In this document: in pieces, positions 1-64,000 of the stretch
How the letters are laid out: the number at the start of each line of letters is the position of its first letter
Position numbering within the stretch: the first letter of the stretch is position 1
Source: Dysidea avara
Lineage: Eukaryota; Porifera; Demospongiae; Dictyoceratida; Dysideidae
Assembly: GCF_963678975.1 (NCBI RefSeq)
Contig: NC_089280.1
Span: forward strand, 13,405,280 to 13,469,279
Reading direction: 5' to 3'
Length of the DNA stretch: 64,000 bases
The notes under the pieces: model-generated
Databases searched by the model: none
The model's input: only the letters and a program-made list of their open reading frames with translations
Told to the model about the DNA's origin: nothing
Translations under genes and position numbers: made by a program

Positions 1-365
1 AAAGAAACCACCATGTAAGAGAGTTCAGCTGCAAACAAATCACCTGTAGAGAGTTCAGCTAGGAACAAGTCACCCTGTAGAGAGATCAGCTAGAAACAAG
101 TCACCCTGTAGAGAGTTCAGCTAGAATAAGTTACGTTGTAGAGAGTTCAGCTACAAAGAAACTACCATGTAGAGAGTTCAGCTGCAAACAAATCGCCCTG
201 TAGAGACAAACAAATCACCCTGTAGAAAGATCAGCTAGAAGAAGTTACCTTGTAGAGAGTTCAGCTACAAGCAAATCACCCTGTAGAGAGTTCAGCTACA
301 AACAAGCCATCTGGTAAAGAGATCAGCTAGAAGGATCACCTTGTAGCTACAAAGAAATCACTCTG
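1..365. repeat. Tandem repeat, about 31-bp unit
   Basis: Head-to-tail imperfect copies of a roughly 31-bp unit with the core GTAGAGAGTTCAGCTA followed by CAAACAAATCACCCT-like sequence run from the window edge to about 365. Copies differ by point changes and small indels, and some are shortened (for example near 205-215). The array continues off the left edge, so its full size is unknown. No coding potential is seen. Confidence 0.9.
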
Positions 366-1282
366 CTTCATCTTTTCTTCTTCCTGTGGTAAAGAAAATA
401 TGATAGGTTATAAAGCCCTAAAGCCGGCCATAGGCCAGCTTTGGGGTATACAAATACAAAAAGAAGTGAAATCTAATCCAAAACAGCTAAGCTGTAAAAA
501 AAGAGTGCGGCCCTCAGAAAGGCTATGGTGAAAAAAGATGTGAAATCCAAGGTGGCGGCCAAGAAATGGCTGTGATGGTAGGTTAATGGTAAAAATTTTA
601 ATAATGACAATTCAGGTGAATTTTGTGCCAAGACCAAGACAGTAAAACAGAAACCATAGTGCTGCTGGTGCTCATTGGTTCACTGTTGATCTACTAGTTG
701 GTGTACTATAAGTAAAATATCAGTAAACAAAATGTTCTAATCTGATAATTTACTTTTATTAGTGATTTACTTCCTGTAAAACAACCAGTAATCTTATCAA
801 TTACTGTTAGGTAATCTAAGAGGCTTCAAGCAGTGCAGCTTTTTCATGGAAGAGCATACCCCCACCCTTGGCAGCATTAGGACTAAGCCTTACCACTTTT
901 ACTGTGATGTCTCAGGCCACTATAGAATATAGAATATACCATAAAATATTGGGCATGCAATTTCCTAAGCAGTTTTTCAAATGATGACATAGTGGTTTCC
1001 TGTATCCCTAACATTAGCATCTATTGGCTTGAACTAATCAGGTTCAAGAGAGTTTCCAGCTTTCTCCTCAGTTTCTGCTTTGCTGAAATCCTTATTTCAC
1101 TAGAGACCATGCTGGAAACATTGCTGTATTCATAACTGGCTGTATATTCATCAGAAATGTCCATAGAAGGTTTTGTATTGTATTTATTACTGTTCAGAGC
1201 CTTCATGCAGCAGGGAGTTAAGAAAACTTACATTCAATTTTGCACAATAGATACGATGATTAGCTAAATCTCTCTAGTGTTT
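366..1282. other. Gene-free stretch with one dispersed repeat piece
   Basis: No exon is recognised. The part from about 420 to 600 resembles 25650-25790 (shared words include GTGGCCAAGAAATGGCT and CAAATACAAA), so it is a copy of a dispersed repeat. The rest is AT-rich sequence without recognisable structure. Confidence 0.5.
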
Positions 1283-1640
1283 GGCAGTGTTGGGCAAGTT
1301 ACTTTGTAAAAGTAACTAGTTACATGTTACATATTACTTGCAACTGAACTATTTAGTTACAGTTACATATTACTCATAAAATAAAGTAACTATAATAATA
1401 TTACATATTATATTACTTTGTGTCCACAGCCTTAAGCTGTCACGTGTGAAACTACCACTTTATCACGTGACATGATTGCGTTTTGCAAATCTTGGTTATA
1501 AGTAAGAAGCTGGTGAATAAGCTTCATTCAGTAGGCTTCGTTACTTCGTTGTGGCTAGGCGTTACTCAGAGGATAACTAACGAGATTAGTAACCTCGTTA
1601 CTTGTAGTAATAATATTACGTAATATTATACTCGTTACAG
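1283..1640. mobile_element. MITE-like GTAACT-rich repeat, right end lost
   Basis: The segment opens with GTGTTGGGCAAGTTACTTTG and contains many GTAACT/AGTTAC words. Similar short pieces recur near 5325-5365 and 6640-6700. Opening words like these are seen in small DNA transposons of many animals (recalled, not checked). The right terminus appears to be replaced by the module that starts at 1641. No target duplication could be identified. Confidence 0.45.
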
Positions 1641-2168
1641 TAACTTAGCACATATTTATCGAATCACGTATTGTGGTTGTTGGTGGTATTAAGTATTCAT
1701 CGAATTACATTTAGTAGATGCTGGTAGTATCACTATTAACTATATTTTTGGCAGGTGGTCAGGTTGTTTAATCACGTGATCAGGTGCACGTGATCCCCTC
1801 TCAACGCAGGTCGGTGACAAGCACGTAGCTGCTATTGCGTTTTCGAGCCTTTGTTGTAATCTGTATAGCTCGATGTAGGATTTTTGGCCCCTGCAGCTAA
1901 CTCGAGCCTATCTGGACGAGAGTTCCATAGCCCGTGCTGTGGAGAAGGATCTGACCTTTCACCTTATTCCTTGTTTATTAGGAGTAAGGGAGTATGTGGT
2001 GGAATTCGTAGAACGGGGTTGGGAGTGGTGGGGCACTTTTACGCACGACGAGTTGAAGTTCGATCACACGAGCCAGCAAATGGCGCCTTCTGCATCACGT
2101 GCGTAGCTGGCTGGAGGCGTGCGTGATTCTTTTTGTGCTAACCACAGTTAAGCTATTAACCTCCATTT
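1641..2168 (+). repeat. Module A, left copy (L1) of the giant inverted repeat
   Basis: A junction piece (1641-1751, starting TAGCACATATTTATCG) is followed by a body beginning GGCAGGTGGTCAGG at 1752 and ending near GTTAAGCTATTAACCTCC. The same body is found inverted at 12962-13378, and its flanks recur in module B copies at 3993-5325 and 11830-12858. An 80-codon frame (1884-2126) is also open in the inverted copy, but it starts at TTG, resembles no family I know, and most of it is absent from module B, so I do not call it a gene. Confidence 0.85.
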
Positions 2169-2257
2169 AGCACATATTTATTGAATCACGTATTGTGGTT
2201 GTTGGTGGTGTTAAGTATTCATCGAATTACATTTAGTAGATGCTGGTAGTATCACTA

Positions 2258-2427
2258 CACAGGTTCTAATAGTTCTTGCGCGTCGACAAATTTAAAGCGG
2301 AAGTCACGTGTGGTAATTCTAGTTTGAAGTTCAAAAATAAATTGATTTGATTGGTCCATTTGGTCGAAATCCTATGCACGTGATTTTGCTTGTTTTTGTT
2401 GTCGCGCAAGAACTATTAGAAGCTGTG
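2258..2427. mobile_element. 170-bp MITE with TA target duplication
   Basis: The ends are inverted repeats of about 25 bp (CACAGGTTCTAATAGTTCTT on the left, its near complement ending GAAGCTGTG on the right), flanked by TA on both sides. The empty site is visible elsewhere in this window: the equivalent position at 1730-1745 reads TATCACTATTAACT with a single TA. TA duplication is typical of Tc1/mariner-type elements. It is non-coding. Confidence 0.85.
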
Positions 2428-2441
2428 TATTAACTATATTT

Positions 2442-3987
2442 GGCCAAACCAAATTTTTAGGAAAGTTAATTGATGTCTCTTTGAGTGCTACCAAGAAAGC
2501 TGCAGGCAAGCGTATGATAAGCCATCTTACTGACCTACTTTCTGCATCTGACTCACTCCCCATCCGTGGTGAGTACAAACTGTGGATTTACCGGAACTAT
2601 ATTCTCTCACTGACACGGTTTCATTTGTGTGTTGATGCTGTCTCCAGGGGGACCATCTCCAAGTTAGAATCTATTGCCACACGGTTTCTGAAGAAATGGC
2701 TGAATTTGCCCCGGAGTGCTACACGAGTTATTCTGTACTACCCAGGTGTTTGTTGTCCTAGTATTTCTCATGTCTCCAGGGAGGCAAAACTAAGTTTGCT
2801 AGCCTGTGTCAGTGCCTCCTCTGACTTGCGGCTCCAGGAACTTAACCTCCATTTGCGTCTTGGGAATGTTGCTCTACAAATCCAAGACAATGACTATTCC
2901 ATCCTGTCGATTGCTCAAAAACAATTATCTGCCTTCCCATCAGCTCGGTCGTTATATATTAAGGCTAAGCACCAGTTGTCAGATTCCATCAAAGCTCAAT
3001 GCAAAGATCATTTACAGTCACTAACTGTTCAGTCAAAGTTTGAGAGTTCCGCTGAACTAGAGAGCTCCTGTAAAACTTGGAACAGGCTACTGAAGGGATT
3101 CCACCCCGGTCAATTGTCATTCCTCCTTCGTGCAGCATCTGACACTCTACCCACCGCTGTGAATTTACAGAGATGGTCCATCCTATGTGAAGCGAAGTGT
3201 TTGCTTTGTGACTCACGGCGCCCAACAACTGCTCATGTTTTAAGTAGCTGCCCTGCAGCATTAAATCAACAGCGGTATACCTACCGTCATGATCAGGTTC
3301 TTCGTGTTTTGGCCACTAAACTTTCTGAAGCATTTGCTGACATCCCATTTGTTAAAGTGTTTGCTGATATACCTAATTTCCATGCCGACAATTCTCCACA
3401 GTCTACAATTCCGATGAGTCTCCTTATTACATCCTACCGTCCAGACATTGTAATATATAATTCCCAGAGTTCTTCCATCACTCTGTTGGAACTAACATGC
3501 CCTCTGGACTCCATCCATCACATCCAGTCTGCTCGCAATAGGAAGCAGAGCAAAACTGAGTATCTACAGCTGTTGGCTGAATTTGATCGCCTAAATATTG
3601 CTAACTATTATGACACCATTGAAATCACGGTACTTGGTCATTTTCAAGTGTCTTCCATCAAGAATTTATCTAGTTTGTTAAACTTCGTTCAAGCTGATAT
3701 AAGGATTTCGAAGCACATTATTAAGGAATGGTTAGATGCTGCTGCCTCTGCCAGTATCTCTGCCTCAGAGAATTTTTCTAGCACGAAACTGTACAGAGTG
3801 GTGCACAAATTAGACAGTTTTATTTTTGTAATTACAGTAATTAGTCTTTTTTGTTGTTGTTGTTTTACCTTGCCATGCCCACAGTGTAGTCCTCTACTTT
3901 TTGTGTTCGCATGCTGTCCGAGGTTTCACATGCCTATTTGTTTTGTTGTACATCTTTTCATCACAATTGTCAATGATGGTTCTCTCT
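2442..3987 (+). CDS. RLE-type LINE, 5'-truncated C-terminal region
   Basis: This is a 5'-truncated non-LTR retrotransposon inserted in the junction of two repeat modules. The frame is open from before 2400 to 4034, and the recognisable protein begins about TKFLGKLIDV at 2445. Numbering from the TTG at 2481, the order is: reverse-transcriptase thumb/connection (1-100); a zinc knuckle CX2CX8HX4C (C240, C243, H252, C257); and a restriction-like endonuclease core RPD (320-322), E337 and a K/R-rich KxxxY stretch (355-361), as in R2/CRE-type elements. The catalytic RT motifs are missing, so it cannot be autonomous. The frame runs on into module B beyond the probable element end, so the last ~80 residues are probably not native. 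Identification of the endonuclease is by motif pattern. Confidence 0.75.
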
Positions 3988-3992
3988 CTTGG

Positions 3993-5325
3993 CAGGTGGT
4001 CAGGTTGTTTAATCACGTGATCAGGTGCACGTGATCCCCTATCAACGCAGGTCGGTGACAAGCACGTACAGACGATTGCGCGATCTTTGCAACAAAAACC
4101 GTCAAGCGAAAACCGAAAACGTGATCCATCTGCTTTGAAAAGGTGCCGAAATACGTAACAAGCTCACGTTTCCATTGACTTCCTGTGTTGCATAGATTCC
4201 GAAATCGTCTGTAGCTGTTTTCGAGCCTTTGTTGTAATCTGTATGGCTCGATGTAGGATTTTTGGCCCCTGCAGCTAACTCGAGCCTATCTGGACGAGAG
4301 TTCCATAGCCCAAAGAAAGCCCATAATGGGGTAGTAGGGGGTTCTAAGTGGCTAGTTGGAGTAGTTTAAACCTTGTCAAAAATGATCATCTTGTTTGAGC
4401 TTGGTTTTCCTATCGCCCAGACGAGGTCGTCGCCTTTGATAGGCACTGTTAAGCGTTAGCGCCATAGGGTTAGCATGTGTGTCTGCCTATTCATGGCTAC
4501 CTGGCCACCTCTATGTAAACCGTGCCAGCAGCGCAGTTTAGGAGCTGCAAATTGCTATTGGTTGTTGATACTGCCGGGCCGGTATAGAAAGGAATCTATT
4601 TCAAAACGTTAAGTGAGTGATGTTGTATCAGTGCCATGCCCTGGTTTGGCGAGCAATCCACTGTCAGCGGACTACCCCAGCTTCATCGATACTTAGCTGC
4701 GTGACACTACAGGCTTTGTTTGATTGAAGTTTTATGGTCATAGTTATGACTCAGTTATGCTAAGACTGCTTGCTATAGGTGTGTCACCAGCGTGGTGCAA
4801 AGTTGGCAGTATCAGTAGCCGTAGCTATAGCTTGTTATTAATCTATAATGTACGTGTGTATGCAAGTGCGTTTAGTGGCTGCATGGCCTGTTGGATTTTT
4901 GCACTGTAGTCATGTGATGACCTAGCTGATGTGCAGTTGCGCTCTGTCCCCAGCTCGCAATGCAGTCATAATGAGTAATATTGGCTCACCTATTTGTGCA
5001 CTCTTGACACAATCATAATTGACGTGTTCCCCGTATCCGGAGAATTGAGGCACATCCCAGTCTGATGTGTCTATGTGTCACTAATCTGATACTGCTTAGG
5101 CAATCTCACATCTCTATTTATATTGTAGGTATGTGTGTTAACCATGCCTGGTGTGATTTCAATAAACTAGTGCATGATACCGCTGGCACTTTTACGCACG
5201 ACGAGTTGAAGTTCGATCACACGAGCCAGCAAATGGCGCCTTCTGCATCACGTGCGTAGCTGGCTGGAGGCGTGCGTGATTCTTTTTGTGCTAACCACAG
5301 TTAAGCTATTAACCTCCATTATATA
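3993..5325 (+). repeat. Module B, left copy (L2) of the giant inverted repeat
   Basis: It starts with the same GGCAGGTGGTCAGG sequence as module A and ends with the same CACTTTTACGCACGACG...AACCTCC block, but between CCATAGCCC (about 4315) and CACTTTTACGC (5188) it carries about 870 bp unrelated to the ~115 bp found there in module A. The inverted partner is 11830-12858, and identity is high over most of the length. No convincing coding frame is present. Confidence 0.85.
4069..4211. mobile_element. 143-bp MITE inside module B
   Basis: The termini CAGACGATT and AATCGTCTG are inverted, and TA flanks both sides (4067-4068, 4212-4213). The other module copies have the uninterrupted sequence CACGTAGCTG at this point (for example 1822-1831), which proves a clean insertion. 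It is non-coding. Confidence 0.85.
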
Positions 5326-5505
5326 ACTTAAGTAACGCGCTACATTTATAAGTAAAGTAACTTGAGTTATAATGGAGGTTAATAGCTTAGCTGTGGTTAG
5401 CACAAAAAGAATCACGCACGCCTCCAGCCAGTTACGTGATGCAGAAGGCGCCATTTGTTGGCTCGTGTGATCGAACTTCAACTCGTCGTGCGTAAAAGTG
5501 TGAGA
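5188..5505. repeat. Hairpin formed by inverted module ends
   Basis: The module terminal block at 5188-5321 is followed, after about 45 bp of GTAACT-rich spacer, by its own inverted copy at about 5368-5500 (shared 20-mers include GAATCACGCACGCCTCCAGC on the inverted arm). Arms are about 130 bp. This looks like a fold-back junction or the remnant of a third, inverted module. Confidence 0.85.
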
Positions 5506-5509
5506 CGGA

Positions 5510-6010
5510 GAGCGATGATATTTCATCTCTACCTCAAACGGAATGATATCGTGATGAATAATAGGGTATCAACTTCTACTTTTACCCCGCGAACCACAGT
5601 GATAACCGTCAGAATGTGACCAGGAAGATTCTCAAGAAAGTTTCCGGCACTAGTTTGATCAATAGTGCTCTAGCCGCGGTGGCACACACAGATCACAACT
5701 GATTCTATCGGTAGATGCTCCAGTATCGTCTCGCCGAGTGAGTTATCACCTACCACCGGAAGTCCCCACCAACCAGTCATCGATTTTATACTCATTCTCC
5801 TCCCTTCACACAGGAAGGGAGTGAAATATAGTACATCCTGGAGGTAGGCGTAGAGGGTACCTGGCCTTTTTAGGGTAAGGTTGCTGGAATTTTCTTTTGA
5901 AAGGAATTTATGGATTGGTTGACCGCAAATTAAGCTGGTTGGATTCCACATTTTAAAGTATAGCCCCTAGGAGGGAGGGAAAAGGGGAATGATAGCTAGG
6001 CCTGGTTCAG
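5510..6010. other. Unassigned interior sequence
   Basis: This stretch has the highest GC in the area and contains a 93-codon minus-strand frame (5670-5951) whose translation looks gene-like (it contains WWGLPVVGDNSLGETILEHL) but matches nothing I recognise. It could be a captured exon or part of a transposon. No splice-consistent neighbours were found. Confidence 0.3.
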
Positions 6011-6019
6011 TTGGGGACA

Positions 6020-6370
6020 GGTGGATTGGCAGCTACATCAGTAGCACTCAAACATCAGCTACGTCGGTAGCACTCATATCAGCTACGTCGGTAGCACTCA
6101 CATTAGCTACGTCGGTAGCACTCAAACATCAGCTACTTCAGTAGCACTCACATCAGCTACGTCAGTAGCTCTCAAACATCAGCTACGTCAGTAGCTCTCA
6201 AACATCAGCTACTTCAGTAGCACTCAAACACCAGCTACGTCGGTAGCACTCAAACATCAGCTACGTCGGTAGCACTCACATCAGCTACGTCGGTAGCACT
6301 CACATCAGTTACTTCAGTAGCACTCAAACATCAGCTACGTTGGCAGCACTCAAACATCAGTAGGCATTCC
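6020..6370. repeat. Minisatellite block 1, 24-26-bp unit
   Basis: About a dozen head-to-tail units of the type AGCTACGTCGGTAGCACTCA plus ACATC. Each unit contains the short inverted repeat GCTAC...GTAGC. Units of 24 bp (without one AA) and 26 bp alternate. Confidence 0.95.
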
Positions 6371-7296
6371 AGTATCCGAGATTTTTTAATTAAAAAATTC
6401 TCCGTATATTCCCCAATAGAACCCTGGCACAAAACAACAACTCGCGTTTAACTTGGGATTGCTCCGTAGTCCGAGCTCCAATGAGGATGAAAATCGCTAT
6501 GGGGTTTGTCCACACGATGATCATCATGAAAATCTTAGTTTTGTCGTGCGCGTTTCATATAAGTAAGTTTTGTGTTGTTTTGTAATCTTTTCAAGCCTTG
6601 TAATGTATGTAGAATACTTTAAAACTTTAAAAAACGTAGTGTCGGGTGGAAGGTAGTCACTGTTGCTTACTTTAAAGTACGTAGTTACTTTGCTCGGGTT
6701 AGCGATTTTCAGCTCCAGAGCAGTTTTCTGATGGCTGTGTCATCAGCCTCAAAAATACAAACCACTTCAAAGTCAGCATAACAATGCTGTAATTGAAACC
6801 ACAACTCCACCTTAGGTATTGTTGCATCTTTGTGGCACCTCCACTTTAGTTGTTTACCTTTATAAGTTGTTAACTTGGTGTTTTTACTTACTTGAGATAG
6901 CCTCTTGCCTGTGGGTATGCACCATTGTATTGAGAAGTGTGCAGTAGGTGAAACATATTTGCTCATTACACAGCATACAAAGATCGCTGAGATCCGATAA
7001 CATCTGAAGTTACTCTCATTATATGTACAAACTTGCAGCTAGAAGCAATTGCAGTTTCAAGACAGTCCAGATTGCTAGATGGCTTCCTGATTCAATTGTG
7101 CCTTTTTTCTCTTTAAAATGTATGGGGAGCCCCGGAGAAAAAATGTACCTTTTTTCAGTTTTAAAGCACTGTGCATGCCAAAGTAGTTAATTACAACCCA
7201 ACAAACTATATATTTCTGAGATCGGCAATCAATACTCTATCTGTTGAGCATATAAAAAGTCCATTTTTCCAAAATTTAAAAATCGGGCTGGAATGC
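6371..7296. other. Non-repetitive spacer between minisatellite blocks
   Basis: A unique-looking stretch separates the two minisatellite blocks. An 85-codon minus-strand frame with an ATG start (6709-6966) is present. Its product resembles nothing I know and has no neighbouring exons that fit, so I do not call a gene. Part of 6640-6700 resembles the GTAACT-rich MITE at 1283. Confidence 0.35.
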
Positions 7297-10090
7297 CTAA
7301 CATCAGTAGCACTCGCACCAGCTACGTTGGTAGCACTTGCACCAGCTACGTTGGTAGCACTCATACATCAGCTACATTAATTGGTAGTAGCACTCAAACA
7401 TCAGCTACATTGGCAGCACTCACACATGAGCTACATCAGTAGCACTCAATATGTCATTAACACCTAGACTTGAGCTGTCAGTAGCATTCAATTTATTATT
7501 AACACCCAGACACGATCTGTCAGTAGCACTCAGACATGAACGATGTTGGTAGCGCTCAAATGAGGTAAGTTGGTACTCAAACATCAGCTATATCTCACAA
7601 TGTGGGCCATGTTGGTAGCACTCACACATGAGCTACAACGGTAGCACTCAAACATGAGCTACATTGGTAGCACTCAGTCAAACACTATAGCTGTGTTGCA
7701 AACATGAGCTATGTCAGTAGCAGTCAAACATGAGCTACGTCGGTAGTACCCAAACCTGAGTTACATCAGCAGCACTCAATATGTCAGTAACACCCAGACA
7801 TGAACTACATCACTAGTAGCCAGACACGTATAGCACCCAGAGATGAGCTATGTTGGTAGCACTCTAATGAGGTAAGTTGGTACTGAAACATGAGCTACAT
7901 CTCACAGTATGAGCTATGTCAGTAGCACTTAAACATGTGCTATGTCAGTAGCACTTAAACATGTGCTATGTCAGTAGCACTCAAACTGAACTACTATACA
8001 TCAGTAGCACTCAGACATAAGCTACATTGGTAATACCCAGACATGAGCTACGTCGGTAGCACCCATACATGAGCTACATCGGTAGCACTCAAATGTGGTA
8101 AGTTACACATGAGCTATGTCGGTAGCACTCAAACATGAGTCACAACTGTAGAAAAATACATTGGTAGCAGTCACATATGAACTACATCGGTAGCACTCAA
8201 ACATGAGGTACGTCGGTAATAACCTGAGTGACATCGGTAGCACTCAATATGTCAGTAACACCCAGACATGAGCTGTCAGTAGCACCCAGACATGAGCTAC
8301 ATCAGTAGCTGTAGCCAGACATGAGCTATGTTGGTAGCACTCAAGTTGGTACTCAAACATGAGCTACATCTCACAACGTGAGCCATGTCGGTAGCACTCA
8401 CACAGCATAAGCTACGCCGGTAGCACTCAAACATGAGCTACATTGGTAGCACTCACACATGAGCTATGTCAGCAGCACTGAAACATGAGTTAAGATGGTA
8501 TAGCACTCAAACGAGCTATGTCAGCAGTTCTCAAACATGATCATGAGCAACATTGGTAGTACCCAAATCTGAGTTACATTGGTAGCACTCAATATGTTGG
8601 TAACACCCAAAATGAGCTGTCAGTTGCACTCAGACATGAGCTACATCACTAGTAGCCAGACATGAGCAGCTATAGCACCCAGAAATGAGCTACGTTGCTA
8701 GCACCCAAATGAGGTAAGTTGGTACTCAAACATGAGTCTACATCTCACAATACGAGTTATGTCGGTAGCACGTAAACATGAACTACTATACGTCAGTAGC
8801 ACTCAGACATGAGCTACATTGGTAGTGCCCAGACATGAGCTACATCGGTAGCACCCATAATTAATGTGGTAAGTTAAAAGCTTTCACACATGATCATGAG
8901 CTATGTCGGTAGCACTCAAACATGAGTTACAACAGTAGAACTCCACCATAAACATATTGGTAGCACTCAAGCATGAACTACATCAGTAGCACTCAAAACA
9001 TGAGCTACATTGCAAACACTCAAGAGTGAGTAGCACTCAAACATGAGCTACATCAGTAGCACTCAAAAGAGGTACGCTGGTAGCATTCAAACACGAGCTG
9101 TCAGTAGCAAGCAAACATGAGCTACAAACATCAGTAGCACTCAGTATCAGACATGAGCTATCTTGGTAGCACATAAACATGAGCAGTCAGTAGCACTCAA
9201 ACATTAGCTATACCAATAGCACTCAGACAGGAGCTATGTCAGTAGCACTCAAAAGAGGTAATTATACAAGTCGGTAACACGGGCTACTACACTCAGACAT
9301 GAGCTATGTTGGTAGCACTCAAACTCAAACATGAGCTACATCAGTAGTACTCAAACATGAGCTACATCAGTAGCATGCAAACATGAGCTACGAACATCAG
9401 TAGCACTCAATTTCAGACATGAGCGATGTTTGGTAGCACTCAAACATGAGCTATATTAGTAGCACTCAGACATGAGCTACTTGGTACATAGCACTCAAAA
9501 GAGGTAAGCTGGTAACATGAGCTACATCAGTAGCACTCAGACATGAGCTGTGTTGGTAGCACTCAAACATGATCTACATCCATGTAACACTCAAACATGG
9601 GCTATGTCAGTAATACTCAAACATGAGCTATATCATTAGCATTATGTGGACATGATCATGAGCCATGTTGGTAGTACTCAAACATGCTTACATGAGCTAC
9701 ATCGCTGATGCTCAAACATAAACTACATTGGTAACACTCAGACATGAGCTATATTGATAGTACCCAGACAGGAGCTCCCAGACATGAGCTATGTAAGTCT
9801 GTAGCACTCAAAAGAGGTAAGCTGGTAGCACTCAAACACGAGCTGCACAAGACATGAACTACATTAGTTGCAGCCATACATGAGCTATGTCAGTAGCACT
9901 CAGATGAGGTAAGTTGGCAGCTCTCAAACATGAGTGATGTCTGTAGCAATCACACATGAGCTATGCCAGTAACACTCAAACATGAGCTATGTCGATAGCA
10001 CTCAACCATGAGCTACATCAGTAAACGTGGGCTACATCCATAGTACTCAAATATGGGCTACATTGGTAGCTCTCAAACATGAATGATGCA
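7297..10090. repeat. Minisatellite block 2, about 2.8 kb
   Basis: More than a hundred diverged units of the same family as 6020-6370, here mainly CATGAGCTACATCGGTAGCA plus CTCAAA. Units vary at a few positions (ATC/GTC/GTT, CGG/AGT), and some are shortened or joined by short spacers. Unlike a CRISPR array there are no spacers of constant length; the units themselves abut. No open frame of note runs through it. Confidence 0.95.
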
Positions 10091-11690
10091 ACATCAATTC
10101 TAGTAAAATTAATGTGATAACTATGTTGGTATCACAGTACAATCATACATCATCTACCTGACTATCAATCACAGGGAACGTGACCTCTTGTCATCACACA
10201 TTTACACGACAGCTATACTGCATGTATCAGCTGTAGTTGCTACGTCAACAACACTGTACAGTCATTATATTGTTAGCTTCTGACTACATCAGTGGTAAAA
10301 AAAAAAAAAAGAAAAATGGGACAGCCACAGTACTGCTATACATTATTACCATGCACTGTAGCAACAGCCACACATCAGCTATATTGTTACATAGGAACAC
10401 GTCACAGCGGAGGTGGTAGAAACTTCAGCAGGGCAGCTACACATCAGCTATATCATCACCTGACTGCATCATGATCAGGACGGCTACACCAGTAGCACTG
10501 TACAGTCTATACTGTTAGCATCAGACTATATCAATTACAATGGAGGTAGCAGAAACATCGATATCACTAGCGTAGCCACACACCCTCACTACATCAATTA
10601 CAGCTTCAGTGGACACGACAGCTACATCAGTAGCACTGTGCAGTCACATATATCAGGTATATTGTTACATCTGACTGCATCAATCGTAATAGATGTGACA
10701 TCTGGCTTTGTCATGATCCTACATCCACACATCAGATAGATTGCTACGAATAATGTACAGCAGAAGTGTTAGGAATTTCAACTGCATACTGAAAACACCT
10801 GACACATTAGTTGCAGACGTAACAGCCATGCCAGGATAGATAATCCTGACCACATCACGATTGCCGCTACACATTAGTTGCGTTATGTGTACCTGCACCA
10901 TTGACAGATCTTACAGATAGTAACAGTACAGAGCAGCTATGAGCTTTCTCACCTGACTGCATCACGATCAGTATCAGTCACAGTGGGTGAGACAACTATG
11001 TCAGTAATGCAGTACAGTGGCCATAGCAATCGCATGAGGTTGGGCTTTGGTCTCTGCAAAATCTTTCATACTTAGCATGTCCAACCATGTGCTCTAAAGA
11101 CATGTGCACCCACACTGATCATAAAGGCCTAGTTCCTGCATCAGCTATAACGGTAGCACCTGACAGTGTCATTTGCAGTATATTTGACAGTTATACAGTG
11201 GTATAGCACAGTTCACTACAGATATATACATGACAACATCGATGGCAGTATACAAAATGGCTACTCAGTTGCTTATACAGTAGCATATCAGTTACTGCAC
11301 TTAACTGAATGACAAGACAGCTACATTTGTAGCATGCTACAGTGACACATCAGCTAATCACTACCACTAAATGGCAGGACTTGCAGCAGCTGTGGCCACA
11401 GTTTAAGCACACTTCAGCTACACCAAGAGCATATGACCATACCTGCTAAGTAACCAGCACAGTGTAGTCAGTCATCAACTTGAGCGTTAGCACCAGACTA
11501 CATTATTTGCTGTAGCTAGATGTGGCAGCGATGTTCAGTAGCACATGTACAGTACACACATATCAGCTAAATCAATAATCAATAATCAAGATGACCAGCT
11601 GCGACTAGTACAGCTCACTTGCTGGGAACACCTTGACTAGAACTCCTAGCAATCAAAAAAAAACAGACTAGAATATTCTATATCCAGCTA
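10091..11690. repeat. Degenerate extension of the minisatellite
   Basis: The same word family (CAGCTACATCAGTAGCAC and variants) recurs at irregular spacing, mixed with ACATCAGCTATATTGTTAC-type words. This suggests old, decayed minisatellite units. An A14 run sits near 10297. No gene is seen. Confidence 0.7.
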
Positions 11691-11829
11691 GTCAGGATGT
11701 GACAGATAAGCAGCACACTATAACAGCTATGGTGACCACCGAACAAAGCTACCGAGTGAGTCTAGATCTAGTAGCACTACTTCAGGCAACAAGACAAAGT
11801 TGTACTAAGGTATTTGATCATTACCACAT

Positions 11830-12858
11830 GCCAGCGGTATCATGCACTAGTTTATTGAAATCACACCAGGCATGTTTAACACACATACCTACACTATAAA
11901 TAGAGATGTGAGATTGCCTAAGCAGTATCAGATTAGTGACACATAGACACATCAGACTGGGCTGTGCCTCAATTCTCCGGATACGGGGAACACGTCAATT
12001 ATGATTGTGTCAAGAGTGCACAAATGGGTGAGCCAATATTACTCACTATGACTGCACTGCGAGCTGGGGACAGAGCGCAACTGCACATCAGCTAGGTCAT
12101 CACATGACTACAGTGCTAAAATCCAACAGGCCATGCAGCCACTAAAACGCACTGGCATACACATGTACATTATAGATTAATAACAAGCTATAGCTACAGC
12201 TACTGCCAACTTTGCACCACGCTGGTGACACACCTATAGCAAGCAGTTTTAGCATAAGTCATAACTATGACCATAAAACTTCAGTCAAACAAAGGCTGTA
12301 GTGTCACGCAGCTAAGTATCGATGAAGCTGGGGTAGTCTGACAGCTGATTGCTCGCCAGACCAGGGCATGGCACTGATACATCACTCACTTAACGTTTGA
12401 AATAGATTCCTTTCTATACCGGCCAGTATCAACAACCAATAGCAATTTGCAGCTCCTAAACTGCGCTGCCGGCACGGCTTACATAGAGGTGGCCAGGTAG
12501 CCACGAATAGGCAGACACACGTGCTAACCCTATGGTGCTAATGCTTAACAGTGTCTATCAAAGGTGACAAGACCTCATCTGGGCGATAGGAAAACCAAGC
12601 TCAAACAAGATGATCATTTTTGACAAGGTTTAAACTAATCCAACTAGCCACTTAGAACCCCCTGCTACCCCATTATGGGCTTTCTTTGGGCTATGGAACT
12701 CTCGTCCAGATAGGCTTGAGTTAGCTGCAGGGGCCAAAAATCCTACATCAAGCCATACAGATTACAACAAAGGCGCGAAAACGCAATAGCAGCTGCGTGC
12801 TTGTCACCGACCTGCATTGAGAGGGGATCACGTGATTAAACAACCTGACCACCTGCCA
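11830..12858 (-). repeat. Module B, right copy (R1), inverted
   Basis: This is the reverse complement of 3993-5187, lacking the 143-bp MITE of the left copy and lacking the final CACTTTTACGC block. It forms the inner right arm of the giant inverted repeat. It meets the next module through a 12859-12961 junction equivalent to 1641-1751. Confidence 0.85.
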
Positions 12859-12961
12859 AAAATATAGTTAATGGTGATACCACCAGCATCTACTAAATGT
12901 ATTTCGATGAATACTTAATACCACCAACAACCACAATACGTGATTCGATAAATATGTGCTA

Positions 12962-13378
12962 AATGGAGGTTAATAGCTTAACTGTGGTTAGCACAAAAAG
13001 AATCACGCACGCCTCCAGCCAGTTACGCACGTGATGCAGAAGGCGCCATTTGTTGGCTCGTGTGATCGAACTTCAACTCGTCGTGCGTAAAAGTGCCCCA
13101 CCACTCCCAACCCCGTTCTACGAACTCCACCACATACTCCCTTACTCCTAATAAACAAGGAATAAAGTGAAAGGTCAGATCCTTCTCCACAGCACGGGCT
13201 ATGGAACTCTCGTCCAGATAGGCTCGCGTTAGCTGCAGGGGCCAAAAATCCTACATCGAGCCATACAGATTACAACAAAGGCTCGAAAACGCAATAGCAG
13301 CTACGTGCTTGTCACCGACCTGCGTTGAGAGGGGATCACGTGATTAAACAACCTGACCACCTGCCAAAAATATAGTTA
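12962..13378 (-). repeat. Module A, right copy (R2), inverted
   Basis: This is the reverse complement of the body of 1752-2168, ending at GGCAAAAATATAGTT-like sequence near 13378. It forms the outer right arm of the giant inverted repeat and ends about 220 bp beyond the 3' end of the astacin-UBR gene. Confidence 0.85.
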
Positions 13379-13508
13379 TTGAGCTGCAAATTTTGATTTG
13401 AGGGGGACATTTTCATGGATTGGAACCAACTCTTATCAAAATCCAGTGTCTTTATAGGTATTATATGCATTTGCATTATCTTCACAGAAATTATGATTTG
13501 ATAATATA

Positions 13509-13514
13509 TTTATT
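13509..13514 (-). terminator. Polyadenylation signal of the astacin-UBR gene
   Basis: AATAAA on the minus strand, about 85 bases after the stop codon, is a plausible cleavage/polyadenylation signal. The exact cleavage site cannot be seen. Confidence 0.5.
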
Positions 13515-13596
13515 ATTGTCTGTATGAATGCATGTAAATAATATTGTAACATTACAAGTGCACCATATTTCAATAAAGGTTACAATCTGTGTATTT

Positions 13597-15579
13597 TCAT
13601 GTGTTGTTAATTTTGCATTTAGCTTTGCAATAATCCAGGCCGCAGTCACAATAAGCTCCTTGAGAAAGATACTTAAAGTAAACTCTATGCCCGGCATGGC
13701 AGTTTTTAGCACAGGCATAACAACATCCTTCATCTGCTTCTTGAAAACAGTCTAAGCATAGATACCATGGTTGTTTAACATACTGTTTATCTGATGACAC
13801 TCTTGTACAAATTGGTTTTCTGTGTTTATTTTTGCCACAGTCACAATAGAAATTTATTGATGGTGTAACTTCATGCTTGACGGTGGTGTGTCCTTTGTGG
13901 TGATTTATAATACAAAAGGTACAGCAACCATAGTTGGACTCTCCTCCCCAGCAGGTATAACATTCATACCATTCCATTTGCATATGGCGATCTTTAAAGC
14001 GATCATAACTGCACATATCTCGAGTACTAAACTTATCCATAGTTGGAGAAAAATTGCAAATTAAAGTACCCCCACAGTCACATGTGGAAGATGCATTACC
14101 CATTTTGTATACTGAATGAAATTTGTGACAGTGTAGGTAACAACCATAACAACAGCCAAGTTTTGGATTGGTAAAGCAATCATTGCAATGATACCAATTT
14201 TGTTTTACTGGTTTGGGGCCTGTGGATAAAATTGTACACATTGGATTTCTGTGTCTGTATCTTCCACAGTCACATACAAATCGAGCACTGGACATTTTTT
14301 TAAGTTTGTGGCCTCTGTGGTGATCATTTGCACAGAATGTACAACATCCATAGTTAGAATCAGGGCCCCAGCATGTGTAACATTCAAAGTAAGGTGCACT
14401 CCGGTAGATTTCTTTAAAGCGATCGTAGGCACATGTTGTCTCTGTACAAAGACATTCCATTTGACTTGAAAATTTGCACTCAAATTCGATTCCGCAATCA
14501 CATTTAGATGAAGTAGTTCCCATTTTTGTTACTTTGTGTGATTTATGACATGTTTGTGAACAAGCGTAACAGCATCCTTTTCTAGGATTTTTGAAACAAT
14601 CATGGCAGTGGTACCAGGTCTGTTTTACAGGCTTAGCACCAGTAGACAATAAAGTACACATCGGAACTGCATGTCTGTTTCTTCCACAGTCACACACAAA
14701 TTTTATTTGTTCATTCGTTTTACACCTTTTGGTTTCATGATTGTGTGGTTTGTGACACTTGTATGCGCAATAGGTACAGCACCCATAATTTGACTCGCTT
14801 CCCCAACATGTAATGCATTGGAAATATACTCTTATTGAACGATAGTTCTCACCAAACCTGTCAAAAGTACATACCTCTTTCCCATACATTTTATCAATTT
14901 TTTCCAAATCTATATTACTGAAGCCTATTCTTTGCCCAGCTACGTGTCTCTTTTTTTCATCTATGATCATCAGTTTAATATCGCTCTTATCACCAGAATC
15001 TATCTGAGGGTAGTGCATCAAAGACTCGTAATCGTATTTTCCCAACATAGGAGTGCCTACCATTGCATAGTTTACATTGTTGTCCTCATCTATACTCCTA
15101 TGCTCGATCCTACCATCTTGCAAATGAATAACTCGATAGCAATTTACATAATCATTTCTATCAGAACGACAGTGTTCATGCTCCATTCCCAAGGCATGGC
15201 ACATTTCATGTAAAATAGTTCCATATGGTGCTTTACTGTCAATCTTTATTTCTTGATCAGCTCTGATACAACCAACAAATGATGAGCTTCCACTTGAGGT
15301 CTCCACAAACTTGACATAATATTCGGCATTGCAGGTGTAAGTATAGGTCCACAAGACAGGTGTTTTGTCTTGGAAATCCATAATAGCCTTGAGTATGGCT
15401 TCCTTCATTTTATAGGTTACACTTGTGCTAAATGAATAAAATATTTCTCCCTTAGCCCACAGATTCACATCACCACCTTTTTTAAATGCTGTCGCCATAT
15501 CATTTTCATAATCATGGTCTGATTTAAAAGGTCCCTCCTCAACTTGAGGCAGAGGATGCTGCAACCTTCTAGTAAACAT
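13597..15579 (-). CDS. Astacin metalloprotease with six UBR-box zinc fingers
   Basis: This is an uninterrupted frame (664 codons from a TTG at 15591; the first ATG, residue 5, is used here). Residues 40-240 are an astacin domain. The zinc-binding motif HEMCHALGMEHEHCRSDR (128-145) fits HExxHxxGxxHExxRxDR, and the Met-turn SLMHY (190-194) supplies the zinc-ligating Tyr. Downstream are six Cys/His domains, each with C...CxxC...CxxC...HxxH...CDCG, the UBR-box pattern: about 241-303, 312-367, 387-443, 452-507, 527-586 and 595-651. They form three tandem pairs of two alternating subtypes (one with ECYTCWG, the other with WYxCxDCF). Astacins are endopeptidases. UBR boxes in N-recognins bind destabilising N-terminal residues. 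No signal peptide is visible, and only a short N-terminal stretch precedes the protease, so secretion is uncertain unless an upstream exon exists. The fusion is seen directly; its function is inference. Confidence 0.88.
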   Translation of the reverse strand: MFTRRLQHPLPQVEEGPFKSDHDYENDMATAFKKGGDVNLWAKGEIFYSFSTSVTYKMKEAILKAIMDFQDKTPVLWTYTYTCNAEYYVKFVETSSGSSSFVGCIRADQEIKIDSKAPYGTILHEMCHALGMEHEHCRSDRNDYVNCYRVIHLQDGRIEHRSIDEDNNVNYAMVGTPMLGKYDYESLMHYPQIDSGDKSDIKLMIIDEKKRHVAGQRIGFSNIDLEKIDKMYGKEVCTFDRFGENYRSIRVYFQCITCWGSESNYGCCTYCAYKCHKPHNHETKRCKTNEQIKFVCDCGRNRHAVPMCTLLSTGAKPVKQTWYHCHDCFKNPRKGCCYACSQTCHKSHKVTKMGTTSSKCDCGIEFECKFSSQMECLCTETTCAYDRFKEIYRSAPYFECYTCWGPDSNYGCCTFCANDHHRGHKLKKMSSARFVCDCGRYRHRNPMCTILSTGPKPVKQNWYHCNDCFTNPKLGCCYGCYLHCHKFHSVYKMGNASSTCDCGGTLICNFSPTMDKFSTRDMCSYDRFKDRHMQMEWYECYTCWGGESNYGCCTFCIINHHKGHTTVKHEVTPSINFYCDCGKNKHRKPICTRVSSDKQYVKQPWYLCLDCFQEADEGCCYACAKNCHAGHRVYFKYLSQGAYCDCGLDYCKAKCKINNT

Positions 15580-15621
15580 GGTTGTATGCAATATGGATTG
15601 CTACAATTAATTGTTACTGTA

Positions 15622-15634
15622 GATATTTATATTC
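15622..15634 (-). promoter_or_regulatory. Possible TATA box of the astacin-UBR gene
   Basis: The minus strand reads GAATATAAATATC about 45-55 bp upstream of the first ATG. If used, it would leave a very short 5' leader and make an upstream signal-peptide exon unnecessary. A competing reading is a 3' splice site (TTGTAG) just upstream of the ATG. Confidence 0.3.
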
Positions 15635-15639
15635 AACTA

Positions 15640-16730
15640 CCTGCACTAAAAGTAGTAACATTCTGTCATTATATATGATGTCAAAATACTTAGAATTCAT
15701 TCACACTCTGAGTCTATTTTTAGCACTATTATGTAATACAAATTTGAATGTCATATTACTTTCCAAAAAATACACTTTCTTAATTTCTTTATATCAATCA
15801 AAATAAACCACACTAGTGAGATAAACTATATTTCCTTGGATCTATGCTGTACCTTCAATAGTAGCTGAACTTGAGTGGTGCCACAATCACTTCGAAAATA
15901 AAGCATAAATTAGCGTTGCTTTCCCAGCATCAAGTAGTGGTCAAGTTTGAATAGTTACCACATCAATTTTTTTACTAATACTGCGGTAATAAAAGCCACG
16001 GCATTTAACCAAGTACATTTTATGTGACCAGATTTTACAAAATCAATCCAAATCGTACATCAGGGCAAAATCAAACTAACACCTCCATTAGCTACACTAT
16101 ATCGTACTACTAGTTTTGACCCTCAGTACTACTCAAACTACTCGAGGCTGGTTTTAACAGACATCTTTTCTGGATGGTGTGGAGTGCTCAAATGGCAGTT
16201 TCAGGTCTTGTGAAGGACCTGGCTTGGCAAGAATCAGTGGTTTACTGGTGGACAGCCTGATAATGTTGGCCAGACATTATTTCTGTTGATTTTGCTACAT
16301 ATCAGCCACTAACTTCTAACATGCGATTTGGATCATTTTTCCAAAATCCAGTCACATATATATTATTATTATTGTTAGCTATTAATAGCTATAATGTTTT
16401 ACAGTGACCAGCACTGAAGGTCTGACAGCAACATGTGCTATATATAGTATACAGGATCTACAGTAGTTTACTTAGCTAACTATATTATTGAAAATAAAGA
16501 ATAGGGATTGCTCGGCGTGACACGAAACAATTAGGGATCCTGGACAAGGATTGTAGTAACATTAAGTAGACCCACACAAACTCTCAACTTAGTTTGCCGA
16601 CAACTAGAAAATAGTGATCTGTGGCTTTATTCAAATATTATAACCACAATCCTGGTTGATTTATTCCATACAGTGATCCCATGACTTCAGTATTATTGTC
16701 TCAGTGATGCTTATTTTTCTTACAAGTACA
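15640..16730. other. Gene-free AT-rich stretch
   Basis: No coding frame, repeat family shared within the window, or terminal inverted repeats could be recognised here. Confidence 0.5.
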
Positions 16731-16735
16731 TACAA

Positions 16736-16925
16736 AGAAAAATTAAGGGACCAAAGAAAAGCAGTGAAGCAATTAAGGGAGACTGCCTACACATTAAGAT
16801 ATACTAGTGGACATTCAATCCCTACAATGAATTATATAGGGATTAAATGTCAGTCTTCATGTGTAGGCAACCTCCCTTTTTACACTACTTTTTAAAAGTT
16901 TTCCCTTAATTGTACTTCTTTTTTT
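16736..16925. mobile_element. Fold-back element
   Basis: The inner arms GCCTACACATTAAGATATAC (left) and GTCAGTCTTCATGTGTAGGC (right) pair imperfectly around a centre near 16830, and outer AATTAAGGGA / TCCCTTAATT pieces extend the palindrome. It is probably a small non-autonomous DNA transposon. The target duplication is not resolved. Confidence 0.6.
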
Positions 16926-17280
16926 GTAACAAGATGACTGGTGAACCTGTGCATACTGCATTAGAAGAAAGAATGACACCAGCAAGGGTTCATAATAGTT
17001 CAGAGAACACTATTCTATACTCTTGGCACCAGGCCTAGGATTATTGTTTCATCTGAACACATGCTCCAACTATCAATTACTGAAACAGTGAAGTGGCCAT
17101 TGTACACTTTTGTTTCAGCCCATTGCACATTAACGAAGAACACTACAAGAAGGATCTCTGCAATCAATCCAAACTATTTCTCAAGTATCCTTGGCCTTTC
17201 TTTTCCTGCCATTGTAAGGATTTTCCAACATGGCTATGTTGCAAGATATAATATCTTGTTTCACTGGTGTTGGATCCCTT
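16915..17280 (+). repeat. Dispersed repeat family R, copy 1
   Basis: It shares ordered words with 24485-24990 and 45495-46210: GATGACTGGTGAACC, CCAACTATCAATTACTG, GTGAAGTGGCCATT and CTCTGCAATCAATCCA. This copy is shorter than the other two. The order of blocks is conserved, so it is one family. No protein-coding capacity was recognised. Confidence 0.7.
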
Positions 17281-17463
17281 GAAGTAAACCCTAGAATGCT
17301 AAAATTTTAAAACTTGTTTATATGAAGATTATATATAATTTATGCACTAGAACAATTAGTTATGCATAAATATATTGTGGGTGTGGCTCCTACATTCATT
17401 GGAATGTTATATTTCTACTATGTTCAGCTCAAAATTCTGCCACATGCAATGACAAAACATATG

Positions 17464-17683
17464 TTTCCAGATTTGTGAAAAGGTTCCTTTTCACACACAA
17501 AATTTGGCCCATATTTTGAACTTTGAAGTTGCATAACTTTTTAACTTTCATCATGGCTTATAATTGCCTGAAATATCTGAATGCATTTTGATATTATGAG
17601 AAGTTAATCAGTACAAAGAGTCAAATGTTGTTTTCTGGTATGCAAAATGTGTGAAAAAGATACCTTTTTGCAAATCCAGATAC
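17464..17683. mobile_element. MITE with about 36-bp terminal inverted repeats
   Basis: The left end CCAGATTTGTGAAAAGGTTC and the right end (complement CTGGATTTGCAAAAAGGTAT) pair over about 36 bp with a few mismatches. The interior is non-coding. Confidence 0.7.
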
Positions 17684-17687
17684 ATAT

Positions 17688-17913
17688 ACTGCTACTATTG
17701 TTTTGGTGAATAGCCATGCACAGGCATTATGAAAGATCCTACGGATTAAAAAACAATAGCTACAATTATTTTACATACACTTATTATACTTTACTGCCAG
17801 GGTGGTGGTAGTAAAGTATAATAAGCGTACTTTTATATCAAGTTGTTTTTTTAATCCGTAGGATCTTTCATAATGCCTGTGGCTATTCACCATATAACAA
17901 TAGTAGCAGTAAA
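17688..17913. mobile_element. Fold-back MITE, about 70-bp arms
   Basis: The arms at 17688-17760 and 17843-17913 are nearly perfect inverted copies (for example GCATTATGAAAGATCCTACG against its complement near 17860). The inner part contains a second short palindrome (TATTATACTTTACT / AGTAAAGTATAATA). Confidence 0.85.
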
Positions 17914-17915
17914 TG

Positions 17916-18160
17916 TGACCGGGCCTGCGAAATAGGGCATGTGGGCACATGATTTTTGCTTACTTTTTCAAACTTTCATCACTCATAACTTTTTGTACCA
18001 GTATGCTATGGCAATACAATTTTGAACATCTAGTACGGATTTAATTGGCTTTATGATGCAAGTAACAAAATACATATATCCTGTTCCAGCACTGAGATAT
18101 GACCTGTAGAGTGACGTGGTGTAGTTTGTGCCCACATGCCCTGTTTTTGCAGGCCCAGTC
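17916..18160. mobile_element. TGACCNGGCCTGC MITE, copy 1
   Basis: The terminal inverted repeats are TGACCGGGCCTGCGAAATAG with GGCATGTGGGCA on the left and TGCCCACATGCCCTG...GCAGGCCCAGTC on the right. The interior is similar to the second copy at 28168-28414, which shows mobility of this family. Confidence 0.85.
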
Positions 18161-18189
18161 TATTATATGTAATTAGCTGAAGATGGTAG

Positions 18190-18580
18190 AAATGTAACAT
18201 TATTATTATCATTAGTAGTAGTAGTAGTATAGTAGTAGTATTTATTACAGGTAATTTATAAGGCTAAACAGCCTGTTACACCTGATCAACAGGTAAAAAA
18301 GTACAAGTAAACTAATTACATACATTTATACATAGTGTTAGATGAATACTGGTCAATCAATTTCTTAAAATCATAAACTGATGCTGCACATACTACTTCT
18401 TGGGGTAAATTATTCCATGCATGGTTCAACAATTCTTCTTGTAAAAAAATATTTCCTGGCATCTGTTCTTGAAAAATGTTTAAATAGCTTAAATGTATGA
18501 CCTCTGGTATATGGATTCTGATGATTGTATCTGCCATGCATGCTCTATATGAAGTCCCACCCACAATATATCTATGCATA
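18190..18580 (-). pseudogene. LINE 3' end: RT C-terminal tail plus repeat tail
   Basis: The minus-strand frame 18316-18579 ends in a stretch of the form NHAWNNLPQEVVCAASVYDF, which matches the conserved extreme C-terminus of CR1/L2/jockey-like reverse transcriptases (WNxLPxxVVxAxSVxxFK). A simple (TAC/AAT)n tail follows at 18190-18240, as expected for the 3' end of such an element. All upstream RT motifs are missing. Confidence 0.75.
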
Positions 18581-18599
18581 ACTAATTGTAATCTTCATA

Positions 18600-19125
18600 A
18601 TAAAATATATAAAACTTTAAAATTTTAGCATTCCAGGGTTTACTCCTTCGGTTCTTCCTTATAATCACTGAAAATATTCATGTTATATGCAAACTATATA
18701 GTACCAAGAATTAATTAAATATATGAACTCTTGCTAGTACATTCATGTAAAGTATATACCGTGACACAGCTATATATTATATGCTTCATGGCAATTGAGA
18801 TCAAACCCCTTCTTAGTATAGAGTTGTAGCTAATTATTGTGCATGTATTGTGGTTACTTATTTATCTTGCTCTGCAATGTAATGGCTATTTTTAGCACTT
18901 GTATAAACTGAAACCATAATATGCTGAAACAGAAAGTGAGATAATTTTTATTGCGGTATAGCTAGTTCAAGGAAATGCGATTTTCTTTGAATGTATCCTA
19001 TGCTGTCAGTCAATGTGTGCAAAACAGCGTTGAAACCGAGTCACTACTGCTGACCCGGATGACCCATGCACTGACCCGGATTAATTAAGGCCCGGCGAGG
19101 CGTACGATAAGTGCTATGTTGATTA
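18600..19125. other. Gene-free stretch
   Basis: Nothing coding was recognised. A short GC-richer patch (19030-19100) holds a repeated CTGACCCGGAT word. Confidence 0.4.
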
Positions 19126-19760
19126 TTATGATTATTATTATTATTACTGAGCAGTCAGCCCTGCTGGTGTGCTCAGATTTGCCCAAATACATGCAACACA
19201 ATTACAATAATGATTGTAGTCCGGTTCTAAAAATGTCAGCATCTGCAACTTCAATAAGATCTACTGGTAAAGAGCCGGTTGACCGTTCCAATCATTAATT
19301 GTTTTTGAAAAATAACTATTTTGGTGTGCTGTGGTAGATACATGTGGTAAGATGTAGTGCAGTGGAATTGAGTTAGCTTGAGAGGATGTTGAGCACGGGT
19401 GTAGGACACTGAAGTTGGTGACGGTAAGCAATGATCAGGTATAGCTATTGCTAGTAAGTTCCTGACAATCTTGAATAGGAAGGTGAGTCTAGCAATTGTT
19501 CTTCTGTTTTGAAGTGTAGGCCATTCAAGACTGGTTAACATGTCTGTGATGCTATCATGGTTTTGGTTAGATCTGTGCCAGGGTTTGCCGGTTTAAAACG
19601 AAACGAGCAGCGCGGTGTTGAATCATTTCTAGTTTACTAATACTAGTGTGATGATAGGGGTCCCATGCAGATGGCTGCACATGCATGAGCAGTATTCTAA
19701 TGATGGTATAGGAGCAACTGTTTGTAGACGTGTTCTTTAATTTCTGATGGCGCATTGTGG
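19126..19760 (-). pseudogene. Frameshifted LINE RT C-terminal fragment
   Basis: Two overlapping minus-strand frames encode consecutive pieces of one RT C-terminus. Frame 19755-19567 contains WDPYHHTSISKLEMIQHRAA then RFVLNR. Frame 19541-19251 contains DMLTSLEWPTLQNRRTIARL. A frameshift and a stop lie between them near 19560. The (ATT)n tract at 19120-19145 is the probable 3' tail. It is dead, and of a different subfamily from the element at 19926. Confidence 0.8.
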
Positions 19761-19840
19761 AGATAACTGTTTGCAGCTGAACTCCCCGGCTACAGAATAA
19801 CTTGTGATGTAATAGAATTCTATAATGGAGTAAATAGAAT

Positions 19841-19882
19841 GCTCTATTAGGGTGACTGTTCTATTAGAGTATCTCGATCTCG
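19841..19882. promoter_or_regulatory. Recurrent TCTATTAGAGTA motif, paired copy
   Basis: Contains GCTCTATTAGGGTGACTGTT followed by CTATTAGAGTATCTCGATCT. It is one of at least nine occurrences of this motif in the window (see findings). It lies just upstream of the LINE insertion at about 19926. The role is unknown. Confidence 0.6.
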
Positions 19883-19925
19883 CATTTGCCACACGGAGTT
19901 GGCTTTCGAATCATAACTTAGTGGT

Positions 19926-21869
19926 TTGTACTCCGATTCTTCTGTACTACTGCAAGGACTTTCTATAACGATTATTCCAGCTATACACCGATTTTCAGCT
20001 CATTGCTCTAAGCGGTTTGCCACCTATGCAGCAACACGCAATGATGTCAAATGTAAGATACGATCTGCTAGAAATTCTTATGAACGGTCCCTGTTAGACA
20101 AGCTTCGTTCTAATCCAAAAGCACTGTACAGTTACATTAAGTCTAAACAGAAGATTAGACCTAGTATTGGCCCATTGATAAAGAGTGATGGTTCTCTCAC
20201 TGCTGATGACCAGGAGGTGACTGAAACCCTAAACCAATTCTTTGAGTCAACATTTACCAAAGAAAATTTATCTAGTATGCCTGTTCCCTCCTTTGTGTCT
20301 GAAGATAGTATTTGTGATATTGACATAACAGAGTCAACAGTTCTTCAGAAGCTACTTGAGCTCAAGGTTAACAAAGCTCCTGGTCCAGATGGTATACATT
20401 CTTACGTCTTAAAAGCTTGTGCTAACACACTTTATGTACCTTTAACCATTCTGTATTCTCAATCCTTATCTAGTGGTGTCCTCCCTGATGAGTGGAAACA
20501 GGCACACGTTGTTCCTGTTTTTAAAAAGGGTCAAAGAAACCAAGCTTCCAACTACAGGCCAATTAGTTTGACATCTTTAGTTGTTAAGATCCTGGAATCT
20601 ATTATACATTCTGAATTGGTAACCTTTCTTGATGGGCAAGGCATACTTAATGGTGAGCAACACGGTTTTGTTAACAGGAAGTCCTGTTTTACTAACTTGT
20701 TATCAACTTTTGAAGAGTGGACTTCTGCTTTGGATCAAGGATTTGGCATTGATGTCATATTTCTAGACTACAGTAAGGCATTTGATTCTGTACCTCATCA
20801 TAGATTGATCTCCAAGTTGGAAGCATTTGGTGTTCGTGGTAATTTGTCTTTGTGGCTATCAAACTTTCTTTCCAACCGCTTCCAGAGAGTTGTGTTGAAT
20901 GGTCACTTGTCGTCTTGGGCTCAGGTGGTGAGTGGAGTCCCCCAGGGGTCTGTTTTAGGACCCTTGTTGTTTATATTATATGTTAATGACATTCCAGACC
21001 TTATTGAAAGTAATGTAAGAATGTTTGCTGATGATACAAAAATTTATTCTGTTATTCAGAGCTTTGACGATCACCTCAGGCTGCAAAGTGATGTTGACCG
21101 ATTGTTGCAGTGGTCTCACACATGGTTGCTTCGGTTCAATATAGCTAAATGTAAGCTGATGCGGATTGGTAACTCTGCTCCATTCACCTACTCTATGCTG
21201 GACAGTTCCACCAACTTACCCTTTGAAATCACAGAAGTGCAAGAAGAAAAAGATCTTGGTATTTGGTGCACTGAAGACTTGAAACCATCTCTACAGTGTC
21301 GTAAGGCTGCAGCAAAAGCTATGCAAGTTCTTGGTTTGCTAAGAAGGTCCTTCAAACTTTTTTCTGTTGACTTGTTGACTTTTTTGTACAAAATGTATGT
21401 CAGACCTCACTTGGAGTATTGCATCCAGGTCTGGAGCCCTTACTTGGCGAAAGATATTGATCTCCTAGAGAAAGTACAGAGACGTGCCACCAAGTTATTA
21501 CCTAGTTTATTTGATTTATCATACGAAACTCGTCTAGAGAGACTTGGTTTATATTCACTGTATTGTAGACGTCAAAGGGGAGATCTAATTGAGACCTACA
21601 AGATATTGAATGGTTACTATGACATCAACCCTACCTCATTTTTCACTTTGAGTAATACGGATACCACCAGAGGTCACCACCGTAAACTCTTTAAATTTCG
21701 ATCTCGGCTGCTAGTGAGGCATAATTTTTTCACCAACAGAGTAGTTAATTTGTGGAATTCTCTTCCAGCAGATGTTATTTCTGCACCAACTGTGGCATTG
21801 TTTAAGAAGAATCTTGATGATTTATGGAGAACAACAAGATATGGGCACTCTCAAAGGCCTGCGGCCTAG
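19926..21869 (+). CDS. Non-LTR retrotransposon reverse transcriptase (5'-truncated LINE)
   Basis: An open 647-codon frame encodes a complete-looking RT domain of the CR1/L2/jockey type. Visible motifs in order: APGPDGI (about 152-158), YRPISL, motif A FLDYSKAFDSV, motif B SGVPQGSVLGPLLF, motif C FADDTKIY with the catalytic DD, motif D-E, then the C-terminal RPHLEYCIQVWSP...RRATK and FFTNRVVNLWNSLP blocks. The apurinic endonuclease domain that should precede it is absent, so the insertion is 5'-truncated; the first ~20 residues are probably flanking sequence read in frame. The RT itself has no stops, which suggests a fairly young insertion. A short 3' UTR and a (TAA)n tail follow. Confidence 0.9.
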   Translation: MYSDSSVLLQGLSITIIPAIHRFSAHCSKRFATYAATRNDVKCKIRSARNSYERSLLDKLRSNPKALYSYIKSKQKIRPSIGPLIKSDGSLTADDQEVTETLNQFFESTFTKENLSSMPVPSFVSEDSICDIDITESTVLQKLLELKVNKAPGPDGIHSYVLKACANTLYVPLTILYSQSLSSGVLPDEWKQAHVVPVFKKGQRNQASNYRPISLTSLVVKILESIIHSELVTFLDGQGILNGEQHGFVNRKSCFTNLLSTFEEWTSALDQGFGIDVIFLDYSKAFDSVPHHRLISKLEAFGVRGNLSLWLSNFLSNRFQRVVLNGHLSSWAQVVSGVPQGSVLGPLLFILYVNDIPDLIESNVRMFADDTKIYSVIQSFDDHLRLQSDVDRLLQWSHTWLLRFNIAKCKLMRIGNSAPFTYSMLDSSTNLPFEITEVQEEKDLGIWCTEDLKPSLQCRKAAAKAMQVLGLLRRSFKLFSVDLLTFLYKMYVRPHLEYCIQVWSPYLAKDIDLLEKVQRRATKLLPSLFDLSYETRLERLGLYSLYCRRQRGDLIETYKILNGYYDINPTSFFTLSNTDTTRGHHRKLFKFRSRLLVRHNFFTNRVVNLWNSLPADVISAPTVALFKKNLDDLWRTTRYGHSQRPAA

Positions 21870-21903
21870 CTTGACAGTCTTGTACTGCCAAGCAATTTTT
21901 GTC

Positions 21904-21938
<35 letters not shown>

Positions 21939-21940
21939 GT
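21870..21940 (+). repeat. LINE 3' UTR and (TAA)n tail
   Basis: About 30 bp of 3' UTR (GACAGTCTTGTACTGCCAAG) leads into roughly twelve TAA repeats ending near 21938. Such microsatellite tails mark the 3' end of many CR1/L2-type elements. Confidence 0.8.
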
Positions 21941-22828
21941 AGGCGTAAAAATTAATACTTTGTTATTCATAAAAATCGATCGTGTAATTGTGACACAGGT
22001 TGGGTTTTGTGTCATATCTCCATAATTAAATTAGTCATTGTACCATAACAAATTAAACTGCAGTCAGTCAGTCAACTTAACCCATAAATTCCCATGCAAA
22101 TATCTCTAAGAGGTTATTTGTCCCTTCAGTAAAATTGGTTTCATGGGTAAAGCACTTTAACATAGTTATTACATTAATTTCATAAATGTAAATTTAGCCC
22201 TAAACACACTTAAATTCAGATCCAGATCCCATCCCACGGTTCCCATCAAAATCATTCTCCTGCTAATTGATGCTCTTCTATCTGTGACTGTTCTACTAGA
22301 ATACCTTCAAATTTTGCCTTGCTCTAGATCTGATCCTGTATATTTTAAAAGTCTATAATATAATACATATGCCAGAAACCTACACATTAAGTTTAGTGCC
22401 CCTACAGCAAGCCTAGATAGAATACAGTATTGCTAAGTTCAAATTTTCAGGGCGGCTTCAGAAAACCCCTTCCTATATACACCACTGAATTGCTGCCTGA
22501 AGATCACTTGAACCTGAAAACCTGCCTGGAATGACAACCTATATGCATAAATAGCTTCTCTGCTCTAGTAGTTAAGATCAAGTAGACAAAATAAATTGTG
22601 CAGTGAATTATTTCTATCATGCCTTTCAGAAAGTACTCCAGCTGTGGCATACATCAACGTTAGTACCAAACAAGTGCTCTATTAATGAATGTGCTCTATT
22701 AATAAATATACGTGACAAAGGTTTTTTGTAGCCAACCTCTATTGCAATTCTGCAGATATAACTACTTTGTTAAATGTAATATTAAATGCTAAATACACAA
22801 GAAAATTTAATAGCGAACATTGAATATC
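21941..22828. other. Intergenic region downstream of the ATF6-like gene
   Basis: No coding sequence was recognised. A weak motif copy (GTGACTGTTCTACTAGAATA) sits at 22283-22302. ATTAAA on the minus strand (22806-22811), about 20 bases after the ATF6-like stop codon, may be its polyadenylation signal. Confidence 0.45.
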
Positions 22829-25800
22829 TCATGACATGTCTGGTGGTAGTTTAACAGTTAATAGTTTAGCGTCAACTACAGAACAGTCCATCTGCATCAT
22901 TGAAAGGTGCTCCTCGGATGACAAGAACGATTCTGAGAATTGACATTCATCAAGATCAGTAACATCTTAATAATTACTTACGGTTAAAAGGGATCATTAC
23001 TGAAAGCTTGGGAAACTGTGTCTTGTTGTAAAGTGGAGCATTCAGCATTAAATGATCCTGAAAGAAGCATTGATAACATAACTGATCAAGGTAACTATCT
23101 GTGTACCTTAAATGATATTAAGTAATAAGTCTCCAAATTTCTGGTAAACGACTTTTTGAAGAAATACTGTGCTCTGAAAAAGAGAACATTTTATAAGTAC
23201 GTTAATCAAATTCAATTGTAGAGACATGCATGTACCTAATCACAATACACAATACATGAGTGTTGCTCACTTTTCATTGTGGTATGGAAATGGTAGCACG
23301 TCCTGACTGTATACACTACAAAAATTAATAGTAATTTATACACGATGAACAGTCAAACAGTCAATGATAACAGTAGTAACAAACTGGAACATAACTCTAT
23401 GAATCCGTAACAATATACATGACTGTAAGTAACCACAATTACACTACATTTGACTAAAACACTGTGGTACAGTAGATCCAACTGCAAGTCACAGTCTAGG
23501 CACTGAAGAGAAACACAGATAATTTACGATCTATTCAGAATACAATAATTAGAATAATATTGTGATATCAGGTGTATACATTCTATAGCCCAATACTGTA
23601 AGTATTGCATCTTTGTATTATAAGGGCCGAGTCCAATAGATTGTAGCATGGTACATATTAACTCTCTATGCAAAGTCCAAAACAGAATACACCACATAAG
23701 CTACAAACCTTTGTAATTCATGATCAACGACGGCAACAGCTGAAGTCTAAAAATAAAATATTTTACAAGGTAGCAGCAGCATTTGGTAAGTGTACACAAA
23801 CAGTATATACTCATTACATACAGTACAATCAAGAGTTAATAATACTGATATGTTGTATAACATAATGTGTATACTAGAAGGGGCTCCACTACAGTTGGGG
23901 TTTGCTCAGCAGTTATATAGTCTGTTTAAAATTCCAGCTAGTATACCTTAACAGCTTCCTTGTACCATGGATGAGCTTCATGCCAACTGAAACAATCACG
24001 AAGATCAGTATGCAACCTGTAATTTATACCAACATGTGTTAAAAGCTGAGTACACACATAGTAAGGTTATATGTACATTGTAATTCAATTTGCAAAAAGG
24101 TGTCCCTTTCCCACATTGCAGATATCCCATTAATGGCCACACTGCTGCCATTTCTCACCCATAAAGTTAAGTTTCGCCTAGCTAGAAACTGTACACTTTG
24201 TAACACGATGCACTAGTACTGAAATGGACATGCCCATAGGGGTCCTGTTTCTGGGATAACCAACCCTGACTAGTGTGCATTTATTATGTACATATGTAAT
24301 GGCACAAAAGTTCATCTTTCTGATATAGGTGACTTAAATTATTCCTCAAGTTAAAAGATTGTGTTTACAATAGTGGAGGCAGGTAGAGGATGTGTGGCAT
24401 GGTGGACATTAGTGCTACGCATATTCAACACAGAAAGGAGACAAATCACAAAGAAACTAGCTGTGGAATGGATTGTACTGAACACTACTTTTTTGTAACA
24501 TTATAATGACTGGTGAACCCACCTATACCGCACCAAAAGAAAGGATGGTACCAGATGCGTGCCCCAACTATCAATTACTGACTCGAAAGTGAAGTGGCCA
24601 TTATGCTTCATTTTCACCTATGTTCAGCCTGTTTCTCAGCATTACAAATGAAGAGCAGTACAGAGAAACACCTCTGCAATCAATCCAGTCACCACAGAAA
24701 GTTTGCCATTTACAAACATAGAGAAGCCATTGAGCCACCATGAATTGACACCTTGGACTGTCAGCAAAAAGAAATGGACACAAAGGAGGACAAGAGTAAG
24801 TCCATGATGCTTGCATTCTACGCACTGTGATATGCCAAAAGGCGTCTGTCAGGCTGAAGCAACAAACAGTGAAAAAATCGTATCCTTAGCCATTATCAAG
24901 TTATGCTTGTCTGAGCTCTGAAGGCATCAGGCAGGTAGTTAGTCAGTCAGTAGAAAATTCTATTGAATAATTTTATTTTGTAGCAATCTATTGGAAGCAT
25001 TTAGGATCGTCCTAAAGGTACTTTTGCACTTGGTTATAAAGATTATCCGTTTACGTCATTTTAAGTTAGTAACAGTTACTAGACACCATGTTTTTGAGGC
25101 AAAAATCAATGGGATCTATACAGAATAATGAAACTTTTTGGGATTTTGCACAATTGAAGAAATACTTGGAGGAAATCACTACATCGAGTGAATTACTTAC
25201 ATATATTAATAGCCAATTGAAGAGCGGTACTAAAGGGAAATGGGTTAACTTTGCAGTACAAGCCAGCGAGCAGCTAGAGTTCAATGACCCTGTTTCTTCC
25301 AGCTGGAAGCAAACTAAGGAAGAATAACATAACAAATGCACCACAGCTTTCTTAATTTCACTTGTGTTTTTTGGCTTGTAACTCACTCTTGCCTTACTCA
25401 TTCACGTAGATAACCTGTAATTATACGGATAATATTTTGCGACGTCAAACAGATAGTCTCTATACCACTGCTGCCAAGGCATCAGGATGGTATTGTGAAG
25501 CTGGTTTTTGGGTAATTTTTTTGGCCAGAAAAACCCAAATCTCCATTATTCTTAACATATACAGTACTACCGTGCCGTATGATAACAGAGAAGCAATAAA
25601 ATGAAAGTCGAGGAATGTGCAAAAACAACCGGGTTTTGCCCAGCAGGACACAAATAGCAAGCAGGCCATACGCTGGATTGGGGACTTGCAAATACAAAGA
25701 GAAATGACATCTATACCAAAACAGCAAAAATATTTATGAAATCAAAAGTGGTGGCCAAGAAATGGCTACAATGATGTTCAAATTAATCGCAACAGTGTTT

Positions 25801-27518
25801 TATTGGCTGCTGCCACCTGTGATTAATTCTGCACTGACTAACTTTCTTCACAACAATACATACAGTGGAACCTCAGTTATCCAGACCCAGATTCTTAGTT
25901 AACTGAACTACAGAAATGACTGCTCTATTAGAGTAGTGACTGTTCTATAAGGGTAGCTGATAATTTGATATTTTTTTTAAAGTGCTAATTTAAGATTATT
26001 TATACACTGTTTCAGAGATATAGACTGGACCACCCCTGGTCACAAGGGGTTCGGATAACTGAGGTTCCACTGTACATATTATATATATATATATATATAT
26101 ATACAACTCCAGATGACACACCTTCCTGTATCTGAAGCATTAACATTAACTCCTGTCTTGACTACTTTCTTGCGTGCTTGTTTCTTTGCTTTATGTAATG
26201 ATTTCACATTATCCATGGCAGTGACTGGTACCAGCTGGTCAGGTAAGTGAGGCCCCACAGCTCGAGACACTGGAGTACGGTCATTAAGTATAGCAGTGTC
26301 CTCCACTGACAATAATGCTCTGTGCATCTTAACTGGTAGACTGTGTTCATATTCCACACTACCAGTAATCATTGTTCTGAGATGTGTACATGAATGAAAT
26401 GTACTGTACTATTGTGACATTACTGTAGTACCTTATAGGGGAGAACATCAAACCAAGAGTGACAAACAAGACAATGGCAAGCATGGCAGGTGTTCTTGGG
26501 GGAGTAAGTAGACCTTGAGGTTTGCTGGTTTGCAGCAATTGGTTCTGAAATAGGAACAGATCATAGTTATCAACACAACGCACATCACACTGTCCACACA
26601 TAAGCCTGTACAGACACATGTTATACATGAAAAAGGTAAAAGCAAACCCTGGGACACCTGTACACAAGTACTGTGAGTCATTCCAGCAGGCCTCCTGCCA
26701 GCTGGACTATATACCTACAGTGCACAGGAAAATGTGAAATGGTTCATGGTTAATGCCAGGTCCCCAAAAAAATTGCCATATGGCAGCAGCCATGTACACA
26801 CAAACATGTGTCCCCACACTGCACACATATACCATACAATATACTCATAAGACACAACAAGTAACTTAATGATGTGATATTACATTACTGTACAGAAAAC
26901 ATGAAATTACATAACATGTGCAGTGGTAAACAATATTAAATGTGATGCCTTACTGTAAACAGCATACTTATGATGTCCACATATTCACTTACATCTTTCT
27001 CTAACTGTTTCACTTTAACCCTAAGAGCTTCATTCTCCTTTATTAATGCATTATTCTTCTTAGCAGCTTCACTTAACTGTGCCTCAAGGGTTGATACATA
27101 CTGCACACACAAACACAAATAAAGTGCTTAATATTCATAGAGGTTTAATGTACAATGTACATGTGATATACGACTTCACTCACTTCTTTTTTACGTTGTC
27201 TTGATAGTGATGATGACTGTCTATTTTTCAGCATCTTTTGTTGTCTCTTTGATAATTGTGACTACAACAACAACAAAAACCATCACACATTGCACGCACA
27301 TACACACGCACGCAAGCACGCACGCACGCACGCACGCACGCACACACACACATTTGCAATGCAAAAAAGTAAAGCCTTCAGTTACTGTGCTAGCATGATC
27401 ACGCCTATCCAGTGAACCAGACCTGTGCACTACTTAAGTGCAAAGAGGCACTACACTAAAGGCAAATCCTCCTGAGGCAGGAATAGTGACTTGCAGGAGG
27501 CGGTGTGTGTGCGTGCAT

Positions 27519-27550
<32 letters not shown>

Positions 27551-28542
27551 CCTGAATCTGAATCCTCCTGAGGCAGGCAAAGGTGTAGGTCCCATCTGAT
27601 AGACAGTTGGCATTTGCTTCCCCAGGTACCCATTAGGGCTGGAACAAAGGTTCAGAAACTTTAACACCTTCAGAGGTTTTGTAACCTTTGAAGGCAGTTT
27701 TATCCCTCCAAAGCATGGATACTACCATGTCTAATCAGTCAAAAAGCCTTGTGCTTCTTGGAAGCATGCAAATATCAAAATCATGGTATATCATTTTGTA
27801 GTCTAAGCAGCTGAAAGTGTGAGACCATATGGGTGTACACCTATCAGTTACACGTATCACCATTTATTACTAACATGACATTTAGTCACTTCAAAGGTTC
27901 AGTGGCTTTCTTGCACAAAGCTTTGGAGGTTAAAATTTGACCTTCATTCCAGCCCTAGTACCCATTACAGCTGGGTTGGCTATTTCCCCACCCACCCATG
28001 CATGCGAGTACACACAACACACACTATACACTACATCATACCATATCAATAGGGTTATCAGGGTGACTCCTCTTCACACCAGGTTTGTCAACACTGATCA
28101 TCTTAATAGGTGGTACAGGATTGGTGACCTACAAGTGTGTTGTGTTTTTAAAAGGATCAAAAATACGTGACCAGGCCTGCAAAAATACGGCATGTGGGCA
28201 ATTAAAATTTGCCTAATTTTTTCAAGCTTTCATGGCTCATAACTTTTGATACCATTAGGTACGGCTATCACATTTTCAACAAGTGTTACACATTTAATTG
28301 GCTTTATAATACAAGTGATAGAATGCAAATATTCTATTCCAGTACTGAGTTATGATCCAATGTGTGACAGGGTGTAGTTTGTGCCCACATGCCCTATTAT
28401 CGCAGGCCTGGTCACATGTGTAATAAAAATTATTACCACACTGTCACCCATTAACTACCCACATTAAAATTATTTTATGGGACATTCATGGTAAATTTGA
28501 TTCACACATGTAACAACTCACTGTACTACACACACGCACGCA

Positions 28543-28574
<32 letters not shown>

Positions 28575-30334
28575 CACCGTGTGTGTATAGTATGCACCAG
28601 AAAATATAATTCAAAAAGAAGTGTAAAGTTTGCTTTGATAATTGTACATAGAGCACTACTAGACAAATGACACACTCAAATGGATAGAAACTAGCTAGTA
28701 ACCATTTAAGTTTTTGATGTGAATGTAAAATGAAACCACTTGTGTTATATCAATACCATTTAACTACACAATACTGTACTGCATTCATGAACATATTATA
28801 ACACAAAACTTAGCCATTTCGAAACTACAAACACTAGACCATTATAATTATGTACATTGTGTATACACTACTGGCTCACATTATTGAGTATTGAGTTTTA
28901 CTTAGATGGACCATAAAAAAATCTCTAAACACAGTACACACAAACAACACAGAACTAATTATGAATGGGGACACAGTCTAGTACCCAAGACCCATACAGT
29001 TTAATTACACAGTATGGTACAGTATTAAAGCTTTACATCACATCACATATCCTCTCTGCTTAGTTCACCCACTACTTCATGGTCACTATCATAGACTTAC
29101 CGGAGCAGTAGTATTGTTCATAAGTATAGGAGGGGTCTTGTTCATTACACAACTACTAGGATCATAAACCACTTCAGTTTTCACTTTCTGTAATCCATTA
29201 CCAGTAACTGGTAAAGAACACAAATAAGTTACTATACCAATACATCAGCCACTTACAATTAGGAATGATTGATGATGTACTTGTGATTTGAGTTTGTTGG
29301 TGCTACATATGATAATGAATTTGTAAAAATAAATAGTACACGCACGCACGCACGCACGCACGCACGCGCACACACACACACCCACGTACTACATTACATT
29401 CAAACACAGCCTTGCACACAAAACATACAATATTTGCTGGCATCTCAGTGGTCTTTGTTTCAGTAGCTGCCGCTGTAACAACATCACTAGGTAATGATAT
29501 CTTACTAGCATCTTGCCATAGTTCCTCAGATAAGTATAGCTCATCAAAAATATCATCAAACAATGGAACCTGACAATAGCACTCGTACTTAAAAAATCTA
29601 ACTTTTCATGGAATACAATTAAAAACTCGTGAATATGGAATTTATCTTCTTTATACAGTACAAGCAATACCAGTAGGAAATTTAGTAATACTTTTTGTGT
29701 ATCCATTACATACACTGTAGACTTACAAAATTACAACTACTGATTTGGGACTTCTGTTTTTACATTGGAGGGGGCTCAACAGTGGCATGTAAACTTTACT
29801 ATGATGTTAACATTAATACCATCAAAACACTGTATTGTAGTCACTGAGAGCAATTCAACTAGTTTATTTACAATCAATACAAAATTTTCACTGTTAAACT
29901 AGCTATTATTCTATCATACTAGGGCAATACAAATGCAGTGCACAAAACACAAACGCTGATTGCAAGATTATGTACATGCTAAACAGCACAACAAAACTAC
30001 CCATGTTAGACCCACAATATTCCAGTTTTGATACAACTGCTCAGCTGATTAAATATATCATAACTAATTCTATTACACTCTTCCAAGTATAGCCACACAT
30101 CCTACCAATAAAATTCCCTCTTCAAACAATGTATGCAATTTCAGACACATTATTCCGTTATAAACAAAACACTGTGAGTGATCACAGAAATACTATCATT
30201 GTAACAGCTACAACGTACATAGCACAGTAAGGTTTACACAACACAAAATCTTTTACTTCTAGTTCCGGAGATTGTTCTAGACAAGCAGTTAAGTCCACAT
30301 CTTGTAACAAGTCTTCTACAGTAGTCGCCTCCAT
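22829..30334 (-). CDS. ATF6: ATF6-like ER-stress bZIP transcription factor, 14 exons
   Basis: Exons in transcript order: 30334-30257, 29569-29429, 29302-29257, 29207-29101, 28128-28042, 27261-27184, 27100-26993, 26544-26432, 26376-26122, 24016-23947, 23746-23709, 23173-23107, 23057-22982, 22932-22829. All introns are GT-AG, phases agree and the lengths sum to 456 codons (455 aa). Residues 1-150 are an acidic N-terminus. Residues 156-178 are the basic region (KRQQKMLKNRQSSSLSRQRK), followed by a leucine zipper (to 215). A membrane span MLAIVLFVTLGLMF lies at about 236-249. The lumenal part ends with blocks typical of ATF6 (YYLISFKDHLMLNAP; MMQMDCSVVDAKLL). In animals ATF6 sits in the ER membrane and is cut by S1P/S2P in the Golgi under ER stress, releasing the bZIP part to the nucleus. 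This protein is shorter than vertebrate ATF6 (about 670 aa), mostly in the N-terminus. Exon boundaries are predicted, not transcript-supported. Confidence 0.88.
24485..24990 (+). repeat. Dispersed repeat family R, copy 2
   Basis: Shares with 45495-46210 a series of words including TAATGACTGGTGAACCCA, GTGAAGTGGCCATTAT, CACCTCTGCAATC, GACACAAAGGAG, ATGCCAAAAGGC and CAGTCAGTAGAAAAT. It lies in the large intron between exons 9 and 10 of the ATF6-like gene. Confidence 0.75.
25010..25790. repeat. Repeat-derived intron sequence
   Basis: This is part of ATF6-like intron 9. The words GAAGCTGGTTTTTGGGT (about 25497) and TACAGTACTACCGT recur near 46240-46320, and 25650-25790 resembles 420-600. A 79-codon plus-strand ATG frame (25088-25327) encodes an acidic product I do not recognise. 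It has no supporting exons and lies antisense in an intron, so it is not called. Confidence 0.45.
25863..26072. mobile_element. 210-bp pogo/Tigger-like MITE
   Basis: Perfect-looking terminal inverted repeats CAGTGGAACCTCAGTTATCC / GGATAACTGAGGTTCCACTG are flanked by TA on both sides (25861-25862, 26073-26074). The TA duplication and the CAGTGGAACCTC terminus are typical of pogo/Tigger-type elements. It contains the recurrent TCTATTAGAGTA motif (25917-25957). It lies in ATF6-like intron 9. Confidence 0.85.
26075..26102. repeat. (TA)n microsatellite
   Basis: About eleven TA dinucleotides directly after the MITE and 20 bp before the exon 9 splice donor of the ATF6-like gene. Confidence 0.95.
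27300..27352. repeat. (ACGC)n(AC)n microsatellite in an ATF6-like intron
   Basis: CACGCACGCA units followed by CACACACA. One of three very similar compound microsatellites in three separate introns of the same gene (others at 28528-28578 and 29338-29384). Confidence 0.95.
27460..27585. repeat. (CA)n flanked by a duplicated 15-mer
   Basis: About 17 CA repeats are flanked on both sides by TCCTCCTGAGGCAGG, suggesting either a local duplication or the two ends of a small element. Confidence 0.7.
27636..27958. mobile_element. MITE with GGGCTGGAAC / TTCCAGCCC ends
   Basis: The ends GGGCTGGAACAAAGGT and GACCTTCATTCCAGCCC are inverted repeats, and TACCCATTA occurs on both sides (27627-27635, 27959-27967), an 8-9-bp target duplication that fits the hAT superfamily. 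It lies in the ATF6-like intron between exons 5 and 6. Confidence 0.75.
28168..28414. mobile_element. TGACCNGGCCTGC MITE, copy 2
   Basis: The second copy of the element at 17916-18160, with the same inverted ends (TGACCAGGCCTGCAAAAATA; GCAGGCCTGGTCA) and a similar interior. It lies in the ATF6-like intron between exons 4 and 5. Confidence 0.85.
28528..28578. repeat. (ACGC)n(AC)n microsatellite
   Basis: The second of the three similar compound microsatellites in ATF6-like introns. Confidence 0.95.
29338..29384. repeat. (ACGC)n(AC)n microsatellite
   Basis: The third similar compound microsatellite, between exons 2 and 3 of the ATF6-like gene. Confidence 0.95.
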
Positions 30335-30350
30335 AGTGCTCTTACAACCA

Positions 30351-30415
30351 CGCTAGCAGAATGAAAGTTACGCTAGCAGAATGAAAGTTACGCTAGCAGA
30401 ATGAAAGTTACGCTA
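30351..30415. repeat. 20-bp tandem repeat just upstream of the ATF6-like start codon
   Basis: Three identical copies of CGCTAGCAGAATGAAAGTTA plus a partial fourth, 17-80 bp upstream of the ATG. They lie in the 5' leader or core promoter and could be regulatory, though nothing in the unit matches a site I can name with confidence. Confidence 0.9.
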
Positions 30416-30467
30416 GGTGAAACGAGTAACAAGAACAAAATGCAATGGGTGGTGCGCTCTAACCAGT

Positions 30468-30477
30468 CTTATATAAG
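30468..30477 (-). promoter_or_regulatory. Possible TATA box for the ATF6-like gene
   Basis: CTTATATAAG, a symmetric TATA-type sequence, lies about 135 bp upstream of the ATF6-like ATG, beyond the 20-bp repeats. Because it is palindromic it could also serve a plus-strand transcript. Confidence 0.35.
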
Positions 30478-30884
30478 CGCCTCTTCTCTTGGCGGCGCTA
30501 AATAATAAAGATGTGTATTCTAATATTTTAAACCCGCGGAGACAGAGACCGTGCGAGGGCTTGGAGGCAGACACTACGCACCCAATAAAGATACACGGAT
30601 ACAAGAAGAATGTAGACTAGGATGACTGCGATGGAGACAGACAAAGACATAAAAGTAGGAGATATTGTTTTGTTTGTTGTGCATATTCAACGTACGCCGG
30701 TGCGTACAAGATAAATATCAGATCCTAGCTTGTCCCTACGCTTAGCTTTACCACGCATTCATTCATGAAATTAAAACAATATTTCATTTGTATCAGTCCA
30801 ACTCTTCACACACTTTATACTAACTGAAAATGGAGTATTGAAAACAGCAAATGACAATAATTCAAGGGGGTGAAACACAGGCAC

Positions 30885-31902
30885 CATAGATAATAAACGT
30901 AAACATGGATTGGAAACGCGCATACAAATAAATACAATAACTGCCTTACCGTACGTAAGGAAATTTTGAAGCCCAAAAAATTTGATAAATCGGTTTAATT
31001 CGTCAAATTTAAATTCGTCAAATGTTTATAGCGCCCTTAAAAGTACAGGTTTTGCCTACAATTTCTTCATTTTTGTCAACATTTTATTTGTCAAATCTGC
31101 TGAAGTCTGAATTCGTCATTTTTTTGACGTCAAAATTTCCTTGCGTACGGTATCCTCGTTACGGTGCGCGAAAAATTATGGTTAGTACAGCTGGAGCGTT
31201 TCGCATTCTTGTATGCTACCACACGATGTCTGTTGTTTACAGCTGGAGTAATTACCACCCACACTAACTGGAGGTTAGACTGGTTAGACACGCTGACTCC
31301 TAGCAAACAGTAGGGATACAAAATTCTCATTGTTTAAGAGGAATATGGTGTTTCGGAACAGTTTTGTAATTTCACTGAAGAAACTGCAACCTCAGCATCG
31401 TTTGTAATCTGTTGCCTGCACCACTAGTAACAGGTAGAATGTTATTAGGCTACTTAGGTATTGTTGCTTTACTGTAAGTTCCACTACTTCGATAAAACTA
31501 TGCCAAAATAGGCTCTAAGTTTTGTAACTATTTTGCCCACGCAAAGTAAAACTGTAGTTAAAGCTTTATTGTAACGTGCCAAGCATTTAATGGGTAGTGC
31601 AAATGAAGCCATGAAAAGTTGGCTAAAAGCTACGCTGCTGAAATATTCGCTAATGCTCACCTGCCACTATCCACCTGTCACCAATGGTATTCCCTCCAAC
31701 ATCACCACACACCTGTATTCTTGTTCAGTACATAATGCAACACACTGACAAAGTAAAAGAAATGTCTACACTACTAAATACTGGTAACCAGCCTGTGAAC
31801 AGCCTGCCAACATTTTGACAACTAGTACACCATAACGAGGATAGACTAAATAATATTATTTTAATGCGAGTTTCCAATCCATGTTTACGTATATTATCTA
31901 TG
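30885..31902. mobile_element. 1.0-kb non-autonomous element with about 40-bp TIRs
   Basis: The left end CATAGATAATAAACGTAAAC continues ATGGATTGGAAACGCGCAT; the right end is its near-perfect inverse (GTTTCCAATCCATGTTTACG, then ATTATCTATG). No transposase frame is present. A second element is nested in it at about 30951-31154. The target duplication is not resolved. Confidence 0.8.
30951..31154. mobile_element. Nested MITE with TACCGTACG ends
   Basis: The ends TACCGTACGTAAGGAAATTT and its inverse AAATTTCCTTGCGTACGGTA define a roughly 200-bp AT-rich element inside the 30885-31902 element, so it inserted later. Confidence 0.75.
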
Positions 31903-34265
31903 CAGGGACTTACTGTAGGTAGATCTGCGACCGCGGTCTAAGTCAAAGGTCAAGGCCATCAAAATCGTGCCAATTCAACGGTCAAGGGTAAAAGCTTCCA
32001 ACCCACAATTGAAAAGTGCTGAAATATCGTTGCTAAGTCACCGGTCAAAGGTCGAAAAAGGCTCTTAGTCACAGGTCAAAGTGAAATGGTTGCAGATCTA
32101 CCTACGGCGCATGCCTACGTGACACCCCTTACTAATTGCCAACCTTTGATTTTTACCCTCTTGGTAATCAGCACGATCTGTTCTTCCTTACCAGAGCTAG
32201 AAGACATACAGCACAAACAGATACAAAACAATAGTGCTAGTGTTGTACTGATGAGATTTAGCTGGTAACTGACAATATTTACAAGCCGATAAATGTAGCC
32301 AATCTGATATGGTACTGCATGTGTATCTTACGGGAAATTTTACTAGAAATTTAATTATTATAAAATTATAGCTCTACAAATATAGCTGACAGTTATGGAG
32401 ATGTAACTCAATGCGTCTTTTGGTACACATGAGTGTACAAATGAGTGTACACATTTATATCTGTCACAAACTATTCCAGACCCCAGTAGCATGGCACTTA
32501 TAATTTCCAATCGATAAGCGGCTGCGCGGAAAGAGTCTGGCCACGTAAGACTAGATACAGAACGTAAATCAATACCAATATACCAAAAATACAGCCAATA
32601 TATATATTTTTCCGATAACCAATCTGATTATTAGTGCAACACTTAAAAGTACATGAACTAAAACTATACACACCCTTGACACCACCATCTTATTTTTGTC
32701 CGCACTATGCAAATTTTAATCCACACTAGTGCTATAAAACAACAATAAAAATACACTCAACTTACACACTTGAGAGTGTAGCTCTAGAACTACCTATGTT
32801 TTTAGTCATGTTCCCACTAGGTACCTGCAGGAAGGCTAGTGAATAGCTTTTAAATGTGTAGCAGGGAATCAGAGAGACTCTAGAAAGTTATAATTGTCCT
32901 ATGGCAGATCCCTATTGTGTCTTCATACACACATCTGCAGCTCTATTCTTGTAAATGAGTTGAACAGTAAAATGGGAACCACAGGATTGTGTGTATGCTC
33001 CCAGGAACAATGGCTAGCACTACTTCTTATGTGTTCCCAAACTTTTTGATTGTTATAAGTAACTTAACATCGCACTAGAGGAATTAGACACCCAGTAATT
33101 AGCAGCACACGACAAGCATAGCCAGTGGACTATAGCCAAGAAATTTCAAGGGTGAAAATTTTTGAGGCATTTAGTATAGATCAACTTATTATATTCCATG
33201 TTGGTTGTGTATCCATGAAAATTTCTTACCAACAGTTGGAACTCAGGCTTGAAACTTTAGGGTATATGTATACATGTACAGCGAAATAATATGTGTCTTA
33301 TAATCCATGCAACACAGATAGAAATCCTTTTGACATATAGCATTCTCAACTTCATTTTCAGTGGTCAAGTAGTGGTAGTTAAAGGATAAACCTCATTTGT
33401 TAAGTGTGTACCATAATCGAAACTTATAGAACTACGAATTATGTCAAGAGTCCACCACCATATTTCATTGGTCAAGGATTTTTTCACTGATCACTTTGAT
33501 CAAGAACAAATTAAGGTTATAGTGGCAGGATATTTTGGATTTCTTCTCCCTTCCTTAAAGATTTTGAAATCCAAACTACTACTGTATGCTTTGGTTCACC
33601 ACCCATAAAATTATGTTACAAAGAAGTAAACAAACAAGTGTAGGGGAAAAATTTGAGTAAGGATCACTATCATCACTGATATATTGTAAGTGTCCTTATT
33701 TCAGGGGTGTATATGTGATATGTATCAAATATTGATGCACCGATTAATTGGTAAATAATTGTAAATATTGTTTGTAATTAGCTGATTAAGTTTACTCACC
33801 ATGATGTTACTTTGACTTAAGAAGAAGTTTACAAACAGCAATTTTACAAAATAAATGTGAAATTTTGTCAGCAAGAGTACATAATAATAGAAAAGGGAGA
33901 TTATTATGTACTCTTGATGTCGGATAATCAGCAAAATCTCTTATCTATTATCAATGAGACCATGTACAAGTGTCCAAATTGTCATTGTGTCCTTACTAAA
34001 TATTTTGAGGGGGCAATTTTTTCTTTTCTTTTTTGAGGGTATTGGGGGTTACCAATGAAAATTTTATCCTTGAAAACTTTATACCTTGATTGATTTGTAT
34101 CTATATTGGGATTGTTTGTAAATCTGCAAAAAAAAATGTTTTTACGTTGCTCAACCTTGAAATTTTCCCCCTAGAAACATACGGTATTTCAGGGTGTCCT
34201 TTACAGTCCCACTGTAAAATAATGTTTGACTGCTGATACATTACCTCTTTCCTTAGAGCACATCA
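31903..34265. other. Mostly non-coding; contains one candidate exon
   Basis: Apart from the possible exon at 32195-32264 (listed with the next gene), no coding block was recognised. The stretch 31930-32090 has repeated GGTCAAAGGTCAA-type words (AGGTCA half-site-like, but probably simple repetition). Confidence 0.4.
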
Positions 34266-34511
34266 ACATTTTTCAGGGATGAAAGAAATCGCCGAACTAT
34301 CAAGAAACTCAGTGAAGCCTACACCGACTTGGAAACAAACATCGATGAGGTAACAAGATGCATGCCAACCCAGCTCAAGCCAGTGAGAAAGTCCACATCA
34401 TCAAAATACATGTGGCTATTAGCCGCCATTATAACTCTGTTTATATTATACTACTGTTATCGAGTATCTGTAAACTATTGCTACGCAGAGGATAGTCTGT
34501 TTTCACTATAG
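32195..34511 (+). CDS. 3' exons of an unrecognised, probably tail-anchored protein
   Basis: The last exon begins after ATTTTTCAG at 34279 and ends with TAG at 34509-34511. It encodes a charged helix (DERNRRTIKKLSEAYTDLET), a linker, then a hydrophobic segment YMWLLAAIITLFILYYCY and about 15 lumenal or extracellular residues, the layout of a C-terminal membrane anchor. A candidate preceding exon, 32195-32264 (AG before, GT after; it contains LEDIQHKQIQNNSASVVLM), joins it in phase to form a Trp codon. That phase match is modest support. The first exons were not found. AATAAA at 34667-34672 is a plausible poly(A) signal. The function is not recognised. Confidence 0.5.
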
Positions 34512-35403
34512 CAGTGTACTGTATGTGTTAGTACATACCATGTGTACAGAAGTGTTAGGAGGAAATCTTAGATACAGAGATGTGTTTACCCTTACTGTGA
34601 CTTATTGTATGTACTGTGTACAATTAAGTGCTATACAAAATTTATCAAAGTGCTATTTCTAGATGTAATAAAAAGTGACAGTTATTGTATGAGATTTAAT
34701 GTGTGTAAAAATTTGAACAATATGGTTAGAATAGTTGAGTAGAAGTGTGATTGTTCTACTAGAGTGTTAATTGAAGTGACAGGTTAGAGTCATTACATGA
34801 CTGGTATACACAACTACAGTGGTTAATGTTGTGTATGCTATCAAACCAAAAAACTTAGAACTTGACTTCATCAGCTTATGAATTACAATTATGATGTTGA
34901 CAAAACTGTAGATATTATTTGTTTCACCGCTCAGCATTAAGAAGTAACTACAATGTTTGACAAATCTATGATTACACAAGTTTGCTGCTAAACAGTAAAA
35001 GTTGAACATGAGTGACTGTTCTATTAGGTACTTTGAGTAGTCGTATGTCTTGCAACAGAGCTCTGTATGAAGTTCCAGTTATCTGAACACTTTTATTCCT
35101 TCAACCTTGAATTAACAGGGGTCCAAGTACTGAGCCCTGAGGGACATCACGGAGAACTTTACAAGTACACTGTACTATTATTGTCTAAAGGTATGTTGTG
35201 TTCTGTCAGTAAGGAATTCACTTATCCATATACAAACTCTCCCACTTATAATGTAAGCATTAATTAATACCAAGGTTAACCAATGTATACACAGAAATAT
35301 GTTTTCACGTTTGTATCCATATAATATTGAGCACAAGAGTAGTATTAAACATTTATCTGAATAATGGAATACATTTCAATTGGAGAAAATATACAATGAC
35401 TCA
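34512..35403. other. Intergenic, no gene seen
   Basis: Holds the poly(A) signal above and two weak copies of the recurrent motif (34748-34765, GTTCTACTAGAGTG; 35011-35030, GTGACTGTTCTATTAGGTA). No coding frame is convincing. Confidence 0.5.
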
Positions 35404-37231
35404 CTAGCTACAAGTTTGTGTAGTTAATGGCATGGTAAGTTTGTGTGTGACACTACAAGTTACTGGCAAGTGAGTACTGAGTTTATTAGGATCAGTCAGC
35501 AGCCCTGGAGGTATCTACATAAGAAAACATTAAATACACACTGTATATATGTGCAGCCACTCACCTTTAGGTCCTTGATATTTGATTCCCGACTGGTGTA
35601 CTCTCTTAGTAAGTAATTAGTCTGGGCTGCATGGTAGAGCCTAGTATCATTTATTCTCACTAGAACACCATCCACTCTTAAAAAGAATCGCTGCAACACC
35701 AAGAATCCACTAGCCATAACACGCTACAGTGTAGTGAACTAAAATGCTATAAAGAATTAATGGTCTTTATTACCACTTTCACATTGAGTACAGCACAGCC
35801 GTGATCATGTAGCTCATCTTCATACAAAATTATCTCATCATAGAAATGTATTTTCTCAGGAGATTTTAGTTTCTCAACATCAATTTTCTCACTTGTTTCC
35901 TTCACCTGAGGAATGACATTAGAACACACAGTGATGGACACCTCATGGTCTTACATCTAGCTCATGTTGACCTTCAGAAAACAAGTTTCCCTTATAGTCT
36001 GTAGTGTACGTCCAATCAAACGGCTTTACTACACCTTTGACTTCAGTCAATCCAGCCCTACCATGAGTTATAAATGAAGTAAAAAGGTGAACAAGTTGTG
36101 TAATACATACATAAGTTCTTGAGGAATTTTCATATGTAATGTACGAACTGTCATTATATTGAGCATCACAATTTAGTATTCATAAAACTGTACATTTGAA
36201 ACATTAGTAAATAATTATTACATCAATTCTATTACAACACACATGAAGAGACCTGGTAATTCGTGAATTTACCATGCAGCCAATATTTAATGGTACATAA
36301 TTTTCCTAACTGCATTTAGTTATACCAAACTTTTGTCTGAGGGGTCCACAACTCTGTAAAGGTCTTAAATCATAGATTTTTTTTGGAAAGATTTCACAGC
36401 AAATATGATGTTCAATATCCAAAGATGGATAACTTGTTGAGAAGTAAGATTTCAAATTCCTAGTAACTGCAAGCTGTATAAGATTTCATGAACTCATTTG
36501 CAGTATAAGCTCTGCAAAGCTTCATGCAGCACATAGGCGATTCTAAGGGGGGGCCATGGCCCCCCCCTGTTAAAAAATAACTTTTAAACAATTTTGGGGA
36601 AAAGTTGCTGTATAGATTGGCATTGTTATTTTTAGCATTTTTCATGTTTTTAGAACAAATTTTAGGCTGTTTTCAAGCCTTTAAATTGCAAAAATCCTGC
36701 AGCTTCTGGGGGTTGTACCCCCAGACCCCCCCTGAAAATTCTACTTTATACTATAGCCAAACAACAATAGTTATGCTGTTCCCTACTGGGCCCCCCCTGT
36801 AGGTCAGGTCTAGAATCGCCACTGATGCAGCATATATCACGTGTTACACTATTACCTTGCTTTAGCCCATTCCTCAGCATCCGCTACCTTCAAGAGATCA
36901 CAATGATTGTTCACCAGCTTCAGTGCCTCTAGTGTGTCAAACGCAATACCATAACCATCACAATGTCTTATCGTCAACTTGTTATCACCAAACACCATCT
37001 CTGGTAGTGCTGGCAGCTCCAGAAACCTATCAAACCTGTCAGGAACAAAATTCAATGCTTGTGCGCCTCGCTGAGTCACTCCATTTACCTGCACACTACG
37101 CATGAATCGTCTTTGTCCACTTGGCAACCATTTTCTAGACCTTTCTCACACTTTGATCGCAGAATGTGGCTTTTAACGCTAGTTATCGTCCATGGACCTG
37201 CTTCGAATGATGAAACCTTCGGTTTAGCCAT
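35404..37231 (-). CDS. TIPRL: TIPRL / TIP41-like regulator of PP2A-family phosphatases
   Basis: Six exons in transcript order: 37231-37089, 37035-36856, 36057-35955, 35905-35774, 35723-35565, 35514-35404. All are GT-AG, phases agree, and the total is 276 codons (275 aa; human TIPRL is about 272). Family blocks are visible: [88 protein letters not shown]. In yeast and animals TIP41/TIPRL binds the catalytic subunits of PP2A-type phosphatases and modulates TOR signalling. Four introns are only 49-53 bp; the fifth (36058-36855) was enlarged by a hAT-type MITE. The insert DDSCVVCRF before the LPALPEM block depends on the 53-bp intron choice, the only one that keeps frame. The start codon is 88 bp from that of a divergent gene. 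Confidence 0.95.
36532..36824. mobile_element. hAT-type MITE in a TIPRL intron
   Basis: The ends CATAGGCGATTCTA and TAGAATCGCCACTG are inverted repeats, and the 8-bp target duplication ATGCAGCA flanks both sides (36524-36531, 36825-36832). The interior has G/C runs (GGGGGGGCC, GGCCCCCCC). It accounts for over a third of the only long TIPRL intron. Confidence 0.9.
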
Positions 37232-37319
37232 TGTGCGCTATTTAATGCACACCAAAACTACGTGCTCACTAATTAGAGTTTGTTGAACAAAAAGCGAAGG
37301 GACTTCGACATAAGGGAAG
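37232..37319. promoter_or_regulatory. Bidirectional promoter, TIPRL / 168-aa gene
   Basis: Only 88 bp separate the two divergent start codons, so leaders and core promoters must lie in or overlap this segment and the first exons. No TATA box is obvious. Coordinated expression is an inference from spacing. Confidence 0.55.
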
Positions 37320-40300
37320 ATGCCCTGGGGATTCATAAGGTATGAGAGCCGAATATGTTAATTATGATATGACTCATCAAGTGTGTAATATAAAAATTGC
37401 TGCTGCTTTTAATTTTAAACTGCTTTCTATGAGAGCAATCTGCTTTGCCAATTCTGTGTACGTCCTCAGTGGTGAAAATGTGGTACAAAATTGAAAAACG
37501 ATGTCAAAAGATTTTTATGTCTCTCCTTTAAAAAGTAAGCACTTAATTCTACAAGCTCAGTGTACCAGAACTATCTGACTTTAACCAATGAAATATGCCT
37601 TGATTATAGAACTTAGATCTCACTTGATGATCAAACATATGTTTACAAGTTATACCACTTCAATTTGATTAGTTGTTTTGCAAGCAAAAATCTTGAGAGT
37701 ATGGGGTCAGTAGGTTGGCATATGTAAATATAAACAGAAAAGAGTGCAGAAGTACGTAGGATGTAGTCCTGATGAGCTCGAGAAGATATTTGTGAACAGT
37801 AGCTAAATGCATTGCAATAAAATACAATTAATGATTGTACTCAATTTATATTGATTTTTCATTTATGGAAATTTATTTTAGTTTTTCAATGTATGCCAGG
37901 ACTCGTGAAACAACTCATTAAGTTGACATGAAAAGCTTGATTGCCTCTTCCAACAACTACTTGATTTAGCTCACATTAAACACATGATCACTTATCTTTT
38001 TGATCCCTGTTGCAATGGCTACTATTGGTAGTGACTATCCTTACTGTATGTGTTATGGGTATAACCCCATATGATGTGTTTAATTATGGAGTTCATTACA
38101 TCAAAGAACCGTTTCATACCTGTGATATTATCAATGTATCATAGGATGTTTATCCGAGGGATGTTCCGTGGAGCAGCAAGCCAATCCTCTGTTGGGCAGC
38201 AGAAAGCAGCTGAGGACTATGTACGTATGTGAATGTCATTTAACATATAACACATTTTTGTACCATTATCAGTGTGCATAATTGTTGTGACAAGTGTAGT
38301 CTCATCCTCAATGAGTATAGGTAGTAATACTTGTCATAGAATCTGGTAACTAGTGCTCTGAAATGCTCAAGTGTGATTTACAGTGTTACATAATTGTACT
38401 TGTATAAGGCATTTCATGGAGGCTCAATACAGATAATTATTTATATAATGTACTTGCTTTACAATGTAAGTGTTAGGGTAATGTATTTTGTTTACGATTT
38501 CTGACCTTACTTAATAGTTATACCACGGCTGCAGGTGTATATGTCAGCAAAATCCCGAGCAGCTGTGGTATAAGTGATATATATCACTTGGGGCGCACTC
38601 ACCTAATAGGTGAAAGAACTAACGAGAACTCATCCCATTTGTTTTATACAGTAGCATCTGAAAATCGATCGTGGTTTTAAAAGCGTGGGCTAATAGCCAT
38701 CAAAACGTTGTCCATACGTTAAAACATCATTAATACGTTACTATGCTTCAACACGCTATGTTAGAAAACTTATGATTGTGGAATTGAGTTTATATTGCTA
38801 TTATTTTTGTACTAAGTTAAGCTAACTTCGCTATTATAAGTAAGTTATTATATTAAGTTAAGTACTTAGGACTGTAAGTTACTAACCTATTTCAGCGTAA
38901 CAGTAGTAGTTTTTCCGTTCTGTGGTCTGTTCAAAGGCTGATACGCGGTGGGTAGAAATACGCATCCACGATCGCCCAAACAATTATTTTGTGCCTTCAT
39001 TATCCTTTACTAACAACCAACTAGTCCATCTTAGAGAATATACTCAGTTTAGCAACCACTACAAAATCAAGTCCCACAATGCAAAGCTCTATGTCACTCA
39101 ATATAACGAGTCAAAGCGTATTGTTTCTTTGAACTGGCTGAGCATCGAAGTCATTGGCAAACCGCTTTCCCATGATATTGCCCGAGCGGCGCCTTTGAAC
39201 GCCCACGCTAAAGTGGTATATATATATATGCATACTCTAAAGTTGTTTAGCAATATACTGTAGATATGTGTGTTGTGTGTACACTGAATATTTGTGATAG
39301 TGTATGTTTCACTGTAGCTTGCTAACCATCCTGTAATGAGGAGAATTGCTCAACTTTCAGTATACAACTGGCTAAAGACAAAAGATCTAATCAGTGAGTG
39401 ACTCAGTTTGTATGTTTGAAATATTGGATGGACAATGAAGCAAATTCTAGTCAGTTACAATGAATGTGTTAATTGTACATACACTGTAGTTGTATACCCC
39501 AGGACCAGTACACCTGCATAACCCAGACGCATACACATAGTTAAATACCAAGTATCCTTTTAGTGACTTACCATGAAATCTACAATAAATTTTGTTGATC
39601 AAAATAGGTTTAAGGTATCGATATTATAAAGACCACTAGACCCCTTCTTCATCTTACTCAAGCTGCTATTAACAAAATAGTGGGAGGGCCAAGTTTGTAA
39701 ATGTGCTACAAGTAGATTTTAGTGAAGAAAAGTTTGCAGTCAATTTTCTTAAACTTGTAATAAAAGTGCAAGCAATGTATGAGTAAGGTTTGCTTTAGCT
39801 AGGGCACGTATGATGAATGTTGACATTCAAACATAAGTTAGGGACATTTTTTCACCCAATATAATATAGGACATACAAACCCAGCTCGAAATGTTACATG
39901 CTTGTACCATGCAACCTCCATGGATGTTTACAGCATTGTTTTGAGTTGAAGAATGCTTTTCAAGGTGGTTTTTAGGTGTGCGTTCTATTAGGATTTTTGC
40001 AACAACAAAAAACATATGTGGGTGGTCCCTATTATGAACCTACTATCGTAGTTCATGATAAATACAAATTGAAATAGTCAGGGCTGTTGTGTGTGTATGA
40101 CTGTTGTACATACTGCAGTAATGCTTCGCGTAGCAGGGTGGTAGCCATTAGGTAGAGCAGTAACCATAGTAATGACAAACACCAGGCGTGTTACATGCAT
40201 GCCAATTTTTGGTATCGGTACATGTTATAACATGTCATGTTGACACAAATGCATGCAACAAGTGTCAAGTATCAATAACCAAGTGTCCAAACTCTTGTAA

Positions 40301-40539
40301 ATTACATGAAACAAGCATGTATGTTAAACCTGTAGGTTGCATGTAAACATGTGCAATATTTCAAGCTGGGAAATACCAAATTTTACACTTACGGGAAAAT
40401 TTAGACTGTAAATGTACAATGTTTTTATGCTTATTTCTATATTTACATAGTTCACTGACTGATTTTGTGATATTTTTCAACAGATTCAACAAAACGAACA
40501 TCTCTAAATGAAATCAAAAAGAGAATAAACGACAAATAA
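37320..40539 (+). CDS. Unrecognised 168-aa protein, 5 exons
   Basis: Exons: 37320-37339, 38145-38220, 38937-39215, 39318-39393, 40484-40539. All junctions are GT-AG, every phase agrees and the sum is 169 codons, which strongly supports a real gene. The product starts MPWGFIRMFIRGMFRG, an Arg-rich, hydrophobic N-terminus without acidic residues, compatible with mitochondrial import. The long exon 3 encodes a mixed-charge domain (with LHLREYTQF-like and NESKRIVSLNWLSIEVIG stretches), and the C-terminus is basic (EIKKRINDK). No catalytic motif or family was recognised. It converges on the monoglyceride-lipase copy, whose stop is about 95 bp away. A decayed copy of exon 5 exists at 49690-49750. 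The 6-codon first exon is the least certain part. Confidence 0.7.
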
Positions 40540-40634
40540 TTTGTACTTTGTACATACAGAACATTTGAAGATATAATATATTATACTTTGTATAGACATT
40601 TTTATGTTCAGTTGTGTTGTACTTCTGCTCTTTG

Positions 40635-43600
40635 TCATTGTGGACTTGTAATGTGTTTCTTCAGCCAGTTGATGACCATTTGTTTAAACCTGTCACATTC
40701 TAGATCAGAGATTAACCGGTGTCGACCATCTTGAAAACGCTGTATAAAAATACTGCATTTGTAATGTGTATACCAAGTATGTATTAAATTCAGATTAGCA
40801 AATAACAAAGTTTACAGTAAAATAGGCATATTACTAGGGGTGAATAACGTTTAAGCAACCTGATGGTCTGCTTAAAATTATTTTACCTCTTTGTACAGCT
40901 GGTTATTGTTGTGAGGTCCAAATTTTGTGAGGCTGTTAAAATACCCTCCAGCATAAAATTCAGCATAAAATTATAAGCTTTGATTTGCAAAATTTATACC
41001 TTGCACACAACCCATTGTATGGTATGTACTAAAATGGCTGGCTGTGACATTCAGTTCTAGCACCATAGCCAACCGTCCTATTACAAATTAATCCAACAAC
41101 CATACCAACCATATAATTTTAAAAATAAACTGCAAATAATTATACTCGGCAAACGGCACCAAAACAACAATTGCCTTAGCAACCATATGGCTGCTATGCC
41201 TATCACTATGGTAACACTAATTATCATATAGTTGGACATATGCTTCCAAAAGAATCACACCATATTAGCCAGCAAATGGTACCTCAACAAAACAGTGTAA
41301 TGCTGCATGTCAAGGTGCAATTAAGAGTACTATAACACATTCACTTTGTCAGATTACATAAATATAGTACAATAGGCTATAACAGACACATTGGGACCAA
41401 CTGATTTTGCATTAGTAGAAGTATATATGGGCCTCAGAAACTGTCCTTTATAGAGAGGTTAAATATACAGTGTACTTATATATACACATGAATTATTTTG
41501 CTAAATATGTGATGCAACATTTGTGAAGTATTGTAATAGCAAAGGCAGTATGAATTACATCCACCCAGTTCAAAGGAGTGGCCACAATGTACTCACTTCA
41601 AATGTCTTATCCTCACTCTGAGCATTATCAAACAGAAACTGTGATGATGAAATGTCCACCATTGTATCATCTGTTCCATGCAGTGTGATGAAGGGTAACT
41701 TGATGGTTGATATTCCTTCAGCTACTTGGAACTGTGCATCAAAAATGGCAACAGCCCAGCGAGCTTTAACACCCCCTTTCCATGTCAAGAGGTCTTCCAA
41801 GTAAGCACGAATCTTTAATAAAAAAATTGTTTTATACAACAGGGGTGTGTGTAACAGGTTGGTTGGGTGGGAGGGGGAGGGATTGTCAACCAAAAATTTT
41901 TAGGCTTGAGTACATTGTGCTTTTAAATTTATATTGTTCTTCTAGCAATTCATATTTATTCACCTATTACTCTGAAATCATTCCAGAATATATATTTCCT
42001 GCGGTAATTCTTGAAATAATTTTATATGTAATTTCTTTGGAATTATAATTACTTGCAAGCATAAAAACAATATCTCAAAATCGAGATACTCTAATAGAGC
42101 AGTCATATATAACTTGGGTGACTATTATTAGGGTATGTGACTGTTCTCTTAGATCTCAACTGAGTGCTAGCGATGTGTTTGAAGATTTTCTGTGAAAAAT
42201 ACAGTGACTATTTAAAGATCATTCTATTATTCCTGATTCTTTTACCATCAATTATTCCTAGCTTGTTCCGGCATACTGTACGCATGCCTAAAATTTTTTT
42301 AAAAGCCTCCGCCCATGGGATGATACTTTCACAATACTCAGCATCATGATGATGCAAAAATATGACTTGTTTATATACATGAACTGCTCTATAAGAGTAC
42401 CGGTATCTTTTAGTTTTACAAGAAGTAAAAGGCCATCTCCTCCTTCCCCAAGCATGTACACATACACACAGCATTCATCATAAACAATATTAATACCTTA
42501 TTTAAAACAACTACATACAGTATAGACATACAGCTGTATTATTGCATGACATACTTACAGTACCTCATCCTGGTTTCTTGACATTCCATTGATACCACTA
42601 CTGTGTACTATTAATTGAGGAGCAACAAGAGCAACTGCACGTACAATCCCATGCCAGTACATAACACCACATGTAACAACTCAGTGACTCATAGGCCTAA
42701 AACACACCAAAAATGCTCCTGCTGCATGTACAAGAGCAGGAGCACTGAGAACCACTCCATTGATCAGATCTGGTCTTTGTATGGTGAATAATGTGGTAAC
42801 CAAACCACCCTATGGGAATACAAGTATGTAAGTACACGTTCTGTGTAATCAAACTTACCATGGAATGGCCCATCATGAAGAATGGAATATTGCTGCTGTA
42901 TTTAGCTTTAACTATCTCAATATGTTGTATGACATCTCATACATATATCTGCACATCTTCAATGTGTACTCTGTCACCATCACTCTTACCATGACCAACT
43001 GAAATAAACATGTTACCACATTAATGGCTAGAAGATGCTTATGCATGTTCTTATGGTACTGTACTTTGATAAATAGAGCAATATGATGAAAAGTTATACC
43101 AGGAGAGCATCAAATCCTGTGGACAAGGTGGTTGACTATACCAAGCTTTAAATTTCCCCTTGGCTTAATTCTGCCTTGCTCTTTCCCATATCAAAGTGCT
43201 TTTTTGACAAACAGTTCCGGCATATAAAGCGTTTCACAGTGCTAGTAAATGCTTGGGCAGCTGACTCATGTAACAAGAGTTCTTGACAAAAAACGAGGGC
43301 TCAGGTGAATGTGAACCAACTATAATAACAGCCCATTCTGGTATCCCTGTTGCATGTAAGACTGATGTACGTAACTATAAAATAATGATACACGCCACTA
43401 ACATAAGGCCCCATGCTCGAATTTTGCACTGAGTTGCATGGTCCCTTGTTCAATGCACTCCTGGCAATAACATAGCATTTTATTACTTTTATATGTACTA
43501 CACACTTCAAACATATTTTACTGTAAAACCTCTTCTACAAAATTAATTAAAAAATAAGGATTTTAGTAAAGACAAAGCAGATTGTAGTATCGTGTGTGAA

Positions 43601-43829
43601 GTTAGTAAAGTTAAGCTGGAACAGATTTATTGTGCAACAAAATATTGTAATAGGTTGTCTCCAAAGTACATAAGCATTTCACTGCATTTGTCTGAATGAA
43701 ATTATGCTATACTAGTACTCACCAAGATCCTGAGAATAGACTGCAATCTCATTCTCATTGAGAAGTGCAGCTAGATTCTCATATCGTCCACTATGCTCCG
43801 CTACACCATGAACAATGTACAACACTGCT
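40635..43829 (-). pseudogene. MGLL: Monoglyceride lipase-like, left copy, damaged
   Basis: Exon equivalents, in transcript order: 43829-43723, 42998-42859, 42809-42708, 42653-42564, 41812-41597, 40739-40635. Each has exactly the length of its counterpart in the right copy (49873-53123). The product would be an alpha/beta-hydrolase hydrolysing monoacylglycerols. Visible parts are the HGVAEHSGRY oxyanion region, the nucleophile GHSMGG (split by an intron), the catalytic-Asp region LHGTDDTMVD and the His region DGRHRL. Two lesions stand out. A TGA at 42939-42937 stands where the right copy has CGA (Arg). The acceptor before the fourth exon reads GG (42655-42654) instead of AG. An N-terminal first exon was not found. 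An allele or sequence error remains possible, but two independent lesions favour a pseudogene. Confidence 0.8.
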
Positions 43830-43859
43830 CTGTATATAACAGAGGGAAACATGTTAACA

Positions 43860-44590
43860 AGATGTTACATACAGTATAAGGAAAAAGTTGAAGGACACAA
43901 ATATTTTACAATTTACAGTGGTCTACAGTAGATCAATATACATGCATATATGTATATGTGAAAAAGTTAATGAATTGGTTGTGCAGATTGTACACATTTA
44001 AATCTCATTTTAATTAGGAAATGCAATACACAACATTCAGGAGAAAGGAACAGCCTATCTATGTAGTTAGTTAACCTTGCAGTTAGTAGACCCTAAGCTA
44101 TTTCACTGCCATCTACAACTGTGCAGTGATCCGTTGGTTTGTTCTCTAGCAAATTCACTAGTAGTAGTGGTTTATTCTGAGTAGCTCATTTCATCATTAC
44201 ACAGCAAAAGAAGTTAGAAATTAAGAAATAGAATAATTATTATAGATGCTAATGCAGGTGAGTGGACTGAAACTTGTAAACCATCAACGATGATGAGTAG
44301 CTACTTATATAAAAATCAAACAGTTAGGTTTGCACAAGTAACTTGTAATGTGTACACATCTTTTCTGACCTACACCCTGTACAGTCTTTGTACATTTATA
44401 CATCACCAATTTTTAACCAAGACGAAAGGTACGCAAAAAAGTGATCTCCATTTAAAATTACAGGACATGTGTGCATACCATTTGATTCATTTTTATAAAG
44501 ATGTGCAGCCTCAGTTTGGGGATTAACGCACATGTGTAACATACATACAATATGATTAATTATGGGGTTACCAATTGGTAGGGAAGTAAT
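43860..44590. other. Flank of the duplicated lipase block
   Basis: The part to about 44170 resembles 53130-53480 at decreasing similarity (for example AGCTATTTCACTGCCATCTA against AGCTATTTTACTGTCATCTA), so it belongs to the same segmental duplication. No first lipase exon was recognised. Confidence 0.5.
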
Positions 44591-44599
44591 AGTTTCAGT

Positions 44600-45120
44600 C
44601 AGTGCTTAAAAATTTGTCATGACTGTTGTTGGATTAGGTCGGGTGGGTGTGAATTCCACAATACTATAGTTCTAGGGGAAAATGAGTTACTGCACTGACT
44701 TGTCCTATATAGCATAGATATGATGGAATCTTTGGTCGCTGCCTCTGATTTTAGGAGATATACATATCAATGAGATCATGTACAATTTTGTGATACTAGA
44801 TACTTGTCTGCAGTGTTCTAGACTGGGAATATTAAGAACAGTAGTGAGCATGTTGGTTACACTGCTGAAATCCAAGAGGTCAGCCATGATGAATCTGGCA
44901 GATTACCTCTATACTCGTTCGAGCCTTTCAATGTCTCTTGGTGTGAGGGGACCAGACAGGGTTGGAATTGGTCTTATCATGGAAATGATGGCATTATAAC
45001 GTTTAATTGGACTTCAGATTTCTCTGTAGGAATGCTTTTACTGACAGAGCCTTGGATGCGATATTAGTAATGTGTGTGGACCATGACAAATCATTGGTGA
45101 TTATAACTCCTAAATATTTA
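44600..45120 (-). pseudogene. LINE RT C-terminal fragment, decayed
   Basis: Minus-strand translation gives KYLGVIITNDLSWSTHITNI at about 45115-45056, then after frameshifts and stops RDIERLERV...RFI...DFSSVTNML...SLE and finally RFHHISMLYRTSQCSNSFSP with IVLWNSHPPDL near 44600-44700. These blocks occur in this order in CR1/L2/jockey-type reverse transcriptases. It is dead. Confidence 0.75.
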
Positions 45121-45204
45121 GTGGATCAACAACTTCTTTGATGATAGTAACACCTTGACGTTCTGATGACAAGGTGTTAATACTGATCCTGCATGTATTA
45201 TTAC

Positions 45205-45490
45205 AAGTACACAGAAAAATTTGGAATTTTCAACTAGAGTAAGGACCATAGCACATCGATAAAAAGTACTGAAACAAGTTGGAGTAGTGCACGATATTAA
45301 ATCACAGTAACACAATAATAAGTGTTATATCCCTACTGTGTGTTTGTATCTTGAGTACAGTAGGGATACAACACTTCTTATTGTTTTACTGTGATTTAAT
45401 ATCGTGCACTACTCCAGCTTGTTTCAGTACTTTTTATCGATGTGCTATGGTCCCTACTCTAGTTGAAAATTCCAAATTTTTCTGTGCACT
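45205..45490. repeat. Near-perfect hairpin, about 130-bp arms
   Basis: The left arm 45205-45340 and right arm 45360-45490 are inverted copies with a ~20-bp loop (around GTGTTTGTATCTTGAGTACA). Examples: GATATTAAATCACAGTAACA on the left against TTACTGTGATTTAATATCGT on the right. It is probably a fold-back transposon, or an inverted duplication, abutting repeat family R. Confidence 0.9.
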
Positions 45491-45494
45491 TGTT

Positions 45495-46330
45495 TGTTAA
45501 CTTTTTTGTTATGACTGGTGAACCCAAGCATATCGCATCTGAAATGGTGCCGTGCATGTGCCCCAGCTATATCAATTATTGTCTGAAGTGAAGTATCCAT
45601 TATATATATTACGCTTCGTTGTCAGCTATGTTCAACCCGTTACACAGCATTTTGGATCTAGAACTGTTTGAAAAGCACCTCTGCAATCCATGCATACCGA
45701 AAGAAATGGTGCCACGTGTCCCAGTTATACCAATTATCGTCTGAAAAGTGAAGTATCCATTACACTTTGTTGTCGGCTATGTTCAACCTGTTACACATTA
45801 GGAATCAAGAATTGTTTGAAAAGCACCTCTGCAATCAAAACAGCCACTATGAAAAATACAGACAATTTCTGTTACGAAGGGAAGGCATCACATGCTATCA
45901 CCAAATCGACACTTTTCGCTGTCAGCAAATATGAATGGGACACAAAGGAGCACTGGTAAGTCCATGAAGAATGCAGTATGTACTGCGGTATGCCAAAAGG
46001 CACCTCTCAGGCCAAAGGAACGTTGAACAGTGGAAAAATCAAGCTTGTAGCCTTAGCCGTTATCGAGTTACGCTTGTCTGAGGGCATCAGTCAGTCACTC
46101 AGTCAGTAGAAAATACCATTAAATAATTTATTTTTAAAAGTTCGTAGCAACTTATTGAAAGTGTTTCGGGTTGATCTGAAAGTTTGTTAGGGCTTAGTTT
46201 TACCTAACCAATACTGCTTCATCGTCGTCAGAGAAAATTGAGGCTGGTTTTTGGGTGATGTTATTTCGTGGGCCACACCTACTTTTGTGGTCCCTACTAT
46301 ACAGTACTATCGTACTGGATGATCAGGTGC
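45495..46330 (+). repeat. Dispersed repeat family R, copy 3 (longest)
   Basis: Shares block order with copies at 16915 and 24485. Internally, GAAATGGTGCC...GTGAAGTATCCATTA...GAAAAGCACCTCTGCAATC occurs twice (about 45540-45690 and 45700-45845), a local duplication. The trailing part up to about 46330 matches pieces near 25495-25570. It is non-coding as far as I can see. Confidence 0.7.
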
Positions 46331-46416
46331 TCTGATTTATATACAGTACATACTACTACACACACAACTACTACACACTGACAAAGCAGCACAGTAATAG
46401 AAGACCAAACTACCAA

Positions 46417-46629
46417 ATGCCCGTACACCGAGCCTTACACAGGATCACAATCTGGCACCCAACTTCTAACAAAAATCTTCTGGCTGTCAGCGTTCTGAAA
46501 GAAATCGGACTGATTGACAACTGCCATTATGGACGAGCAGAGCACGAGATTTTGGATCGGATCGTCAAGGAGATTATGATTATAAGCGCGGCGCTTATGC
46601 GCACCTGGACGAAGCTTGAGCGCCGCTAA
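46417..46629 (+). CDS. Doubtful small ORF before the CTG tract
   Basis: A 70-codon ATG frame with a fairly normal composition (MPVHRALHRITIWHPTSNKN...) ends 25 bp before the triplet repeat. No family, neighbouring exon, or clear promoter was recognised. It could be a relic of a larger coding region or chance. Confidence 0.15.
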   Translation: MPVHRALHRITIWHPTSNKNLLAVSVLKEIGLIDNCHYGRAEHEILDRIVKEIMIISAALMRTWTKLERR

Positions 46630-46652
46630 TTAAAAATATTGAGCTTGCTACT

Positions 46653-47392
<740 letters not shown>

Positions 47393-47539
47393 AGACAATC
47401 AGTGAGGTTTATCTTAATAATTACTCACCTTATGATAGCTATATACTTGAATAGTGTTACGGGAATGTTAAACAAACTTGATTTTTTTAGCAGAGAGAAG
47501 AAATGAATCAAAATTGATAGTACAAGTTTGTTAATAATT

Positions 47540-47742
47540 TAGAAATCAACACAGATGATATTCTCTTCCCCCAACCACCTCATATTACAAGAGGACACCA
47601 ACTGAGATTTTTACCACCTCCCACCAGAGTCAACTCCTACCACTACTCCTTGTTCCCTTCAACAATTCGACAATGGAATAATGTTCTGGAATCTGTAATT
47701 AATGCATCAAGTGTAGAACATTTTAAAATATGTTATATGTAA
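47540..47742 (+). pseudogene. LINE RT extreme C-terminal fragment
   Basis: The plus-strand frame reads HITRGHQLRFLPPPTRVNSY then YSLFPSTIRQWNNVLESVIN and SSVEHFK, the conserved tail of CR1/L2-like reverse transcriptases. The rest of the element is missing. Confidence 0.75.
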
Positions 47743-49660
47743 GTTTTAGTGTGCTTTTTATACTCAATTTTGAGGTCTTGCCACAATAACTAAAATATAG
47801 TAATAAGCTGCATGCAAACCTTTGCTGGTATGTAGCTATGTATCCCAGTGTGATAATGATTATATCTTCCACATGCAGTGAAGTAATAATAACTGTGTAG
47901 CTACAACAGTCATGATTTTCTTTTTTGGTGTGTCTATGTTCCCATGCATGCACTAAATATAGCTATATAGAAAATAGGAATGGACGTGATGTCTGGGATA
48001 ATAATGGAGCTAAGTCATAACCACTTTTCATACAGCATCCTAATCAAATGAGGTAAGATGCATGAGAGCCTCTGAAATTAAATCGGAAATCTATTTTCTC
48101 ATGTAGTTTCTCATAATCAATGGCTTTTGAAACTCCCTCACCCACCCCCAGTTTTTTTTTAATGCCACCACTTGCATGTACATCTTTTCAATAATAACAT
48201 TCTGATTGTCTAATTAAATTATATTATTCTGCACAATGTACACTACATTTTTAATTTGCAATGACAACTATACAGTTGTAGCGGTTATGCAGTGTTGACA
48301 AATAAAATAGGTCCATAGCTACAACCCTAGCTGCTATCATTTGTATGCATAGAAATCACTCAAAATTTATACAAGCTGCAAGTCAATCCATGCATGCAGT
48401 TATGGAAATGGTTTATCCCTATTGTGTCCATGTTATAAGACTAATATATCGCTAAACCCTTAACCTTCATCTCATTCAAGCTGTTAAGTATGTAGTGAAA
48501 AGGACATATTTGTAAAATTATTAGCTATAAGCTTACTGTAATTACATATAAGTATATAAAGGAAAATCAAGTTTTCATCGAACTGATTTTCTCAAATTGT
48601 AAATAACTGCATGTAAGGTTTGTTAGTGTATGAAATAACTTTTCAGACATGTGCTGACGTACTGTCAGGCCATTGTGAAAGTTGAGTGAACTTCAACAGA
48701 TATGACTGAACTTTTTAACTTTGTTGTTTCTCCTTTCCTGTGTTTTTACCAACTTGGATGTTTGTATTGGGGCCACCTATGCACTGCAGAGCTGATACTA
48801 CTCAACCACTCACTGACACTAAAGCATTTTAAAGGGTAACTACTGGTCACATAAAAGCACTTCTATATATGAAATTGATTCCATTACAAGGGGTTTTGTA
48901 GGAAATGAGTCATAAAAACTTCATCAAGGCATTATACTTGCTTTTATATTGTGTAGGTCTATCCCTAATACAGTGTATGAACATAAGAGATGTACTGATG
49001 TCTTGTTCATTCTAGCTCAAAGTATAAACTGGTTGTACAGGTGATCATGAACACCACAAGTAAAAGTACTAATGGCCATTAGATTATAAATACATTTTAC
49101 TACTGCAGTACCAGGTGACTGAAACAAGTAGGCTGGCACAGCATAGTAAACTGTTAACCTCAGAGTACATCTTTGGCATTACCTTTATGGTCACCACAGA
49201 CCAAAGACAAATACTTTAATTACATGTCAATACCATCGTGTCTGGCCTGACTTCTATAGCTCAATATAAACTCTGCTACACTTTGAAAGGACACTATTTC
49301 TGGATAAATTCAATAATGGCCTGACACCTGCTGTAATTGACTGGATATTGTCTAGTGTCCAGATGTTATTAATGTTGGTTTTTATGAGCAACTATTTTTT
49401 ACATAATATTATTATATCTATAACTATTAGAGGAAGCAGAAAAGTAACAAATTTTAGCACTTATTGGAGGAATTATTTATAAAGAGAGCTAGCTATATGT
49501 GACTAAAATTTGGAAAATCTGTATGGCCATTTATGATATTAAACCATAAGTGGGTAGAAATTGATCTCCTATTTTATAGAAGCTATAACTACAGATAAAT
49601 GTGTCAAATGCACCCATATTGGTAATTTTCCAAAATTCGTCACATACAATCATTTATTCC
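47743..49660. other. Gene-free AT-rich stretch
   Basis: About 1.9 kb without a recognisable exon, LINE fragment or clear inverted repeat. It lies between the LINE scrap and the right end of the lipase duplication. Confidence 0.5.
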
Positions 49661-49664
49661 CTAT

Positions 49665-49750
49665 GTAGTTAATTGGATGATTTTGTGATATGTTTCAACA
49701 GATTCAGCAAAACAAACATCTCTAAATATAATCAAAAAGGGAATAAACAA
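49665..49750 (+). pseudogene. Orphan copy of the last exon of the 168-aa gene
   Basis: TTTCAACAGATTCAGCAAAA and the following bases match the acceptor and exon 5 at 40476-40539, with substitutions that change several codons (GAAATC to ATAATC, AGAGAA to GGGAAT). No upstream exons accompany it. It was carried along when the adjacent lipase was duplicated. Confidence 0.75.
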
Positions 49751-49872
49751 CAAATAATATGTACATTGTACATATGCACAACAAAGAACATTTGAAGATG
49801 TACGTAAATAACGTAATACATTACATGCAGACATATACATGTACAGTTGTGTTGTTGTATTTCTATTCTTTG

Positions 49873-51868
49873 TCATTGTGGACTTGTAATGTGTTTCTTC
49901 AACCAGTCGATGACAACTTGTTTAAACCTGTCATGTTCTAGATCAGAGAATAACCGGTGTCGACCATCTTGAAAACACTGTATAAAAGACAGCCATACAA
50001 ATAGAAAATTGTATTAATACCACGTTTGTACGGTATATGTCACCAAGCATATGATTAGAAGTTTACATTAAGGGCATACATACTACAAGGGTGGATCATA
50101 TTTATTAAATGCATCAGCTAAAAAATATCAAGTTGTCAACCCGCCATTCTTTCACCCCTTTTTGTATATATAATAGGATATCTGTGCATGAGTGTGGTAT
50201 TCAGGATTAATAATTTGCACCACAGGCAGCCATTATTATTACAAATTAATCCGACAACCATTGCAACTGTTATAAGCAATACTGAGAAAGTCAAAATAAT
50301 TATAAATACACTGCAAATATACATAATGAAGAAGTCTGCAGACATTTGTTGTACTGTGTATGTTTATGGCAATAAATGCCAACTGGAACTTCAACAGGCA
50401 TGTCCAATATATTAAAACTTGGGATAGCTCAATTTTCGGAAAAGAGCAGCAAATGTAGGAACCCGCGGATTATGCTTATAATTTTACCTATTATGCTTAA
50501 ATTTATGCTCAATACTTACCTATTATGCTCAAATTATGCCCAATTATTTATGCCTCAGTTATCATACTCTGTTAATAATTTCCAGTTTATGGATAAATAA
50601 CAAGTGGCTGAAGCACAAACTTACTTGTCAAAATGCATATCACAGAAAAGATCGATATACTCTAATAGAACAGTCAGCTATGTGATTGTTCTATTAGAGT
50701 TGCTGACTGTTCTATTAGAGTATATTGATCTTTCTGTGATAGCTATTTTGATAAGCAAGAATTCATACTATTACACAAATATTCTACCTATTATGCTAGC
50801 ATTATGCTCAATGCTTTCAGGTACCTATTATGCTCATAATTAGGCCAGCATAATTGGCAGGTCCCTAAGCGCATGGCACTTTAAAAGAGCTATGTAGCAG
50901 AAGGAAATCAGAGGAAATTAAGCATGTCATTTTCAGGTTAAAAATCACTTTATTGTTCTATTGGGTTTGGAAGAGAATCCTTCCGATATCTTGGTACCCA
51001 TTAATCCTCAGTATTACAATGAACTAAAAGCATTATGAATTAGCTCTACAAGTTCTGAATTAGCTCTGCAGGTTAGTTTGTGAAATTTACAGTGTTAATT
51101 ATATTAAGTACAATAAATATATAACGTAGCAAATTTCTTCATGTACCTAGTGATTACCTTAGCAACTATGCATTGTTATGCATTTGGGTGCCTATTACTA
51201 TGGCAACACTAGTTGTTAGGCTAGCTGGCCATTAGTTACACTATACTATTTAGCCAACAGAATTAGCATTACAAAATTAGCAATACAAGGGACCTTGCAA
51301 GTATAGCTAATACTATTAGCTAAACTTGCAAGGTCCCTAGCAAGTTTAGCTAATAGGGACTTTAGAATAGGGACTTTAGAATCTGTCTGTTATAGAAAGA
51401 TTGTCCTTTTACATAATATGAGGGTCCTTTAAGAGAGGTTTCACTGTATACTCTGCATTTTCTTAGAATAGAAAACACACATACCTGAAATATTTTACAA
51501 TTATTTTCAAATACAAATGATACAACAACATTTTCTAAAGTACTGTAACAATTATAGCTTCACATCAAAGAAAGGAGTGGCCACAGTTTGCAAATTATAC
51601 TCACTTCAAATGTCTTATCCTCACTCTGAGCATTATCCATCAGAAACTGTGATGATGATATATCCACCATTGTATCATCTGTTCCATGCAATGTGATGAA
51701 GGGTAACTTGATGGTTGATATTCCTTCAGCTACTTGCAACTGTGCATCAAAAATGGCAACAGCCCAGCGAGCTTTAACGCCTCCTTTCCATGTCAAGGGG
51801 TCTTCCAAGTAAGCACAAATCTTTGTTTTTAAAAATCATTCATTGTTATATGCATCAGGCTTACTGAG

Positions 51869-51915
<47 letters not shown>

Positions 51916-53123
51916 GGTTGGAGCAAGTCCCAGAATTTTTTAAATATTTAGCTCTGGCCATATAGATGGTACTTCCACTGTGTTGTTATAAGCAGCATGA
52001 TGATGTGAAGTTGCATTACATGAATGCTCTATTACAGTATCTTTAGGTTTTAATAGAATCAAAGGCTGTCCCCCACTTCCCCACGCCTGCACACACACAT
52101 ACACACACACGTACGCACACGCACACACACACACAGAAGTAGCATTCATCCTTATCTAAACCACTATGTGACAAAATACCGTACCTCATCCTGGTCTCTT
52201 GACAAATCATTAATGTCACTATTGTATATTATTAATTGAGGAGCAACAAGAGCCACTGCACGTACGAACCCACGCTAATGTATGATAGTTCATGTAAAAC
52301 TCAATGATTCAGTGAGCTACAACACACCATAAGTATTCCCGCTGCATATGCAATACCAGGAGCACTGAGCACCATTCCTTTGATCAGATCTGGTCTTTGT
52401 ATGGTGAATAATGTGGTAACCAAACCACCCTATGGGAACACAAGTATGTAAGTACAAGTTCTGTGTAATCAAACTTACCATGGAATGGCCCATTATGAAG
52501 AAAGGAATATCACTGCTGTACTTAGCTTTAACTATCTCAATATGTTGTATGACATCTCGTACATAGATCTGTACATCTTCAATGTGTACTCTGTCACCGT
52601 CACTCTTACCATGACCAACTGAAATAAACACATCAATTATGATTATTAACCTGTATGGGATGACAATGGCTAGAAGATGACAAATCATTGTCTAATGGTA
52701 CTGTAAAGATTTTTACTTATGTAAACCAAAAGCAATGAATATGTTATGGTCCCAAATTCATAGAGCTTCATAACTGCATGTCATTCCTAGTAAGAGTGTT
52801 ACATGTTTGCTTCTGATACTTTTACTGTGCAACCACTATTAACAAACAGGGCTCTCTCGCATACATGAAGCAAATTACGGGTGAGTTAAGGTCCTCTGAA
52901 GGTGGAACACGTTTACCAATAGTGCAACAAAATAATAGGTTGGTCCTAAAGTGTCTACCATACATACATATAAAGGTTCCACTGTATTTGTATATAACTA
53001 ACTAGCATGCACTCACCAAGATCCTGAGAATAGACTGCAATCTCATTCTCATTGAGAAATACTGCTAGGTTCTCATATCGTCCACTATGCTCCGCTACAC
53101 CATGAACAATGTACAACACTGCT
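49873..53123 (-). CDS. MGLL: Monoglyceride lipase-like, right copy, open in all found exons
   Basis: Exons in transcript order: 53123-53017, 52618-52479, 52429-52328, 52274-52185, 51820-51605, 49977-49873. Phases agree. The alpha/beta-hydrolase core follows monoglyceride lipase closely: VHGVAEHSGRYENLA, VGHGKSDGDRV, FIMGHSMGG (nucleophile Ser, with an intron inside the motif), a cap region ending LSRDQDE, LHGTDDTMVD (catalytic Asp) and DGRHRL (catalytic His), then a C-terminus SPQ. The family releases glycerol and free fatty acid from monoacylglycerol and in animals degrades 2-arachidonoylglycerol. The N-terminal ~50 residues (before AVLYIVHG) must lie in one or more exons upstream of 53123 that I could not identify, so completeness is unproven. 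Confidence 0.88.
50455..50870. mobile_element. MITE with ATTATGCT-rich body in a lipase intron
   Basis: The ends TAGGAACCCGCGGATTATGC and (complement) TAGGGACCTGCCAATTATGC are inverted, and the body repeats CCTATTATGCTC many times. Its centre is a further palindrome (50617-50755) carrying two copies of the recurrent TCTATTAGAGTA motif in inverted orientation. Confidence 0.75.
51268..51345. repeat. Short palindrome GGGACCTTGCAAG
   Basis: GGGACCTTGCAAGTATAGCT and AGCTAAACTTGCAAGGTCCC form an inverted repeat in the lipase intron, followed by a tandem GGGACTTTAGAATA duplication. Confidence 0.7.
51871..51917. repeat. (GT)n followed by a G run
   Basis: About 14 GT repeats run into a homopolymer of about 19 G in the intron between lipase exons. 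A long G run is a likely sequencing or assembly weak point. Confidence 0.95.
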
Positions 53124-53149
53124 CTGTATATAACAGAGGGAAACATGTT

Positions 53150-53588
53150 AACAAGATGTTACATAGGAAAAATTGAAGCACACACCATTTATAGTATATA
53201 GTATGAAATTTTGTACACGTAGATTTATATGCATGCATAATTATTTGTATGTGAATGAGCGGTTGGTTCTGTAGTTGCAGATTCTACATGACTTGTGTAA
53301 TTTTATTTTGGACTTCACAACGCTGCCAGGAAAAATCTCTAATATTGAGTTATCTGAATACAATTATTCATCCGAAGCTCATGACCAAAGCTATTTTACT
53401 GTCATCTAGAACCTATTAATGTCCCATGTAGTGGTCCATGTGTTTTCTAACAAAATTTTCTTGGCAATCTATAGTCCTATGCATATAGCTAGCTAATATT
53501 ATTGTTGTTAAACTGATTATGATTTAGGTTGTGTAGGCTGAACTATTGTGGGGCAGGCGGCTCATTATTTATTTATTGCAATTTTATA
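53150..53588. other. Outer flank of the right lipase copy
   Basis: Similar to 43860-44170 with decay, marking the right edge of the segmental duplication near 53480. No first lipase exon was recognised. Confidence 0.45.
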
Positions 53589-53932
53589 CATAGGCAGTGG
53601 AGACAGGGGGGCCATGCCCCCCACCCCCACTTTTATGGGACACTGTTTGCAAGAAAAGATCAAGATACTCTAATAGAGCAGTCAGGAGTTGGATACTCTA
53701 ATAGACATAGATTATAGAATATATATAATCTATGTAATAGAGCAGTCACAGTATTCAGAGAAGCAGTGTAGCAAGTTACTTTACTACGTATATATAGTTA
53801 TAAATAAGGAGATATAATTGGTGGATTGTCAACAGGCTGGACCTCTTTCTTTTTTTTTTTTTTTTGGTCTTCAACTTTTCAACTTACAGCTGGCCTGGCC
53901 CCCTCACTCTTTGGCCTGCTCCACCGCCCCTG
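53589..53932. mobile_element. 344-bp hAT-type MITE
   Basis: The left end CATAGGCAGTGGAGACAGG and right end CCTGCTCCACCGCCCCTG are inverted. The 8-bp target duplication ATTTTATA flanks both sides (53581-53588, 53933-53940). It holds two copies of the recurrent TCTAATAGAGCAGTC motif, and a T16 run near 53849. Confidence 0.9.
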
Positions 53933-53940
53933 ATTTTATA

Positions 53941-54360
53941 TATGCCTGACTATCTTTCAGCATACAGCTACACTTGGAGTGCCTTGATGTCAATCTGGTA
54001 GGATTTCAGCCCAACTAGATATAGATTCCATTTTGCATGCATACGTTTCCATGAACATTAATGTGTTACTAAGCACATTACGTATACATAGTTATTATCT
54101 TTTGGGCTTCTAAGCAGCTATGTATTTAAAGTTACTATTCATAGTGTGGTAAAGAAGTCATAATCCATTAATAGTAAGCAATGTTATGCAATCAAGACCT
54201 AACATAATGATCTATACTACAGTAATGAATAATAACAGCTATACCATTACCATTGAACCATAGAGCTGTAAAGAAAGCAGCCCTGGTGTAAAGATACTTT
54301 TACTGTAGCTGTTTAGTTGGTTTTAATACAGAATAATTTGATGAAATTTACTTTTCATTT
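53941..54360. other. Gene-free stretch
   Basis: No coding or repeat structure was recognised. Confidence 0.4.
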
Positions 54361-54364
54361 GCAG

Positions 54365-54850
54365 CAATATGAGTAACTGTAACTTATTCAATTGCTGCAG
54401 AAAACATGTTCCAAACTAAATAAGAAGTCAAAACTTTAAGATGTAGCAAGTTTTTCCTCAAAACACAGCAAATTTTCTATGATATACCAAATTTTACCCT
54501 TGTGTAAGAAGCATGGTTCCTACACGTGTAGGGCGACATTAAGAAATTTTGTAGGAAATATTCCCACACTGTTGAATTTTGTAAGAAAGATTCCTACACA
54601 TGACATATTGTGTAGGAATTATTCCTACATTTTTAAGACAATTCCAAGTTATTCCTACACTTGTAGGAATTATTCCTACACTGCAAGAAGATGTCTTACA
54701 CTTTGTGCCATGTGTAGGAATCTTTCTTACAAAATTCTGCAAAAATTCTCAATAAAGCTCTACACATGTAGGAATCATGCTTCCTACACAAGTGTAAAAC
54801 TCCTTCCAGCACTTTACCTCAAAATTATGATTTCTTATTTAATTTGGAAT
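54365..54850. mobile_element. Large palindromic fold-back with GTGTAGGAATNATTCCTACAC words
   Basis: Arms pair around a centre near 54650: GTAAGAAGCATGGTTCCTAC with TAGGAATCATGCTTCCTACA, and TTTTGTAAGAAAGATTCCTA with TAGGAATCTTTCTTACAAAA. The short word TGTAGGAATTATTCCTACA, itself a palindrome, is repeated inside. Outer AAATAAGAAGTCA / ATTTCTTATTTAA pieces extend it. It is non-coding; the frames on either strand are shadows of the palindrome. Confidence 0.8.
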
Positions 54851-54969
54851 ATGTTAGAAGTAGTATACACTGACCAAGTAACTTACCCACTATACTTGTG
54901 GCTATAATATGTAAACATTATTACTTTGAATTGAAGAGGAGACTAATAACATGGTCATAATGAGATAGT

Positions 54970-55600
54970 CATAGGCGGATCTGAAGGTGGGGCCAAGAGG
55001 AGCTTTACCCCCTGGCCCTTCTCTTACCCCCATGGACCTACAGGACTATATTGACACCAGAAACTGGAATCATGCATTCACACTGTATTCAGAAGTACAG
55101 AAAGCCATGGGAAGATAACAATTATAAATGCACTTTACATGCAGTTATATATAAACTGTACACTGTGAAGAAAGTGAGGTAAACAAGTTTGAAATATTGA
55201 GCCAAGATCGAGATACTCTAACAGAGCAGTCGTAATTCTAATGTCATCAATTTACAAATTTTGCAAATTATGATTCAGTACACTTTGCGATCAAGCAGAT
55301 CTTATCTCAGATAGGCTAACTAATTTTATATGCTTTGCAAAGCATACACTTTGTTAGCTAATTGCCATCAAAAATGCTCCGAAATTCAAACCTAAGAGGT
55401 CTAACTTTAAAATTTCTCAGAAGATATCCTACTGTGTATATCCTTCATTCTAAAGTTATGCAAATGAATACAAGTAACTTGTGTACTATTGTGTGTGTAG
55501 TAAAATTCCATTCTTCTCAGTTCTCTTAGTGGAATAAATACTGTTTTACCGTAAAGCTTCTTGTCCCCCCTCAGCCACCTTGAAACTAGATCCACCTATG
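54970..55600. mobile_element. 631-bp hAT-type MITE
   Basis: The ends CATAGGCGGATCT and AGATCCACCTATG are inverted, and the 8-bp target duplication GAGATAGT flanks both sides (54962-54969, 55601-55608). The interior is non-coding and includes one recurrent motif copy at 55207-55232. Confidence 0.92.
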
Positions 55601-55608
55601 GAGATAGT

Positions 55609-56740
55609 GCACACATACACAGCAATGTAGGAGGATGGAGTGAAGCTTATCTGCCATCAATAAGTAGCTTTATGGATTGAAAGATTAGAGTTGCATGCAC
55701 AGGCAACTTGCAATGTAAATGTATATCTTTCTTGACCATGATACTACTGTCGTGGTATGCTTATATATAAAGTGTTGAGCAAGGGCGGATCCAGGAGTTC
55801 ATCCAGTGCGTTCCATGGACCATGGAATCCCCTTTTTGGAAGGGCCTTAATATTAGGTAGCTAGGTACTTGTAGGGGTTAGCTGCTGAGTGCTGACAAGT
55901 GTTGGAGTAAAAAATCAGTTAATCAGTCAAAGCCCCTCTATTATCCTACTCTTGGTCATAAAGTTGCCACTATGCTCATATGCAATAAGCACCTCTAAAA
56001 GCAAATTATCATTTGATGTTTAAACTGGCTACTTCTGAAGGTTTAAGTTACATTTCTATAATGGTAGATATTCCAGGAAAAATAGACTTTACATCAGCTC
56101 AATAGATAGAGTACTGATTGCCAAAGATCAAAAATATAGTTGTTGGTTGGAATCAACTGTATACATACTTAGGCAGTGTATAATATAGTGCTTTAATACT
56201 AAGAAAGTACACTTGAATTGAGGCTAACCATATTCATTTAAAGGAAAAATGGTTAAGAAACCATCTATATAACCTACCCAGACTGTCTCGAAATAGCATT
56301 TACTTCTAACTCCAAGTTTATACATGTAGATACTGAAAATAATTATAACTTTGGAGTCTGTTGAATCTCAGTATGCTTTGTGTGTGGTAAGCAAATATAT
56401 ATGCTTTACCAAATGCACACTTAATTGTCAATACAAAAAAGGACGCACAGTTACCCATAGACAATGGCTGTTAAAAAGATTGAAAATTAGTAACTTATAA
56501 ATGAGTAGGAGCTTGAACAACCCTCAACATTGCTATTTTGTGCCAGGGTTCTATCTCAGAGAATTTTTAAATAAAAGATCCTGGATACTGGAATGCCTAC
56601 TGATGGTAAGATATAACAACGAAACATTGTTGGAAAGTGATAACTTACTATTACTACTAACTACTACAAAGCTAGCTAAACCATGTGGCAAAGTGCTGGC
56701 TGTCAAGTGCTGGGCAGCTGGATAACACCAGCGACAGTAA
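55609..56740. other. Gene-free stretch
   Basis: No exon was recognised. GGGCGGATCCAGGAG at about 55793 resembles the terminus of a hAT-type MITE whose other end I could not find. Confidence 0.4.
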
Positions 56741-56746
56741 AATAAA

Positions 56747-59300
56747 CTACATGAGAGCATCAGCATTGAGCCTGCCCTCAGAATAGGCCAGATCAACAGG
56801 GGCGTAGCCAGGATTTTTTGAAGGGGGTTCCAGCACCAGCATTGAGTTACTAGAAGCAGGGTCTGGGGGTGCAGCCCCCAGCTGCTGAGAGACTTTCAAT
56901 ATTGTAATAAATCAAAACTCAGCAAATTGCTATATTTTATGCAAAAAGTACATTAATTGTGATGCATTAAGTGCCCCTGCATGGGATGAAGGTAGTACTA
57001 GATAAAGTCACCTTGTGGAAACAGACAGCATAACACATAGAGACACATATAGTAATCTGTAAGTGATGGTTATATCTCACTGTGGTATAAGAGCCATGAA
57101 TCCACTGATACAAATAACGATCAAAACAATATAACTATACAAATATGCATAGTATGAATTCATTTTGCATAACAAAAGTGATAAATTACTGGAGCTCTAT
57201 ATCTTTAAACACTGCACACCAAAGCTATAGCAGTATAAGGTCATGCTAAGTTTTGCATTTAATGTTGGAATGTCAGAAAAACTTCATATGGACATGGATA
57301 TTTACAGGCATGTTCTATTAGAGTATACCTGACTGCTCTATTAGAGTATATACCTGACTGCTCTATTAGAGTATATCGATCTTTTTAACAAGTTTTGAAG
57401 AGGGCTCATGTTACCTCTGTAAATCCTTCCCTGAGAGATGAATGTAAGTTTTATCAATTGTTGTGCTGTGCCATTACACTATATTGCTCACTCATTTTGT
57501 CCTGCCACACTAAATGGTGTGTTAGGATCCTGCTTGCAGAAGTCTAAATTTTACAGGGAGGTTCCTGAACCCCCCGGAACCCCCCCTCCCTATGCCCCTG
57601 GATCAATGCAAGCAGGTATGGGACGATGTATAGAAGATTGATGTCCCCTCAGGCACATGATGGCAGACCTTAACAGTGAGAAGCAAAGCCTACATCTCAA
57701 CCAAAACAAGCATTTACTATAGTTCATATCCCATTTGTCTGCCAGCATGGAAGCTAACTTCTTGTAAACTGTGGTAGCAGATGGCCCCATGCCACCACTA
57801 GCTGAAAACACCAGAAGAGAAAAACATGCCCTCTCAACCTCTCTCACTCTCTCATCATAAACACACCTCTTTTCTTGCTCATTGGTAGCACCAGGACAAA
57901 GGAGACCAGGAATAGGAGCTTGCAAATGGGTTAAACACTCTAATGTCAAAAAACTCATGCTGCCTGTTCGGGCCCCAAAAGTCCCAGGCTACCACATCAA
58001 GTCTCGCACCATCCTCCCTATTAGCAGTGGCATACTGAAGAGGCTCGCTATCCAGGGGCTGGAGAGTGGGCTCAATGCCAACATCAGTGAACACCTAACT
58101 AAGTAGTTCCGCTGTTAGATTACGTAGTTCATTTTGGCGAATCAATGGAAAATCACCAGAAGGACAGCCATGTTGTACAGTGAAGGATTTGCCACACACA
58201 CACACAAGTCTGAGGCAGGTTAGGAACCTGTCAACCAAAACGTAGACAAAAAGCATCCCTAAACTCACCCTTGGGCATGGCAAATCCATGTGCAGCGATG
58301 GGGAGGGTAGTCAACCAGCCTGATGAGCCACACTCAGAAGCAGCCTCAAAGACACGTCGCAAAGAAGGTGAGAGCTGATCAGGAAAAGACTTAGCCAAGG
58401 TGCACAAGACAACACGGCGTGAGGACCTTGCCTCACGCTTACACTGGAACATCTGATGGTAAATATCAAGAGAACAAGACAAACATTGTTTCATCAGCTG
58501 GTCAACAAGAGGGGCTGTAATGTGTTTGGAAGGAGGAAAAATGGGTAGAAGGGACTATGATGCCCAAGCCACCCAGACGAGCAGGTAAGGAGAGCAACTC
58601 TCTTTCTAAGGGTCCAAAGGCTGGCTTACCAGTAATGGCCGGCAGCAAACAAACACCAAGAACTTCATCAAGATGTTGGAAAGACTCTGACAACTGTGGA
58701 GTAGTCCGGGAAATATAGGACCAGCGATGTAAATACACATGCATGAAAGCAGCAAATGCTGGGTGACAGCAATTACTGACAGCTTTTCAATTTCCGATAC
58801 CCATGAAGCAACTTTACTTTCAACATAGCTGGCCACAAAATCCTCTGAGCCAATTGCTGAACCCAAATGACGCTTTCCCGAATCTGATATAACAATACCT
58901 GTTCCATGAAATAAAGTCTTAGCCAGACAAAGAAGAGACGGCTTTACTATTAGACAAGTTTTGATTGGGTTTGGAAAATAGCCGTAGTCGGGACCAAGAC
59001 GGCATCATCAGCATACCATATTTGGGAAACATTCATATCAGCTAATTGCTGAATGAGGGGCACAACCCCAAGAGCATACATTGGTATAGCCAAGGGATCC
59101 CCCTGGGTTGTGCCCTCCTGAAAGAGAAGATAACTACCATCAATGTACAGCTTAGACTCATCACAGTAAGTATTAATCAGGATTCAAGCAAAAGAAGAGC
59201 AAATGACAGAAATGTTTCTTAGAGCCACTTGTCAATTAAGACAGTTAAAAGCATTTGTGGCATCAACTTGCAAAACAGCTTCAGCATTCGGAGAATCTCA
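56747..59300 (-). pseudogene. Decayed RLE-type LINE polyprotein, split by a transposon
   Basis: Minus-strand pieces in order: RT motif A VLQVDATNAFNCLN (about 59290-59230, followed by a stop); motif B TTQGDPLAIPMYALG (about 59110-59050); motif C WYADDAVLVP (about 59025-58990) with catalytic DD; a thumb/connection region (58870-58230) with several frameshifts; then GARLDVVAWDFW...FFDIRVFNPFA (57990-57900), which looks like a PD-(D/E)XK nuclease core; and a C-terminal block VFSASGGMGPSATTVYKKLA to LRSAIMCLRGHQSS (57830-57640). The last ~16 codons and the TAG lie beyond an inserted element, at 56796-56747 (…GRLNADALM). Motif order suggests an R2/NeSL-like element; the exact clade is not determined. 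It has multiple stops and frameshifts and is non-functional. Confidence 0.78.
56797..57600. mobile_element. 804-bp transposon inside the RLE-LINE pseudogene
   Basis: The ends CAGGGGCGTAGCC and TATGCCCCTG are inverted, and GATCAA flanks both sides (56791-56796, 57601-57606). Removing the element and one GATCAA restores the reading frame of the host pseudogene's C-terminus, which independently fixes the boundaries and the 6-bp target duplication. The interior has three recurrent TCTATTAGAGTAT motif copies (57308-57382). No transposase is present. Confidence 0.88.
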
Positions 59301-60378
59301 TGCAGCCAGATCACTTTTTGGGACTCCGAGATTAAGTGGAGCCTTCTTTTTAAAGGCTCGATCCACCCCTGCCAATTAATGCAAGGTGACCCTGCAAGTA
59401 CCTAATCTGGCAGTGCCCACCCCTTTGCATAGAGAAAGGGTCTATAGTCACTCTAGCATTCAAATTTGTAGTGTGGTACAGAAACAGGTAACATACACCA
59501 ATCTACGAAACTTTTTTTCTGACATCTATTTATATTATTGCTTTATAACACCAGTATTGTATAGTAAGGTTATTTATTAAGCACATATTTGTTGTTAAGT
59601 GCATACAAATTTTAACCATCATATGGCTGATAAGCACACATGGCCTAATGTGAGGCTCAATTGCAATATGAGACAAAGCTAAACATGGGAAGAAAATCTG
59701 GAAGTACTGGAAAATTGGAGTTTCCTTGAGTGCTTACATCTCCATTGTTCACTATGCATATAGCAAACAAGCCTTCTAGATTGCGACATTGTTTTTCATC
59801 ACAAAGGATTTCACCCAGAAATGAAGTCAAATGTATATCCTTATACACTGGCATGGTGATCATGAATACTCTAGTGATTTATTTGTTAAAGAATGCACTT
59901 TTATGTGTTTATAAATATATGCATGAAGTGTGATATTTTATAGGAACACATATTTAGTGTTTGTATATAGAAATCTTTATTTTATTGGTTGTAATTATAT
60001 GCACTTGTGGTTGTTTTTATAGGTTTGTGGTTGTTTTTATAGGTTTTCATGTATTAGGTAATTTATATTGTAAGTCTTCTGGTTTAAAGTATTAATTTAG
60101 CTGTTCTTTTTGTATTGTTCTATTGTTACTGTACCCAGTGCATTAGTTGTGTATTCTATTGATTAAAACTGTTGTTGCTAGTGTTGTTGTCAGTGTATAA
60201 ACTCTAAATATTTTAACACCTTAATTATTTATTAGGTGCATACATCTAACATTTAGTATGATTTTTATAAAAGTTTCTCCAAACTATGTATGCGCTATAA
60301 TAACCAGACTCGATATTACATGTACAAAAAGTACAGATGGTGCAGTGCTCAGAATATATAGTTACTATTTAATTACTT
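59301..60378. other. Gene-free stretch
   Basis: No gene was recognised. A perfect 20-bp tandem duplication GGTTTGTGGTTGTTTTTATA lies near 60003-60042. The word CTTTGCATAGAGAAAGGGTC (about 59423) has a partial inverse near 61385-61405. Confidence 0.45.
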
Positions 60379-60379
60379 A

Positions 60380-60902
60380 ACTACTGCCAAGAGTATATAA
60401 TAGTATCTAAGAGTATCGAACGGGTGTATTACCCGTGATTAAAGATTGCATAAAGTAACACACTGTGTTACTTTACGCAATGGATATTTCAGTAATGTTC
60501 GTTTATATTGCCATTAAGGGTTGCTGTATTTAGCCCCAATTCAGCCACTAAACCAAGCAAAAACATGATAGCGTTAAAGGGAATCGCCTAGTGTTAAAGT
60601 TCTGGCACTGCCAAGCGGATCCTGAAGGCGTGGCAACATGCTTGTTTGTGCAACCATTGTTTTAGCGAGCTGAAGTTATCTTGGGTCCTTACTACACTTT
60701 TCTAGTGCAATAACTGTTGAATACTTGGTTGAATAACACGGAAAACTGGTGCATAAAGACCCGTTGCCACAAACGCATTTCAAATTACCATTTTGCATAA
60801 ACGAACAATTACTGAAATATCCGTGTTACTTTATGCAATCATTAACTACGGGCTAATACACTGTTCAACACTCTTGGTTTCTATTATATACTCTTGCTAC
60901 TA
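60380..60902. mobile_element. Non-autonomous element with about 150-bp TIRs
   Basis: The left arm (AAGAGTATATAATAG...GGTGTATTA...GATTGCATAAAGTAACAC...GGATATTTCAGTAAT) is matched by the inverse at 60770-60902. The left arm has an extra ~20 bp (ACTGTGTTACTTTACGCAAT) that makes a local hairpin with the neighbouring sequence. The interior is non-coding. Confidence 0.8.
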
Positions 60903-62470
60903 TACACGTGTAAAGAGCTTACAACAAAGTTAGTTACATGAGATTAAAATTTATGGGGCAGGCTAAAAGTTTAGAACACTTAGCTACACTATGCAGGGAC
61001 ACAAATAGTGAAGGGTATACAGTAAAATTGTTCCAAAAGAAAAGTTTTCAGTTGCTTGCTTTAAAGAGTCTATAGCTACATAGACAAAGTTTTGTGAAGA
61101 TGAGATATAATTGTATTAGTCGCCAATAGAATTTTCTTTAAAAGAACAAACTATGCAGAGGTAATAAATAACCTTGTACGGCTAGTTTCCTGGAACTGCA
61201 GAACTGATAATGCTACTTAATCAACATGGATTGGAAGGAGTCTTCGGATAAGTTACCAGCCATTTGTTACCCTATAATACTAAGTTTTGAACTACTTGTA
61301 TTATTTTATGTTGTTAACAAATGCCCATTCTTGTTGCCATTATTGTGACATCATTGTTACATATTGTTAGAGTGACCCAGCAGACCCTTATTCTCTATGC
61401 AAAGGGGGTATAGGCACTTCCAGAGTAGCATGCATGCATTATACGTACTTGAATTGTCACTACAAGGGACTCAACTGATTGTCATGTATTACACAGGTCT
61501 CCAATATGTTAGTCTGTCGCTCTAACGGTTAGCTGCATAAAACAGATAATAAATTTTGTGATGTTTGTTTTCGAGTTACCATAGATATTATACAACTAAG
61601 TAGCCAGGCTAATGCATGTAAGGGTTGTTTTTGTTTTGCTAAAACTGACAAAACATTCTTGCTGACATTTAAGATATTTACGTACATTCCATGCGTTGCT
61701 AGCTAGCCATAACGAAAACTCTTAATGAAATAACAATACAAAAAACGAAACCGGGCCACGCCCCCAAAATACAAAAAAAATTCGGAAATGTATTACGAGT
61801 ATTGGGAAGACAATGAAAATTTCGTTTACTACTGCTCTTCACACTTCGTGCAAGTACCTTTCTTTAAAAAAACGGTCGGCTTTTACATCAGAAGCTAACA
61901 TACTACACGTGTACAAATTTATAGCGCCATACCTATAGGGCAAGTCTCCGCTATTTTTCGATTTGCGATAGTCACTATCGATTTCTCCCAATAGTTTTTG
62001 TATGGCAATTGTATTGTGGTTTTGGGTTATCGTGCGAAAAATGTTCCTGCGAATATTTGCTGTACGGTAGAACAATTTTACGGTCACAATCGTGTTCTCC
62101 AGTGTCTGGGGTATACTTTGATGCCAAAGTCTTTGAATTTATCTTGGCGGGATGCTCCGCTATTTGACGTTGAAGTGAAGCGATGAACGTAAACACTAAC
62201 ATTTCACGACGCGTACCAAGTTTCTCGCCTCACCAGGACCTCTATCTGTCCATTTCAGCCAGGATTCGGTGAGTTTAGCACTTCACCATGACAATTGTGT
62301 GTGAATGTGAGGTGGGGACATCTGTAAAGGTTCCCTAAGCAGATATAATAGGCCGGCTGTTTTGCATAAATGATTATCAATCCCGGTGAATCGAGTATAA
62401 ACGGCTATTAATGTGTGAAAAACGTTCTATCCTTCTAGATAAAGACATTTTCTTTGACGCGCTAAGGCTG
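60903..62470. other. Upstream region of the terminal LINE; no gene assigned
   Basis: The stretch 61850-62230 is more CpG-containing and has overlapping 75- and 82-codon minus-strand frames that resemble nothing I know. It may be the 5' UTR/promoter of the LINE at 62662 or unrelated unique DNA. A possible splice-like pair (CATTTCAG at 62259, GGTGAG at 62270) is too weak to call. Confidence 0.35.
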
Positions 62471-62661
62471 TATGACCTACTTCTCTCTCATCACCTCCAA
62501 CCTAAATAAGCTGTGGTACCGTGGTGAAAAGTGTGTAGATAACGGTACAAAGGAAGGTTTGTTTGCTTTCAGTACGTACAGTTGTCTCGTTCGCGTATAT
62601 TCGCAGCTGCTGGTCACCCTCAGTTGGCAACAATTGGAACTGAAAGTAGACTCTGAAGCGG

Positions 62662-63667
62662 ATGGCATCGCTGGGAAACAATCCATCCAAACGAAAGAGA
62701 CCAGAGGATTCCCCCTGACGATTCCAGTAAGAGCGTAGATGTTTGCCGTCATTGCAGCAAGAAATGTACTAAAAAAAGTGAGGCTGTTCAATGTGATTTG
62801 TGCTGTTCGTGGCTGCACGCATCTTGCGAAGGTCTAAGTAAAGACGAATATAAACTGCTTACTCAATTAACATCCACTGTTGAAAATGTTATGTACTACT
62901 GTAAGTTTAATAAGTGTGAAACGCGCTCCAAGCAGCTTATGTTCGGTTCAATTAGTAAAGCACTTTTCCCACCGGCTGACAGCTCTGAAACCAGCACAGC
63001 AACGGAACAGAATTGTTTATCTAAGACTCTGACTGACCTTAGTGAGAAAATTGCTGATTTGACTATCAAACAACAAACACTACACAACTCAGTGCAATCT
63101 ATATCCTCCAAATTTGTTGAGTCTGCTGTTAACATGGACACTGGTGCTCCAGCTCAATCCATCACTCAAGGAGCTGGTCCATCTAGTAATGCTTTAGACA
63201 TTATAGATGAGATGGCAGATAGAGATCGAAGGAAAAATAACATTGTCGCATACAATTTCCCGGAGTCCACTGACCGAAACGTTGATATTCAATCATTTAA
63301 GTCCCTAAGTGACACAGTTTTCAAATTGGATCTGGATGTAACCAAGGCTATTCGTTTGGGACCAAAGATCCCTAATAAACACAGACCATTACTATTGACT
63401 GTTGAAGATGTTGACGACAAGACTTTCATGCTCTCTCATTCTCATTTTCTGAAGCGACACGAACAGTACAACAAAGTATACCTTGTCCCTGATAGAACAA
63501 GACTTGAACGTGCTAAGCACAAAAGGGTTGTTGACGAGTTAAAACAAAGGAAGGCCAATGGAGAAACTAATCTGATAATTCGTAATGGCATTATTTCACA
63601 GAGACAACCCCGTGTAAATATAATTGCTGAAACCACCAACACTCAGCAGGCTACTAATTGTTCCTGA
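62662..63667 (+). pseudogene. LINE ORF1 protein, one-base frameshift near the start
   Basis: The natural start is the ATG at 62662 (MASLGNNPSKRKRPEDSP), but the frame meets a stop at 62716 after a run of five C (62711-62715). With one C fewer it would continue into the long frame that ends at 63667. That frame first encodes a PHD-like Cys/His finger (CRHCSKKC...CDLCCSWLHASC, 62744-62830), then a coiled-coil-like stretch (TDLSEKIADLTIKQQTL). The RNA-binding core follows, RKNNIVAYNFPES...AIRLGPKI...RPLLLTV...VYLVPDRTRLER, as in ORF1 proteins of CR1/L2-type LINEs. ORF1 proteins bind the element RNA. The lesion could be real or a homopolymer sequencing error. Confidence 0.82.
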
Positions 63668-63692
63668 TAGAAGTCTTGCTGATTCTTCAGTA

Positions 63693-64000
63693 ATGATAAG
63701 TAATACAATGTTAAGAACTTTGTATACAAACGCTGATCAGTTTTTAAATAAGCGTGATCTTCTTTCAGCTCAAATTACAGGTAGCCACCCCCCTGACATA
63801 ATTATTATTACCGAATTGCTTCCTAAATCACCAAATTCTACTGTTAGCTCAGCTCTACTGGCACTTCCTGGATATTCTCTTTACGTTAACTTTGATCCAA
63901 ACACATATACCCCTGTCACCTCTCACATACGCGGAGTTGGAATATTTGTCTCTGAGAAGCTGCAGGCTCATCAAGTATTTTTTCACTCACCTGATCTTGA
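63693..64000 (+). CDS. LINE ORF2, apurinic-type endonuclease N-terminus (partial)
   Basis: An ATG at 63693 opens a frame to the window edge without a stop. The product LYTNADQFLNKRDLLSAQIT, then PPDIIIITELLPKS, GYSLYVNF and GVGIFVSEKL fits the first half of the apurinic/apyrimidinic-like endonuclease of non-LTR retrotransposons (N..K...L, DIIxITE with the catalytic Glu). The frame is already open upstream of the ATG and overlaps the end of ORF1 by a few bases. The reverse transcriptase should follow outside the window. Confidence 0.85.
   Translation, partial: MISNTMLRTLYTNADQFLNKRDLLSAQITGSHPPDIIIITELLPKSPNSTVSSALLALPGYSLYVNFDPNTYTPVTSHIRGVGIFVSEKLQAHQVFFHSPDL

Follow-up and report, generated by a model that had tools for sequence, protein, structure and literature searches.

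An intronless sponge gene joins an astacin protease domain to six UBR boxes in a clade of apparently intracellular astacins

We have found a single intronless open reading frame (ORF) in Dysidea avara DNA that encodes an intact astacin metalloprotease domain followed by six UBR boxes. The ORF runs from ATG to stop on the minus strand (15579-13597; 660 amino acids plus stop, 13597..15579) of the window, the whole stretch of 64,000 nucleotides that was analyzed. Pfam places both domains above its cut-offs in this one chain, which confirms the fusion claimed by an earlier, sequence-only reading. It is hypothesized that the protein is an intracellular astacin of an old clade, in which the UBR array would serve as a substrate-selection arm and the last box would read the N-terminus of the client. 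We offer this interpretation tentatively, as the foremost of several.

Astacins are described in a 2023 review as extracellular enzymes with a signal peptide, an FXGDI prodomain and two or three disulfides (PMC9848320). A clade that lacks all of the secretory features tested and carries domains of the N-terminus-reader type would extend this family, described as secreted, into the cell. The architecture had been taken as new as far as was known; however, the fusion is not wholly unreported, because the legend of Figure 1 in the same review names ZF-UBR among the domains that accompany astacin catalytic domains (PMC9848320). In the accessible part of the review this combination is listed without comment; its main text lacks the word "cytosol" and has "intracellular" a single time, within a reference (PMC9848320). 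Literature searches on astacin with UBR box or zf-UBR, including sponge and Amphimedon terms, returned nothing beyond this review, and a search on AIG1 with zf-UBR returned nothing. Among the matches listed for sponge NLR, domain architecture and expansion, the word UBR was absent. Within the reach of these searches, three points are apparently unprinted: that the clade has an intracellular character, the rule of the last box described below, and the pair of boxes common to AIG1-like and NLR-like heads.

Astacin domain, clade and missing secretory features

The astacin catalytic domain spans residues 41-232 (14884..15459, minus strand; Pfam Astacin, E 8.8e-31, above the curated cut-off). It has the hallmarks of M12A peptidases, namely the astacin fold, the zinc-binding and catalytic motif HExxHxxGxxHE (HEMCHALGMEHE, residues 124-135; 15175..15210, minus) and the SIMHY-type Met-turn SLMHY (residues 186-190; 15010..15024, minus). 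The catalytic motif and Met-turn are thus intact, as had been read from the letters, although the residue numbers given then (H128, E129, H132 and H138) were four too high; with the ATG at 15579 as residue 1 they become H124, E125, H128 and H134. The family glutamate, which binds the mature N-terminus in secreted astacins, is also retained (E135).

A first homology search found 21 proteins, of which 18, the window's copy included, carried both domains according to precomputed Pfam labels. Two further searches (33 matches, and the best 120 of 450) added members with one UBR pair and relatives with other heads. The number of pairs varies from one (P0029, P0031-P0033) or two (P0014-P0018) to three in the window protein and four in P0007. 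Two proteins high in the homology ranking, P0042 and P0044, are astacins without UBR. The sequences of P0032 and P0068 have no zf-UBR row in Pfam, yet read as ending in a UBR pair. In the distant homologue P0019 (EukProt), both parts stand in one record. It is named in the manner of an assembled transcript, and thus the fusion appears to lie on one mRNA there. Together with the uninterrupted ORF of the window, this record makes it unlikely that astacin and fingers belong to separate mRNAs, the outcome that had been named as fatal to the fusion.

The motif HExxHxxGxxHE is kept by 29 of 33 family rows; it is altered in P0031 and P0026, while P0045 and P0046 are fragments without the region. In P0031 HLIMH replaces HExxH, and in P0026 the third zinc histidine is replaced by proline, so that both are possible pseudoenzymes. 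S[ILV]MHY is found in 26 of the 33 rows, the Met-turn methionine or its neighbor being altered in the other seven; the close relatives P0003 and P0004 have SVLHY. Some members of the clade may therefore be inactive, given these Met-turns and the active sites of P0031 and P0026.

When 88 astacin domains were placed in a maximum-likelihood tree, a branch with 100/100 support separated 27 astacin-UBR rows plus P0061 from the other 60 rows, and the astacin-UBR label requires two changes in all on this tree. P0061 lies inside the 28-row branch, has no UBR box and bears a hydrophobic C-terminal stretch. The order within the clade is unsure, with long branches leading to P0019, P0040, P0039 and others. 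The window protein shares its catalytic fold, HExxHxxGxxHE and SxMHY Met-turn with M12A astacins such as meprin, BMP1/tolloid and crayfish astacin. It differs from them in its separate branch, in the UBR array C-terminal of the enzyme, and in showing no signal peptide, FxGD motif or conserved disulfide cysteines.

The N-terminal segment of residues 1-40 (15460..15579, minus) is mostly of low pLDDT in the model, with neither FxGD nor a hydrophobic stretch resembling a signal peptide, and on the Kyte-Doolittle scale the most hydrophobic 11-mer within the first 45 residues of the window protein has a value of -0.03. A value of 2 is exceeded by one of 25 family members, P0018, in a stretch inside the catalytic domain, although the test discriminates poorly, just 6 of 15 non-UBR controls (many of them bacterial or partial) exceeding 2. 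An upstream exon for a signal peptide was considered and set aside after three-frame translation of 1.7 kb, inspected by eye only, gave nothing obvious. The FxGD latency motif, which carries the aspartate switch of the FXGDI prodomain, occurs in none of 25 astacin-UBR rows versus six of seven controls: the named animal proteins P0042, P0072 and P0087 and three rows that cluster with these in the tree. The exception, P0044 from a sea anemone, has a sequence that begins inside a domain.

The disulfide cysteine C84 is absent from all 27 astacin-UBR rows and present in 58 of 61 other astacin rows, bacterial ones included. At C42, C64, C84 and C198 the window protein has P, S, A and K, respectively, so that both the C42-C198 and the C64-C84 disulfides are absent. 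C64 is kept in 14 of the 27 rows, without its partner C84, and C42 in three. The astacin domain of the window protein has five other cysteines, and non-canonical disulfides are possible. Starts resembling a myristoylation site (MGCSAT, MGATNN and MGTSSS) occur in 3 of 25 family members versus 0 of 60 non-UBR matches; the pattern applied follows PROSITE. A ubiquitin domain precedes the astacin domain of P0040 (E 3.2e-21). The lost secretory features, the MG starts and the ubiquitin domain of P0040 are thus as expected for proteins of the reducing cytosol, and judging by them the astacin-UBR clade appears to work inside the cell.

Because astacins are described as extracellular (PMC9848320), the gene product might instead be secreted and act in digestion or in the matrix, its cysteine-rich fingers being extracellular. 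We regard this as most improbable in view of an N-terminus that is not signal-peptide-like, the loss of FxGD in 25 of 25 rows and of C84 in 27 of 27, the myristoylation-like starts and the ubiquitin-bearing relative.

UBR boxes, pocket residues and mode of action

Pfam zf-UBR matched six stretches of the window protein (E 6.5e-36, above the curated cut-off), and these follow the strict order A-B-A-B-A-B, in agreement with the three alternating pairs that had been proposed. All six lie on the minus strand. The type A boxes are box 1 (residues 237-299; 14683..14871), box 3 (residues 383-439; 14263..14433) and box 5 (residues 523-582; 13834..14013); the type B boxes are box 2 (residues 308-363; 14491..14658), box 4 (residues 448-503; 14071..14238) and box 6 (residues 591-647; 13639..13809). 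The Cys/His zinc ligands are readable in every box, with one Cys replaced by His in boxes 3 and 5. When the last pair was used as the query of a fold search, the first 45 rows were UBR boxes (best E 1.7e-3). The repeats therefore are UBR boxes by Pfam and, for the last pair, also by fold search, and their assignment to another zinc-finger family, which would have undone the proposal, did not occur. At the level of DNA the pair unit forms a repeat of ~420-435 bp, and the array is thus likely to have lengthened as an A-B pair was duplicated in tandem.

Read from their sequences, the boxes are UBR4-like. In UBR4, D1715 binds the alpha-amino group of the ligand, while F1671 and F1713 bind the first side chain and the mutations F1671A and F1713A abolish binding; the preference is for an aromatic residue or Arg in first place (PMC10687169). 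A script extracted the three equivalent positions from each box of the window protein and gave R/V/D in box 1, P/K/D in box 2 and P/T/D in box 4 (both degenerate), Y/V/D in box 3, and H/Y/D in box 5. Only box 6 has both aromatics and the Asp (Y600, Y643 and D645). The Asp is also present in boxes without a pocket and is therefore no proof of a pocket by itself. The pocket of box 6 is Tyr/Tyr, versus Phe/Phe in UBR4, and Tyr is not among the UBR4 mutants described in the accessible part of that report (PMC10687169). Compared with the boxes of UBR4/BIG, UBR5 and UBR6/FBXO11, the window protein has the same fold and zinc-ligand pattern, and box 6 keeps the aromatic-aromatic-Asp arrangement of UBR4, whereas its boxes stand six in tandem as A-B pairs and the other five lack the aromatic pair. 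Six readers of N-termini in one chain are thus unlikely, since only box 6 keeps both aromatics and the Asp.

The pocket follows position across the family. In 16 multi-pair astacin-UBR proteins the full UBR4 pocket is found in none of the first B boxes and in 12 of the last, although these counts are not independent, the sequences being related and many of the 16 being close paralogues. P0005 and P0006, whose sequences stop short of the last B box, were left out of this set, as was P0002, the copy of the window protein. A stricter script counted 11 of 16 last boxes; it skipped box 6 of P0019, which has a long insert and was read elsewhere as F/F/D, giving 12. The four proteins without a full pocket in the last box are P0012 and P0015 (both with Asp replaced by Lys), P0016 and P0018. 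Both the window's subfamily and the large subfamily show this contrast between first and last B boxes, as does the distant P0019. Among the matches listed, relatives with other heads or none have the full pocket in the last B box in 22 of 25 cases. Of ten one-pair astacins or fragments, P0029, P0030 and P0039 have the full pocket; the first pocket position is Arg in P0031-P0033, P0038 and P0046 and Ala in P0041, and the script located no box in P0040.

In the proposed mechanism, the astacin domain is catalytically complete but lacks the FxGD latency motif, a signal for secretion and the disulfides of ordinary astacins. The enzyme-proximal UBR pairs would provide spacing and a surface for contacts. 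The last box, of type B, would be a UBR4-like reader that grips a client N-terminus with an aromatic or Arg first residue. The tethered protease would then cut the gripped client, and the outcome would be N-terminus-directed proteolysis without ubiquitin. The intracellular site, the binding of N-termini, the order of action and any role in immunity or quality control are what we infer. Should N-termini be bound by the last box, a direct, ubiquitin-free route from an N-terminal residue to a protease would exist in animals.

Other zinc-finger arrays can anchor proteins to partner complexes, and the UBR array could likewise have lost the reading of N-termini and serve as a general scaffold for protein-protein contacts, anchoring the protease in this way. 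The best fold match of the last pair is the box of UBR6/FBXO11, which is not known to bind N-degrons, and arrays of UBR boxes alone exist, with up to 16 zf-UBR stretches in P0035. We consider a scaffold possible and place it close behind because five of the six boxes in the window protein lack the aromatic pair and have no evident pocket. Its weakness is that the pocket is kept by position, in the last B box and not in the first, and also in relatives with other heads or none. A substrate-reading arm is the most economical of these explanations.

The sequence-only reading had joined the two activities in another order: the astacin would cut a client and a UBR box of the same chain would bind the new N-terminus. 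The box might then hold the product or pass it to degradation machinery. Protease and boxes do stand on one chain. Pfam, taken up to E 10, reports no ubiquitin-ligase module in it, the matches being zf-UBR, Astacin and a weak Peptidase_M10. An acidic residue after the cut is preferred by several astacins. Product and reader may therefore mismatch, given the aromatic or Arg preference of UBR4 (PMC10687169). We judge this order improbable and rank it lower, because the cut must expose a residue that the box accepts. It does have a counterpart in the functional degradation of NLRP1B, an established immune trigger in which cleaved NLRP1B is read by UBR2 (PMC7483925). The two share the idea of a protease-made N-terminus with a UBR reader; in the NLRP1B system, however, one protein cuts and another reads, and ubiquitin and the proteasome act between the two (PMC7483925).

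UBR pairs on other heads

Related A-B pairs occur in proteins that, unlike the window protein, have no protease. In P0020-P0022 the pair follows an AIG1-like GTPase domain, although P0021 scores 26.3 for AIG1 versus a Pfam cut-off of 27. P0068, the sole case of its kind, has leucine-rich repeats and an NLRC4_HD2-like stretch (E 7.4e-5; 23.7 versus a cut-off of 33.1) followed by a UBR pair; its identity to the query is 68% across 26% of the query. Eight short UBR-pair proteins were found among the matches listed (P0055-P0057, P0059, P0060, P0066, P0076 and P0084). Five of the eight fit the myristoylation pattern at residue 1, while P0056 and P0060 have an MG motif further in and the start of P0076, MGDAES, is excluded by the pattern. 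A tree built from 48 last pairs clusters those of the AIG1, NLR, short and array proteins with pairs of the large astacin subfamily at 80/84, a value below the program's mark for firm support in a tree whose root is arbitrary.

From these sequences, the A-B pair looks like a module common to apparently intracellular proteins, two kinds of which are immune-type. The presence of the same kind of pair on AIG1-like and NLR-like heads makes a link to immunity testable. A broader hypothesis would see here an animal N-degron protease of the cytosol that chooses clients by its terminal box without ubiquitin, with protease, AIG1-GTPase and NLR-like heads exchanging the pair, which would form an intracellular module for immunity or damage sensing; we consider this rather unlikely.

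Two side observations concern these relatives. In P0068, which lies on a contig of 870,738 bases, the repeats run directly into the UBR pair with the junction within a repeat unit, and the A box lacks its first Cys; either recent recombination or an assembly error could be the source. P0035-P0037 consist of UBR boxes only, with about 14-16 in a row.

Gene and DNA context

No stop-free run in the window is longer than the one that holds the ORF (667 codons, versus a median of 10). A hexamer matching the polyadenylation signal AATAAA in sequence only lies ~85 bp after the stop (13509..13514, minus). Identity to the query is 57-61% for the first four homologues aligned and 29-42% for the remaining 20 alignment rows, and thus the ORF is a conserved gene and no chance ORF. 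A tblastn search of the window for further UBR or astacin copies (11 queries, threshold 1e-3) gave 42 matches within the gene and none elsewhere.

Neighboring genes were sought with Pfam in 16 window translations, the astacin-UBR ORF included, drawn from 102 stop-free runs of at least 75 amino acids, with one ORF at ~62.7-63.7 kb taken at two lengths. Besides the astacin-UBR gene, only two reverse-transcriptase-type matches (zf-RVT and RVT_1) exceeded the cut-off; matches below it included PHD, Snapin_Pallidin, TreT_GT1 and others. A tRNA scan of the window found none.

Retroelement ORFs flank the gene, with an RVT_1 reverse transcriptase at 19917-21866 and zf-RVT at 2346-4031. Together with the lack of introns, these ORFs on either side could mark the gene as a functionless retrocopy or pseudogene. 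This is very unlikely, as 660 codons are open, catalytic residues and zinc ligands are retained, and single-ORF relatives lie on long contigs too (P0003, P0004, P0008, P0013 and P0015). In view of these relatives, the family as a whole may be intronless.

An origin from a prokaryote or virus was considered and rejected. On the bacterial side, two peptide patterns from the family alignment matched 11 loci in genome contigs, all titled bacteria, where the matched query residues fell within 10-255, a span that covers the astacin part and reaches no further than the edge of box 1. The same two patterns had no match in viral contigs.

Several repeats were also seen in the window. A direct repeat of 186 bases, 96% identical, lies just past the 3' end of the gene (12688-12873 and 13196-13381), and two period-26 tandem arrays with related units occur at 6030-6360 and 9029-9641. 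At 46655-47347, 231 perfect CTG triplets follow one another without interruption (693 bases, 100% matches), and several frames on each strand are open through them; this array is very long for a pure triplet repeat and may be real or an effect of assembly.
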